Shown: in pieces, positions 1 to 46,202 of the stretch
How positions within the stretch are numbered: the first letter of the stretch is position 1
Layout of the letters: each line of letters starts with the position of its first letter
Source: Prevotella sp.
GTDB lineage: Bacteria; Bacteroidota; Bacteroidia; Bacteroidales; Bacteroidaceae
Length of the DNA stretch: 46,202 nucleotides
Direction: 5' to 3'
Assembly (NCBI GenBank): GCA_017428925.1
Contig: JAFRPY010000027.1
Span: forward strand, 1 to 46,202
Program-made: the position numbers and the translations under genes
Notes under the pieces: model-generated
The model's database searches: none
The model's input: only the letters and a program-made list of their open reading frames with translations
Told to the model about the DNA's origin: nothing

Positions 1-1
1 A

Positions 2-76
2 CCATTTAAGAACCAATATCCTCTGAAACAGTTTGTTGTAGTTACACCAGATAACTATTTAGACTGGGTCGTTTAA
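2..76 (+). CDS. C-terminal end of an unidentified gene (partial)
   Basis: The first 75 bases read through in one frame and end with TAA at 74-76. The 24 residues finish QFVVVTPDNYLDWVV, which has the hydrophobic/polar balance of a real C-terminus; the other two plus-strand frames are less protein-like. The rest lies outside the window, so the family cannot be named. It points toward the mazF gene on the other strand, so the two would be convergent. A short possible hairpin (GCATCAT at 87-93, ATGATGC at 108-114) follows the stop codon. The call rests on open frame and composition only and could be chance. Confidence 0.4.
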   Translation, partial: PFKNQYPLKQFVVVTPDNYLDWVV

Positions 77-146
77 CAAATCCCCCGCATCATCGGCAGT
101 GCGAGGGATGATGCCTGTGTCTGAGGAGTCTGGGAGGAGAGGAGGA

Positions 147-467
147 CTACTCGCAAAACATTTGACGCAAGACGTCCTGCAATGCGATAATCTCTTCGGA
201 AGTGAGTGTTGTAATACGATTCTTCAAACGTCGTTTGTCTATAGTACGAATCTGGTCGGTAGCCATCTCGCCGTCGCGCCCCATAAGATGACACCCTACG
301 CGATAGGGATATCCATGGATTGCCGACGTAATAGGCACGATAATCACAGTATTTAGATGTTCATTCAGTTCCTGAGGGCTAACGATGACACACGGACGAA
401 TCTTCTGCATCTCTGCACCGATGGTTGGGTTCAAATCAACCCAGTATACTTCAAACTGGTTTACCAT
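147..467 (-). CDS. mazF: MazF/PemK-family mRNA interferase toxin
   Basis: A 106-residue protein with the MazF/PemK layout. The N-terminal strand EVYWVDLNPTIGAEMQKIRP carries the family's usual [GxE..K.RPCVIVSP] run, followed by a TVIIVPITS strand and the basic loop before GEMATDQIRTIDKRRL. Members are ribosome-independent endoribonucleases that cut single-stranded mRNA; the Arg in RPCVIVSP and the Thr/Ser of VPITS belong to the active site. Its ATG (465-467) overlaps the antitoxin stop codon (ATGGTAA), so the two are translationally coupled with the antitoxin first. Length is typical for a complete toxin. Target sequence cannot be read from the protein. Confidence 0.9.
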   Translation of the reverse strand: MVNQFEVYWVDLNPTIGAEMQKIRPCVIVSPQELNEHLNTVIIVPITSAIHGYPYRVGCHLMGRDGEMATDQIRTIDKRRLKNRITTLTSEEIIALQDVLRQMFCE

Positions 468-706
468 TTCCAGTCCTCCATTGTTTCGTCTTCGAACACA
501 TCTTCTGCAATCAGTTTATCCTCACCCTCAATATGTGCTTGTTTTGCAGCTGCAGCCCAACCATTGCGTGGAGTAATTCCTGTCTCTTTTTTCTGGGCAA
601 TAACCAAGCCTTTCACGAAAGCAATAACCTTCGTCATTGCAACCTCGCTGTCGAGCAGCGGGTTAATCTCGCGGAACAGTTCCGCACGTAGTTGCATTGC
701 TGTCAT
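461..706 (-). CDS. Antitoxin of the MazF pair
   Basis: An 81-residue acidic-tailed protein directly upstream of mazF and overlapping it by 7 nt. The first half (RAELFREINPLLDSEVAMTK) is helical, and the tail is rich in Asp/Glu and Trp (EDVFEDETMEDWKW), as expected of an antitoxin that wraps its toxin. It does not show the AbrB-like motif of E. coli MazE; it resembles the short antitoxins that usually accompany MazF in Bacteroidetes. The role as antitoxin is inferred mainly from position. The start ATG at 704-706 lies 26 nt from the -7 box of a good promoter at 733-764, which probably drives both genes. Confidence 0.78.
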   Translation of the reverse strand: MTAMQLRAELFREINPLLDSEVAMTKVIAFVKGLVIAQKKETGITPRNGWAAAAKQAHIEGEDKLIAEDVFEDETMEDWKW

Positions 707-732
707 AATCCGAATGTTTAAAGTTCACTCTG

Positions 733-764
733 CAAAGATACAAATAATTTCCGAAACATCAAAA
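733..764 (-). promoter_or_regulatory. Promoter of the mazF toxin-antitoxin pair
   Basis: Read on the minus strand, TTTTG (760-764) and TATCTTTG (733-740) are separated by exactly 19 bp. This matches the Bacteroidetes housekeeping promoter consensus (TTTG, 19-21 bp, TAnnTTTG). The antitoxin ATG begins 26 nt downstream of the -7 box. Confidence 0.75.
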
Positions 765-854
765 TATAAACAAATAAAAGCATTATCAGGTGCATCTTCG
801 CCCCCTTTCGTAAGATTTAACGCCACAACCGCACGGAAATTGGAAATATATTTG

Positions 855-862
855 TATTTTTG
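855..862 (+). promoter_or_regulatory. -7 promoter box of the RelB-like antitoxin
   Basis: TATTTTTG fits the Bacteroidetes TAnnTTTG -7 element and lies 31 nt before the ATG at 894. No convincing TTTG is found 19-21 bp upstream, so only half of the promoter is supported. The position of this box excludes the much longer upstream reading frame that begins at 357. Confidence 0.5.
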
Positions 863-893
863 CAGACGTTATAACACTTTAATGCACATAATT

Positions 894-1154
894 ATGGCAA
901 CTACGACATCTACCCCCAATCCAGCCCAGATGATTATCACGCTGGAGGACAATGCGCTCGTGGCTGACATCAAGCGGGCACTGAAACTGATACGCGGCAT
1001 TGCGTCGGTGCGCGTGGCCACCATCAGCGACGACAAGACCATTACACCCGCCATGCGCCGCTCCATCAACAAGGCCCGTCGCGAACTGGCCAAGGGCGAA
1101 ACCATCAAGTGCAGCACCCCCGAGGAGATGCAGCGCTATTTCGACAGCCTATGA
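894..1154 (+). CDS. RelB-like antitoxin of a broken toxin-antitoxin pair
   Basis: An 86-residue protein. ATG 894 (or ATG 882 in the same frame) is preferred because a -7 box lies at 855-862. The centre has a short strand then helix (ITLEDNALVADIKRALKLIR), and the C-terminal part (AMRRSINKARRELAKGETIK, then a TPEEMQRYFDSL tail) is highly charged and helical, the pattern of antitoxins paired with RelE/YoeB-type toxins. The stop codon overlaps the ATG of a toxin-like fragment (ATGA), the usual coupling for such pairs. The toxin is truncated, so this antitoxin may be an orphan. Family assignment is by pattern and context only. Confidence 0.65.
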   Translation: MATTTSTPNPAQMIITLEDNALVADIKRALKLIRGIASVRVATISDDKTITPAMRRSINKARRELAKGETIKCSTPEEMQRYFDSL

Positions 1155-1357
1155 CCTACACGATTGACTATTCCAAGGAGGCCGACAGGACGCTGCGCAA
1201 GTGGTTCAAGCCGAGGAACACTATACCGACAAATAGCATATCCCCCATGCCCCCATTCACCCTCACATACCGACACGAGGCAACGGGAATTATCACAACG
1301 AATTCAACGAATTTGACGAATTCGGATGGTGCGTGGTACAATGGAACAAAATCGTAA
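1151..1357 (+). pseudogene. Truncated RelE/YoeB-type toxin
   Basis: Starts at ATG 1151 inside the antitoxin stop codon. The first 20 residues (TYTIDYSKEADRTLRKWFK) are the first strand and start of the helical hairpin of a RelE/YoeB/HigB-type ribosome-dependent RNase. After that the frame runs into low-complexity, non-homologous residues (TNSISPMPPF, then ITTNSTNLTNSD) and stops after 68 codons; a full toxin is about 85-100 residues. The catalytic C-terminal strands are missing, so the product should be inactive. The cause looks like a deletion or replacement just after codon 20, and the downstream DNA is repeat-rich. The remnant is probably tolerated because it retains no activity. Confidence 0.65.
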
Positions 1358-1396
1358 TAAAAAATTACCAATAGCACAACGCGTTTTCTGGACAAA

Positions 1397-1506
1397 AAAT
1401 AAGGTTTTTACAGGTAAAAAATAAGGATTTCACAGGCTAAAAATAAGGAATTCGAGTCGAAACAAAGGAGATTTCATCCTCAAAAGATAAGGTTTTGACG
1501 TCCAAC
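1397..1506. repeat. 22-bp-period array, motif AAATAAGG
   Basis: AAATAAGG starts at 1397, 1419 and 1441, exactly 22 bp apart, and AGATAAGG starts at 1485, which is two periods later. The unit between (1463-1484) has a degenerate motif but keeps the AAA end of the unit in register. Units share the form AAATAAGG-nTTT-ACAGG-AAA. The array is followed 20 bp later by a perfect 15-bp hairpin (1526-1562). It is one of four arrays of the same period in this window (see 20746, 37319, 46052). Confidence 0.8.
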
Positions 1507-1525
1507 TCTGCCTGAGTTGCAAAGA

Positions 1526-1562
1526 AAAACCCTATGATTTGCAAACGAAATCATAGGGTTTT
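1526..1562. terminator. Perfect 15-bp hairpin, terminator-like in both directions
   Basis: AAAACCCTATGATTT (1526-1540) pairs perfectly with AAATCATAGGGTTTT (1548-1562) across a 7-nt loop. The stem ends in A4 on one side and T4 on the other, so it could act as a weak bidirectional intrinsic terminator. It lies in a gene-free stretch downstream of the truncated toxin and next to the AAATAAGG array. Confidence 0.6.
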
Positions 1563-1984
1563 CAACGGCCCGGGAATCCCAAGTTCCAGCCGCAACATCA
1601 ACCTTTCAGCCATTGTTTCCGCAGTACAGGTTGTTCAAACATCATCTTTTTCATGTTCATCTTGTTATTTTTTTTCATGGTTTATCTGGTCATTTTGTCA
1701 TCTGGTCGTTTGGTGGTTTAGCTTCCCAAACGACTAAACAACTAATTTCCTAAACGACTAACTTCTGCAAAGATAATATGGAACCGACTAATGAGTTTGG
1801 ACGAAGGAGGGGGAATCCTCTAAACGAATAACTATTATAGTCATATCATTATTAACATCATAATAATGACTTTTAAATCCAGCAGGTAACACACTACTAT
1901 ATTTTTATAATATTTGCTTTAATTACGCACGAAACGATGCCATTTTCATCAAATTGCATTAAGAAAGAAAAAAAAATTTCTTCC
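1563..1984. other. Gene-free, AT-rich, short-repeat region
   Basis: I see no credible gene here. AAACGACTAA or close variants occur at 1728, 1752 and 1782, with the inverse GGTCGTTTGG at 1704-1713 forming a near-perfect hairpin with CCAAACGAC (1726-1734). ATCTGGTC occurs twice (1684, 1700). Spacing of these copies is irregular, unlike the 22-bp arrays. The rest, up to the satD promoter, is A/T-rich. Confidence 0.5.
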
Positions 1985-1985
1985 T

Positions 1986-2019
1986 TTTGCATTTGTAAGA
2001 AGATTATTTCCTATCTTTG
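1986..2019 (+). promoter_or_regulatory. Promoter of the SatD/DUF3307 cassette
   Basis: TATCTTTG at 2012-2019 is a consensus -7 box. TTTG at 1986-1989 gives a 22-bp spacer; a second TTTG at 1992-1995 gives 16 bp, so the -33 choice is uncertain. The transcript would have a leader of about 85 nt that contains the ACAAGT/ACTTGT cluster. Confidence 0.6.
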
Positions 2020-2031
2020 CAAGCAAATAAG

Positions 2032-2094
2032 CTTGTATTAAAACAAAACAAGTGATAAAGCTTGTATTTACAATAAACAAGTCCAGGCACTTGT
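2032..2094. promoter_or_regulatory. Operator-like ACAAGT/ACTTGT cluster before satD
   Basis: The leader holds repeated half-sites: CTTGTATT at 2032-2039 and 2061-2068, ACAAGT at 2048-2053 and 2077-2082, and ACTTGT at 2089-2094. The last two form a perfect inverted repeat, ACAAGT-N6-ACTTGT, ending 18 bp before the satD ATG. Such a cluster downstream of a promoter suits a repressor operator. The SatD protein itself ends in a helix-turn-helix-like segment, so autoregulation is possible; this is inference. Confidence 0.5.
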
Positions 2095-2112
2095 AGATAA
2101 ATTATAGAATAT

Positions 2113-2766
2113 ATGTATGCTGCAATATCCGCTGATGTAGTGTCATCTACTTCTCTCTCTCGGGAGTCGATGATTGAACTCAACGAAAAGTTGAAAAAGT
2201 GCCTATGTATTCTTGAGAGACGTTATCAAGGTTTTTGGGGGCGTATTGTTAGAGGCGATTCCATCGAATGTATCATGAGCAGGCCTGAAGATGCTTTTGA
2301 AGTGGCACTGATTCTGAAAACATGGGTTAAATCGTTTGAACCAAGCAATATACAAGATGACAAACGATTTAATAGGTATGGTCTTAGGATTGCTATAGGC
2401 ATCGGCGAAATGAAGACTATTGACCGTAGTTTAGACATGATGGATGGTGATGCCATTTATCGTTCTGGTCGTGCTATGGATAAACTTGTTGGACGAGCAA
2501 AATATTCATTTGTAATTTCAATGGCTGACAGTGAGCATGAGCAGGCATTACAAGTTATATTGACATTGGTCAATCAACTACTGAATAATGCAACTGCTCG
2601 CAAATGTGAGACCCTTTGTGAAAGGATTCTTTCATCAGACACAAGTAAAACAGCTGAAAAAATGGGTATTTCAGTATCTGGTGTCAATCAAACATTAAAG
2701 GATCTTGGATGGAGTGCCATAGAACAGGCAATAATATATTATCAAAAAGTTACTTCAAGACTATGA
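2113..2766 (+). CDS. SatD-family protein with class III cyclase-like motifs and C-terminal HTH
   Basis: A 217-residue cytosolic protein of the SatD family (function not established). Several motifs line up with the class III nucleotidyl cyclase core: SADVVSST (Asp8, first metal site), RGDSIECIM with PEDAFEVALIL (Asp49, second metal site, 41 residues on), RIAIGIGE (92-99), and DGDAIYRSGRAMD (111-123), where cyclases have GDxVNxAARL. The Arg (R120) is kept but the usual Asn is Tyr116. Residues from about 172 on (DTSKTAEKMGISVSGVNQTL) look like a helix-turn-helix. Its stop overlaps the ATG of a membrane protein (ATGA), so the two form one unit. A cyclase-plus-membrane-effector reading resembles Pycsar defence modules, but enzyme activity is unproven; the Asn-to-Tyr change could mean a ligand sensor instead. 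Confidence 0.75.
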   Translation: MYAAISADVVSSTSLSRESMIELNEKLKKCLCILERRYQGFWGRIVRGDSIECIMSRPEDAFEVALILKTWVKSFEPSNIQDDKRFNRYGLRIAIGIGEMKTIDRSLDMMDGDAIYRSGRAMDKLVGRAKYSFVISMADSEHEQALQVILTLVNQLLNNATARKCETLCERILSSDTSKTAEKMGISVSGVNQTLKDLGWSAIEQAIIYYQKVTSRL

Positions 2767-3554
2767 TAAATAATTTGTTATTTAATCTTATTATTGCTCA
2801 CGTTTTGGGCGATTTTTATCTGCAATGGGGTTCTTCTTGCAAGAACAAGGCTTTGTATTCTGTAAAGGGGAAGGATTTGTGGTTACATTCCTTGGCAATT
2901 GGAATACTTTCATGGATTGCCATATGGGATTTAAGGGGATGGTGGCTTGCCGCTTGTATAATGGTACTCCATTTCTTGATTGACTGGTTTAAGTCGTATG
3001 TGCAATTAAAGTGTAATGTTTTCAATATCGATAAATCAAATTGTTCCCAATTGGTTGACGGTGATAACAAACGGCATGATTTGTGGATATTTGTTGTCGA
3101 TCAAATTCTTCACATCGCTGTCATCGTAGTATTTGCTAATATTTGGCTGAGAATAAATAATGATTGGCACCAATTCGGATGGCTTCAAGAGTTTACGATT
3201 AGCCACCCACTGCGTGCGAAGACCATCGTAGCCATGTTGTTAGCCTTAAAACCTGCAAACATCTTGGTATTGCTTATTCTTGGAGCATGTAAAGTAACTA
3301 TTACCCCAAGTGAAAATGATGACCACGGCAATTTCCATTCAGGAGAACTCATAGGATGGCTGGAGCGTGGACTCATGTTGTTATTTGTAATTATGGCCCA
3401 ATACGAGGCTATAGGTTTCCTTATTGCAGCGAAGTCCATACTTCGGTTTAATGAAGCGTCGTCGGGTAGTGAAAAATCCGAGTATGTGTTGACGGGTACA
3501 CTATTATCATTAACAATTGCTTTGTGCTTAGGCATTTCTGTTGTTCGAATGTAA
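2763..3554 (+). CDS. DUF3307 polytopic membrane protein
   Basis: 263 residues from ATG 2763, which overlaps the satD stop; a longer frame from TTG 2709 lies inside satD and is not needed. I count about seven hydrophobic segments, roughly at 3-20, 38-55, 60-80, 106-128, 156-178, 199-228 and 240-260. Polar residues sit inside or at the edge of them: AHVLGD, HSL, HFLIDWFK, DQILHI, GELIGWLERG, AKSILR. The repeated His/Asp pattern is the hallmark of DUF3307 and suggests a buried metal or catalytic site. No function is known to me. Linked to SatD, it could be the membrane effector or partner of a nucleotide signal. The two genes have their own promoter and look like a self-contained cassette. Confidence 0.8.
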   Translation: MINNLLFNLIIAHVLGDFYLQWGSSCKNKALYSVKGKDLWLHSLAIGILSWIAIWDLRGWWLAACIMVLHFLIDWFKSYVQLKCNVFNIDKSNCSQLVDGDNKRHDLWIFVVDQILHIAVIVVFANIWLRINNDWHQFGWLQEFTISHPLRAKTIVAMLLALKPANILVLLILGACKVTITPSENDDHGNFHSGELIGWLERGLMLLFVIMAQYEAIGFLIAAKSILRFNEASSGSEKSEYVLTGTLLSLTIALCLGISVVRM

Positions 3555-3695
3555 GGTTTTAAAAGACGATAATAAAATGAAAACTGAAAGATAAAAGTTT
3601 TTCCGTGATACACAAGTTTGGCATTTGCAAACATTCCCCTTACCTTGGAAAAATCATCAAAAAATCTATAGCCCTAATCCCTCCTCTTGCATCAA

Positions 3696-4736
3696 TTACA
3701 ACTTCCAATCTCCCATCACATTCTGAAGGGTGATGGACTGGGCTTCTTTCTTGGTGAGCTGTCGGGCCCATGTTACGCGACTTTGGGGATTGGCACCGGG
3801 ACCGGTGCTGCCATACTCGGCATAGCGGGCGGTTTTCTCGTTCTCTGGATTACGCCAGTTTTCCCATCCCTCGGGAACGATGTGGCTGCCCATCTCGGTA
3901 TTTATAAACAGGGTGTAGGCGTATGGTCGCCAGGGACGGCCAAGATAGACTTTGTTGATGCCTTCGTCGGCGATGAGACGGCAACCGTTGAAAACATAAC
4001 CATATTTGACGTTCTGGGGCGTGGAGGCAGCGGTGATGTAGGAATTGGCCTTGCTACGGATGGTGCACTGCTCGAACCATGCAGTGCTGGGGCCGAAGAT
4101 GAAATCGGTGGTTCCCTCGATGTAGCAGTGGTCGAAATAACAGCGGGTGCCGCCCATGCCCGTATAGATGGTGTCCTGATGACCGAGGAAGCGGACGTTG
4201 ATGAACTTCAGGCGGTCGCCCTCGGTATGAAGTGCCACGGCCTGTCCCAATCGGGCTGAGTTATTCTCGATGGTGATGTTCTTGAAAGTGATGTCCTGGC
4301 CCTCAACCTTCACGGTATAGGTGCGGAAGGTTCCCATGGGCTGGCAGCCCCCCTCGGTCCCCCCTTGGGGGGAAGATGTGTCGTATCCTATCTTTGGGAT
4401 GCGGATGTTGGCATGGTCGTCGTAGGTGATGACGGTCTGCTGGGCATCCTCGCCGCAAATCTCGATGTTGGTGAGCCATGAGGGTATCACCACTTTTTCC
4501 TTATAGACTCCCTTTTTCACGAATATCACCTTGTGGTATTCCATGAATGCGCGGCATACTTCAACGGCCTCGTTGACGGTGCGGAACTGGCCTGTGCCAT
4601 CGCGTGCCACGAAGAGGGTGTCGGGATTGTCGTAGCTCGAAGCGGCTTTCGCTTCGACAAGTGATAAGTGATAAGTGATGAGCGATAAGATTATCACTAT
4701 CATTTGCCTGATGTGGAGCGTCATTTTAGGTTTCAT
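3696..4736 (-). CDS. Secreted pectinesterase (CE8)
   Basis: 346 residues with an N-terminal signal segment (IVIILSLITYHLSLVEAKA). It demethylates the galacturonate backbone of pectin. The right-handed beta-helix motifs of the family are present in order: GQAVALH (164-170), GHQDTIY with Asp188, TTDFIFG with Asp211, and LGRPW with Arg266 and Trp268. These are the two catalytic Asp residues and the substrate Arg/Trp. Residues 121-133 (SSPQGGTEGGCQP) are encoded by a GC-rich palindromic repeat that also occurs elsewhere in the window, so they are probably an in-frame insertion in a surface turn. The signal peptide is partly encoded by a repeated GTGATAA sequence (4659-4682). It is a lone gene; no other pectin gene is adjacent. 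Confidence 0.93.
   Translation of the reverse strand: MKPKMTLHIRQMIVIILSLITYHLSLVEAKAASSYDNPDTLFVARDGTGQFRTVNEAVEVCRAFMEYHKVIFVKKGVYKEKVVIPSWLTNIEICGEDAQQTVITYDDHANIRIPKIGYDTSSPQGGTEGGCQPMGTFRTYTVKVEGQDITFKNITIENNSARLGQAVALHTEGDRLKFINVRFLGHQDTIYTGMGGTRCYFDHCYIEGTTDFIFGPSTAWFEQCTIRSKANSYITAASTPQNVKYGYVFNGCRLIADEGINKVYLGRPWRPYAYTLFINTEMGSHIVPEGWENWRNPENEKTARYAEYGSTGPGANPQSRVTWARQLTKKEAQSITLQNVMGDWKL
4346..4376. repeat. GC-rich palindromic element inside the pectinesterase gene
   Basis: A C-rich run, a TCGGT or TCATT-type spacer, then a CCCCCC/GGGGGG hairpin (4359-4372). The copy at 25245-25275 in the dehydrogenase gene has the same layout. On the coding strand it gives SPQGGTEGG here and SPLGGNEGG there, so both are read in the same frame. 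Confidence 0.75.
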
Positions 4737-4781
4737 AGATTTTTGTTTAAGTATTTGTTTTTATGATATTATAGCTAAGCG

Positions 4782-7064
4782 CTACATGATTTGATTGATT
4801 TCCTGTAGTCCGTCAACGTCTTTCAATAGTGAAATGATGTTGTCGACGTCTTCGCGGTCGTGGATGCGGAGCTCAATTTTTCCGCTGAAGATGCCTTCGC
4901 CGCAGGTGATGTCGATGTGGTGGATGTTGACGTTCAACTGGCCTGAAATGACCTGCGTCACCTGGTTGAGCAGTCCGATGCGGTCGATGCCGCTGACTTC
5001 GATGGTGGCGTCGAAGAAGAGTCGTTTGTGCATGTCCCACTTGGCATCGAGGATGCGCTTGCCGTAGGTGGACTTCAGTTTGGAGGCCACGGAACAGTTG
5101 CGCTGATGGATGACCACACGGTTACGGCCATCGATGAAGCCGAGGACGTCGTCGCCGGGTATCGCGTGGCAGCAGGTGGGGAAGATAAACTGGTTGAGGT
5201 TGTCGTCGGTGATGATGACAGGCTTCTTGCGGTTGAAATCCTTGTCGATGATGAAATAGCTACGCTCGTCGCGCTCTTCTTTCCGATCTTCTTTCTTCTT
5301 GCCCACGAATGGAACGTAGCGGAGCCAGCTCTTCGACTTCAGGTCGTCGTCCTTCGACCGCCGGCCATAGATTTCGTCGATGTCCTTGTCGCCGAGGATG
5401 ATGTTCTTCAGTCCGATGGCAAGGAAAAGGTCTTCGTGGTGGCGCACTTCGTGGAGATCGCAAAGTTTGTCGAGTGCTGAGGTGGTGACTTCCATGTCGT
5501 GACGAGCGAGGAATTCGGTAAGGATGCGCTCGCCCTCTTTCTGCGACTCGCGGTTGTCGCGGCGCAATATGGCCTGAATCTTTCCCTTGGCCTTTGCGGT
5601 GGATACGAAGTTCACCCACGAGGGTTCGACGTGCTGCGAGTTACTGGTAAGGATTTCCACCTGGTCACCACTTTCCAGCTTGTGGCTGAGGGGCACCAGT
5701 TTGTGGTTCACCTTTGCACCGATACAATGGCTGCCGAGGAAGGTGTGTATCTGGAAGGCGAAGTCGAGTGCCGTGCACCCGGCCGGCATGGTCTTGATTT
5801 CTCCCTTTGGCGTAAAGACGAATATCTCAGAGGCAAAGAGATTGAGCTTGATGGCATCGAGGAAGTCCATGGCATCGGGCTGCGGATCGTCGAGAATCTC
5901 CTTGATGGTGGAGAGCCAGTCGCCCAGTTCGCCCTCGTCCTCGGTAATCTCGCCGCCTTCCTTGTATTTCCAGTGGGCGGCAAAACCCTGCTCGGCCACC
6001 TCGTCCATGCGCTCGGAACGTATCTGTACCTCAATCCATCGGCCCTTGTTGGACATGAGCGTCACGTGGAGGGCCTGATAACCGTTGGCCTTGGGGTGGT
6101 TGAGCCATTCGCGCAAACGGTCGGGATGACTCTTGTATATCTTCGAGAGTGCCACATAGATGTCGAAGCACTCGTTGATTTCTAATTCGTCCTTGCTGGG
6201 GGTGAAGATGATGCGGACGGCGAGGAGGTCGTAGATCTGATCGAAAGAGACGTGCTTGGTCTGCATCTTGCTCCAGATAGAATAGGGCGTCTTGACGCGC
6301 TTGATGATGCGGTGCTTGAGGCCCATCTTGGTAAGTGCCTCCTCGATGGGGGCGATGAAGTCGTTGAAAAGCTCGTCGCGCTTGCTGGCCGTCTCAGAGA
6401 GCAGCATCTCGATCTTGGCAAACTCCTCGGGATGCTCAAAACGGAACGAAAGATTTTCGAGTTCCGACTTAATCTTGTTAAGTCCCAGCCGGTTAGCCAG
6501 CGGAGCATAGATATAAAGTGTTTCGCCGGCTATCTTGTACTGTTTGTTGGCGGGCTGCGAGGCCAGCGTGCGCATGTTGTGCAGACGGTCGCAAATTTTG
6601 ATGAGGATGACGCGGATGTCCTCGCTCATGGTGAGTAGCAGTTTCTTGAAATTCTCCGCCTGGGCAGATGCCTGCTCACCAAAGATTCCGCCTGAAATCT
6701 TGGTCAGGCCATCGACAATCTGCGCAATCTTTGGCCCGAAGATGTTGGAAATGTCTTCCACGGTATAGTCGGTGTCTTCGACCACGTCGTGGAGGAGTGC
6801 CGAGCAGATACTTGTGGAGCCGAGGCCCATTTCGGAACACGCTATCTGTGCGACCGCAATGGGGTGCATGATATATGGCTCGCCCGAGAGACGGCGCACG
6901 CCTTTGTGGGCCTGGCGCGCGAAGTGGAATGCCTTGGTGATGATGTCCACCTTCTTGCGGTGACGTGACGCCAGATAGCTGTTGAGCAAATTCTGGAAAG
7001 CCTCGTCAACCATTTTCTCCCCTTCTTCCTCGGTGATGGGGTATTGTCTCTTCTGCTCTTCCAT
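4782..7064 (-). CDS. relA/spoT: Bifunctional (p)ppGpp synthetase/hydrolase (Rel/SpoT)
   Basis: 760 residues, full length for a long RelA/SpoT homologue. Order of domains: HD hydrolase (about 40-200) with His53, His67 and the HDVVEDT motif at His92-Asp93-Glu96-Asp97, so hydrolysis should be active; synthetase (about 235-365) with RVKTPYSIWSKM, QIYDLLAVRIIF and NGYQALH; TGS (about 400-465); a Cys-rich stretch around FPTCCHAIPGD; and a C-terminal ACT domain (about 690-760). It makes and degrades the stringent-response alarmone on the ribosome and in the cytosol. It is the last gene of a minus-strand run after parA, parB, a DUF5683 gene and a lytic transglycosylase, with a 21-nt gap to the latter. 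Confidence 0.96.
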   Translation of the reverse strand: MEEQKRQYPITEEEGEKMVDEAFQNLLNSYLASRHRKKVDIITKAFHFARQAHKGVRRLSGEPYIMHPIAVAQIACSEMGLGSTSICSALLHDVVEDTDYTVEDISNIFGPKIAQIVDGLTKISGGIFGEQASAQAENFKKLLLTMSEDIRVILIKICDRLHNMRTLASQPANKQYKIAGETLYIYAPLANRLGLNKIKSELENLSFRFEHPEEFAKIEMLLSETASKRDELFNDFIAPIEEALTKMGLKHRIIKRVKTPYSIWSKMQTKHVSFDQIYDLLAVRIIFTPSKDELEINECFDIYVALSKIYKSHPDRLREWLNHPKANGYQALHVTLMSNKGRWIEVQIRSERMDEVAEQGFAAHWKYKEGGEITEDEGELGDWLSTIKEILDDPQPDAMDFLDAIKLNLFASEIFVFTPKGEIKTMPAGCTALDFAFQIHTFLGSHCIGAKVNHKLVPLSHKLESGDQVEILTSNSQHVEPSWVNFVSTAKAKGKIQAILRRDNRESQKEGERILTEFLARHDMEVTTSALDKLCDLHEVRHHEDLFLAIGLKNIILGDKDIDEIYGRRSKDDDLKSKSWLRYVPFVGKKKEDRKEERDERSYFIIDKDFNRKKPVIITDDNLNQFIFPTCCHAIPGDDVLGFIDGRNRVVIHQRNCSVASKLKSTYGKRILDAKWDMHKRLFFDATIEVSGIDRIGLLNQVTQVISGQLNVNIHHIDITCGEGIFSGKIELRIHDREDVDNIISLLKDVDGLQEINQIM

Positions 7065-7085
7065 AATTCTTGTGGGTTGTTGGCT

Positions 7086-8570
7086 TTACTTTACTTTCAG
7101 TTTCTTGCCGGCGCGGATGTTTGAGCCCTTAATGCCGTTCAGTTTGCGCAGCTTCTCGACCGTGGTGTTGTTCTTGCGAGCTATTTGCGAGAGCGTCTGA
7201 CCTTCCTTGATGGTAATGCTCTGACTAACCTCGCGCTTAGCCTTGCCCTTGCCTTTCTGACGGCGGGAACTGCGGTCTTCGCGATCGGCCTTGCCCTTAT
7301 GACGACGGTCTTCCCTGGCCAGGCGACGCTCATGGCGCGAGCTTTTGCTGGAAGCAACAGCCGCCCTGCGCTCGTGCCTGCTTACCTGTCGTGGAGCGGT
7401 ATATGTGGTGGCCGTATAGCGCATCACCTCGGGCTTGGCTTCTTCGATAGCCACCTCGGAGCGCTTGGTCAGCAGGGTTTCGGTATTGTAGTTGTAGATG
7501 GAATCCTCGTAGTCGATGAAAGTGTTGACGGCAAGTTCGGGCAAACGTATAATCGACGGGCCGGAAGTGCCATTGACGATGTCGCGACGATACTGGGGAT
7601 TAAGTTCGCGGAGCTCTTCGAGGGAGAGCTGGCAGACGGCAGCCACCTGCTTCAGATGAACGTCGCGGGTGACCATGACGGTATCCGACTTGGCGGGCAG
7701 CTGTGTGCGCATGGGGCAGATGTTGTGCTCGCAATAATAGTTCATGATGTAGTTGGCAGCGATGAATGCCGGCACATATCCGCGTGTTTCCTTTGGGAGG
7801 TAAGGATAGATTTTCCAGTAGTCGCGCTCGCCGCCTGCACGATGAATGGCACGGTTGACGTTCTCTGGACCGCAGTTATAGGCGGCAATGACGAGATTCC
7901 AGTCACCGAAAATCTTGTAGAGGTCGCTAAGGAAGTGGGCAGCGGCATACGACGACTTGATGGGGTCGCGGCGCTCGTCGACGAGTGAGTTCACCGTAAG
8001 CCCATACTGCTTGCCGGTGACGAGCATGAACTGCCAGAGTCCGGCTGCACCAACGCGCGAAGTGGCCTTGGGACTGAGGCCCGACTCGATGACGGGCAGG
8101 TAGCGCAGTTCGAGGGGCATATTATAAGTCTCGAGTGCCTGCTCGAAGATGGGCATGTAGAAATTGCTGGCACCGAGCCAGTAGCCCACAGCCCTGCGCA
8201 TGCGTGAGGCATAGCGGTCGATGAACTTGCGCACCACCTCGTTGTAGGGCATCTCCATGATGGTAGGCATGCGCATGAGGCGCTCCTTGTATACCTCTTC
8301 CGAGAAATAGGGGTTCTCGTCGCGATACGAACAGTCGTCGTCGGGTGTCAGGTACATCTGTGTGTGATAAAGTTTCAGCAGGGAGTCCACCTCGCTGGTC
8401 ATTCCCTCGGGCACCTCGAATACCTCCTGCTGTCCGTTAGGGTCAATCACAGTTATCTCATCGTCTACATTCTGTGCGTTTATCGCCAGGGGCATCGCCG
8501 TAAAAATGCAGATGGGCAGCAGGCTCTTCATGCCTTTGCCAATTTTCCTTATCATATTGTTGTAAATCAT
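7086..8570 (-). CDS. mltD: Membrane-bound lytic murein transglycosylase D-like, SLT + LysM
   Basis: 494 residues from ATG 8570; a GTG at 8603 would add 11 residues, and ATG 8555 is also possible and gives a cleaner signal peptide (LLPICIFTAMPLAINAQ). The SLT domain (about 120-290) has the catalytic Glu in LPVIESGLSP (residue 162 with this start), then GAAGLWQFM and AAYNCGPENVNRAI, all standard for the family. It cleaves the MurNAc-GlcNAc bond of peptidoglycan with 1,6-anhydro product. A very basic Arg/Lys/Ser linker (about 390-450) leads to one C-terminal LysM domain that binds glycan. Located between DUF5683 and Rel/SpoT in the par run. Confidence 0.93.
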   Translation of the reverse strand: MIYNNMIRKIGKGMKSLLPICIFTAMPLAINAQNVDDEITVIDPNGQQEVFEVPEGMTSEVDSLLKLYHTQMYLTPDDDCSYRDENPYFSEEVYKERLMRMPTIMEMPYNEVVRKFIDRYASRMRRAVGYWLGASNFYMPIFEQALETYNMPLELRYLPVIESGLSPKATSRVGAAGLWQFMLVTGKQYGLTVNSLVDERRDPIKSSYAAAHFLSDLYKIFGDWNLVIAAYNCGPENVNRAIHRAGGERDYWKIYPYLPKETRGYVPAFIAANYIMNYYCEHNICPMRTQLPAKSDTVMVTRDVHLKQVAAVCQLSLEELRELNPQYRRDIVNGTSGPSIIRLPELAVNTFIDYEDSIYNYNTETLLTKRSEVAIEEAKPEVMRYTATTYTAPRQVSRHERRAAVASSKSSRHERRLAREDRRHKGKADREDRSSRRQKGKGKAKREVSQSITIKEGQTLSQIARKNNTTVEKLRKLNGIKGSNIRAGKKLKVK

Positions 8571-8612
8571 AATTCGTTTTAACTTGTTCGCTTTAAAATA
8601 CACACCTTGTGG

Positions 8613-9332
8613 TCAGAAACTTATGGAGCACTGCAGCCCGAGTGCCGATGACTTCAGCGGATTGACTGAAGAACGGTCGTTCATGATGGCTGGCTCAACC
8701 CTCAGGGTGATGTCGTCGCTGATGTCGAACTCCGAGAGCGAGGCATCCACGTAGGCGTCAATTACGGAGAGCGCATAGACTCCGATGAGGATGAAGATGC
8801 TCATGTCACGATAGCGGCGGTAATAGTCCTTACGCTTCTTGAACTTGTTCTGCCAGTTTTTCAGTTCGTCGGCATTGTCCGTGTTGATGACATTGCCTAA
8901 GTGCAGAAAACTCTCGTAGCTCTTGGTGTTCGGGTCGTCGTCCATCAGGTCCATATAGGCCTGCGAATAGTCATGATACATCATGTTGTTCCATCGCCAC
9001 GCATAGATACATCCAACGAAACCGCCGTAGATGATGGGAAGTTTCCAGTATTTGCGGTTGTAAATCTGGCCTGCACCCGGAATCACGGCAGCCATCCACA
9101 GCGCCCGCTTGGCACTGGGGCGCCATTTGCTCCAGTCGCGCGGTGTCTTCACCATCTGTATGGTGTCACCCATAAGCGTTCCAATCATCGTGGAGTCGCT
9201 GATGACAGCCATCTCGTCTTCGGTCAGCGTCACAACGCTGTCACCCACCTCTGTCTGGGCTCGGGTACTAACGGTCCACAGCAAAGCACAGGCCACGAAG
9301 AAGTATCTGATGATGTAGCTGAACGTTTTCAA
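8613..9332 (-). CDS. DUF5683 domain membrane protein
   Basis: 239 residues with an N-terminal signal-like segment (YIIRYFFVACALLWTVSTRA). The middle has ALWMAAVIPGAGQIYNRKYW followed by hydrophobic stretches (PIIYGGFVGCIYAW and IFILIGVYALSVIDAYVDA), the pattern of DUF5683. Its function is unknown; the GxGQxYN-like segment is also seen in TM2-type membrane proteins. It sits 17 nt after parB and about 42 nt before the lytic transglycosylase, so it is likely cotranscribed. The C-terminus (DDITLRVEPAI, then SALGLQCSISF) ends in a beta strand with a terminal Phe, like outer-membrane-associated proteins. Confidence 0.82.
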   Translation of the reverse strand: MKTFSYIIRYFFVACALLWTVSTRAQTEVGDSVVTLTEDEMAVISDSTMIGTLMGDTIQMVKTPRDWSKWRPSAKRALWMAAVIPGAGQIYNRKYWKLPIIYGGFVGCIYAWRWNNMMYHDYSQAYMDLMDDDPNTKSYESFLHLGNVINTDNADELKNWQNKFKKRKDYYRRYRDMSIFILIGVYALSVIDAYVDASLSEFDISDDITLRVEPAIMNDRSSVNPLKSSALGLQCSISF

Positions 9333-9349
9333 GATACTACCAATTGTTT

Positions 9350-10243
9350 TTAATTCTCCTTCAGTTTGTCGAACACATTCATGATATGTTCCAGTTCCTC
9401 TTCGTTGTTGAAGGGAATGCTGATTTTACCTTTGCCCCTGTTCGAACAGGTCAGTTGCACCTTGGTGCGGAAAAAGTCGCTCAGCCGGTTCTTCAGCATG
9501 TTGAACTCTTCGGGCATGGGCGTCTTTGCCGTTACCTTCCGCTTGGCCGTCTCAGCATCGTCACCATTGTTCAGACTTTTCACCATTTCCTCAACCTTGC
9601 GTACCGAATATCCGTTTTTCTCGACTTCCTTGAAAAGCTTGATTTGCAGTGCCGGAGAATCGAGCGAGAGCAGTGCACGGGCATGTCCCATGTCGATGGT
9701 TTTGTTCTGCAATGCCATCTGCACCTGGGCGGGCAACTTGAGCAGACGGAGATAGTTGGTGACGGCAGTGCGGCTCTTGCCCACTCGCTCGCTCACCTTC
9801 TCCTGTGTCATTCCTGTAGAATCCATCAGGTGCTGATAAGCCAAGGCTATCTCGATGGCATTCAGGTCTTCGCGCTGAATGTTCTCCACGAGGGCCATCT
9901 CCATCACGTTCTCGTCGTTGATGGTGCGGATATAGGCCGGAATCGACTGCAGCCCTACCATCTGGGAAGCACGCCAACGGCGTTCGCCGGCGATAATCTG
10001 GAACCGGCTGGTGTCCACCTGCCGAAGAGTGATTGGGGTGATGATGCCCAGTTCGCGTATGCTGTTAGCCAATTCCTGCAGGGCCTCGGGGTCGAATTCC
10101 CGGCGAGGCTGATTGGGGTTGGCTTCAATCTGACTCAGTGGAATCTCGTTGATGGTTGACGAGCCCTGCGGCTTCACTTCCTCGGTGGAGATAAGGGCGT
10201 CGAGTCCACGGCCCAGTGCGTTGTATTTCTTATGTACTGCCAC
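9350..10243 (-). CDS. parB: Chromosome-partitioning protein ParB
   Basis: 297 residues with the ParB order: an N-terminal ParA-interacting segment (LGRGLDALIS), the ParB/Sulfiredoxin domain with the CTP-binding motif GERRWRA and ENIQREDLN (about 55-140), a helix-turn-helix (MTQEKVSERVGKSRTAVTNY), and a C-terminal dimerisation region (ISIPFNNEEELEHIMNVFDKL). It is a CTP-dependent clamp that loads at parS and spreads. It lies directly after parA. I found no obvious parS palindrome in the window. Confidence 0.96.
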   Translation of the reverse strand: MAVHKKYNALGRGLDALISTEEVKPQGSSTINEIPLSQIEANPNQPRREFDPEALQELANSIRELGIITPITLRQVDTSRFQIIAGERRWRASQMVGLQSIPAYIRTINDENVMEMALVENIQREDLNAIEIALAYQHLMDSTGMTQEKVSERVGKSRTAVTNYLRLLKLPAQVQMALQNKTIDMGHARALLSLDSPALQIKLFKEVEKNGYSVRKVEEMVKSLNNGDDAETAKRKVTAKTPMPEEFNMLKNRLSDFFRTKVQLTCSNRGKGKISIPFNNEEELEHIMNVFDKLKEN

Positions 10244-10286
10244 GTTTTTTAAAACTTATAATATGACCTTTCGGTGCTTGTTCTGA

Positions 10287-11051
10287 TTAACTGTTTTTAT
10301 TGATGATTTCCTTGGCCAGTGCCAGGTGGTTCTTGCTTCCCGTCGAGTCAGCATCGTAGAGGATGGCCGGCAGTCCGTGGGACGGTGCCTCAGAGAGCTT
10401 CACGTTGCGCTGGATGACGGTCTTGAACACCAGTTCCTGGAAATGGCGCTTCACCTCGTCGTAAATCTGGTTGGCCAAACGCAGGCGCGAGTCGTACATC
10501 GTCAGCAGGAAGCCCTCAATCTCGAGTTTCGGGTTCAGTTTGCTCTTGATGATGCGAATCGTGTTAAGCAGTTTCGAGATGCCCTCCAGGGCGAAATATT
10601 CACACTGCACGGGGATAATCACCGAGTCGGCAGCCGTAAGGGCATTCACCGTGATCAGTCCCAGCGAGGGCGAGCAGTCTATCAATATATAGTCGTAGTC
10701 TTCCTGAATGGGGGCCAGCAAGTTCTTGATCACTTGTTCGCGGTGCTCAATGTTCAGCATCTCAATCTCGGCACCCACCAAATCGATATGGCTCGGGATA
10801 ATGTCTAATCCCTCAATGTCGGTAGTGTACATTGCATTGCGCACGTCGGCATTGTCGATGATACATTCATAAAGCGAACAGTCCACTTCTTTGGTATCCA
10901 CACCCAGTCCGCTCGAGGCATTGGCCTGAGGGTCGGCGTCGATAACGAGGACTTTTTTCTCCAGCGTAGCGAGCGAGGCTGCCAAGTTTATCGTTGTGGT
11001 GGTCTTGCCAACGCCGCCTTTCTGGTTTGCTAAAGCGATAATCTTTCCCAT
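10287..11051 (-). CDS. parA: Chromosome-partitioning ATPase ParA (Soj)
   Basis: 254 residues from ATG 11051. A longer frame from ATG 11111 is rejected because the -7 box lies at 11073-11080, between the two starts, and because ParA proteins begin right before the deviant Walker A. That motif is KGGVGKTTT at residues 11-19, with the signature first Lys. Walker A' (VLVIDADPQANASS) and Walker B (YDYILIDCSPSLG) follow. It is the DNA-binding ATPase partner of ParB for origin segregation. First gene of the parA-parB-DUF5683-mltD-rel run. Confidence 0.96.
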   Translation of the reverse strand: MGKIIALANQKGGVGKTTTTINLAASLATLEKKVLVIDADPQANASSGLGVDTKEVDCSLYECIIDNADVRNAMYTTDIEGLDIIPSHIDLVGAEIEMLNIEHREQVIKNLLAPIQEDYDYILIDCSPSLGLITVNALTAADSVIIPVQCEYFALEGISKLLNTIRIIKSKLNPKLEIEGFLLTMYDSRLRLANQIYDEVKRHFQELVFKTVIQRNVKLSEAPSHGLPAILYDADSTGSKNHLALAKEIINKNS

Positions 11052-11072
11052 ATTACAATCTAAAATAGGCTG

Positions 11073-11080
11073 CAAAGTTA
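11073..11080 (-). promoter_or_regulatory. -7 box of the parA run
   Basis: TAACTTTG on the minus strand, 21 nt before the parA ATG. No clear TTTG is found at the right distance. It is back to back with the surE -7 box (11123-11130), so the 100-bp gap is a divergent promoter region. Confidence 0.5.
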
Positions 11081-11122
11081 CAAATATTCTGTGATAATCG
11101 GTTATTTTCATTCAAAATTTAG

Positions 11123-11130
11123 TATTTTTG
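11123..11130 (+). promoter_or_regulatory. -7 box of surE
   Basis: TATTTTTG, 21 nt before the surE ATG at 11152. It supports that ATG over the upstream TTG at 11128, which lies inside the box. The -33 element is not clear. Confidence 0.5.
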
Positions 11131-11151
11131 CACCCAAAACTTGAAATATTT

Positions 11152-11925
11152 ATGAAAAATAAAAGACCGTTAATACTTATTTCAAATGACGACGGCTATC
11201 AGGCCAAGGGTATCAACTGTCTCGTCGACATGGTGCGCGACCTGGGCGATGTCATCGTCTGTGCACCCGACGGGGGGCGTTCTGGCTATGCCTGTGCCTT
11301 CTCTGCAAAGGATTATCTCCGGCTCGAAAAGGTGAGCGAGGAAGAGGGCGTGCAGGTATGGACTTGTACCGGAACGCCTGTCGACAACCTGAAGATTGCC
11401 CTCAACCGCGTGGTGCCCCGCACGCCCGACATCGTGCTGGCCGGCATCAACCACGGCGACAATGCCTCCGTAAACACCCACTACAGCGGAACCATGGGCG
11501 TTGCCATGGAAGGCTGCATGAAATACATTCCCAGCGTGGCTTTCTCACTCTGCGACTATAGCGAAGACGCCGATTTCGAACCGCTTCGGCCCTACGTCAG
11601 GATGCTCGTGCAGAAAGTGCTGGCCGAGGGTTTGCCCAAGGGTGTTTGCTTGAACGTCAACTTTCCGCTGGTGGAAGCCTACAAGGGTATTAAGGTCTGC
11701 CGCATGGCTTTCGGAACATGGGGCAACGAGGTCGTCAAATGCCACCATCCGCGAGGCTACGACTATTATTGGATGGTGGGCGAATATACCAACGACGAGC
11801 CCGAAGCCGACGATACCGACAACTGGGCGCTCACCCACGGCTATATAGCCATCACGCCCACTCAGATGGACGTCACCAACTACCCCCTGCTGGAAAAGCT
11901 CAAAAATGAGTTTAAAGAAGAATGA
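11152..11925 (+). CDS. surE: 5'/3'-nucleotidase SurE
   Basis: 257 residues from ATG 11152. The metal-binding acidic pair is in ISNDDGY (Asp13-Asp14), followed by GRSGYACAFS, the CTGTPVDNLKIAL and DIVLAGINHGDN motifs typical of SurE, and YSGTMGVAMEG. It dephosphorylates nucleoside monophosphates in the cytosol. It is the first gene of a plus-strand set (surE, lpxB, recX, comF). A hairpin TTCTGCGG/CCGCAGAA (11935-11955) lies between it and lpxB. Confidence 0.96.
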   Translation: MKNKRPLILISNDDGYQAKGINCLVDMVRDLGDVIVCAPDGGRSGYACAFSAKDYLRLEKVSEEEGVQVWTCTGTPVDNLKIALNRVVPRTPDIVLAGINHGDNASVNTHYSGTMGVAMEGCMKYIPSVAFSLCDYSEDADFEPLRPYVRMLVQKVLAEGLPKGVCLNVNFPLVEAYKGIKVCRMAFGTWGNEVVKCHHPRGYDYYWMVGEYTNDEPEADDTDNWALTHGYIAITPTQMDVTNYPLLEKLKNEFKEE

Positions 11926-11934
11926 CGTCAGGTG

Positions 11935-11955
11935 TTCTGCGGTCACACCGCAGAA
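11935..11955 (+). other. Hairpin between surE and lpxB
   Basis: TTCTGCGG (11935-11942) pairs with CCGCAGAA (11948-11955) across 5 nt. No T run follows, so it is not a standard terminator; it may mark RNA processing or partial termination inside the surE-lpxB transcript. Confidence 0.4.
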
Positions 11956-11983
11956 TAAATCCTAATCCAAAAACACGAAAAAA

Positions 11984-13147
11984 ATGAAATACTATCTCAT
12001 CGTTGGCGAGGCTTCTGGCGACCTCCATGCCAGTCATCTCATGCAGTCGTTGAAGGCATACGACAATGAGGCTGAATTCCGTTTCTTTGGCGGCGACCTG
12101 ATGACCGCTGAAGGCGGCACGCGTGTAAAACATTTTCGCGAACTGGCCTATATGGGATTTATTCCCGTGTTCCTCCATCTGCGCACCATCTTCAAGAACA
12201 TGGACCTGTGCAAGAAAGACATCAGCGAATGGCAGCCCAATGCCGTCATTCTAGTCGACTATCCCGGCTTCAACCTTGACATCGCCAAATATGTCCACAA
12301 CCTCAAAAACACTTCTGAAAGACCAAAGGTCTTCTATTATATTTCCCCAAAAATATGGGCATGGAAGGAATACCGCATCAAGCGCATCAAGCGCGACGTC
12401 GACAAGTTGTTCTCCATCCTTCCCTTCGAAGTTCCCTTCTACGAACAGAAACACCACTACCCAATTCACTATGTCGGCAATCCCACAGCTGATGAAGTCA
12501 GGAAATTCCGCAAGGAATACCAAGAGAGTTTTCAAACGTTTTGTAAAAGATATTCATTAAGCAACAAGCCCATCATTGCCCTGCTGGCAGGCAGCCGAAA
12601 ACAGGAAATCAAAGACAATCTGCCCGCCATGATTCAGGCCACCGCCGATCTCACCGCCGACTACCAGTTAATACTCGCCGGGGCCCCCAGCATCGAGCGC
12701 GAATACTACGAACAATATCTGGGCAATGCGCCCGTACATCTGATTGACAATGACACCTATTCGCTACTCTCGCATGCCAAGGCAGCACTCGTCACCAGTG
12801 GCACTGCCACACTCGAGACCGCGCTATTCCAAGTGCCTCAGGTGGTGTGCTACGAAACGCCCGTGCCCCGTCTCATACGTTTTGCCTTCAACCATATCAT
12901 CAAGGTGAAATACATTTCGCTGGTGAACCTCATCGCCGACCGCGAAGTGGTACAGGAACTACTTGCCGACCGCTTCACCGTGGAAAACATCCGCCGCGAA
13001 CTGCGTGCCATCCTCCCCGGTGGCGACAAGCGCGCCCAGATGCTCAACGACTATCGACAAGTTATCGATCTGTTAGGCAACGAATGCGCCCCCGACAACG
13101 CTGCCCGACTAATGACTGAGAAGTATTTGAAAATTAAAAAATTATAA
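11984..13147 (+). CDS. lpxB: Lipid-A-disaccharide synthase
   Basis: 387 residues. It joins UDP-diacylglucosamine and lipid X to make the beta-1,6 disaccharide of lipid A. The start MKYYLIVGEASGDLHASHLM carries the GExSGDxxG-type nucleotide-sugar motif, then FFGGDLMTAEG, the membrane-facing hydrophobic segment around YMGFIPVFLHL, YYISPKIWAWKE, PHYVGNP-like HYVGNPTADE, LLAGSRKQEIKDNLP and SGTATLETALF near the C-terminal GT-B site. Length is normal. It lies 58 bp after surE, a pairing common in Bacteroidetes. Confidence 0.96.
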   Translation: MKYYLIVGEASGDLHASHLMQSLKAYDNEAEFRFFGGDLMTAEGGTRVKHFRELAYMGFIPVFLHLRTIFKNMDLCKKDISEWQPNAVILVDYPGFNLDIAKYVHNLKNTSERPKVFYYISPKIWAWKEYRIKRIKRDVDKLFSILPFEVPFYEQKHHYPIHYVGNPTADEVRKFRKEYQESFQTFCKRYSLSNKPIIALLAGSRKQEIKDNLPAMIQATADLTADYQLILAGAPSIEREYYEQYLGNAPVHLIDNDTYSLLSHAKAALVTSGTATLETALFQVPQVVCYETPVPRLIRFAFNHIIKVKYISLVNLIADREVVQELLADRFTVENIRRELRAILPGGDKRAQMLNDYRQVIDLLGNECAPDNAARLMTEKYLKIKKL

Positions 13148-13203
13148 GATAAAATGGAACACAGAGATACACCTCCTAACTCCTAATTCCTAACTCCAAA
13201 CTC

Positions 13204-13671
13204 ATGAAATCCGAATCCCAAGCACTTGCCGCACTCGCTGCTCTTTGCGCCCGTGGGGAGCATTGTACGCAGGAGATGCTCGATAAAATGGCGCGGTGGG
13301 AATTATCCGACGAGGCACAGGCCCGCATCATGGAACAGCTCACCACCAACCACTACGTCGATGACGAACGCTATACCCGTGCTTTCGTCAACGACAAAAT
13401 CAAGTACAACAAATGGGGAAGGCGGAAAATAGAACAGGCACTGTGGGCAAAGCGCATTCCCAAGGAAATCATCGACAGTGTGCTCGACGGCATCGACGAC
13501 AGCGCATACCTCGACGTCCTTCGTCCCCTACTGATCAGCAAGCGGCGCAGCATCAAGGCTCAGAGTACTTACGAGGAAACCATGAAACTCACGAAATTCG
13601 CCCTCAGCCGCGGCTTCACCTACGACATCATCCGCCAATGCATCGACGGAGCAGACGATTTTGAGCCTTAA
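13204..13671 (+). CDS. recX: Regulatory protein RecX
   Basis: 155 residues, the usual RecX size. It has the three-helix repeats of the family: AALCARGEHCTQEMLDKMARW, then TTNHYVDDERYTRAFVNDKI and the Asn-Lys-Trp-Gly segment KYNKWGRRKIEQALWAKRIP, which is the most conserved part. RecX binds RecA filaments and limits them. recA itself is about 9 kb away on the other strand. Upstream 13165-13200 is a low-complexity CCTAACTCCTAATTCC stretch with no clear promoter. The comF gene starts 14 nt after its stop. Confidence 0.92.
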   Translation: MKSESQALAALAALCARGEHCTQEMLDKMARWELSDEAQARIMEQLTTNHYVDDERYTRAFVNDKIKYNKWGRRKIEQALWAKRIPKEIIDSVLDGIDDSAYLDVLRPLLISKRRSIKAQSTYEETMKLTKFALSRGFTYDIIRQCIDGADDFEP

Positions 13672-13684
13672 CGATAACGATAAT

Positions 13685-14383
13685 ATGACGGTATCCATTT
13701 GGTCGCGGCTGACCGACCTTATTGCGCCCCGCGCCTGTGCAGCTTGCGAGCGACGGCTGGCCATTGGTGAGGAACTGCTGTGTGCCCGTTGCAACCTCCA
13801 CCTGCCACGCACCCACTTTGCTTCATCGCCTACCGACAACCCGCTGGCCCGACGCTTTTGGGGGTTGATGCCTGTAGAGCGTGCCGCCGCGTTGTTCTAT
13901 TACGAGCCCAATTCCGCTGCCTCGCTTGTCATCAAGTCCATGAAATACCACTATCATCCCGAATATGGTGAAATGCTGGGCAAGCTTGCCGCCAAAGAGT
14001 TCTTTCTTCACGGTTTCTTCGAGGGTATCGACGCCATCGTTCCCATTCCATTGGCCCGCCAACGCCAGCACCAGCGCGGCTACAACCAAAGCTATGAGAT
14101 AGCCAAAGGAATCCATAAAGTAACAGGAATCCCCATTGTCGACAATGCCGTCAGGCGAACCTCCTTCAACAAAAGTCAGGCACGATCAACACATCTGGAA
14201 CGCGAAGCTAACGTTGAAAATGCTTTCGAACTAATCTCAGCCGACGTCATCCGCAACCGCAACATCCTTCTCGTCGACGACATCGTCACCACTGGCGCCA
14301 CCATGCGTACCTGCCTCCAGCAACTGCAAAAGGCTCAACCAAAAAATCTCAGCATCCTTTGCCTTGGGTACACAAAGGAGTGA
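13685..14383 (+). CDS. ComF-family phosphoribosyltransferase-like protein
   Basis: 232 residues from ATG 13685; a TTG at 13661 would overlap recX and is not needed. N-terminal zinc-finger Cys pairs (CAACERRL and CARC) are followed by a PRTase fold with VPIPLARQRQHQRGYNQS and the PRPP loop ILLVDDIVTTGATMRTC. ComF proteins are linked to DNA uptake in naturally competent bacteria; here that role is inference. The stop codon falls in a short repeat AGTGATAAGTGATAAGG, directly followed by a GC-rich palindromic element. Confidence 0.9.
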   Translation: MTVSIWSRLTDLIAPRACAACERRLAIGEELLCARCNLHLPRTHFASSPTDNPLARRFWGLMPVERAAALFYYEPNSAASLVIKSMKYHYHPEYGEMLGKLAAKEFFLHGFFEGIDAIVPIPLARQRQHQRGYNQSYEIAKGIHKVTGIPIVDNAVRRTSFNKSQARSTHLEREANVENAFELISADVIRNRNILLVDDIVTTGATMRTCLQQLQKAQPKNLSILCLGYTKE

Positions 14384-14402
14384 TAAGTGATAAGGATAAA
14401 TT

Positions 14403-14435
14403 ACCCCTCCCCTCGGGAGGGGCAGGGGTGGGTTT
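14403..14435. repeat. GC-rich palindromic element between comF and the sensor gene
   Basis: CCCCTCCC (14404-14411) pairs with GGGAGGGG (14415-14422) around CTC, followed by the CAGGGGTGGGTTT tail shared with copies at 24771-24866, 38900-38985 and 43037-43070. It fills the gap between two convergent genes and ends at the stop codon of the hybrid sensor, so it may also help terminate transcription. Confidence 0.75.
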
Positions 14436-17400
14436 CTAATGACCTTCCATAAACTCACGGGGCGACATGCCGTAGACATTCTTGAAAATCTTGGAGAAGG
14501 TGCCAGCGTTGGAGAAACCACAAGCATAGGCCACCTCCGTGATGTTCATACCTTGGTTCGTCAACAAGTTGGCCGCCTGTTTCAAACGGATGTTACGTAC
14601 AAAGTCGTGAGGAGTACTTCCTGTCAGTTCCTTCATCTTTCGGTGGAGGTGTACACGGCTGATACCCACCTCTTCGGCAATCATATCGACGTTAAGGTCA
14701 GAATTCGTAATATTCTTGTTAATGACATTCATCACGCGCTCCAAGAGTTTTTCGTCAGGCGACTTCATCTTCACCTGTTCTACTTTCTGCTCCAGCGGTT
14801 CAGTCTGCTGATATTTCTGTTGCATCAACTTCTGGGAGCGAAGCATATTGACGATGGTGCGCCGCAGGATTTCCATGTTGAACGGCTTCACGATATACGC
14901 ATCGGCTCCCGTCTCCAGGCCCTCAAGTTTGTCTTCTTCACGGTTTTTAGCCGTCAGCAAGATAACAGGAATATGACTGGTGGCGCTGTTGGCCTTAATC
15001 TGTGCACAAAGGGCATTTCCGTCCATTTCGGGCATCATCACGTCCGAAATAATCAAATTGGGCTTGCAATGATATATTACACTCAAGGCTTCGCGCCCGT
15101 TAGTCGCAGTTTTCACGTCATAGTCTGACGAGAGTTCTTTTTCCAGATAATTGCGTATTTCGTCGTCATCTTCAACCACAACGATGGTTGTCTGACTGCC
15201 TGCTGGAATCGTCATCTCTGTCTCGGATGTCTCGGGCAGACTTTCCTCCAGTTCTGTCACTACCGGCTCCGACTCGGGCAAATCGGTAACCATCTCTTCC
15301 GGTTTCAGATGGGCATTACCCAACGGGATATTCACCACAAACTCGCAGCCCTTATCAAGATTATGTACTTTAATGGAGCCATAGTGCAGTTCTACAAGCG
15401 AGCGCGTCAGGTCGAGACCTATACCCGTACCGACGTTGCGGTCGTTGGAAGAGGAAGGATTCTGATAGAACCGCTCGAAAATCTTTTCCTGCTTGTCTTC
15501 TGGTATCTGCTCACCATCGTCACTGATGGCAATAGTGGCCTGATGGTCGTCGTGAGTGACATTAATACATATTTCACCTCCTGTTGGCGTGAACTTAAAG
15601 GCATTCGACAAGATATTGACAACAACTTTGTCGAAATTCTGGCGGTCTATCCAAACAGGTAGATTTTGTGTATCATGGACATAGTTGAGACTGATGCTCC
15701 TCGACTTGGCTTGCTGTTCGAACAAAGAATAGATTTCGCCTACAAACTCCACCAAATCCGTCTCTTGCATACGCATACGCATCATACCCTTGTCAATCTT
15801 TCTCAAATCCATCATCTGGTTGATGAGGTGAAGAATACGCTCGGAATTACGCTTCATGGTCTTATATACGCCTTGCCGATGTGGGTCTTTGTCTTGTTTC
15901 ATCAGCGAGAGCAGAGGCGTGATAATGAGCGTCATCGGCGTACGGATATCATGGCTGATATTCATAAAGAAGCGCAACTTGGCTTCGCCCATTTCTTCAG
16001 CATGCATGTGCTCTTGCAGTCTCAGCCGCGTTTGTTCCTTATGACGGCGATCGGTGATGAAATACCACACGGCAGCTGCCAACAGCAGGAAATAGGCGGC
16101 ATAGGCCCAGGGCGTGCGCCACCATGGTGCTTTCACGACTACGGTGAACTCCCTTTCTGCCGTTTTCTGGTTATTGCGCTCGGCCCTCACTTTAAAATGA
16201 TAGGTGCCCGGCGGCAGATGCGAGATGGTGATTTCGTTGGTTCCTGGCTGAAGCCGGGTGTACTTCTCGCCATTGATGCTGTAATAGTATATTATATGCT
16301 CAGGGTTGTCATAGGTAAGCGTCGAGATTCGCACTGAAAAAGTGTTATCATCATGCTTCACCACGAAACGGTTGGCAGCAAGTACTGTTGTATCACAGAC
16401 CTGATAGTCCAACTCCGACCGGGGGCTGTTAATGGAAGTACCTTCCACAAGGAAATCCACAAGCCTCACCTGAGCTTTCCATTCGTCTGGGGCAATCCTT
16501 TCGGGATGAAACCATGTGATACCGCCCACGCCTCCGAAAACCATTACCACCCGGTTTCCCCTGTCGATTGCTATCGAGGCTCCATCGCTGAACTCATTCG
16601 ACTGCAATCCGTTATCAACGAAGAAACTCTGAGTAAGGCCCGTCTTTGGGTCGTAGCAGCAGAGTCCGTGGTCGGTTCCAATCCAAAGCCTTCCCTTCAA
16701 ATCCTGCTCAATGGAAGAGATGCCGTTGTCGGCAAGTCCTTCTTCTGTAGTTATGGAATGCGACTGGTGCTTCACAAGGTCATAACAGCAAAGACCGTCA
16801 TTAGTACCTACCCAGAGCTTGCCTCCATATTCCTTGACAATGCGAGAAGGAACGCCATAATTCAGGCAATTCTTCCCAAATGTTGAAGTCCAGCTGTTTT
16901 TCTCAATGTCAAGACAACATACGCCCATCGTCGTGGCCGTATAGATGCGCTTGCCGTCGGGCGAAACCGACATCTTCGAAATATAATCGTTGGCAATACT
17001 GTTCACTTTGGGGTTGTCGGGTGCCTGACTTTGCATCGTATAAGCCTTTTTAATACTATTTGTTTGGGTATCAATCCTTAACAAACCCTGGCCCATCGTC
17101 GAAATCCAAAGGTCGCCACCGGCCGTTGTCGCCATAGAAAAGCCACTGGAATTCTGATATTGCGGAAACTTGTGATAACTTCCGCCATTCGCATCAACAT
17201 AGCCGAATCCTTCATCATAGCTACCCACCCAGATGCGTCCTGCAGCATCCTCGACCATGCTCAACACTGTTGATGGGAAGCCATCACCTATAAAATGTTT
17301 CAAAAGGTTCTGGTTACTGTCTAAACAGTACAGACCGTCTTTGTCGGTACCCACCCAGCAACGGCCCTTGCTGTCGATGATGGTGCTGACAACACAGGCC

Positions 17401-18449
17401 TGGCCAATCACATTCCTGTTTCCGAGTTTGTAGCCTAAATAATGAAAAGTCAATGTTTTCCTCGGTTGCATGAAAACACCCTTTTGCAACAATCCCATCC
17501 AGATGTTGCCTTTGGCATCTTCTGCTATGCTGTACACCTTGCTCTTCGAGAGGTCTATTTCATGGGAAAAAAACGGATTGTCTATCAACTGACCTGTCCG
17601 GTTCTGGTATAAGCTTACGCCTTGACCATCGTAGCCAATCACCAGCTGCCCATCGCGGAGACTGTAAAGTGAGGATACATGTTTGTGGCCCGTCACGTCG
17701 AGATGGCGAAATTCCTTCGAATTAGCCGAACGTACATAAACACCATCAACAGTAGTTCCCACAAAAATATTATTATCCCTGTCTATGCATACGCGCAATA
17801 TCTTGCCTTTCAGTTTTTCGTCGGTGAGATGTCGTAATGCCTTTTTGCCGTCATATTCCAGCAGTCCAATGTCTGTGACCAACCAGACGTGGCCCTGGCG
17901 GTCTTCAGCCAAGAAATAAACGGTATGCACGTCTTTCAGTGCCCCATTTAACTGGACAGCATGACCAGAATCTATGACTTTCAGAAGGCCGTGCCCGGAA
18001 GTACCTGCGAGAATCGTTCCGTCCTTCTTATTCAGGAAGCACGTCATATAGCATGGCACCGTCTTGCCCGTCAAGTCTTTTACCTCTACATCCCGGAATT
18101 CTCTGCCGTCGTAAGTCTGAAAAGCGCCATACATTCCCAGATAGAACAATCCCCTGTCATCCTGCGTCATGGCATTCACATAGTTGCTTGCCATGCCGTT
18201 TTTCCCGTTTTGCTCTTTTTTTATAATCTGGAACTGATAGCCGTCATACTTGTTCAGTCCATTTCGGGTGGCTACCCACAGAAAACCGTCGCGGTCAATA
18301 TAGACCTGACTGGTGAAACTGCTCGACAGTTGCTTGTCAGCATCAAACAACTGCCCAGGCTGTGCAAAAGCACCAAGGGCAACTAAGAACATAAAGATGA
18401 CAGATAAAAGGGAGAACCTTTCCGTCTGACGAAGAACCTTACAATCCAT
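14436..18449 (-). CDS. Hybrid two-component sensor/regulator (HTCS) with AraC output
   Basis: 1337 residues from ATG 18449; the longer frame to 18653 is rejected because the -7 box is at 18492-18499 and the signal segment (LLSVIFMFLVALGAFAQ) follows ATG 18449. Order: periplasmic Reg_prop two-bladed propeller repeats (many GRxWxGT/GLCxYD units), a Y_Y_Y domain (FKVRAERN), one membrane segment (AYAAYFLLLAAAVWYFI), a histidine kinase with FFMNISHDIRTP, an ATPase domain with DDGEQIPEDKQEKIFERF and GTGIGLDL, a receiver with ISDVMMPEMDG, and a C-terminal AraC helix-turn-helix. HTCS proteins sense oligosaccharides in the periplasm and switch on nearby polysaccharide genes. The divergent GH43 and GH2 genes are its likely targets. 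Confidence 0.95.
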   Translation of the reverse strand: MDCKVLRQTERFSLLSVIFMFLVALGAFAQPGQLFDADKQLSSSFTSQVYIDRDGFLWVATRNGLNKYDGYQFQIIKKEQNGKNGMASNYVNAMTQDDRGLFYLGMYGAFQTYDGREFRDVEVKDLTGKTVPCYMTCFLNKKDGTILAGTSGHGLLKVIDSGHAVQLNGALKDVHTVYFLAEDRQGHVWLVTDIGLLEYDGKKALRHLTDEKLKGKILRVCIDRDNNIFVGTTVDGVYVRSANSKEFRHLDVTGHKHVSSLYSLRDGQLVIGYDGQGVSLYQNRTGQLIDNPFFSHEIDLSKSKVYSIAEDAKGNIWMGLLQKGVFMQPRKTLTFHYLGYKLGNRNVIGQACVVSTIIDSKGRCWVGTDKDGLYCLDSNQNLLKHFIGDGFPSTVLSMVEDAAGRIWVGSYDEGFGYVDANGGSYHKFPQYQNSSGFSMATTAGGDLWISTMGQGLLRIDTQTNSIKKAYTMQSQAPDNPKVNSIANDYISKMSVSPDGKRIYTATTMGVCCLDIEKNSWTSTFGKNCLNYGVPSRIVKEYGGKLWVGTNDGLCCYDLVKHQSHSITTEEGLADNGISSIEQDLKGRLWIGTDHGLCCYDPKTGLTQSFFVDNGLQSNEFSDGASIAIDRGNRVVMVFGGVGGITWFHPERIAPDEWKAQVRLVDFLVEGTSINSPRSELDYQVCDTTVLAANRFVVKHDDNTFSVRISTLTYDNPEHIIYYYSINGEKYTRLQPGTNEITISHLPPGTYHFKVRAERNNQKTAEREFTVVVKAPWWRTPWAYAAYFLLLAAAVWYFITDRRHKEQTRLRLQEHMHAEEMGEAKLRFFMNISHDIRTPMTLIITPLLSLMKQDKDPHRQGVYKTMKRNSERILHLINQMMDLRKIDKGMMRMRMQETDLVEFVGEIYSLFEQQAKSRSISLNYVHDTQNLPVWIDRQNFDKVVVNILSNAFKFTPTGGEICINVTHDDHQATIAISDDGEQIPEDKQEKIFERFYQNPSSSNDRNVGTGIGLDLTRSLVELHYGSIKVHNLDKGCEFVVNIPLGNAHLKPEEMVTDLPESEPVVTELEESLPETSETEMTIPAGSQTTIVVVEDDDEIRNYLEKELSSDYDVKTATNGREALSVIYHCKPNLIISDVMMPEMDGNALCAQIKANSATSHIPVILLTAKNREEDKLEGLETGADAYIVKPFNMEILRRTIVNMLRSQKLMQQKYQQTEPLEQKVEQVKMKSPDEKLLERVMNVINKNITNSDLNVDMIAEEVGISRVHLHRKMKELTGSTPHDFVRNIRLKQAANLLTNQGMNITEVAYACGFSNAGTFSKIFKNVYGMSPREFMEGH

Positions 18450-18491
18450 TATTATGGTATTTAGACGTTCGATTTTTACAATTTCCGAATG

Positions 18492-18522
18492 CAAAGATAT
18501 ACAAATAATATGAAAGTAACAA
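18492..18522 (-). promoter_or_regulatory. Promoter of the HTCS gene
   Basis: TATCTTTG (18492-18499) with TTG at 18520-18522, 20 bp apart, on the minus strand. The ATG at 18449 is 42 nt downstream. The neighbouring 18500-18660 is AT-rich and should also hold the HTCS operator for the divergent promoter, but no half-site is certain. Confidence 0.55.
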
Positions 18523-18673
18523 GAAAATGTTACATTTTTATTGTTTTTTTTACATAAACAGCTTACAGATTTATTTGTAACTTTTTTCTGGAACATAAGA
18601 AACAAACAGGAAAGGTGATACAATCTGACTTCTCTATGATACTTAAAGGACAACCAATTACAAATTAAGTATA

Positions 18674-18681
18674 TACTTTTG
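18674..18681 (+). promoter_or_regulatory. -7 box of the GH43 transcript
   Basis: TACTTTTG fits TAnnTTTG. There is no TTTG at the -33 position, as expected of an activator-dependent promoter. The start of transcription would lie about 340 nt before the GH43 ATG, giving an unusually long leader. Confidence 0.5.
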
Positions 18682-18699
18682 CACCGAAAACGAGAAACG

Positions 18700-18726
18700 A
18701 TGAGAAAAATTATTAAGGTTAGTTAA
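18700..18726 (+). other. Possible 8-codon leader ORF (MRKIIKVS)
   Basis: ATG 18700 to TAA 18726 encodes MRKIIKVS. It lies about 12 nt after the expected transcription start and 24 nt before a strong hairpin with a T run. That position fits a leader peptide or translated start of an attenuator, but a chance ORF of this size is common. Confidence 0.3.
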
Positions 18727-18749
18727 ATTTAGTGGTTAGTTTATTTTGG

Positions 18750-18795
18750 TCGGCACCGTCTGCAAATAGAACATGAAGACGGTGCCGATTTTTGG
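18750..18795 (+). terminator. Strong intrinsic-terminator hairpin in the GH43 leader
   Basis: TCGGCACCGTCT (18750-18761) pairs perfectly with AGACGGTGCCGA (18777-18788) over a 15-nt loop and is followed by TTTTTTGG. It stands between the promoter and the GH43 start, so it would act as an attenuator unless something prevents its folding. Two weaker hairpins follow: ATTGCCC/GGGCAAT (18904-18923) and GGGCTC/GAGCCC with flanking pairing (18967-18992). Confidence 0.65.
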
Positions 18796-19026
18796 AAAAA
18801 AAAGAGATGCAAAAAAAATTCTCTTCTCCAAATGCCGGTGGGCTATTCTTTCGAAGCATGTGCTACAGACTTTGCATATTGGCAGATATTCCACCGGAAA
18901 GCCATTGCCCGACGATGGGCAATCTAAGAACTTTACATTGTTCAGGGTCCGGGCTTGTGAAAGTGCGGGCTCTTTTTTTAGATATTGAGCCCACTTTTAA
19001 AATTATTTTCAAACCCAAATACTATT

Positions 19027-20712
19027 ATGAATAAGAATATCGCAACAAAACTTTTCTGCAACGGAAAGCAACAGCTGGAAAAAGCAGTAAAAAAACTGAT
19101 TCTTGTATTCATTGGAGCCGTCGTGACAATGGCCGTTGAAGGTCAGACGGCCATAAAAAACCCCATGCTGTGGGCCGACGTGCCCGACCCCGACGTGATT
19201 CGCGTGGGCGACACGTTCTATCTGGTATCGACAACGATGCACCTGATGCCGGGCGCACCCATCATGAAGTCGAAAGACCTGAAGAACTGGGAAACCGTAG
19301 GCTATATCTTCGACAAACTGACCGACTCGCCAAAATACGACCTGCTGGAGGGCACGGCCTACGGGCGCGGGCAATGGGCTACGTCGCTGAAATACCATAA
19401 CGGGAAGTTTTACGCACTGCTGGCGCCCAACGAAAGCGGAAAAATGGGCGACACCTACATCTTCAGCGCCGAGAAGGCCGAAGGCCCGTGGACGATTGTA
19501 TCGAGAATGCGCCATTTCCACGACTGCTCGCTGTTCTTCGACGACGACGGGCGCGTGTATGTCATCTATGGCACGGGCGAGATGATGGAGTTGAAACCCG
19601 ACTTGAGCGATGTCATCGAAGGCACCCACCAGCATATTTTCCAGCGCGACGAAGACGAGACGGGACTCTTGGAGGGCAGCAGAATGATCAAGCACCGCGG
19701 CAAATACTACCTGCTGATGATTTCTCACGTGTATGCTCCAGGGCGTCACCGCCGCGAGGTATGCTATAGGGCCGACGACATTCACGGGCCATACGAAAAG
19801 CAGGTGATACTGGAAAGTGACTTCGGAGGTTTCTCGTACGAGGCGCAAGGCACCATCGTCAACACCCAGGACGGCGACTGGTATGGCATCATTTTTCAGG
19901 ACCGCGGCGGCGTGGGCCGTGTGCTGACGCTCATGCCCTGCCGATGGATTGACGGATGGCCGATGCTGGGCGACGAAAACGGCAAGGTGCCCGACACGAT
20001 GCGACCACTGGTGAGTGGACAGCCGGAGACGGCCATCGTGAAAAACGACGATTTCAACAGCCCGAAACTGGGAATGCACTGGCAGTGGAACCACAATCCC
20101 ATCGACGAGGCATGGAGTCTGACCGAACGCCCGGGATTCCTTCGACTGAAGACCAACCGCGTGGTGAACACCCTCTACCTGGCACCGAACACGCTGACAC
20201 AGCGCATGGAGGGCCCGACGTGCAGCGGCAGCATCTGCATGGACGTAGCAAAGATGAAAGACGGCGACTGTGCAGGACTGGCCGCATTCAACAGCGACAC
20301 GGGTGCGCTGACCATCAAGAAGTTAGGCAAAAAACTGGTGCTGGAAATGAATGAGCAGAAAGTGGAGCTGTCTGACCGCGACAAAGTGGTGACGAAGACG
20401 GAGGAGAAAACCGTGGAAAGCTTTGACCTGACGAAGCTGCTGACGAAGCGCAATTCGAAAATATGGCTGCGCATTGATGCCGACTTCCGTCCCGCCACGA
20501 ATGGCCGTCGGATGGGCGGCAACGACCTGGCCACATTCTATTACAGTCTGGACGGCGATCACTGGACGAAAATCGGCTCCGACTACCGTATGAGCTTCGA
20601 CTGGCGCCGATTCTTCATGGGACAGAAATTCGGACTGTTCTGCTACGCCACAAAGTCGAAGGGCGGCTACGTAGACATCGACGAATTCAATTATCAGCGG
20701 AACGAGAACTGA
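19027..20712 (+). CDS. Secreted glycoside hydrolase family 43
   Basis: 561 residues from ATG 19027; TTG 18985 is upstream and has no support. A signal segment (KLILVFIGAVVTMAVEGQ) is followed by a GH43 five-bladed propeller: catalytic base in VPDPDVIR (Asp54), the pKa-tuning Asp in HDCSLFF (Asp166), and the acid in GLLEGSR (Glu216). Residues from about 340 to the end form the C-terminal beta-sandwich common in GH43 exo-enzymes (ending WRRFFMGQKFGLFCYA). Family enzymes are beta-xylosidases or alpha-arabinofuranosidases; which one cannot be settled here. It is divergent from the HTCS gene and 321 bp before a GH2 gene. Confidence 0.92.
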   Translation: MNKNIATKLFCNGKQQLEKAVKKLILVFIGAVVTMAVEGQTAIKNPMLWADVPDPDVIRVGDTFYLVSTTMHLMPGAPIMKSKDLKNWETVGYIFDKLTDSPKYDLLEGTAYGRGQWATSLKYHNGKFYALLAPNESGKMGDTYIFSAEKAEGPWTIVSRMRHFHDCSLFFDDDGRVYVIYGTGEMMELKPDLSDVIEGTHQHIFQRDEDETGLLEGSRMIKHRGKYYLLMISHVYAPGRHRREVCYRADDIHGPYEKQVILESDFGGFSYEAQGTIVNTQDGDWYGIIFQDRGGVGRVLTLMPCRWIDGWPMLGDENGKVPDTMRPLVSGQPETAIVKNDDFNSPKLGMHWQWNHNPIDEAWSLTERPGFLRLKTNRVVNTLYLAPNTLTQRMEGPTCSGSICMDVAKMKDGDCAGLAAFNSDTGALTIKKLGKKLVLEMNEQKVELSDRDKVVTKTEEKTVESFDLTKLLTKRNSKIWLRIDADFRPATNGRRMGGNDLATFYYSLDGDHWTKIGSDYRMSFDWRRFFMGQKFGLFCYATKSKGGYVDIDEFNYQRNEN

Positions 20713-20745
20713 TTATTCACCGAAGCCGACATACCGAATAACCCG

Positions 20746-20833
20746 AAAACTGCTCCTTAAGTGCAGTAAAACTGCTCATCAAGAGCGGAAAAACTGCAAA
20801 TAAGGAGCAGAAAAACTGCACCTGATCAGCAGT
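20746..20833. repeat. 22-bp-period array, motif AAAACTGC
   Basis: AAAACTGC starts at 20746, 20768, 20790 and 20812, each exactly 22 bp apart. Each unit also carries a GCAG or GCGG half near its end, so each reads AAAACTGC-N9/10-GCAG. The last unit forms a perfect hairpin AAAAACTGC/GCAGTTTTT (20811-20837) that looks like an intrinsic terminator after GH43. The rest of the 320-bp gap has no gene. Confidence 0.85.
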
Positions 20834-21001
20834 TTTTCATACGAAATTCCGTTCAAATCCTTTTGAGCCTTAAAGGGTATATTTGTGTCAGATTTTTGGG
20901 AGATTTTTGTTTAAGAAAGCTTGGGGTGCTGAATAGCATGCGCCTGAATTTTATAACAACAAAAGGAAAGGAATATACAATATAGAAATGTGAGCAGCGT
21001 T

Positions 21002-21019
21002 ATTATTCTATAGAATAAT
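21002..21019. promoter_or_regulatory. Perfect 18-bp palindrome before the GH2 gene
   Basis: ATTATTCTATAGAATAAT is self-complementary over all 18 bp and ends 14 bp before the GH2 ATG. It could be an operator, or simply a stem at the start of the message. No -7 box is clear between the array and this site. Confidence 0.45.
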
Positions 21020-21033
21020 CATACAAAAAAATC

Positions 21034-22890
21034 ATGAAGAGAAACTTCGTCCTCTCGTTGCTCATTATACTGGCAACAGCAGCCGGTGCCACCGAGGTGC
21101 CGCAGATTACCAATGTGCTTAGTCGCGAGTCAATGTCGCTAAACGGCCGGTGGCACTACATCGTAGACGTGCAGGAAGAGGGCTATTACGACTACCGCAT
21201 GAACCCCACACCCTGGGGATTTTTCCGCAACGCCAAGCCCCAGCGACCGGAAGACCTCATTGAGTACGACTTCGACAAAGCGGCCACCATGCAGGTGCCA
21301 GGCGACTGGAACACCCAGGACGAACGACTCTTTTTCTACGAAGGAACCGTCTGGCTGAAAACCAGTTTCCAGGCACAGGTTCCCACAGACGACTTCCGCA
21401 CGCTGCTCTATTTCGGGGCGGCCAATTACGACTGCCGCGTATGGGTGAACGGGCACGAAGCCGGACACCATCTGGGCGGTTTCACACCGTTCAACTTCGA
21501 TGTGACCGAGATGCTGCAGGATGGCGAGAACACCGTCATCGTGAAGGTGGACAACAAGCGGAAGGCCGAGGCCGTGCCCACGCAGATTTTCGACTGGTGG
21601 AACTATGGCGGCATCACGCGCGACGTGCTGCTCGTAAAAGTACCCCAAACATATATCGAGAACTATAAGCTACAACTGGAAAAGGCCAATGCCAAGGCCC
21701 GTCAGCGCGAAATTACGCTGACTGTCCACCTGAACAAACCGCTGGCTGGTCAGAAACTGACACTGAGCATTCCCGAACTGAAGGTGAAACAACAATGCAC
21801 CACCGACGGCGAAGGCAATGCCCGACTCACGGTTCGTGTGCCGGCAAAGCGCCTGTCGCTGTGGACTCCCGAAAATCCCAAACGCTATCAGACGGAACTA
21901 TCGCTCGACGGAAAAGACGACAACGGAACCACGGTCAGCGATTTCGTCGCCGACGAAATAGGGTTCCGCACCATCGAAACCCGCGGTAAACAACTGCTGC
22001 TCAACGGCCAGCCCATCTTCCTGCGCGGCATCAGCATCCACGAAGAAAAAGCCAACGGCGGAGGTCGGGCAAACTCAACAGCCGACGCCCACACGCTGCT
22101 CAGCTGGGCCAAGGATTTAGGGTGCAACTTCGTGCGACTGGCCCATTATCCGCACAACGAGTATGCCATTCGCGAAGCCGAGCGCATGGGCATACTCGTA
22201 TGGTCTGAGATTCCCGTCTACTGGACTATCGCATGGAACAATCCCGAGACGTATAAAAACGCCGAACGGCAACTGACCGACATGATACGCCGCGACCAAA
22301 ACCGTGCCAATGTCATCATCTGGTCGATTGCCAACGAGACTCCCCACTCCGCCGAGCGCGACCAGTTCCTGAGCCGTCTGGCAAAACATGCCCGCAGTCT
22401 GGACGACTCGCGGCTCATCTCGATGGCTATGGAAGTCACCTCGGCCTCGAACTACAAAAACCGACTGAACGACAACATGAATGCCTACGTCGACGTGGTT
22501 TCATTCAACCAGTATGTCGGCTGGTATCGCGACGTCAACGATGCGCCGAAGATGACATGGGAAATCCCCTACGACAAACCCGTCATTATCAGTGAATTCG
22601 GGGGCGGGGCAAAATATGGGCTGCACGGTGATGCCAATCAGCGCTGGACAGAAGAGTTCCAGGAAAACCTCTATCGGGAGAACCTTCAGATGATTGAAAA
22701 AATTGACGGACTGGCCGGCACCACCCCGTGGATTCTGAAAGACTTCCGCTCACCCCGTCGCGTGCTCGACGGCATACAAGACTACTACAACATGAAAGGC
22801 GTCTTCTCCGACCGTGGCGAGAAGAAAAAAGCCTTCTATGTGTTGCGCAAGTGGTACGAAGGAAAACAAAAAACGGTCGGACAGAACTGA
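21034..22890 (+). CDS. Glycoside hydrolase family 2, possible beta-glucuronidase
   Basis: 618 residues with a signal peptide (KRNFVLSLLIILATAAGA). Order: jelly-roll sugar-binding domain (GANYDCRVWVNG, GGFTPFNFDVT), immunoglobulin-like domain, then the TIM barrel beginning near RGISIHEE. The acid/base is Glu435 in WSIANET and the nucleophile is Glu521 in ISEFGGGAKYG. Near the C-terminus Asn586-Met-Lys588 in YNMKGVFSDRG sits where beta-glucuronidases have the NxK motif that binds the carboxylate, but other small GH2 enzymes can look alike. With the GH43 enzyme upstream it could strip glucuronate or galactose side groups from hemicellulose; that pairing is inference. Confidence 0.9.
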   Translation: MKRNFVLSLLIILATAAGATEVPQITNVLSRESMSLNGRWHYIVDVQEEGYYDYRMNPTPWGFFRNAKPQRPEDLIEYDFDKAATMQVPGDWNTQDERLFFYEGTVWLKTSFQAQVPTDDFRTLLYFGAANYDCRVWVNGHEAGHHLGGFTPFNFDVTEMLQDGENTVIVKVDNKRKAEAVPTQIFDWWNYGGITRDVLLVKVPQTYIENYKLQLEKANAKARQREITLTVHLNKPLAGQKLTLSIPELKVKQQCTTDGEGNARLTVRVPAKRLSLWTPENPKRYQTELSLDGKDDNGTTVSDFVADEIGFRTIETRGKQLLLNGQPIFLRGISIHEEKANGGGRANSTADAHTLLSWAKDLGCNFVRLAHYPHNEYAIREAERMGILVWSEIPVYWTIAWNNPETYKNAERQLTDMIRRDQNRANVIIWSIANETPHSAERDQFLSRLAKHARSLDDSRLISMAMEVTSASNYKNRLNDNMNAYVDVVSFNQYVGWYRDVNDAPKMTWEIPYDKPVIISEFGGGAKYGLHGDANQRWTEEFQENLYRENLQMIEKIDGLAGTTPWILKDFRSPRRVLDGIQDYYNMKGVFSDRGEKKKAFYVLRKWYEGKQKTVGQN

Positions 22891-22935
22891 CGTCTGCCCG
22901 ACTCGCTATGATGACTTGTATTTCAGTAAAGTCTG

Positions 22936-23958
22936 TCACTGTTTGATGGCTTCCATAATCCGGGCTTCCAGCTCGTCGCAAAGCTCGGGATTGTCGCGCA
23001 GAAGCGCCTTCACGGCCTCGCGTCCCTGTGCCAGTTTGCTGTCTCCGTATGAGAACCAGCTGCCGCTCTTCTGGATGATGCCATAGTTGACGCCCAGGTC
23101 AACAATCTCGCCAATCTTGGATATACCCTCACCGAACATAATTTCGAACTCACATTTGCGGAAAGGAGGAGCCACCTTGTTCTTCACGACCTTCACGCGC
23201 ACCTGGTTTCCGATAACATTGTCACCCTCCTTGATACTGGTGACGCGGCGGATGTCGAGACGCACCGATGAGTAGAATTTCAGGGCATTGCCGCCCGTAG
23301 TGGTCTCGGGATTGCCAAACATGATGCCAATCTTCTCGCGCAACTGGTTGATGAAGATACAAGTGGTGTTGGTCTTCGAAATCGTAGCGGTGAGCTTGCG
23401 CAGGGCCTGACTCATCAATCGGGCCTGCAGACCTACGGCCGATTCGCCCATGTCGCCCTCGATCTCCTTCTTCGGCGTAAGGGCAGCCACAGAGTCGATG
23501 ACCACGATGTCGACGGCTGCCGACGAAATGAGCTGGTCGGCAATCTGCAGAGCCTGCTCGCCGTTGTCGGGCTGTGATATCCAAAGATTGGTCACATCCA
23601 CGCCCAGTTTCTCAGCATAGAAACGGTCGAAGGCATGTTCAGCATCGATGAAGGCAGCAATACCGCCGGCTTTCTGTGCCTCGGCAATGGCATGGATGGC
23701 CAGTGTGGTCTTACCCGACGATTCAGGACCGAAAATCTCGATGATACGCCCTCTGGGATAGCCGCCCACGCCGAGCGCGACATTCAGTCCGATGCTTCCC
23801 GTGGGAATCACGTCGACATTCTCCACCTGTTCGTCGCCTAATTTCATCACAGAGCCTTTGCCGAAGTCTTTATCTATCTTGGCAATGGCCGCCTGCAGTG
23901 CTTTCAGTTTCTCGCTTTGAGGGTTCTGAGCTCCCTCCTCTTCAATTTTCTTCGCCAT
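22936..23958 (-). CDS. recA: Recombinase RecA
   Basis: 340 residues. Walker A is GPESSGKTT (residues 77-85), Walker B is [12 protein letters not shown], followed by the conserved [29 protein letters not shown] loop L2 segments and the C-terminal domain ending [12 protein letters not shown]. It forms filaments on single-stranded DNA for recombination and repair. The gene stands alone with its own consensus promoter. No intrinsic terminator is clear in the 45-bp gap to the convergent GH2 gene. Confidence 0.98.
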
Positions 23959-23989
23959 ATTTTTTTACTGTTTTAGTTTATTTTGTTGG

Positions 23990-24021
23990 CAAAGATACAA
24001 AAAGTTGAGAGCAAAACAAAA
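23990..24021 (-). promoter_or_regulatory. recA promoter
   Basis: On the minus strand TTTTG (24017-24021) and TATCTTTG (23990-23997) stand 19 bp apart, the same arrangement as at mazF and dnaG. The recA ATG is 32 nt downstream. No obvious LexA-type palindrome is visible. Confidence 0.7.
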
Positions 24022-24134
24022 AATTTCTTATGCAAATTCGGAATACAACTCTAAAATTACATAAAATGTTGATTGAAATAATCAACCCATCTCGTTATTT
24101 AGACTACTTTTGTAACAACCATTTCCAGACGGGA

Positions 24135-24209
24135 ATGACGGTCTTGATAATTTGCCTATTCATAGTAATACTCTTATGCTTACTTTACAAACATAGCAAA
24201 TTATCTTAA
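24135..24209 (+). CDS. Possible 24-residue hydrophobic membrane peptide
   Basis: ATG 24135 to TAA 24209 encodes 24 residues starting MTVLIICLFIVIL and ending LLYKHSKLS: one transmembrane helix with a short basic tail. TACTTTTG at 24105-24112 is a possible -7 box 22 nt upstream. The form resembles type I toxin peptides and small membrane regulators. No antisense RNA promoter could be confirmed. It lies alone between recA and an orphan gene. The low number of codons means chance is not excluded. Confidence 0.4.
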   Translation: MTVLIICLFIVILLCLLYKHSKLS

Positions 24210-24278
24210 ACTATACTTTATGATTGTAGGCAAACACTCCATTTTTAAGTTTGTTTAACCGTTTGCCGATGAGTCTGC

Positions 24279-24761
24279 ATGGTTAGAGCCACCATCAGAA
24301 GCACAAAAAGCAGTGCCTACACGTTGAAGATTGGTGATACTTTTAGTTCTCCTCACGAATACCTCAAACTATTTGGTATTCATGCAAAGGAAAAACTTTG
24401 GGGGCAGATTCTGCCACGCCATCCCAACATTTCTGTATGGGGGCCTAACTATCGCCATTCCGAATGGCATAATGAAGGAGACAAATCAAAGATGATGCCC
24501 ACCATCACCGAGTATTGGAAGCCGGAGGGGGTGGATAGCGATCAGGTAGTTCAACGAAACATTGATCATTTTAATCACAATTCCCGTCTGAATGAGATTC
24601 GGATTACATTCATGAAGAATCTTGTTGACACCAACTATGTGTATCTTGGTGTCTATCGCATGTCGATGGAATTGTCTGACAGCTCCAAAGTGGTATGGGA
24701 ACGCGTGGCTGAAGAATGCGATCTCAACAAAATAGATTATCTGGAGGAGCTGCGCAATTAA
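24279..24761 (+). CDS. Orphan hypothetical protein, 160 residues
   Basis: I do not recognise a family with confidence. The protein has no signal or membrane segment. The C-terminal half (NYVYLGVYRMSMELSDSSK, then VVWERVAEECDLNKIDYLEEL) looks like the beta-rich end of a larger protein of the kind fused to nuclease or restriction-type proteins, and the N-terminus (TIRSTKSSAYTLKIGDTF) begins abruptly. It may therefore be a C-terminal domain left after loss of the rest, or a stand-alone domain. No -7 box is clear close to ATG 24279. A large inverted repeat of the GC-rich family follows its stop. It is convergent with the dehydrogenase gene. Confidence 0.6.
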   Translation: MVRATIRSTKSSAYTLKIGDTFSSPHEYLKLFGIHAKEKLWGQILPRHPNISVWGPNYRHSEWHNEGDKSKMMPTITEYWKPEGVDSDQVVQRNIDHFNHNSRLNEIRITFMKNLVDTNYVYLGVYRMSMELSDSSKVVWERVAEECDLNKIDYLEELRN

Positions 24762-24770
24762 GAGAACTAA

Positions 24771-24866
24771 AGCCCACCCCAACCCTCCCAAAGGGAAGGA
24801 GTTTAAAATACCTTAACCAAGATTAGGTAATCCAGCTCCCTCCCTTTGGGAGGGTTGGGGTGGGTT
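24771..24866. repeat. Inverted pair of GC-rich palindromic elements
   Basis: The left arm (24771-24801) begins AGCCCACCCCAACCCTCCCA and the right arm (24835-24866) is its inverse, ending TTGGGGTGGGTT; about 30 bp each around a 33-bp AT-rich centre. Each arm has its own small CTCCC/GGGAG-type stem. The pair sits between convergent genes and would fold into a long hairpin. The same paired design occurs inside the RecD-like helicase gene. Confidence 0.8.
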
Positions 24867-24871
24867 ATTGC

Positions 24872-26128
24872 TTACAACTCCAAGTCGCCGTCGTGGATTT
24901 CGTGCCACGGCAGACCCTGCTTGTTGAGTTGCTCAAGGAACGGATCTGGGTCGAACTCCTCCACGTTGAATACACCGGGCTTGCGCCAAAGTCCCTTGAA
25001 GAACATCATGGCACCAATCATGGCGGGCACTCCCGTGGTGTAACTCACGCCCTGCATGCCTGTCTCTTCATAAGCGGCGCGGTGCGAGCAGTTGTTATAT
25101 ATATAATAGGAGTGCTCCTTGCCGTCTTTCAATCCGCGTATGCGGCAGCCGATGGAGGTCTCACCCTCGTAGTTCTCACCTAAATCCTGCGGATTAGGAA
25201 GAACCGCCTTGAGGAACTGCAGGGGAACGATCTTGACTTTGACAAGCCCCCCCTCATTCCCCCCGAGGGGGGAAACTTCGGCCAGCGGAGCCTCGTAGAT
25301 GACTTCGTCGATGCGGCTCATGCCGATGTTCTGAATCACTTCAAGATGTTTCAGATACTGCTGTCCGAAAGTCATCCAGAAACGGGCGCGCTTGATGGTG
25401 GGATAATTGATGACGAGCGACTCTATCTCTTCGTGGTGAAGCAGGTAACTGTCGCGCGGGCCGATGCCGGGATAGGTCAGGTCTTTATGAATCTCCAACG
25501 GTTCGGTCTCTACCCATTTGCCGTCTTCCCAATAAAGTCCCTTCTGTGTGATTTCGCGGATATTAATCTCGGGGTTGAAGTTGGTGGCGAAAGCCTTGTG
25601 ATGGTCGCCGGCGTTGCAGTCAACGATGTCGAGATATTGTATTTCGTCGAAGTGGTGTTTGGCGGCGTAGGCGGTGAAGATACTCGTCACGCCCGGATCG
25701 AAACCGCAGCCGAGGATGGCTGTCAGTCCGGCTTCACGGAAGCGGTCGCGATAGGCCCACTGCCATGAATACTCGAAATGAGCCTCATCCTTCGGTTCGT
25801 AGTTGGCGGTGTCCATATAGTTGCAGCCGCATGCCAGACAAGCCTCCATGATCGTGAGATCCTGATAAGGCAGGGCGAGGTTCAATACCAACCGGGGCTT
25901 ATACTCATTGAAAAGTGCTTTCAACTGCTCCACGTCGTCGGCATCCACCTGGGCGGTGCGGATGTCCATCGTCAAACCCTTCTTGTGAATAGCCTCCACA
26001 ATGGCATCGCACTTCTCCTTACGACGCGAGGCAATGATAAACTCGTCGAACACATCGGCGTTCTGTGCAATCTTATGGGCTGCCACGGTAGCCACGCCAC
26101 CAGCGCCAATCATCAATATTCTGTTCAT
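24872..26128 (-). CDS. Saccharopine dehydrogenase-family, probable carboxynorspermidine dehydrogenase
   Basis: 418 residues. The N-terminal Rossmann motif is MIGAGGVATVAAHK (6-19), followed by the ASRRKEKCD cofactor segment, LNLALPYQDLTIMEACL, YMDTANYEP and CGFDPGVTSIF, and a C-terminal substrate domain. It matches the enzyme that reduces the Schiff base of aspartate semialdehyde with putrescine/diaminopropane to carboxyspermidine or carboxynorspermidine in the alternative spermidine pathway, common in gut Bacteroidetes. Residues about 279-298 (with SPLGGNEGG) are encoded by a GC-rich palindromic element and appear inserted just before KIVPLQFLKAVLP, making the protein about 20 residues longer than usual. 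No decarboxylase partner is in the window. Confidence 0.88.
   Translation of the reverse strand: MNRILMIGAGGVATVAAHKIAQNADVFDEFIIASRRKEKCDAIVEAIHKKGLTMDIRTAQVDADDVEQLKALFNEYKPRLVLNLALPYQDLTIMEACLACGCNYMDTANYEPKDEAHFEYSWQWAYRDRFREAGLTAILGCGFDPGVTSIFTAYAAKHHFDEIQYLDIVDCNAGDHHKAFATNFNPEINIREITQKGLYWEDGKWVETEPLEIHKDLTYPGIGPRDSYLLHHEEIESLVINYPTIKRARFWMTFGQQYLKHLEVIQNIGMSRIDEVIYEAPLAEVSPLGGNEGGLVKVKIVPLQFLKAVLPNPQDLGENYEGETSIGCRIRGLKDGKEHSYYIYNNCSHRAAYEETGMQGVSYTTGVPAMIGAMMFFKGLWRKPGVFNVEEFDPDPFLEQLNKQGLPWHEIHDGDLEL
25245..25275. repeat. GC-rich palindromic element inside the dehydrogenase gene
   Basis: C7-TCATT, then CCCCCC (25259-25264), GA, GGGGGG (25267-25272). It matches the copy in the pectinesterase gene (4346-4376) in layout and in reading frame (SPLGGNEGG versus SPQGGTEGG). 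Confidence 0.75.
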
Positions 26129-26162
26129 CTTATAGGTTGTTGATAATGTTATTTCGATTTAG

Positions 26163-26771
26163 TTACTGCATCTGAGCATCCAACTCAGCTGCACTGATGC
26201 CCAGGGCCTGCATGAGTGAATAGCCTAAAATCTCCTGACGGAAATTGCCGCCCGGCATGGGCTGCATGGCAAAAAGCGTAATACGCTTGTCGTCATCAGC
26301 GCGACGGAGCATCTGGCGCAGGTGGTCGTAACAGTCACCATCCTCTGAATTGGGAACCACCATCAGCCGCTTCACATCCTCAGACTCCACGACCGCCTGT
26401 ACCACATCTAAAAGCAAATCGTCTTTGGTCGTAAGATGTTCGACGGGAACTGCCGAAAAGACAAACTCGCCGAGATGATCCTTGAAAGCCTTGCCATCCA
26501 ACTCGCTGAACGAAGCGGGAACGAAGTTATCAAAGCCATCGGATGATTTGTCATGAACGAGGACGACAGCGACGGAGTTGTCACCATCGGGCTTAATGCC
26601 ACCATCCAAGGCCAGACAATCTGCCCATCGCGCCAAATCAGCAGCTGGAATCTTACGCCCCAGCATCCGCTCAAAGTTCACGATGAGGTTAAATGCCACG
26701 CGGTCGACATATTCTGCATCCACCACGATGACGTTTTCGCTCCAGAGGGTATCATTTTTGTTCCCGTCCAT
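26163..26771 (-). CDS. DUF6621-like conserved protein
   Basis: 202 residues from ATG 26771; ATG 26798 is rejected because the -7 box (26796-26803) overlaps it. Cytosolic, acidic, with an alternating strand/helix pattern: NVIVVDAEYVDRVAFNLIVN at the start, SVAVVLVHDK, FVFSAVPVEHL, and DKRITLFAMQP near the end, then a helical tail (YSLMQALGISAAELDAQ). I recall such proteins as DUF6621, found in Prevotella-like bacteria without known role. It is 34 bp upstream of the dehydrogenase on the same strand and may be cotranscribed. Confidence 0.65.
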   Translation of the reverse strand: MDGNKNDTLWSENVIVVDAEYVDRVAFNLIVNFERMLGRKIPAADLARWADCLALDGGIKPDGDNSVAVVLVHDKSSDGFDNFVPASFSELDGKAFKDHLGEFVFSAVPVEHLTTKDDLLLDVVQAVVESEDVKRLMVVPNSEDGDCYDHLRQMLRRADDDKRITLFAMQPMPGGNFRQEILGYSLMQALGISAAELDAQMQ

Positions 26772-26795
26772 CCTTGTTTTTTCTTTATACGCTTG

Positions 26796-26803
26796 CAAAA
26801 ATA
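26796..26803 (-). promoter_or_regulatory. -7 box of the DUF6621-like gene
   Basis: TATTTTTG on the minus strand, 24 nt before ATG 26771. The divergent promoter of the LolA-like gene lies about 45 bp away. Confidence 0.45.
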
Positions 26804-26824
26804 CGAAATAATCTTGAAATGTGA

Positions 26825-26854
26825 TTTGTTTTTTGAGAATAATTTATAACTTCG
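26825..26854 (+). promoter_or_regulatory. Promoter of the LolA-like gene
   Basis: TTTG at 26825-26828 and TAACTTCG at 26847-26854, 18 bp apart; the last T of the -7 box is replaced by C. ATG 26881 follows 26 nt later, which excludes the longer frame from 26821. Confidence 0.45.
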
Positions 26855-26880
26855 CAGCCGCAAAAAGAAAAAACGAAAAA

Positions 26881-27522
26881 ATGACAACAATAAATTTATC
26901 CCCCAAGAGGTGGTTGGCAATACTCATTACCATCGTGATGACCTTTGCGACGGCAACAGCACAGGAAAACGCCAATACGCGGCAGGCACGACAGATTTTC
27001 GACAGGACATATAACATGGTGTTCGGCCCGCAAGGTTGTTCGCTGAGCTATGCAGTGAACATCATCGGACTCTATAAGACCGAAGGAAACATCTGGTATA
27101 AAGGCAAGAAACAGAAATTCATCGAAAAGCGTTTTTCGGCATGGTGTGACGGCAAGGACCTCTACCGCGCTGACCGGAAGAAGAAGACAATTGAAAGGCA
27201 CAACCCCAACTCGCCCAACCGCGACAAATATGCCTCAAAATTTAAGTTTGTGCCCGACAACTATACGTACCACATCACGGCAAGCGGCAACGATTTCATC
27301 ATCACGCTCGACGCAAAAAAAGGCGTTGACGGGGTGAAGCATGCCAAGTGTGTGATTGACAAAGTCACACGAGTACCGAAAAGCCTGAAGGTGAAGGTGA
27401 TGTTCTTCTGGGCAAGCATCAAGATAAGCAACTTCCACAGCGGCATCATCAATGAATCCATTTTCACCTTTCCCCATCAACAGTTCAGCAACTATAAAAT
27501 GATTGACAAGCGGCAGGAATAG
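26881..27522 (+). CDS. LolA-like periplasmic protein
   Basis: 213 residues with a signal peptide (RWLAILITIVMTFATATAQ). The mature part begins with a helix (ARQIFDRTYNMVFGPQGCSL) and continues in long antiparallel strands, including NIWYKGKKQKFIEKRFSAWC, DLYRADRKKKTIERH and NDFIITLDAKKG. This is the half-barrel pattern of LolA/LolB-like proteins that carry lipoproteins or lipids. It is not clearly the housekeeping LolA, so the cargo is unknown. It stands alone between DUF6621 and the aldolase. Confidence 0.6.
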   Translation: MTTINLSPKRWLAILITIVMTFATATAQENANTRQARQIFDRTYNMVFGPQGCSLSYAVNIIGLYKTEGNIWYKGKKQKFIEKRFSAWCDGKDLYRADRKKKTIERHNPNSPNRDKYASKFKFVPDNYTYHITASGNDFIITLDAKKGVDGVKHAKCVIDKVTRVPKSLKVKVMFFWASIKISNFHSGIINESIFTFPHQQFSNYKMIDKRQE

Positions 27523-27564
27523 GGCCATTGCCAAATCTTTGGGAAGAAAAATCAAATAATATTG

Positions 27565-27594
27565 TTGCCGTTTCACGAAAAATCCATATCTTTG
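27565..27594 (+). promoter_or_regulatory. Promoter of the aldolase gene
   Basis: TTG at 27565-27567 and TATCTTTG at 27587-27594 with a 19-bp spacer. ATG 27628 is 33 nt downstream. Confidence 0.65.
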
Positions 27595-27627
27595 CGGACA
27601 AGTTACAAACTATAAACAAACTACATC

Positions 27628-28437
27628 ATGAAAAGTATTCTCGAAGGAAGACCTGAACTGGAAAAAGAGGTCATGAAGATTGCAGAGGTTGCCGGCTATC
27701 TCTGGCAGAACGGATGGGCCGAGCGCAACGGTGGCAATATCACTGTGAATATCACTAAGTTCGTTGACGACGAAATCCGTCAGTTGCCTGCCATTAGTGA
27801 GGTGAAGCAGATTGGAGTGACACTGCCCCTGCTGAAAGGCAACTATTTCTATTGCAAAGGCACGGGCAAGCGCATGCGCGACCTGGCCCGATGGCCGATG
27901 GACAACGGATCTGTCATCCGCATTCTCGACGACTGTGCATCGTATGTCATCATTGCCGACAATCCTGTTCAGCCCACCAGCGAACTGCCTTCCCACCTGA
28001 CCGTGCACAATCACCTTATCGAGAAGGGGTCGAACTATAATGCCACTGTTCACACCCACCCCATCGAACTGGTGGCCATGAGCCATAATGCCGCCTTCTT
28101 GAAGAAAGACGTGCTCACCAACATTCTGTGGTCGATGATTCCCGAGACGAAGGCTTTCTGCCCATTAGGATTGGGCATCATTCCATACGAACTGCCTGGC
28201 AGCAACCGACTGGCCGACGCCACGCTGGCACAGCTCGACGACTACGATGTGGTTCTCTGGGAAAAGCACGGTGTTTTTGCACAGGGTCTCGATGTCATGG
28301 ATGCCTTCGACCAGATAGACGTGCTCTCGAAGAGTGCCAAGATTTTCATTAACGCCAAATGTATGGGATTTACGCCCGAAGGCATGAGCCAGGAGCAGAT
28401 GAAGGAAATGTCGGTTGCCTTCAACCTTCCGAAATGA
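27628..28437 (+). CDS. rhaD: Rhamnulose-1-phosphate aldolase
   Basis: 269 residues of the class II aldolase/adducin fold. It splits L-rhamnulose 1-phosphate into dihydroxyacetone phosphate and L-lactaldehyde. Visible motifs: ERNGGNIT in the phosphate site, GTGKRMRDLA, the zinc ligands in TVHTHPIEL and in WEKHGVFA, and SELPSHLTVHNHL before them. Length and order match RhaD rather than the shorter fuculose aldolase (about 215). It is convergent with the transporter gene, sharing a terminator, and completes a kinase-isomerase-transporter-aldolase set. Confidence 0.92.
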   Translation: MKSILEGRPELEKEVMKIAEVAGYLWQNGWAERNGGNITVNITKFVDDEIRQLPAISEVKQIGVTLPLLKGNYFYCKGTGKRMRDLARWPMDNGSVIRILDDCASYVIIADNPVQPTSELPSHLTVHNHLIEKGSNYNATVHTHPIELVAMSHNAAFLKKDVLTNILWSMIPETKAFCPLGLGIIPYELPGSNRLADATLAQLDDYDVVLWEKHGVFAQGLDVMDAFDQIDVLSKSAKIFINAKCMGFTPEGMSQEQMKEMSVAFNLPK

Positions 28438-28452
28438 GTTATTAACTAAAAC

Positions 28453-28486
28453 AAAAAATCTTCAGAATCGTTTCTGAAGATTTTTT
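28453..28486. terminator. Bidirectional intrinsic terminator, rhaD / transporter
   Basis: AAAAAATCTTCAGAA (28453-28467) pairs perfectly with TTCTGAAGATTTTTT (28472-28486) over a TCGT loop. A run on one side and T run on the other fit termination of both convergent genes. Confidence 0.88.
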
Positions 28487-28500
28487 TGTTTCATTCCATT

Positions 28501-29835
28501 CTATATTTCTTCGCCGTAGCGTTCCTTAGTTATTTGTGCCAACGGCTTACAACGGGTGTTGGGACAACCGATGAAACCAACCACCAGCGAGATGAGCAAC
28601 AAGGCAATCATGCAGTAGGCTGCAACCGTGAAGCCCTCGCCATTTTCTCCATAAATATATGTGAAGATAAGTCCCCATACTGCCGACAGACCGCGTACGA
28701 TGAAGAACATCAGTCCCTGAGCACCGGCACGGAACTTGGCCGGGAACAATTCGGAACCCCACAGGGCATAGAAAATCTGCGGAGAGGATCCGCCCTGAAC
28801 ACCCCAAAGAATGGCAAAAGCCCACAAACCAGCAGAGCCATTGACACCAATCGTTACAATAATGAGCCATGCTGCAATGGCCACCAGCAGACCGAAGGTA
28901 TAGATAGCCTTGTGAGAGGTCTTGTCGATAAGTTTCGAAACAAAGAAAGTGACGCCCACAATGATGGCCCATTGAATGCAGTTCATCCAGTTGGCCTGCT
29001 CATTGCTCACGCCGCCTGCCGTCTCATAGATATGAGGCTGGAAGAACCCCATTACGGAGGCTACGAGGTTCCAAGTCAGATAGATAGCTGCAAGGAAACA
29101 AACGGTCTTGACAGCAATACTATTCGAGAACAGCACCTTGATGTTATCCAACAACCCCGTCTTCTCTCCCTGATCTTTCTGAGCCGTAAACTCGGCACTT
29201 TCCTGAAGCTGACGCTGCAGGTTCCAAGCAATAAATGCCACGATGAAAAGTGTCAGGAAAACGATGCGCGACGAGAACACGTTGGTTGCTTCTTCAGAAA
29301 GGTCAGCACCGCCAAAAGTGTGAGCCACTGCCTCTACCCATCCGAACAGGTAGCCTCCCGGTGCAAAGAGCATGCCAAACAGCAAAATGCACATAGGTCC
29401 GAGCCCCCACGACATTTGCGAGATGCAAATGTTACGACCGCGATTGTTCACCTCAGAAGACTCCGATATATAAGTCCATGAGGCCGGAACACCCACACCC
29501 ACGGAAATTCCCGTGACGAGGAATCCACAGAGCAGCATGGGGAAATTGACGGAGAACATCACCAGCAACACGCCGAGCATATAAACCAGCAGGTTGTAGG
29601 TGAAGATGAACTTGCGGCCATACTTGTCGGCCAGGAATCCGCCAATGATGGCACCTATAGCAGCACCCAGGCAATTGGCGCTGATGAAATTGAGCCAGCC
29701 GAGATGAACCTCACTCAGCCCAAGATAGTTCTGCCACAGCGTCAGGCCAGAAGCACCGGCCACAATCGCTCCAGCATCGAGATAATTGGTAAGAGACACG
29801 GCTATCGTGCTCTTTAAACTACTTTCCTTTGCCAT
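28501..29835 (-). CDS. MFS sugar transporter (likely L-rhamnose/deoxyhexose)
   Basis: 444 residues with twelve probable membrane segments. The sugar-porter loop after TM2 reads GGFLADKYGRKF, the family DxxGRR/K signature, and SEVNNRGRNI follows in the loop after TM4; the second half has KLIDKTSHK. It imports a monosaccharide across the inner membrane. It is the last gene of a run with a rhamnulokinase-like kinase and an isomerase, so rhamnose or fucose is the expected cargo. It is not a RhaT- or FucP-type sequence, judging from the loop motifs. Confidence 0.85.
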   Translation of the reverse strand: MAKESSLKSTIAVSLTNYLDAGAIVAGASGLTLWQNYLGLSEVHLGWLNFISANCLGAAIGAIIGGFLADKYGRKFIFTYNLLVYMLGVLLVMFSVNFPMLLCGFLVTGISVGVGVPASWTYISESSEVNNRGRNICISQMSWGLGPMCILLFGMLFAPGGYLFGWVEAVAHTFGGADLSEEATNVFSSRIVFLTLFIVAFIAWNLQRQLQESAEFTAQKDQGEKTGLLDNIKVLFSNSIAVKTVCFLAAIYLTWNLVASVMGFFQPHIYETAGGVSNEQANWMNCIQWAIIVGVTFFVSKLIDKTSHKAIYTFGLLVAIAAWLIIVTIGVNGSAGLWAFAILWGVQGGSSPQIFYALWGSELFPAKFRAGAQGLMFFIVRGLSAVWGLIFTYIYGENGEGFTVAAYCMIALLLISLVVGFIGCPNTRCKPLAQITKERYGEEI

Positions 29836-29875
29836 TTTTTTCGTTATGTCGTTATGACGTTATTAGGTTGCGATT

Positions 29876-31306
29876 TTATCTGCAGACTACGTCGCACTCA
29901 ATGTTGAATATCTTTGCCACCTTCAGGATAGTGTCGATATGACGGCCGACGGCAGCTGCCATGTGGTGAGTGGGTCCTGCCTCGCTCCACTTGTTGACAA
30001 ATTCACGGCAAGAGAGGGAGAACTTCGTGCGCATATTGGTATCGCCAAACATGAAGATGGGGCCTTCTTCGTTGACGCCCTCGGCTGCAACAAATTTGAA
30101 TACACCATTCTTGTCTTGCGTTATGGCAAGATAGGTGACGGGGCCAACAGGGGGATAGAACTGGGTGAGATAGCCACCGCCGCTCTTGCCGTGGAATACG
30201 GGAACAATCTTCATTGTGGGTTTATGAGCCTGAGAAATGTCAAAGTCGCCAGAACCCGAGTGACCGATGATGCAAATGTCTTTCGGGAAATCGATGGAAT
30301 ACATCTCGGCAAGCGTTCCTGTACCCGAAATTGTCTTCAGAATCGACATCGCCATAGCTACCTTCATGTCACCCTCTACGGCACATGCCGTGTGCTGCTT
30401 GATGAGCATGGAGAAAGCCGGAATCAGCATGGAGTCGAGTTTTCCTGCAACACCCTGGGCAAAACCGTCATAGTGGGAAGCAATCATACCCAGTTTCTCG
30501 TCTTTCACCCACTGTTCGAAAGCCACCACATACTTAGCCATGTCCCAAACTTTCTCGATGGTACCGCCACCCTCAATCTCGAAGGTGTCGAGTATATCCT
30601 GCGCCTTGGCACGGATGGCATCCTCGTCGGTGATATTGTCGGCAATGGCCCACATCTTTTCCCAGTCAAACTGCTTGGTATAGACAAACATGCGGTGGTA
30701 GAGATTAGTCTCGTCGATGTAAAGGTCCATCATACCGGGATAAGGACGGCCAATCTGTGCGATATTGGTATCGCGGAAACGACGGCGCACCTGAGCAGCA
30801 CGGCACCAGTCTTCGATTTCTGCCTGAACACCTGGGTCGCCGCCCTCGACAACACCCGTAATGACAGCCGAGCGTTTGCCAGCACGATTCAGATCGGCCA
30901 CCATCTCACCAATGGCACCACAGGCATAGAGTTCGCCCAGCCAAGTAGGAATGTCGGTCTTGTCATAATCGGGAGCCAGTTTCTTCTGCACGTTGACAAT
31001 GACGACAGGAACGTCGAGGTCGCGAACGGCAGGCAGCATGTTATAAGAAGTACAGTAGGTGAGCATCTGCAAGATGACGAGGTCAACATCGGCACTGCGG
31101 AACTTGTCACCGGCCTCCATCGACTGTTCTTTCGTGGTCACCATTCCGCCATCGATGATTTCGATGGTCTCGGGCAGCGTCTTCTTGAATGCAGCATACT
31201 GAGCCTCAAACTCGGGGACGAGTTGAGGGAACTGTGGCAGGTATGCTCCGAGTGCAATAGAGAACACACCCACCCTTGCTTTTGTTTCAACTAATGGTTT
31301 TGCCAT
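29876..31306 (-). CDS. L-fucose/L-arabinose isomerase-fold protein
   Basis: 476 residues. The fold pattern is that of the AraA/FucI superfamily: N-terminal Rossmann-like part (RVGVFSIALGAYLPQF; DVDLVILQMLTYCTSYNMLP), then CAVEGDMKVAMAM with the metal-site Glu, and late GHSGSGDFD, PVFHGKSGGGY and HHMAAAVGRH with the His ligand. It is not the TIM-barrel RhaA. It stands where rhaA would be expected, between kinase and transporter genes, and no canonical RhaA is in the window, so it is a candidate for a non-orthologous rhamnose (or fucose) isomerase. Substrate is inference. Confidence 0.85.
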   Translation of the reverse strand: MAKPLVETKARVGVFSIALGAYLPQFPQLVPEFEAQYAAFKKTLPETIEIIDGGMVTTKEQSMEAGDKFRSADVDLVILQMLTYCTSYNMLPAVRDLDVPVVIVNVQKKLAPDYDKTDIPTWLGELYACGAIGEMVADLNRAGKRSAVITGVVEGGDPGVQAEIEDWCRAAQVRRRFRDTNIAQIGRPYPGMMDLYIDETNLYHRMFVYTKQFDWEKMWAIADNITDEDAIRAKAQDILDTFEIEGGGTIEKVWDMAKYVVAFEQWVKDEKLGMIASHYDGFAQGVAGKLDSMLIPAFSMLIKQHTACAVEGDMKVAMAMSILKTISGTGTLAEMYSIDFPKDICIIGHSGSGDFDISQAHKPTMKIVPVFHGKSGGGYLTQFYPPVGPVTYLAITQDKNGVFKFVAAEGVNEEGPIFMFGDTNMRTKFSLSCREFVNKWSEAGPTHHMAAAVGRHIDTILKVAKIFNIECDVVCR

Positions 31307-31348
31307 AATCTTACAAAAATTTTAATGTTAATAATGTCTTTTCTTTGG

Positions 31349-31840
31349 GGACAAAAATCTACATAAATCTTACACAAAATCTCTTTTTGTCACATACTCG
31401 TATGAACCCTTGATATAGTCGTAAAGGTATCTCTCTGAAATCAAATTTTTCGGATGACCGAAATTGACAAGAACGCCAGCGAAAGAGTCTGTGATGCGCA
31501 AATAGTTGAACAACAGAGCCCTATGCTCATTGCTAAGTTCTAAGACGGCCTTTGTTTCTACTATCAAATCCCCATAGCACACAAAATCTGCAATATATTT
31601 TTTCTTCAGCTCTTGACCATGGAAATACATCTTCAAGACTTTCTCACGTTCCCAGGGGATTCCTTTCTCTGAACACACGATTGAAAAGCATTCCTGATAG
31701 ATGGGTTCGGCCAACCCATAACCAAGCTCATTGTAAACGTCCATTGCCGCACCAATCACCTGACACATTTTACCAAGATATTCCTTCCTTTTCTCCTCCA
31801 ACATAAGAGATTTGTGTTAGATTTCTGTAGATTTTTGTCC
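31349..31840. mobile_element. GxxExxY unit with terminal inverted repeats
   Basis: The left end (31349-31384) begins GGACAAAAATCTACATAAAT and the right end (31806-31840) is its inverse, ending CTGTAGATTTTTGTCC; I count 33 of 36 aligned positions identical with one gap. The GxxExxY gene fills the whole interval: its last codons and stop lie in the left repeat and its ATG touches the right repeat. TTAATAATGTCT (31328-31339) and TTAATAATATCT (31841-31852) could be a degenerate target duplication, although the left copy is 9 bp outside the end. The unit splits an operon between kinase and isomerase genes. A third copy of the end sequence stands alone at 45866-45896. Confidence 0.7.
31370..31804 (-). 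CDS. GxxExxY protein, PD-(D/E)XK nuclease-like
   Basis: 144 residues. The naming motif is GLAEPIY (Gly30, Glu33, Tyr36), followed by a nuclease-like core with Asp73 in YIADFV and Glu83-Thr-Lys85 in LIVETKA, the PD-(D/E)XK signature. A helical C-terminus (RALLFNYLRITDS, then VNFGHPKNLISER) completes the family pattern. The function of GxxExxY proteins is not known; they are often present in many copies per genome. Here the gene is enclosed by terminal inverted repeats and lies in the same direction as the sugar operon, so it may be transcribed with it. It might be the mobility enzyme of its own small element. Confidence 0.85.
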   Translation of the reverse strand: MLEEKRKEYLGKMCQVIGAAMDVYNELGYGLAEPIYQECFSIVCSEKGIPWEREKVLKMYFHGQELKKKYIADFVCYGDLIVETKAVLELSNEHRALLFNYLRITDSFAGVLVNFGHPKNLISERYLYDYIKGSYEYVTKRDFV

Positions 31841-31858
31841 TTAATAATATCTATTAAA

Positions 31859-33340
31859 TTACTGTTTCGTTATCTGGAGATACTTGTCGAAGGCCTGATC
31901 CCAAGCAACCTGATCCTGTGGCTCGTACCTGACGAGTTCAACAGAGTTGGCAATGATGCGGCGCATCTCCCAGATATCGCTCACATCGCCCACAGCCTTG
32001 GCCTGAACCATGATGTTACCCAGCGCCGTGCCTTCCTGAGGTCCGGCCAGAACGGTCACGCCAGTGGCATTAGCCGTGAACTGATTCAGGTATTTATTCA
32101 ACGAACCACCACCGATAATGTGCAGCACATCGATGGGGAACGATGCCATTTCTTCAAGATAGCCAAACACCTGCTTGTAGCGCAAAGCCAGCGAGTCGAA
32201 AATACAACGGCAAATCTCTGCAGGCGTTTCCGGAACCTGCTGTTCCGTGTCTTTACAATATTGCTGTATAGCCCCAATCATCGATGAGGGATTGGCAAAC
32301 ATGGCATCGTCAGGATTAATAATTGAGCGGAACGCCTCCACCTGCATGGCAGAGCCCTGAAGTTCGGGGTGCGACAACTTCTGCACTTCCTCGGGCCATT
32401 CCTTCCTGCAACGCTCATAGAGCCACATTCCGCAGATATTCTTCAAGAAACGGGTGGTTCCCTCGATTCCCCCTTCGTTGGTGAAGTTGCGCTCATAAGA
32501 AACATCATTAATGATGGCATCTTTGACCTCAATACCCATCAGCGACCAGGTGCCGCTCGACAGATAGGCGAATTTCTCGTCCTTGGCAGGAACGGCAGCC
32601 ACAGCCGAGGCCGTGTCGTGACCTCCAACGGCATAGACGGGAATGGCTCCCAAACCTGTCATCCGCTGCACTTCTTCGGTCAAAGTTCCAATCATGGTGC
32701 CGGGATTTACCATCTTGCCAAATTTCTCGCGATTGAGCCCAATCGAGGCCAGCAGTCGCTCGTCGAGTTCTTTTGTGCACGGATCGAGGAGTTCCGAGGT
32801 CGAGGCGATGGTGTATTCACAAATCTCATTGCCCGTAAGCATCCACGACAGCGCATCGGGCATAAACAGAATTTTCCGGGCATGCTCCAATGCCGAATTC
32901 CGTTCGCGCCGCATGGCGTAAAGTTGGAAAATCGAGTTGAAGTTCATCAGCTGGATGCCCGTCACGTCGTAGACTTCTTTCTTGCCCATCACATTTTTCA
33001 GATAGTCGTCCATAGCATCGAAAGTGACGGGATCCCTATAGGCACGCGGATTCCGCAGTATGGCTCCGTCGTCACCAATAAACACAAAGTCCACGCCCCA
33101 CGTGTCGATACCAATCGATGTGATTTCCAATCCCCGACGGGCCACTTCCTTCAGTCCCTTGATGATTTCAAAATACAGGGCAAAGATATCCCAATAGAAA
33201 TGACCGCCCTGCTCAATCAGGTTGTTTGGAAAGCGGGTTACCTCCTCCAGCAGTATCTTGTCATTTTTAAGACTTCCGATAATGGTTCTCCCACTTGTGG
33301 CTCCCAGGTCCACCGCAAAGAAATATTTGTTCGTGTCCAT
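31859..33340 (-). CDS. rhaB: Rhamnulokinase (FGGY family)
   Basis: 493 residues of the FGGY sugar kinase fold. The N-terminal phosphate loop is VDLGATSGRTIIG, then SIGIDTWGVDFV, and the second domain has VGGHDTASA, LSSGTWSLMG and IIGGGSLNKYLNQ. It phosphorylates the ketose made by the isomerase. RhaB is preferred over fuculokinase from the VDLGATSGR and DTWGVD motifs and the RhaD-type aldolase nearby. First gene of the minus-strand run kinase, (GxxExxY unit), isomerase, transporter. Confidence 0.88.
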   Translation of the reverse strand: MDTNKYFFAVDLGATSGRTIIGSLKNDKILLEEVTRFPNNLIEQGGHFYWDIFALYFEIIKGLKEVARRGLEITSIGIDTWGVDFVFIGDDGAILRNPRAYRDPVTFDAMDDYLKNVMGKKEVYDVTGIQLMNFNSIFQLYAMRRERNSALEHARKILFMPDALSWMLTGNEICEYTIASTSELLDPCTKELDERLLASIGLNREKFGKMVNPGTMIGTLTEEVQRMTGLGAIPVYAVGGHDTASAVAAVPAKDEKFAYLSSGTWSLMGIEVKDAIINDVSYERNFTNEGGIEGTTRFLKNICGMWLYERCRKEWPEEVQKLSHPELQGSAMQVEAFRSIINPDDAMFANPSSMIGAIQQYCKDTEQQVPETPAEICRCIFDSLALRYKQVFGYLEEMASFPIDVLHIIGGGSLNKYLNQFTANATGVTVLAGPQEGTALGNIMVQAKAVGDVSDIWEMRRIIANSVELVRYEPQDQVAWDQAFDKYLQITKQ

Positions 33341-33369
33341 TTTTTGTTTGCTTTGTAGTTTGAATGCTG

Positions 33370-33377
33370 CAAAATTA
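33370..33377 (-). promoter_or_regulatory. -7 box of the rhaB run
   Basis: TAATTTTG on the minus strand, 29 nt before the rhaB ATG. No TTTG at the usual distance, which suits an activator-dependent sugar promoter. GAAACGTTTA at 33438-33447 is a small symmetric site upstream that might be an operator. Confidence 0.4.
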
Positions 33378-33493
33378 GGAAAAAAAAGGAAATACCCACC
33401 ACAATAATTTGATTTTTGAACTGCAATTTTTGAAATTGGAAACGTTTACACAAAATTACGTACTAATCATTCTTCATTCTTCATTTTTATTAC

Positions 33494-33501
33494 TATCTTT
33501 G
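33494..33501 (+). promoter_or_regulatory. -7 box of nhaD
   Basis: TATCTTTG, 35 nt before the nhaD ATG. The region upstream is a CATTCTT/CATTTTT low-complexity repeat without a TTTG at the proper place. Confidence 0.55.
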
Positions 33502-33536
33502 CAGCGTAAAACATAAATCATAATCAACTAACAACT

Positions 33537-34868
33537 ATGCCAACATTAGCTATAGCGATTGTTATCGTTTTTATCGTCGGATACTTCTTTATTGCATTCG
33601 AGAGTGTTACAAAAGTCAACAAGGCAGCCATTGCACTACTGATGTGTGTGTTCTGCTGGACGCTGCTCATGATGGGCAAGGGCGCATTCTATCCCGACAT
33701 AGCAGCCGACGGGCTGTTGGGACATATTTCCGAAATCATTGAGCACCATCTGGGCGATGCTGCCGGCACGCTGTTCTTCCTCATGGGTGCAATGACCATT
33801 GTGGAAATTGTGGACTCCAACGGTGGCTTCAATTTCGTGCGCGATGCCATCAAGACGCGCTCCAAGAGGAAACTGATGTGGCGCGTGGCCTTTATGACCT
33901 TCTTCCTGTCGGCCATTCTCGACAATCTCACCACCTCCATCGTCATGATCATGGTGCTGCGTAAACTGGTGAAGAACCATTCTGAGCGACTTATCTATGC
34001 CGCACTCATCGTCATAGCGGCCAACTCTGGCGGTGCATTCTCGCCCATCGGCGACGTCACCACCATCATGTTGTGGATTAAAGGCGTCATCACCACACAG
34101 GGCGTGCTGACCGAAATCTTCATCCCGTCGCTCGTTTCAATGATTGTGCCGGCCTTCATCCTGCAATACTCGCTGAAAGGAAAATTCGACAAGTCGCAAA
34201 ACCTGCCCAAAGCCGAAGTGACGCAATTCACCAAGGTGCAGCGCGACATTATTTTCTGGCTCGGCGTAGGCGGACTGGTGTTTGTCCCCATTTTCAAGAC
34301 ACTCACCCATCTTCCGCCGTTCATGGGCATTCTGCTGGTTCTTGGCGTGCTGTGGACCGTTACCGAAATCTTCCATCACAAAACCGCTGAAGACGACACC
34401 ATGGCCAAGCGCGTGAGCGACCTTCTTTCGCGCATCGATCTGAGCACCATCATGTTCTTCCTCGGCATACTGATGGCTGTGGCCGTGCTCCAGGAAATTG
34501 GCGTGCTGGCCGCCCTTGGCGAAGGACTCAACACTGTCTTCAACGGCAACCATTATCTTGTTACCGGCATCATCGGCGTGCTCTCTTCGATTGTCGACAA
34601 TGTTCCGCTCGTGGCCGGCTGCATGGGAATGTACCCTGTCCAGCCCACAGGCGACATGGCCGTCGACGGCATTTTCTGGCAATTGCTGGCTTACTGTGCC
34701 GGCGTGGGCGGTTCCATGCTGATTATCGGTTCCGCTGCCGGCGTGGTCGTCATGGGACTGGAGAAAATCACCTTCGGCTGGTACATGAAGAAAATCACGT
34801 GGATTGCTTTCGTGGGCTATCTTGCCGGCATTATCTGCTACTGGCTGGAAAAGACCTTCATCTTCTGA
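33537..34868 (+). CDS. nhaD: Na+/H+ antiporter NhaD
   Basis: 443 residues with about 11-12 membrane segments of the ion-transporter superfamily. NhaD-type signatures are present: FLSAILDNLTTSIVMIMVLRKL in the first half, NSGGAFSPIGDVTTIMLW, and SSIVDNVPLVAGCMGMY in the second half. These Asp-Asn-Leu/Val-Pro motifs face each other in the ion path. It exports Na+ for protons across the inner membrane. The GH3 gene begins 24 nt after its stop, so the two may share a transcript. Confidence 0.94.
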   Translation: MPTLAIAIVIVFIVGYFFIAFESVTKVNKAAIALLMCVFCWTLLMMGKGAFYPDIAADGLLGHISEIIEHHLGDAAGTLFFLMGAMTIVEIVDSNGGFNFVRDAIKTRSKRKLMWRVAFMTFFLSAILDNLTTSIVMIMVLRKLVKNHSERLIYAALIVIAANSGGAFSPIGDVTTIMLWIKGVITTQGVLTEIFIPSLVSMIVPAFILQYSLKGKFDKSQNLPKAEVTQFTKVQRDIIFWLGVGGLVFVPIFKTLTHLPPFMGILLVLGVLWTVTEIFHHKTAEDDTMAKRVSDLLSRIDLSTIMFFLGILMAVAVLQEIGVLAALGEGLNTVFNGNHYLVTGIIGVLSSIVDNVPLVAGCMGMYPVQPTGDMAVDGIFWQLLAYCAGVGGSMLIIGSAAGVVVMGLEKITFGWYMKKITWIAFVGYLAGIICYWLEKTFIF

Positions 34869-34892
34869 ATTAAACCATTTATTCATAATAAC

Positions 34893-37193
34893 ATGAACAA
34901 AAAAATCTTCATCGCTGCAACCATGATTGCGACAACAACCGCTATGGCTCAACCTAAACTGACGCCATCGAACATCGACCAAGTACTAAAGCAAATGACC
35001 CTCCAGGAGAAAGCTACCATGCTGGTGGGCTACACTTTCGGGCAAAGTTATTGGGGACTGCCCAGCGATCCCGATCCCAACGCAGGGGCCATCGTGCTCG
35101 GCGCGGCAGGAAACACGGCCAAGATTGACCGGCTGGGCATTCCACACACAGTGCTCACCGACGGCCCTGCAGGCGTGCATATCTCGGAAAAACGCCCCAA
35201 CGATCCGAACACCTACTACTGCACGGGATTCCCCATCGGAACCTTGTTAGCATCTACGTGGAACACTGAACTGGTGAAACGCGTAGGCGAAGCTATGGGA
35301 AACGAAGTGCTGGAATATGGATGCGACGTCATCCTCGGACCCGGAATGAACATCATGCGTTCTCCACTCTGCGGCCGAAATTTTGAATACTTCTCTGAAG
35401 ACCCGTTCGTGACAGGCCTCATCGGTGCAGCTGTCATCAACGGAATACAGAGCCAGGGCGTGGGCGTCAGTGCCAAGCACTTCGCCGGCAACAACCAAGA
35501 AACCAACCGACTGCACAACAACTCGGTGGTTGACCAGCGCACACTACGCGAAATCTACCTGAAAGGTTTCGAAATTGCCGTACGTAAAAGTCAGCCCTGG
35601 ACCATCATGAGCTCGTATAACTACCTTAACGGCCCGTGGACACAGGAGAACAAGGAACTGCTCACCACCATCCTGCGCGACGAATGGGGATTCAAGGGCA
35701 TCGTGATGACCGACTGGACAAACACCCGCCACACCGACCGCCAGGTGGCTGCCGGAAACGACCTGCTCACGCCGGGCAACGCCGAACAGATAGCGCAAAT
35801 CGTGAAGGGAGCACAAGACGGCACCATCAAGATGGAAGACATCGACCGCAACGTGCGCCGCATTCTGGAATATGTAGTGAAAACACCTCATTTCAAGGGC
35901 TATAAATATTCAAACAAACCCGACATCCAGGCACACGCCGCCCTGACGCGCGAGGCTGCTCCCGAGGGAATGGTTCTGTTGAAAAACGAAGGGAGCCTGC
36001 CCATCAAGTCGGAAAAACGCGTGGCGCTGTTCGGAATCACCTCATACAATCTCTATGGCGGCGGAACCGGATCAGGCGACGTGAACAAACCATACGTCAT
36101 CGACCTGGTGAAAGGACTGGAGAATGCCGGATTTGTCATCAACGACACACTCCGTGGAGTCTATACGAAATACAATGAGTTTGCAGCCCTCGAGGCCGAG
36201 GCCGAAATGGGACCGCTCAGCACAAATTCCTTCTTCCCGCGTCCACGTGTGAAAGAGCCACAGCTGGGACTGAACACCTATATGTTCGCCGCAGCCAACA
36301 ACGACATTGCCATCGTCACCGTGGGCCGCAGCAGCGGTGAAGGCGGCGACCGCACCTTTGCCGATTTCGACATCAACGACGACGAGCAGGCCATGCTGAT
36401 GAATACCTACGAGGCATTCCACAAAGCCGGAAAACCCGTAGTGGTCATCCTCAACGTGGGCGGTGCCGTCAACACCGAGGAAGTGAAACCCTACGCCGAT
36501 GCCATCCTGCTGGCATGGCAACCCGGAATGGAAGCCGGAAACTCGATTGCCGACGTGCTGACAGGCAAGGTCAACCCCAGCGGAAAACTGACCGTCACTT
36601 TCCCCTGCAACATCGACGATGTGCCGGCCAACAAGAATTTCCCACGCGACATCACCTTCTGGGACGAATTCACGATGGACGACGAGGCTAAGAAGGCAAC
36701 GCCAAACGTGGCCGAAACACGCTACGAAGAGGGCCTGAACGTGGGCTATCGCTATTTCCAGACCGTGCAGAAGCCCGTCAGCTATCCTTTCGGCTATGGT
36801 CTCAGCTACACCACATTCGAGTACTCCAAACCTAAGGTCAGCAAAAAAGGCAAAGGCTATGTGGCAGCCATCACCGTGAAGAACACGGGCAGCGTGGCCG
36901 GAAAGGAAGCCGTTCAGCTCTACGTGACGGCTCCGAAAGGCAAACTCCAGAAACCCGCCATCGAACTGAAAGCATTCGGCAAAACCCGCGAACTGAAACC
37001 CGGCGAAAGCCAGCAATTGCTGCTGACATTCACCAACTACGACCTTGCTTCGTACGACACCGACCAGCAGGCCTGGGTTACCGACGGGGGCGAATATACT
37101 GCAAAATTCGCAGCCTCAGCCGAAGACATCCGCCAAACCGTCACCTTCAAGGCCAGTGCCGAAACGGTGAAGTGCCACGACGTGATGCGTTAA
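34893..37193 (+). CDS. bglX: Secreted beta-glucosidase, GH3
   Basis: 766 residues with signal peptide (KIFIAATMIATTTAMAQ). Domain 1 is the TIM barrel with LGPGMNIMRSPLCGRNFEYF, SAKHFAGNNQE and the nucleophile Asp274 in IVMTDWTN. Domain 2 is the alpha/beta sandwich with EGGDR (RSSGEGGDRTF), and a fibronectin type III-like domain ends the protein (VKNTGSVAGKEAVQLY). Typical BglX-like exo-acting enzyme that removes terminal beta-glucose, or xylose, from oligosaccharides. A strong terminator follows at 37239. Confidence 0.94.
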   Translation: MNKKIFIAATMIATTTAMAQPKLTPSNIDQVLKQMTLQEKATMLVGYTFGQSYWGLPSDPDPNAGAIVLGAAGNTAKIDRLGIPHTVLTDGPAGVHISEKRPNDPNTYYCTGFPIGTLLASTWNTELVKRVGEAMGNEVLEYGCDVILGPGMNIMRSPLCGRNFEYFSEDPFVTGLIGAAVINGIQSQGVGVSAKHFAGNNQETNRLHNNSVVDQRTLREIYLKGFEIAVRKSQPWTIMSSYNYLNGPWTQENKELLTTILRDEWGFKGIVMTDWTNTRHTDRQVAAGNDLLTPGNAEQIAQIVKGAQDGTIKMEDIDRNVRRILEYVVKTPHFKGYKYSNKPDIQAHAALTREAAPEGMVLLKNEGSLPIKSEKRVALFGITSYNLYGGGTGSGDVNKPYVIDLVKGLENAGFVINDTLRGVYTKYNEFAALEAEAEMGPLSTNSFFPRPRVKEPQLGLNTYMFAAANNDIAIVTVGRSSGEGGDRTFADFDINDDEQAMLMNTYEAFHKAGKPVVVILNVGGAVNTEEVKPYADAILLAWQPGMEAGNSIADVLTGKVNPSGKLTVTFPCNIDDVPANKNFPRDITFWDEFTMDDEAKKATPNVAETRYEEGLNVGYRYFQTVQKPVSYPFGYGLSYTTFEYSKPKVSKKGKGYVAAITVKNTGSVAGKEAVQLYVTAPKGKLQKPAIELKAFGKTRELKPGESQQLLLTFTNYDLASYDTDQQAWVTDGGEYTAKFAASAEDIRQTVTFKASAETVKCHDVMR

Positions 37194-37238
37194 GCAAATA
37201 GCATAAAAAGAACTTTAAGGCACCCCGTTGCCAACCTT

Positions 37239-37277
37239 ATTGCACAGGTTTATTGCTGACAGATAAACCTGTGCAAT
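37239..37277 (+). terminator. Intrinsic terminator after the GH3 gene
   Basis: ATTGCACAGGTTTAT (37239-37253) pairs perfectly with ATAAACCTGTGCAAT (37263-37277) over a 9-nt loop and is followed by TTGTATTTT. A perfect 15-bp stem. Confidence 0.88.
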
Positions 37278-37318
37278 TTGTATTTTCGCATGTCTGTACT
37301 CATCCTTTCGCTCGCCTT

Positions 37319-37494
37319 AAATCAGCGTTTTATCTGCCAAATATCAGCGTTTGAATTGCCAAAGTCCATTATTCGAGTTGTAATTTAATTGAAATTGGTC
37401 GGCAATTTAATTGAAATTGGTCGGCAATTTAATTGAAATTACTCTGCAATTTAATTGAAATTACAACTCGGATGATAGATTTTGGCAAGTCGGG
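37319..37494. repeat. 22-bp-period array, motif TTAATTGAAATT with TGCCAA/GCAAT
   Basis: Four units begin TTAATTGAAATT at 37385, 37407, 37429 and 37451, exactly 22 bp apart; the first two are identical over the full unit. Before them ATCAGCGTTT (37321, 37343) and TGCCAA (37335, 37357) also repeat with a 22-bp step, so the array seems to have about eight units, some degenerate. CGAGTTGTAATTT (37374-37386) and AAATTACAACTCG (37458-37470) form inverted ends of the core. It lies between convergent genes, 40 bp past the GH3 terminator, and no gene is present. Confidence 0.85.
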
Positions 37495-37522
37495 TGCTTA
37501 TCTGCGGCAATCGAAAACAATG

Positions 37523-38398
37523 CTATCTCGATTGCTGGCGGAAGTCGCTGGGTTTCTGGCCAGTCTTGGCCTTGAACTTCGACGAGAAATAATCGGGGCT
37601 CTCAAAATACAGTTGATAGGCGATTTCCTTGATGGTCAGGTCGGTGGTGCTAAGCAATTCCTTGGCGCGCTGAATTTTCAGTGCCTGCTGATAGAGTGCC
37701 GGAGAAATCCCCGTGAATTCCTTGAAGAGCTTGCGGAAATTGCTGTAGCTGACACCCATCTCGGCGGCAATCTGCTGGATGCTGAGCGGACTCTCCAAAG
37801 CCTCACGGATGCGCAGTCGGGCGCGGTTGACCATATCCACACGGTTGCTGTCTTTGCTGAGGATGATGTTTCGCTCCAAGGCATACATCAGTCCGATGAG
37901 GTGGTTCACGACACCAGCCAATACCTGCTGCACGTATGCAGCCTCCTCGAATGCCGCGTTCAGGGCCGAATCGAAAAGTGATACCATCATTGAACTGTAG
38001 CCAACATGATAGATGGGTTTCTCGGGCGATAGGAATCCATAGCGCACACGGTCGTCCATGTTGCGCCCCATATAGCCAATCCAATAGCTTTTCCACGTTT
38101 TATGCGAGACGGGATAATAGTTGTGCCACTCACCCGGGAAGAGCAGGAATATGTCGCCAGCCTTAATCTTTGTCGGTTTCTGATGGTCGGAAGTGAAAAC
38201 GCCCTCACCCTCAACAAGATAGAGCAACTGGTACTCGTTCAGTACTCGTCCTTTCGTCACATCAAAGAAATAGCCGTCGGGGTGGTTTGTAGTGGGATAA
38301 GGCTCGCCGGCACGCACTTCGTCGTAACCCACGGTGCTGACGGTGAGTCCCCAGCGTTCATCGCGCTCATTGGCGACCAGATATTTACTCTGTTGCAT
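37523..38398 (-). CDS. AraC-family transcriptional regulator
   Basis: 291 residues from ATG 38398; the longer frame to 38590 lies inside the helicase gene. The N-terminal cupin domain (about 30-130; VEGEGVFTSDHQKPTKIKAG, then LLFPGEWHNYYP) would bind a sugar, and the C-terminal part has two helix-turn-helix units (LSIQQIAAEMGVSYSNFRKL and LTIKEIAYQLYFESPDYFS). The most likely target is the neighbouring GH3 gene or a carbohydrate locus elsewhere; no operator could be assigned. It follows the RecD-like gene by 11 nt on the same strand. Confidence 0.92.
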   Translation of the reverse strand: MQQSKYLVANERDERWGLTVSTVGYDEVRAGEPYPTTNHPDGYFFDVTKGRVLNEYQLLYLVEGEGVFTSDHQKPTKIKAGDIFLLFPGEWHNYYPVSHKTWKSYWIGYMGRNMDDRVRYGFLSPEKPIYHVGYSSMMVSLFDSALNAAFEEAAYVQQVLAGVVNHLIGLMYALERNIILSKDSNRVDMVNRARLRIREALESPLSIQQIAAEMGVSYSNFRKLFKEFTGISPALYQQALKIQRAKELLSTTDLTIKEIAYQLYFESPDYFSSKFKAKTGQKPSDFRQQSR

Positions 38399-38409
38399 AT
38401 TTTCAGTAT

Positions 38410-39924
38410 TTAATTGGTCGGATTGTCGTTCATTTGCGAAGTTGGCCAGTTCACGAGGTAGAGTTGCTCGGTGGCCCGGGTGAAGGCGGTATAAAGCCAG
38501 TGGATATAGTCGGGCGTAAGCATATCGTCGTTCATATATCCTTGGTCGATATATACATGTGCCCACTGTCCGCCCTGAGCCTTGTGGCAAGTGACGGCGT
38601 AGGCATATTTGATTTGCAGGGCATTGTAATGACGGTCGTTGCGAACGGCCTTCATGCGGTCGGGCTTTTTCGGAATATCGGTATAGTCTTCAAGCACTTT
38701 CTGGAACAGCTGGTCACTCTGTTCGCGCGTCAGTGCAGGCGCCTCGGCCGTCAGTGTGTCGAGCAGTACGGTAGCATCGAGCTCAAGGTCATCATAGTCG
38801 GGAAACAGTAATGTGGCCTCAGCAAAATGGAATCCGTAGAGTTCGTAGATGTTGCGCATCCTTTGCACCTGGCAGCGGTCGCCGTTGGCGATGAAGGGGA
38901 GCCCACCCCCTGCCCCTCCCGAGGGGAGGGGAGTATTGAGGGGAACTGCCCCCCTCCCCTCGGGAGGGGTTGGGGGTGGGCTTTTCCAATAATAGTTATT
39001 CTTCACCACCATCAGCTGGTCGCTTCGATTAAGCGGTTCCTCGCTGTCGAGGATGGTGTTTCGAATGCCCAGGTTATACACATTGGCACGTTTGTTGCTG
39101 CGGGTGATGACTATGGTCTCGTCGATTCCCACACGGCTATAGCTGGAGTTCAGCTGCTCAACGAGTTCATTTCCGGGAACCACGTGGATATCGGGAAAAC
39201 CATGAAAACGAATCTTGGGCAAGACAGGCAGATAGCCGTTGCCCGACTCCATCAGCAAACGGCGAATCATCGTAGCATTCCACAGAATGCCTGACTCCTG
39301 CGACTGACGTAGCACCTCGCTAAGATCGGCCTCATAAACGCGAAGCCCATAACCCGAAACCACGTCGCGAATCAATGCAGGCGACTCTTCTTCACCCACG
39401 GGCGGCAACTGTGCCTTGTCGCCGATAAACAGGAGGCGGCAGTTGTTTCCCTGATAGACGAACTGGATGAGGTCGTCCAGCAAATTGCCCGAACCGAATG
39501 TCGAGTGGTCCATCATGGCGGAACCATTACTGATCATGGATGCCTCGTCGACGATGAAAAGCGTGTCACTATGGAGATTGTCGTTAAGACTGAATCCCGT
39601 CATATCGCCCGTAAACGTCTTCTGCCGGTAAATTTTACGATGAATTGTGAAGGCCGGATGACCGCTGTTGAGCGAGAACACCTTGGCAGCCCGCCCCGTG
39701 GGAGCCAGCAGCACGACCTTCATCCTGAGCTCGGCGAGCGTACGGACAAAAGCTCCGGCCAGCGAAGTCTTACCCGTTCCGGCGGAACCGCGCAGAATCA
39801 TGGCCGACTGAGGACGGCCTTCGGTGACAAATTCACAGAAAACCTTCATTGCCTGCACCTGCTCGGGTGTAGGTTCGTATTGAAAACACTGACGTATGCG
39901 ATATTCCAACTCAGTACTTATCAC
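38410..39924 (-). CDS. RecD-like (RecD2-type) ATP-dependent DNA helicase
   Basis: 504 residues from GTG 39924; the frame runs to 40077 but that part is upstream of the -7 box (39929-39936) and overlaps the next gene's promoter. Motifs of superfamily 1B: Q-like YEPTPEQVQAM, Walker A GSAGTGKT (46-53), DEAS in LFIVDEASMIS, GDKAQLPPVGEE, and the late YAVTCHKAQGGQW and YTAFTRATEQLYLVNW. Short N-terminus, so it lacks the long RecD2 N-domain. Residues about 313-343 (SPPPTPPEGRG, then PLPSGGAGGGLP) are encoded by an inverted pair of GC-rich elements inserted in frame between strands of the helicase core. Presumably active in repair. Confidence 0.88.
   Translation of the reverse strand: MISTELEYRIRQCFQYEPTPEQVQAMKVFCEFVTEGRPQSAMILRGSAGTGKTSLAGAFVRTLAELRMKVVLLAPTGRAAKVFSLNSGHPAFTIHRKIYRQKTFTGDMTGFSLNDNLHSDTLFIVDEASMISNGSAMMDHSTFGSGNLLDDLIQFVYQGNNCRLLFIGDKAQLPPVGEEESPALIRDVVSGYGLRVYEADLSEVLRQSQESGILWNATMIRRLLMESGNGYLPVLPKIRFHGFPDIHVVPGNELVEQLNSSYSRVGIDETIVITRSNKRANVYNLGIRNTILDSEEPLNRSDQLMVVKNNYYWKSPPPTPPEGRGAVPLNTPLPSGGAGGGLPFIANGDRCQVQRMRNIYELYGFHFAEATLLFPDYDDLELDATVLLDTLTAEAPALTREQSDQLFQKVLEDYTDIPKKPDRMKAVRNDRHYNALQIKYAYAVTCHKAQGGQWAHVYIDQGYMNDDMLTPDYIHWLYTAFTRATEQLYLVNWPTSQMNDNPTN
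38897..38985. repeat. Inverted pair of GC-rich elements inside the RecD-like helicase gene
   Basis: Left arm 38900-38933 (AGCCCACCCCCTGCCCCTCC, GAGGGGAGGGG) and right arm 38947-38984 (CCCCTCCCCTCGGGAGGGG, TTGGGGGTGGGCTT) are inverse copies separated by about 15 bp. The whole insert keeps the frame and reads Pro/Gly-rich. The next residues after it (FIANGDRCQV) rejoin normal RecD sequence. Confidence 0.85.
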
Positions 39925-39928
39925 ATGG

Positions 39929-39936
39929 CAAAGATA
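39929..39936 (-). promoter_or_regulatory. -7 box very close to the RecD-like gene start
   Basis: TATCTTTG on the minus strand ends only 4 bp before the GTG at 39924. If used, the message would be leaderless or nearly so. No TTTG lies 19 bp upstream. Confidence 0.45.
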
Positions 39937-40010
39937 CGAATAATCTCGCTTATTTTTTATTCTGGGACAAAGTATTTTCGCCTTTATGGCAAAAATACCA
40001 AAAAAAAACG

Positions 40011-40018
40011 TACCTTTG
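40011..40018 (+). promoter_or_regulatory. -7 box of the DUF3822 gene
   Basis: TACCTTTG, 9 nt before ATG 40028, again leaving almost no leader. It supports ATG 40028 over ATG 39986. Confidence 0.5.
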
Positions 40019-40027
40019 CAACCAAGA

Positions 40028-40840
40028 ATGGAAATTAACAACAGCAATATCATTACCAAAAAGCCCCGCCTGACCATCAGAATTACTCAGGGCGGAATGT
40101 CGTTCTCGGCAGTAGACCCTCAGGCCGAAAACCAAATCGTCTACGAGAACTACGTCACCAAAAGCGGAATCTCGCAGGCAGCCAACCTGCGCGAGGCTTT
40201 CCGTAGCAACGACCTGCTGGCCTCGGGATGGACGCGTGCGCTGATGATGGTCGACACGCCTGTGGTGATGATTCCTGTGGAGATGTTTACAGAAGAGTCG
40301 AAAGAGACTTTCTATCACCACGCCATTACTGGACATGAATCCGACATTATCATGCACACGGTGATACCGTCGCTCAACGTCGTGGCACTGTTCAGCTTCA
40401 ACAAAGACCTGAAGACGGTGGCCGACGACCACTTCAGCGACGTGAAGTTCACCCACGTGTGCGTGCCAGTCTGGAATCATCTCCACCGCCGTTCGTTTAC
40501 CGGTGTGCGCCAGAAACTTTTTGGCTATTTCCATGACAAACAACTCGAAATCTGCGCCTTCCACCAAAACCGGATTAAGTTCCAGAACAGTTTTTCGACA
40601 AGTCATGCCATGGACGCTGTCTATTTCCTGCTTTATGTTTGGAAACAGCTGGGACTCGACCAGCGGCGCGATGAGCTCCACCTGACGGGAACAATTCCAC
40701 AAAAAGAGAAAATGTTGGAGGAACTGAAGAAATACGTGAAGAATGTTTTCGTGAACAATCCTACAGGAGAATTCAACCGCGCACCCATCACACAGATAAA
40801 AGGAATCCCATACGACCTCATTACCCACTATCTGAAATAA
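40028..40840 (+). CDS. DUF3822 family protein
   Basis: 270 residues from ATG 40028. Two similar halves of strands and helices (RLTIRITQGGMSFSAVD; NRIKFQNSFSTSHAMDAVYFLLYVWKQL) recall an actin/ASKHA-like fold, which is how I remember DUF3822. Soluble, no signal. Its stop codon is followed immediately by the rsmD ATG (no gap), a pairing widely kept in Bacteroidetes, so it may support rRNA modification or simply share the operon. Function unknown. Confidence 0.85.
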   Translation: MEINNSNIITKKPRLTIRITQGGMSFSAVDPQAENQIVYENYVTKSGISQAANLREAFRSNDLLASGWTRALMMVDTPVVMIPVEMFTEESKETFYHHAITGHESDIIMHTVIPSLNVVALFSFNKDLKTVADDHFSDVKFTHVCVPVWNHLHRRSFTGVRQKLFGYFHDKQLEICAFHQNRIKFQNSFSTSHAMDAVYFLLYVWKQLGLDQRRDELHLTGTIPQKEKMLEELKKYVKNVFVNNPTGEFNRAPITQIKGIPYDLITHYLK

Positions 40841-41440
40841 ATGAGAATCATCACGGGAAAATACAAAGGCAGGCATTTCGATATTCCGCGCTCGTTCAAG
40901 GCACGGCCAACGACTGACTTTGCCAAGGAAAACATCTTCAACGTACTCACTGGTTACATCGACTTCGAAGATGCCACAGCACTCGACCTGTTCTCTGGAA
41001 CAGGCAGCATCACGCTTGAACTGCTTTCCCGGGGCTGCAAGCAAGTGGTCAGTGTGGAAGCCGACCGCGACCACTACCGATTCATTTGTGAGTGCTTGAA
41101 AAAACTAAGCCCCTCCCCCGCCCTCCCCATTCGCGGTGACGTCTTCCGCTTCGTGAAATCGTGCCGCCAACAGTTCGACTTCATCTTTGCCGACCCGCCC
41201 TACGCACTTCAAGAACTTCCAAAAATTCCCGACTTGATATTTGAAAAAAATCTGCTTAAGGAAGATGGCGTGTTCGTCTTTGAACACGGCAAGAACAATG
41301 ATTTTTCAAAACATCCCCACTTCGCCGAACACCGTCAGTATGGAAGCGTGAACTTTTCTATTTTCAAAGCAACGGCGAAACCAGCCGAATCAGACTCTCC
41401 CACAGTTGCTGGAGAAATGAGTGATGCCCTAAATCCTTGA
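40841..41440 (+). CDS. rsmD: 16S rRNA (guanine(966)-N(2))-methyltransferase RsmD
   Basis: 199 residues. The N-terminus MRIITGKYKGRHFDIP and RPTTDFAKENIFNVL are typical, followed by the SAM loop ALDLFSGTGSITLELLSRG, VSVEADRDHYRF and the catalytic FIFADPPYA. The linker KKLSPSPALPIRGDVFRF contains a short Pro-rich stretch (41108-41134) that resembles a decayed GC-rich element. The last about 25 codons (TAKPAESDSPTVAGEM) overlap the 3' end of cls on the other strand by 77 bp and go past the normal end of the family, so this tail is probably an extension. Confidence 0.93.
   Translation: MRIITGKYKGRHFDIPRSFKARPTTDFAKENIFNVLTGYIDFEDATALDLFSGTGSITLELLSRGCKQVVSVEADRDHYRFICECLKKLSPSPALPIRGDVFRFVKSCRQQFDFIFADPPYALQELPKIPDLIFEKNLLKEDGVFVFEHGKNNDFSKHPHFAEHRQYGSVNFSIFKATAKPAESDSPTVAGEMSDALNP
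41108..41134. repeat. Possible decayed GC-rich element inside rsmD
   Basis: AGCCCCTCCCCCGCCCTCCC resembles one arm of the GC-rich family (compare AGCCCACCCCAACCCTCCCA at 24771) but lacks a good hairpin. It encodes SPSPALP within a family-variable loop. Confidence 0.4.
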
Positions 41441-42782
41441 CATCCTCGAGCATCACACTTTCGCGCACATCCTGAAGGTAAACCTCCTTCAGCCGCCGTG
41501 CCATCTTCGGGTCGTAGATAAAGGCATTTGCCTCGAAATTGTTTTCAAACGAACGGAAGTCGATGTTCGTGGAACCCACCGTACAAAGGGCGTCATCGCT
41601 TACCAGCATCTTGGAATGGTTGAAACCGGCCTTGTAGAGATAAACCTTCACACCACTCTCCACGGTCTGCTTCACATACGAACGGCTCGCCCACTCCACA
41701 AGTTTGGCGTCAGTTTTATCAGGTATCATGATGCGCACATCTACACCCGCCAATGCCGCCGTACGGATGGCAAAAAGCACCGATTCGGTGGGGAGGAAAT
41801 AAGGTGTTGACATATACACATAACGCTTGGCCTGCAGAAGAATGCGCACATAACCCTGCATGATATCAGGCCATTGGGAGATTGGGCTGCTCGTCACAAT
41901 CTGTATCAGACAATCGTTCTTGACTTTCTCGCCCAACTCTGGATAAAAACGACGATTGGTGATTAACGTGCGGTCAACAAAATACCAGTCGACAAGAAAC
42001 GCCCGCTGAATGCCATATACCGCCCCGCCACGAATACGCAGATGAGTGTCGCGCCATTCTTGTCCGCTTCGTCCCTGAATATAACGCGTGGCAATGTTCA
42101 TGCCCCCGATATATCCGATTTTTCCGTCGACAATGCAGAGCTTACGGTGGTTGCGATAGTTCACCTTCCCCGTAAAAGCAGGAAACTTCACGGGCATAAA
42201 GGCATGCACCTCGATTCCGCCCTCGCGCATCCGCTCAAAGAAATCATTGTCCACCTTCCAGCAGCCCACATCATCGTAGACGACTCGCACCTCAACTCCT
42301 TGCCGGGCTTTCTCCATCAAGGCATCAGCCACCATATATCCCAAGGCATCATCATTGAAGATATAACTGTCGATATGCACATGATGCCTGGCCTTTCCGA
42401 TATCACGCAGCAGCGAATGGAAGAAATCGTAGCCATTCGTAAAAATATCCACCGCATTATCCTTGAAAGGCAATGCCCAGTTCTGGTTGGAAAAAAGCTT
42501 TATGAGCGCAGCCTGTTCCTCGGGAATCTTCAAATCTTTTTGTTCGGCAAATTCCAGCATAGAGCGTTTCGTCAGCTGGTCAAGCGAACGCTGTGATATG
42601 AGTTTCTCCTTACGTGTGTTACGGCCAAAAAAGAAGTAAATGATGATTCCGATGATGGGGAGGAATGTGAGCACCATCAGCCATGCCATGGTCTTGGAAG
42701 GCTGACGATTGTCCATCAGCACAGCCAAAATCGTCATCAAGGTGATGACAACATATATAACCAAGGCGATAATCTGAATCAT
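41364..42782 (-). CDS. cls: Cardiolipin synthase (PLD family)
   Basis: 472 residues. Two N-terminal membrane helices (IIALVIYVVITLMTILAVL; MAWLMVLTFLPIIGIIIYFF) are followed by two phospholipase D domains with HKD motifs: NHRKLCIVDGKIGYIGG and NHSKMLVSDDALCTVGSTN. It condenses two phosphatidylglycerol molecules, or similar lipids, to cardiolipin at the inner membrane. Its ATG overlaps the queE stop by 4 nt (ATGA). The 3' end overlaps rsmD by 77 bp tail to tail. Confidence 0.95.
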   Translation of the reverse strand: MIQIIALVIYVVITLMTILAVLMDNRQPSKTMAWLMVLTFLPIIGIIIYFFFGRNTRKEKLISQRSLDQLTKRSMLEFAEQKDLKIPEEQAALIKLFSNQNWALPFKDNAVDIFTNGYDFFHSLLRDIGKARHHVHIDSYIFNDDALGYMVADALMEKARQGVEVRVVYDDVGCWKVDNDFFERMREGGIEVHAFMPVKFPAFTGKVNYRNHRKLCIVDGKIGYIGGMNIATRYIQGRSGQEWRDTHLRIRGGAVYGIQRAFLVDWYFVDRTLITNRRFYPELGEKVKNDCLIQIVTSSPISQWPDIMQGYVRILLQAKRYVYMSTPYFLPTESVLFAIRTAALAGVDVRIMIPDKTDAKLVEWASRSYVKQTVESGVKVYLYKAGFNHSKMLVSDDALCTVGSTNIDFRSFENNFEANAFIYDPKMARRLKEVYLQDVRESVMLEDVKDLGHHSFLQQLWESLIRLVSPLL

Positions 42783-43426
42783 TTAAATCCGACTAACTTG
42801 TGGGTTTGCAATGACAACCGCCACTGTGGATGCGACTTAACGTACTCCACACAGGCTTCGATAATCTCTTTATTCCTAAGCGGGTCGCCCACATCACAGG
42901 GCTGGAGATAAAGCAGAGAGGAACGGGAATCATTAGTCATGAGACCGTGAGGAAGAAAGTCCTCGGGATCGTTCGTCCCATCAAAAATCACCTTAAATTC
43001 ATCGGGCAGCCGTTGTAGTCCGCCTAAAGACACATTGCTCCCTCCCTCATAGGGAGGGCTGGGGTGGGTCTTTTTTTTCGGCGACACCGTCACCCAGTCA
43101 ATATTCATGGGAATGGGCAAAGTGCCATTGGTCTCGATGGCCACTTCGAAACCAGCCTCGTGCAGCTGGTCAACGAATTCTTCGGTCACTTGCAACGCTG
43201 GTTCGCCTCCTGTAAGCACTACGAAACGTGCAGGAAACTGAGATATCTCGCTGACAATTTCTTCTGGCGTCATCTCACGGTAATCCGAGAAATCTGTGTC
43301 ACAGAACGGACAACGAAGATTACATCCCGAGAAGCGCACAAAGACTGCCGCCCGGCCCGTGTTCCGTCCCTCGCCTTGCAGCGAATAGAAAATCTCGTTT
43401 ACCCGATAATTTCTCATTTTTCCCAT
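42779..43426 (-). CDS. queE: 7-carboxy-7-deazaguanine synthase QueE
   Basis: 215 residues. A radical SAM enzyme of queuosine/7-deazaguanine synthesis that turns carboxytetrahydropterin into 7-carboxy-7-deazaguanine. The [4Fe-4S] ligands are Cys35, Cys39 and Cys42 in CNLRCPFC; FYSLQGEGRNTGRAAVFVRF and LTGGEPALQ are also typical. Residues about 118-133 (KKTHPSPPYEGGSNVSLGG) are encoded by a GC-rich element (43037-43070) and appear inserted, since the family usually passes from VSPK to a short loop and LPDEFKVI. Start could also be Met4. It lies 20 nt after queD. Confidence 0.94.
   Translation of the reverse strand: MGKMRNYRVNEIFYSLQGEGRNTGRAAVFVRFSGCNLRCPFCDTDFSDYREMTPEEIVSEISQFPARFVVLTGGEPALQVTEEFVDQLHEAGFEVAIETNGTLPIPMNIDWVTVSPKKKTHPSPPYEGGSNVSLGGLQRLPDEFKVIFDGTNDPEDFLPHGLMTNDSRSSLLYLQPCDVGDPLRNKEIIEACVEYVKSHPQWRLSLQTHKLVGFK
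43037..43070. repeat. GC-rich palindromic element inside queE
   Basis: CCCTCCCT (43040-43047) pairs with AGGGAGGG (43051-43058) around CAT, followed by the shared CTGGGGTGGGTC tail. A single arm, in frame, reading PSPPYEGG on the coding strand. Confidence 0.85.
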
Positions 43427-43446
43427 TTCTCATTTTCTCCATTTCC

Positions 43447-43776
43447 TCATTTCTCATAACTTGCCACATTCCCCCGGCTTTCCTGAACATCCACCCGATA
43501 GCAGAGGGGAACCTGCTCGCAAATCCAGCGCGCCATGTTCTCGGCCGTGGGATTGAAAGGAAAAATGTCGTTGAGCACCTGATGATCCAGCCGTTGCTTA
43601 ATCATCTGCTTGATGACGGTAAAATCCACCACCATGCCATTCTCATTGAGTTCTTCAGAGCGGCAATAGACGGTAATCACCCAGTTATGTCCATGCAGCT
43701 GCGTGCACTTGCTTTCATAGTCAAGTTGCAACCGGTGAGCCGCAGATATCTCCATTGTTTTCTTAACGTAATACAT
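43447..43776 (-). CDS. queD: 6-carboxytetrahydropterin synthase QueD
   Basis: 109 residues. Zinc ligands His14 (SAAHRLQ), His28 and His30 (LHGHNW) and the catalytic Cys24 are all present, with the late PTAENMARWICEQV motif. It converts dihydroneopterin triphosphate to 6-carboxytetrahydropterin, the step before QueE. It lies 10 bp after dnaG, and queD-queE-cls appear to form a run driven from the dnaG promoter. The other queuosine genes are not in the window. Confidence 0.95.
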   Translation of the reverse strand: MYYVKKTMEISAAHRLQLDYESKCTQLHGHNWVITVYCRSEELNENGMVVDFTVIKQMIKQRLDHQVLNDIFPFNPTAENMARWICEQVPLCYRVDVQESRGNVASYEK

Positions 43777-43786
43777 ACTTCATGGT

Positions 43787-45733
43787 TTATACGAAATTCA
43801 TTCCCAAACGTTTTGCCAAAGTGTTGCGTATTTCACGCAAATCCATCAATTCGGGCATCAGCCGCAATTGTTCTTCTGCCGGACTTTGCTTCATTCTTGT
43901 TTCCAATTCTCGGAGTTTGCCTTCAATATAGTTCATCCGGAAATCGAGAATCAGGTGAGTCACCTGTTCGCGGAGACCGTCCTCGCTGAGTTCTTTCTGC
44001 AGGCTCTTGCTCAGCTGGACACTGTCGGACGACAAATCGCCAGCCACTTTGCTCATCTCCACATCAGGATGATTGAGGAAATAGGTTTCCGACTTGAATC
44101 CTTTTTCTGACGAATGGGCCACTGCCTCGTCCAAGATACGGTTGTAGAGCGGTATGCTGAACGAAAGACCATCCTGGCCTAAGTCGTAGGCAATATACTG
44201 CGCCACGTTCAAATTGATGGTATCTCCGTCCTCGGTTTCCAAATTCCGATAGATAATCACTTCACCATGACGAATAATCATCTGGGCAAGCATGGTCTCA
44301 ACGGTGGAAGAAGCCGCGCCCGAATCGTTCTGAAGATTTATAGGATGACTGCTTTGCTGCTTTCCCGCTGATTGCTGCCCGACATTAGCAGACTGAGGCT
44401 GTCTTTGCCTGATCATTTTATTCATCTGCCCAATGATGGTATTCTCGTTGATTCCCAGTTGGAAAGCACAATCCGTGATATAAGTAGCACGCACAATCTG
44501 GTCGGGAATAACGCTCAGCGAGGCGATCACAGAGTTGATTCCCTCAGAGCGCTTGACGGGGTCGGTGACGCCTCTCAGCAGATAGTCAATCTTGAACTTG
44601 ATGCAATCGGTCTGATGGGTTTCTATATATTGCCGGAAATCGTTGGCCGTGTTCTTGCGCGAAAAACTGTCGGGGTCTTCACCTTCTGGCAGGAAGAGCA
44701 TTTTCAGGTTGATGCCTTCGGCGAGCATCATGTCGATGCGCTCCATGGCTGCATGCTTGCCTGCCTGGTCGTTATCATAGATGAGCGTGATGTTGTTGGT
44801 GAAACGGCGCAACGTACGTGTCTGATGAACGCTGAAGGCCGTGCCCGAGCCTGCCACCACATTCTCTATGCCGCACTGGTGCATGGCGATGACGTCTGTC
44901 TGACCTTCCACGATAAACACCCTGTCATCCCTGACCATAGCTTGCTTGGCCAGGTGAATGCCATAAAGCTCGCGTTCCTTCTGATAGATAACCGATGCTG
45001 GAGAATTGACATATTTCTGCTGCACCCCTTTGGTGGCCTGGTCGAGTTTACGGGCATTGAACCCGACAACCTTTCCGCTCAGACTGAACCACGGAAAAAC
45101 CACACGACCGGCAAAACGGTCGATGAGCCGTCCGTCACGTTCGCTCTTATAGCACAGTCCCACGCCTATGCCCGTATCTGGATTCTGAAGCAGATATTTT
45201 TCTTTATAGCCTTCCTTCAGCAACAGGGCGGGCAACGCATCGGCCTGCGGAAGGTCGTAGCCTAAACGGAACTTGCGAATGATGTCGTCGCGGAAACCGC
45301 GGCTGCGAAAATACTGCATTCCGATGGCCATGCCGTCGACATTGTTGTGAAGCGTGTCCTCGAAATACTTTGCCGCACGCTCGTTGACAATGAACATCGA
45401 CTCACGGTCGTTCTCGGCTTCACGCTCCTGGCTCGTCAGTTCGCGTTCCTGAATCTCAATATGGTATTTGTTGGCCAACCATCGCAACGCCTCGGGATAG
45501 GTCATCTGCTGGTGTTCCATGATGAAGTTTACGGAATTACCGCCCTTTCCGCAACCAAAGCAACGGCAGGTGTTGCGAGAGGGATTGACGATAAACGACG
45601 GTGTTTTCTCGTTATGGAAAGGGCACAGACCTTTATAGTTTGTTCCGCTCCTACGAAGTGAAACAAACTCCGACACCACCTCCACGATGTTGGCGGCGTC
45701 CATAATCTTGTCTATCGTCGCCCTGTCAATCAT
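43787..45733 (-). CDS. dnaG: DNA primase DnaG
   Basis: 648 residues. The N-terminal zinc domain has Cys37-x2-His40 and Cys58-x2-Cys61 (LCPFHNEKTPSF, CRCFGCGKGG). The RNA polymerase core includes YHIEIQERELTSQE linkers, KYVNSPASVIYQKERELYG, and the TOPRIM motif VFIVEGQTDVIAMHQ with the following YDNDQAGKHAAMERID acidic cluster. The C-terminal part (about 430-648) binds DnaB helicase and is Gln-rich at its start. It makes primers for replication. First gene of the dnaG-queD-queE-cls run. Confidence 0.97.
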   Translation of the reverse strand: MIDRATIDKIMDAANIVEVVSEFVSLRRSGTNYKGLCPFHNEKTPSFIVNPSRNTCRCFGCGKGGNSVNFIMEHQQMTYPEALRWLANKYHIEIQERELTSQEREAENDRESMFIVNERAAKYFEDTLHNNVDGMAIGMQYFRSRGFRDDIIRKFRLGYDLPQADALPALLLKEGYKEKYLLQNPDTGIGVGLCYKSERDGRLIDRFAGRVVFPWFSLSGKVVGFNARKLDQATKGVQQKYVNSPASVIYQKERELYGIHLAKQAMVRDDRVFIVEGQTDVIAMHQCGIENVVAGSGTAFSVHQTRTLRRFTNNITLIYDNDQAGKHAAMERIDMMLAEGINLKMLFLPEGEDPDSFSRKNTANDFRQYIETHQTDCIKFKIDYLLRGVTDPVKRSEGINSVIASLSVIPDQIVRATYITDCAFQLGINENTIIGQMNKMIRQRQPQSANVGQQSAGKQQSSHPINLQNDSGAASSTVETMLAQMIIRHGEVIIYRNLETEDGDTINLNVAQYIAYDLGQDGLSFSIPLYNRILDEAVAHSSEKGFKSETYFLNHPDVEMSKVAGDLSSDSVQLSKSLQKELSEDGLREQVTHLILDFRMNYIEGKLRELETRMKQSPAEEQLRLMPELMDLREIRNTLAKRLGMNFV

Positions 45734-45750
45734 TCCTTAATTAGATTGTG

Positions 45751-45782
45751 CAAAGATACGATTTAGCGAGAACAATGCAAAA
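45751..45782 (-). promoter_or_regulatory. dnaG promoter
   Basis: TTTTG (45778-45782) and TATCTTTG (45751-45758), 19 bp apart on the minus strand, the same arrangement as the mazF and recA promoters. The dnaG ATG is 17 nt downstream. Confidence 0.75.
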
Positions 45783-45858
45783 TAAAAATCCATTTTTATT
45801 TTCATTGCCGAGCGTAAGTATCTTATTTAGAGATACGATTTAGCGAGAACAAATGCAA
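45754..45858. repeat. 27/28-bp direct repeat spanning the dnaG promoter
   Basis: 45754-45780 and 45831-45858 both read AGATACGATTTAGCGAGAAC plus AA(A)TGCAA; one extra A in the second copy. The first holds the spacer and -33 element of the dnaG promoter; the second lacks a full -7 box (TATCTCTA) and runs directly into the solitary GxxExxY end at 45866. Confidence 0.8.
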
Positions 45859-45865
45859 TACCTAA

Positions 45866-45896
45866 GGACAAAAATCTGCAAAAATCTAACACAAAT
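45866..45896. repeat. Solitary copy of the GxxExxY end repeat
   Basis: GGACAAAAATCTGCAAAAAT followed by CTAACACAAAT matches the inverse of the right end of the 31349-31840 unit at about 29 of 31 positions. No GxxExxY gene follows; the next 150 bp up to the 22-bp array have no convincing gene, so it may be what remains of a lost copy or a non-autonomous end. Confidence 0.75.
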
Positions 45897-46051
45897 TGTT
45901 GGATGGAACTCCCCTGAAAAACTTTCATAAATCCTAACATTTTCGTCGCTGCAATCCGCATAAAAATAGCGAAAAAGACAGGTGATTTTGGCGGATTCCA
46001 TGTCTTTGAAATGCAAAAAACAGGCATCCGATGAGCAAATCATCAGCATTT

Positions 46052-46202
46052 AGACTTTAATTCCAGTTCATTTAAAGTCTAAATGACATGGAATTAAAGT
46101 CTGGATAAAGAGCAAACAGACTTCAACTGACGGTCAGTTGAAGTCCAAAAGCCTATGATTTAAAGTTCGGGGAATGAAAAAGGAAAGTCTAAAAAAACAA
46201 AA
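46052..46202. repeat. 22-bp-period array, motif AAAGTCT in both orientations
   Basis: The 7-bp motif starts at 46052 (inverted), 46074, 46096, 46118 (inverted), 46140, 46162 and 46184: seven positions with exactly 22-bp steps, four of them perfect AAAGTCT or its inverse except single changes in the others. AGACTTTAATTCC (46052-46064) and GGAATTAAAGTCT (46090-46102) are perfect inverses, as are GACTTCAACTGAC (46119-46131) and GTCAGTTGAAGTC (46133-46145). The array continues to the window edge and may be longer. Confidence 0.9.

Follow-up and report, generated by a model that had tools for sequence, protein, structure and literature searches.

A dispersed intergenic element with a constant 22-bp step and a changing motif, probably of Prevotella and its relatives

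At the extreme end of a contig from a Prevotella draft genome (3.56 Mb in 122 contigs), the short motif AAAGTCT and its inverse AGACTTT recur seven times at an exact 22-bp step, which raises the question of whether such an array stands alone or represents a class of elements set by spacing and not by letters. The window analysed here is the entire contig, 46,202 nucleotides long. Laid out in rows of 22 bases, it shows sites starting at 46052 (AGACTTT), 46074 (AAAGTCT), 46096 (AAAGTCT), 46118 (AGACTTC), 46140 (GAAGTCC), 46162 (AAAGTTC) and 46184 (AAAGTCT); four of the seven are exact, the other three carry one, two and two changes, and the step has zero slip. Lag-22 self-matching reaches z 4.7 in a 66-bp window and 5.3 in one of 110 bp, and the seven-site array described in the original prediction is therefore real. 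Its two inverted units had also been described as perfect 13-bp palindromes, which is correct for the pair at 46119-46145 and not for that at 46052-46102, which is only 86% identical. The features of the window are collected in Table 1.

Table 1. Location of the features discussed (positions refer to the window; L numbers are loci elsewhere)
Feature	Location	Strand	Evidence
Second array, step 22, different motif AAAAATAAGG	1393..1500	.	Tandem Repeats Finder, lag score
Right-end-like sequence of the dispersed element, GCAAAGATAAT...CCGACTAATGAGTTTGGACG	1775..1805	+	By eye against copies L024, L027
Third array, step 22, motif AAAACTGC	20746..20833	.	Related arrays in other gaps of the genome, e.g. 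L047, L048, L053
Fourth array region, step 22, two adjacent sets with differing motifs	37321..37462	.	Tandem Repeats Finder, lag score
dnaG, DNA primase, left neighbour of the truncated element	43787..45733	-	Pfam
Truncated element copy: left end TAACATTTTCG, leader, array, cut linker, no tail	45935..46202	+	BLAST, alignment
AAAGTCT/AGACTTT-like array, seven sites, exact 22-bp step	46052..46190	.	22-base row layout, lag score
Imperfect inverted pair of array sites, 86%	46052..46102	.	BLAST
Perfect 13-bp inverted repeat with one-base centre, from two oppositely oriented array sites	46119..46145	.	Sequence and BLAST inverted match
Reichenbachiella agariperforans array loci	L133, L139, L161, L168, L179, L185, L195		

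Three further gaps of the window had been proposed to share the step, and period 22 was found in all of them, at 1393-1453, at 20746-20819 and, in two stretches, at 37321-37363 and 37382-37462. Tandem Repeats Finder reported these three arrays and omitted the one at 46052 even at score 30, so that the expectation that ordinary repeat searches would miss such arrays holds only in part, three of the four having been caught. The second array shares its gap with a sequence resembling the right end of the dispersed element described below. Other repeats occur in the window as well: short tandem heptamers (AAGTGAT, CTCCTAA, AGTGATA) at 4655-4689, 13173-13203 and 14379-14399, and a separate dispersed repeat with core CAAAAATCTNCAAAAATCT at 45869-45887, 31351-31382 and 31808-31838, which has many short matches genome-wide.

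A class of intergenic arrays with an exact 22-bp step and no single motif exists in this genome and in its relatives. Open reading frames of at least 90 codons were masked, gene calls being simple open reading frames, and intergenic regions of 100 bp or longer were each scored for self-match in a 66-bp window, with z above 4.5 taken as a pass. In 427,128 bases of the window's genome, taken from contigs that already had BLAST matches and including one stretch picked for a match, lag 22 passed in 21 of 109 regions, four of them in the window, whereas lags 21, 23, 44 and 11 passed in 0, 2, 18 and 7; when all 109 regions were shuffled ten times with dinucleotides preserved, on average 0.2 of them exceeded the threshold at lag 22, and never more than one. 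A second genome of the genus (G016), sampled in evenly spaced stretches except for the last, which was picked for a match, had lag 22 in 29 of 125 regions (one at lag 21, one at 23, 20 at 44), and a third (G130), sampled from contigs carrying tail matches, had it in 37 of 111 (two at lag 21, none at 23; shuffles 0.0). The autocorrelation attached to the original prediction is thus strongly positive, with 0-0.2 regions in shuffles, and the excess in this and related genomes on which the class depended stands. Smaller samples of the genus were uneven: 8 of 36 regions in G003, 2 of 40 in G004, 1 of 12 in G010 and 0 of 33 in G009. In the last, lags 14 and 21 led instead of 22, as though a different type of repeat were substituting. 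In a set of 58 short loci taken from about 50 additional species of the genus, lag 22 was found in 6 of 52 regions, lag 44 in 6 and lag 21 in 4, no other lag exceeding 3 of 52. Four genomes from other families of the order had no lag-22 array in 33, 24, 23 and 14 regions (94 in all).

The window array is the left part of a repeated intergenic element, apparently undescribed, of gut bacteria, whose host group is probably Prevotella and its relatives; the copy in the window is truncated because the contig stops at 46202. BLAST placed the segment 45937-46202 and its kin at 19 places in the genome (E 1e-17 or better, 70-100% identity), and among 17 other species of the genus returned a single 38-bp match, in one species. 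Copies begin with a left end near (C/T)GACATTT and a leader, followed by about four to seven units at exactly 22 bp, a near-constant linker and a conserved tail of about 130 bp (approximately TTCATTATCAAC to TTTCTTTAC); in the aligned copies of the window's genome a variable spacer and the right end CCGCCCAATGAGTTTGGGCGG come after the tail. The window copy ends before the tail, and a model of the tail has zero matches in the window. Protein coding was rejected, since all six reading frames are interrupted by stops in 14 copies.

Alignment of these 14 copies showed that the lengths of the element are conserved where its letters vary: mean identity is 0.79 in the tail (2 gap columns of 116), 0.76 in the array (0 of 127), 0.58 in the linker (1 of 45) and 0.53 in the leader (2 of 78). 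The sequence between motifs, which had been thought free, is so inside one array but not across copies, as the array columns attest. The definition of the class by spacing instead of shared sequence needs qualifying: a class without a common motif exists in the genome and its relatives, but the window array itself shares sequence with a dispersed element at no fewer than 19 BLAST-related places. Most distinct intergenic AGACTTT copies of the window's genome (30 of 35) fall in arrays. Arrays without a tail carry the genome's own motif, and since 381 kb of this genome contain only four strong tails beside many more arrays, the tail is not required for an array; 400 kb of G016 contain 24 tails at E 1e-5 or better. 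The nearest sampled relatives are only about 72% identical at dnaG over some 1.3 kb, and hence offered no clean orthologous gap for an empty-site comparison.

Could a 22-nt bias in replication slippage and quasi-palindrome correction have produced such arrays without any function to keep them? We regard this as very improbable. Near-identical units do occur (L363, L262, L400-L401), as in fresh tandem duplication, and correction of palindromes can hold arms complementary without selection, but the lags neighbouring 22 are empty, copies that have diverged to 62% identity remain in phase without a gap and preserve the length of the linker to the tail, inverted sites stay in phase, and the other families of the order gave 0 of 94 regions. 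Slippage alone, one of the roles originally suggested, fails to explain in-phase motifs of both orientations and a constant linker length.

The tail allows the element to be followed where its motif has changed. In G016 the arrays have the motif TGCGTCA/TGACGCA and lie inside a similar element (17 copies aligned), and a profile of the tails of the window's genome finds G016 tails adjoining arrays, with a best E of 1.9e-8. An array-free model built from 15 tails of the window's genome and 11 of G016 had matches at E 0.01 in 95 of the 119 sampled genomes of the genus and none in the other 24; the window's genome and 14 or more others of the genus have at least 28 tails each. At E 0.001 the model had matches in 21 of 151 genomes sampled from the family, including 11 genomes of seven other genera.

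The 22-bp step accompanies this tail; the motif does not. Lags 12-44 were scored in 330 bp on either side of the best tail in 26 of the 95 matching genomes, a set that includes the two source genomes of the model. Upstream, the strongest lag was 22 in 17 genomes and 44 in 3, another lag led in 3, and 3 had nothing above z 4; downstream, no lag exceeded z 4 in 22 of the 26, and lag 22 was strongest in none. Similarly, 40 loci of seven genomes had lag 22 upstream in 25 and lag 44 in 4, the upstream sequence of two (L381, L384) being too short to test, and once seven repeats of the 26-genome set were dropped the remaining 33 had lag 22 in 20 and lag 44 in 4. One genome (G041) had lag 22 in 0 of 10 loci. 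Among the 19 loci of the family search, the strongest lag was 22 upstream in 9 and downstream in 3, and 44 upstream in 1; of the 10 loci that belong to other genera, 8 have lag 22 on one side. We are highly confident of the structural claim that these elements form a family in which the 22-bp step is kept and the motif changes.

A dispersed family of this kind might be a non-autonomous mobile one, a reading that we take seriously while judging it unlikely. The array would then hold repeated sites for the enzyme close to one terminus, the tail would form the opposite terminus, and the motif would vary because the mobilising enzyme of each lineage varies. The dispersal of the copies, their graded divergence and the abundance of tails across genomes all agree with this, as does the variation of neighbouring genes from copy to copy, core genes included; the right-hand neighbours include what we take by eye to be tyrosyl-tRNA synthetase and threonine aldolase. 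These core-looking right-hand neighbours also led us to reject integron-like cassettes. The neighbours at L319, L320, L323, L325 and L331 resembled, by eye, toxin-antitoxin or accessory genes (HigA-like, DUF3990-like, DUF4143-like). The mobile reading is weakened by the ends of 10 copies, which had neither a convincing terminal inverted repeat (best identity 0.30-0.46) nor a consistent target duplication (no consistent word, the longest being chance-like, of 5-8 bases in 40-base flanks), by a search with one copy that matched neither plasmids nor phages, and by the failure to find an enzyme gene with the element. Constraint on length, moreover, reaches well past the ends and covers the linker, the leader and the 130-bp tail, and arrays occur without a tail.

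What, then, changes between species, and what is retained besides the step? Judged by eye in printed loci, array motifs differ between species, with exceptions: L303 has GACTTTA like the window, L418 has TAGACT, and L291, L293, L297 and L298 resemble one another. There are several motif families per genome, four in that of the window for example. Sites occur in both orientations, in phase, in the window and in other arrays. Across 35 arrays with differing motifs and with phases set by hand, the best six-pair dyad averaged 4.26, against 3.53 after shuffling of positions (Wilcoxon p 4e-7), and 17 of the 35 reached a dyad p of 0.03 or less individually. In 102 arrays the whole-unit dyad score was 0.553 against 0.433 in the control, exceeding it in 91, and by genome the symmetry held in 13 of 18 (p 0.001); the signal was near zero in most other genera and slightly negative in L365, L366, L367 and L374. 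A search of named genomes, which required step 22 by design and so bears on the spread of the motif and not on the specificity of the step, found AGACTTT arrays at at least 11 loci of Prevotella sp. RGIG5985. The same motif at this step was seen at no fewer than seven loci of Reichenbachiella agariperforans (Table 1), all outside called genes, and at single or few loci of Croceivirga, Carboxylicivirga and Ruminococcus among the matches listed. Eight viral contigs (L351-L358) have three AGACTTT sites at step 22.

Dyad symmetry is what a row of dimer sites needs, and equally what hairpins need. Our preferred reading, to which we give somewhat less than an even chance, is that the array constitutes a lattice of sites for a dimeric DNA-binding protein. 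Sites 22 bp apart would lie about two helix turns from each other and thus on one face of the DNA, and a candidate dimeric protein could assemble side by side along them. The spacing between protein neighbours would fix the 22-bp ruler, while the recognition surface of the protein might drift in each lineage, with the array motifs following it. The tail would act in cis as another component of this complex, one that changes slowly, and the position at gene 3' ends would reflect either tolerance or a function in ending transcription units; the putative protein might either move the element or organise the chromosome. This reading draws on the confinement of the signal to lag 22, on dyad symmetry, on fixed lengths and on the in-phase sites of both orientations, and also on the spread of the tail model (95 of 119 genomes), the tie between step and tail, and the sharing of the genome's motif by arrays without a tail. 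Dyad symmetry and fixed lengths likewise favour the phased, protein-bound operator first suggested for this locus. Against this, the analysis identified no binding protein, three genomes of the genus (G009, G010, G004) are nearly without lag-22 signal, the dyad signal almost vanishes in other genera, a single genome has several motif families, and 22 bp slightly exceeds two turns of B-form DNA.

The two turns would be exact in an A-form helix, and this counts for an RNA element, a reading that we hold to be doubtful. Array and tail would on this view be transcribed as a 3' region or as a small RNA, forming tandem hairpins at 22 nt and a long hairpin in the tail, and transcripts might be ended or protected by them as by REP/BIME sequences. 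In the tail, the two arms of an inverted repeat pair more closely when both come from one species than when they come from different species (23.6 against 19.5 ± 0.82 in 200 permutations, whose maximum was 21.7), a covariation that a plain protein site does not need; the test covered 29 of 45 loci, 16 with shorter matches being excluded, and the effect was carried by ten or so of the 29, the copy of the window's genome ranking 28th. Elements also lie preferentially at gene 3' ends. Across 26 genomes, the left-hand gene is directed towards the element in 17 of 26 cases and the right-hand one in 18 of 25; the counts for the window's genome are 13 of 16 for the right gene and 8 of 18 for the left. 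For all arrays together, a bias against divergent gaps was not significant. The strand evidence conflicts, since G-T and A-C mismatches in hairpins number 50 and 85 in the array and 48 and 26 in the tail and point to opposite strands, and we rejected an assignment of the RNA strand on this basis. Consensus folding of 14 copies gave little covariation (-0.47 kcal/mol), and arm covariation in the units is weak (two genomes), so that unit hairpins were not accepted as proven RNA. A promoter-like box at the right end of the copies in the window's genome was discarded as a general feature (2 of 26 in other species, against 4 of 26 in the control). Rfam had no match in the window at gathering score and only seven sub-threshold ones in 13 loci. 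The folded RNA proposed among the original roles keeps the covarying tail hairpin in its favour and the conflicting strands against it. A conserved strand or replication polarity in G016 was dropped as GC skew was weak.

The lattice, mobile-substrate and RNA readings overlap in part, and the latter two are serious rivals of the first. We propose only tentatively that these arrays form a new category of element, a family-wide lattice on a 22-bp ruler with a slow tail and letters that turn over between species; such turnover would resemble an arms race, or the kind of chase known from centromeres, with a DNA-coating protein on one side and its sites on the other.

In the sampled genomes, arrays lie in between one fifth and one third of the intergenic regions of at least 100 bp, and because the motif changes between species these arrays are poorly visible to sequence searches. 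If the sites are bound, these gut bacteria, a common group, would have a chromosome-wide DNA-protein system that is so far unnamed, and motifs that change while the ruler stays constant would offer a natural experiment on how a protein and its sites co-evolve. Should the arrays instead be mobile or RNA elements, they would still amount to a large unannotated share of noncoding DNA.

In the open full-text literature we found no description of such an element in this group, and one may exist in subscription journals, most of which lay outside this search. The closest known system is BrickBuilt of Porphyromonas gingivalis, which is described as a miniature inverted-repeat transposable element (MITE) with a 23-nt minisatellite, with matches confined to P. 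gingivalis and P. gulae (PMC4596501). Both are dispersed intergenic elements of Bacteroidales with a leader, an imperfect short tandem array and a tail, and they share about 19 copies per genome, predicted stem-loops and the lack of an Rfam match (PMC4596501). The step of BrickBuilt is 23 with one motif, as given there, and its host range is narrow, whereas the step here is 22, with sites in both orientations and a changing motif, and the tail family extends to most of the genus and to other genera. The element is MITE-like in being short (443-601 bp in 10 copies), noncoding, multicopy and intergenic; the IS5-type ends of BrickBuilt, GAGACCWTTGCA, had no match in 380,926 + 400,000 + 400,000 bases (1.18 Mb). 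In G130 (L420-L439) a compact inverted element, GGAACTTTCGACA...TGTCGAAAGTTCC, surrounds a 22-bp array and recurs in many gaps; it has terminal inverted repeats, unlike the element of the window.

The TAACTGA heptamers of Beggiatoaceae and some Bacteroidetes are tandem repeats of one motif located mostly just before start codons (PMC4679880); they resemble the present arrays in forming many intergenic direct-repeat sets per genome, and they are without the 22-bp step. CRISPR arrays combine identical repeats, unique spacers and cas genes; in the present arrays the repeated motif spans about 7-17 bp and the remainder is loosely shared. The REP/BIME repeats associated with RAYT transposases consist of species-specific palindromic units in both orientations with a preference for gene 3' ends. 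The element is like them in these respects, its palindromic signal being weak or absent in other genera, and differs in its fixed 22-bp step and long conserved tail. The window's genome has two RAYT-like Y1_Tnp genes (L378, L379), around which no lag-22 match exceeded 4.5 and one region had z 3.8 at lags 21 and 22; a RAYT link was rejected, as these genes are flanked by another repeat and not by above-threshold arrays. The sequence AGAACCGTCCCCGTGATT, repeated around the Y1_Tnp gene in L378, is likely a separate REP-like family. Finally, arrays of 22-bp iterons or transposase sites are known from plasmid R6K, phage Mu and Tn7, where several short sites likewise stand in a row about two helix turns apart; those belong to one origin or to the ends of an element and come with a protein gene, whereas the arrays described here, for which no linked gene was found, are present in tens of copies per genome.
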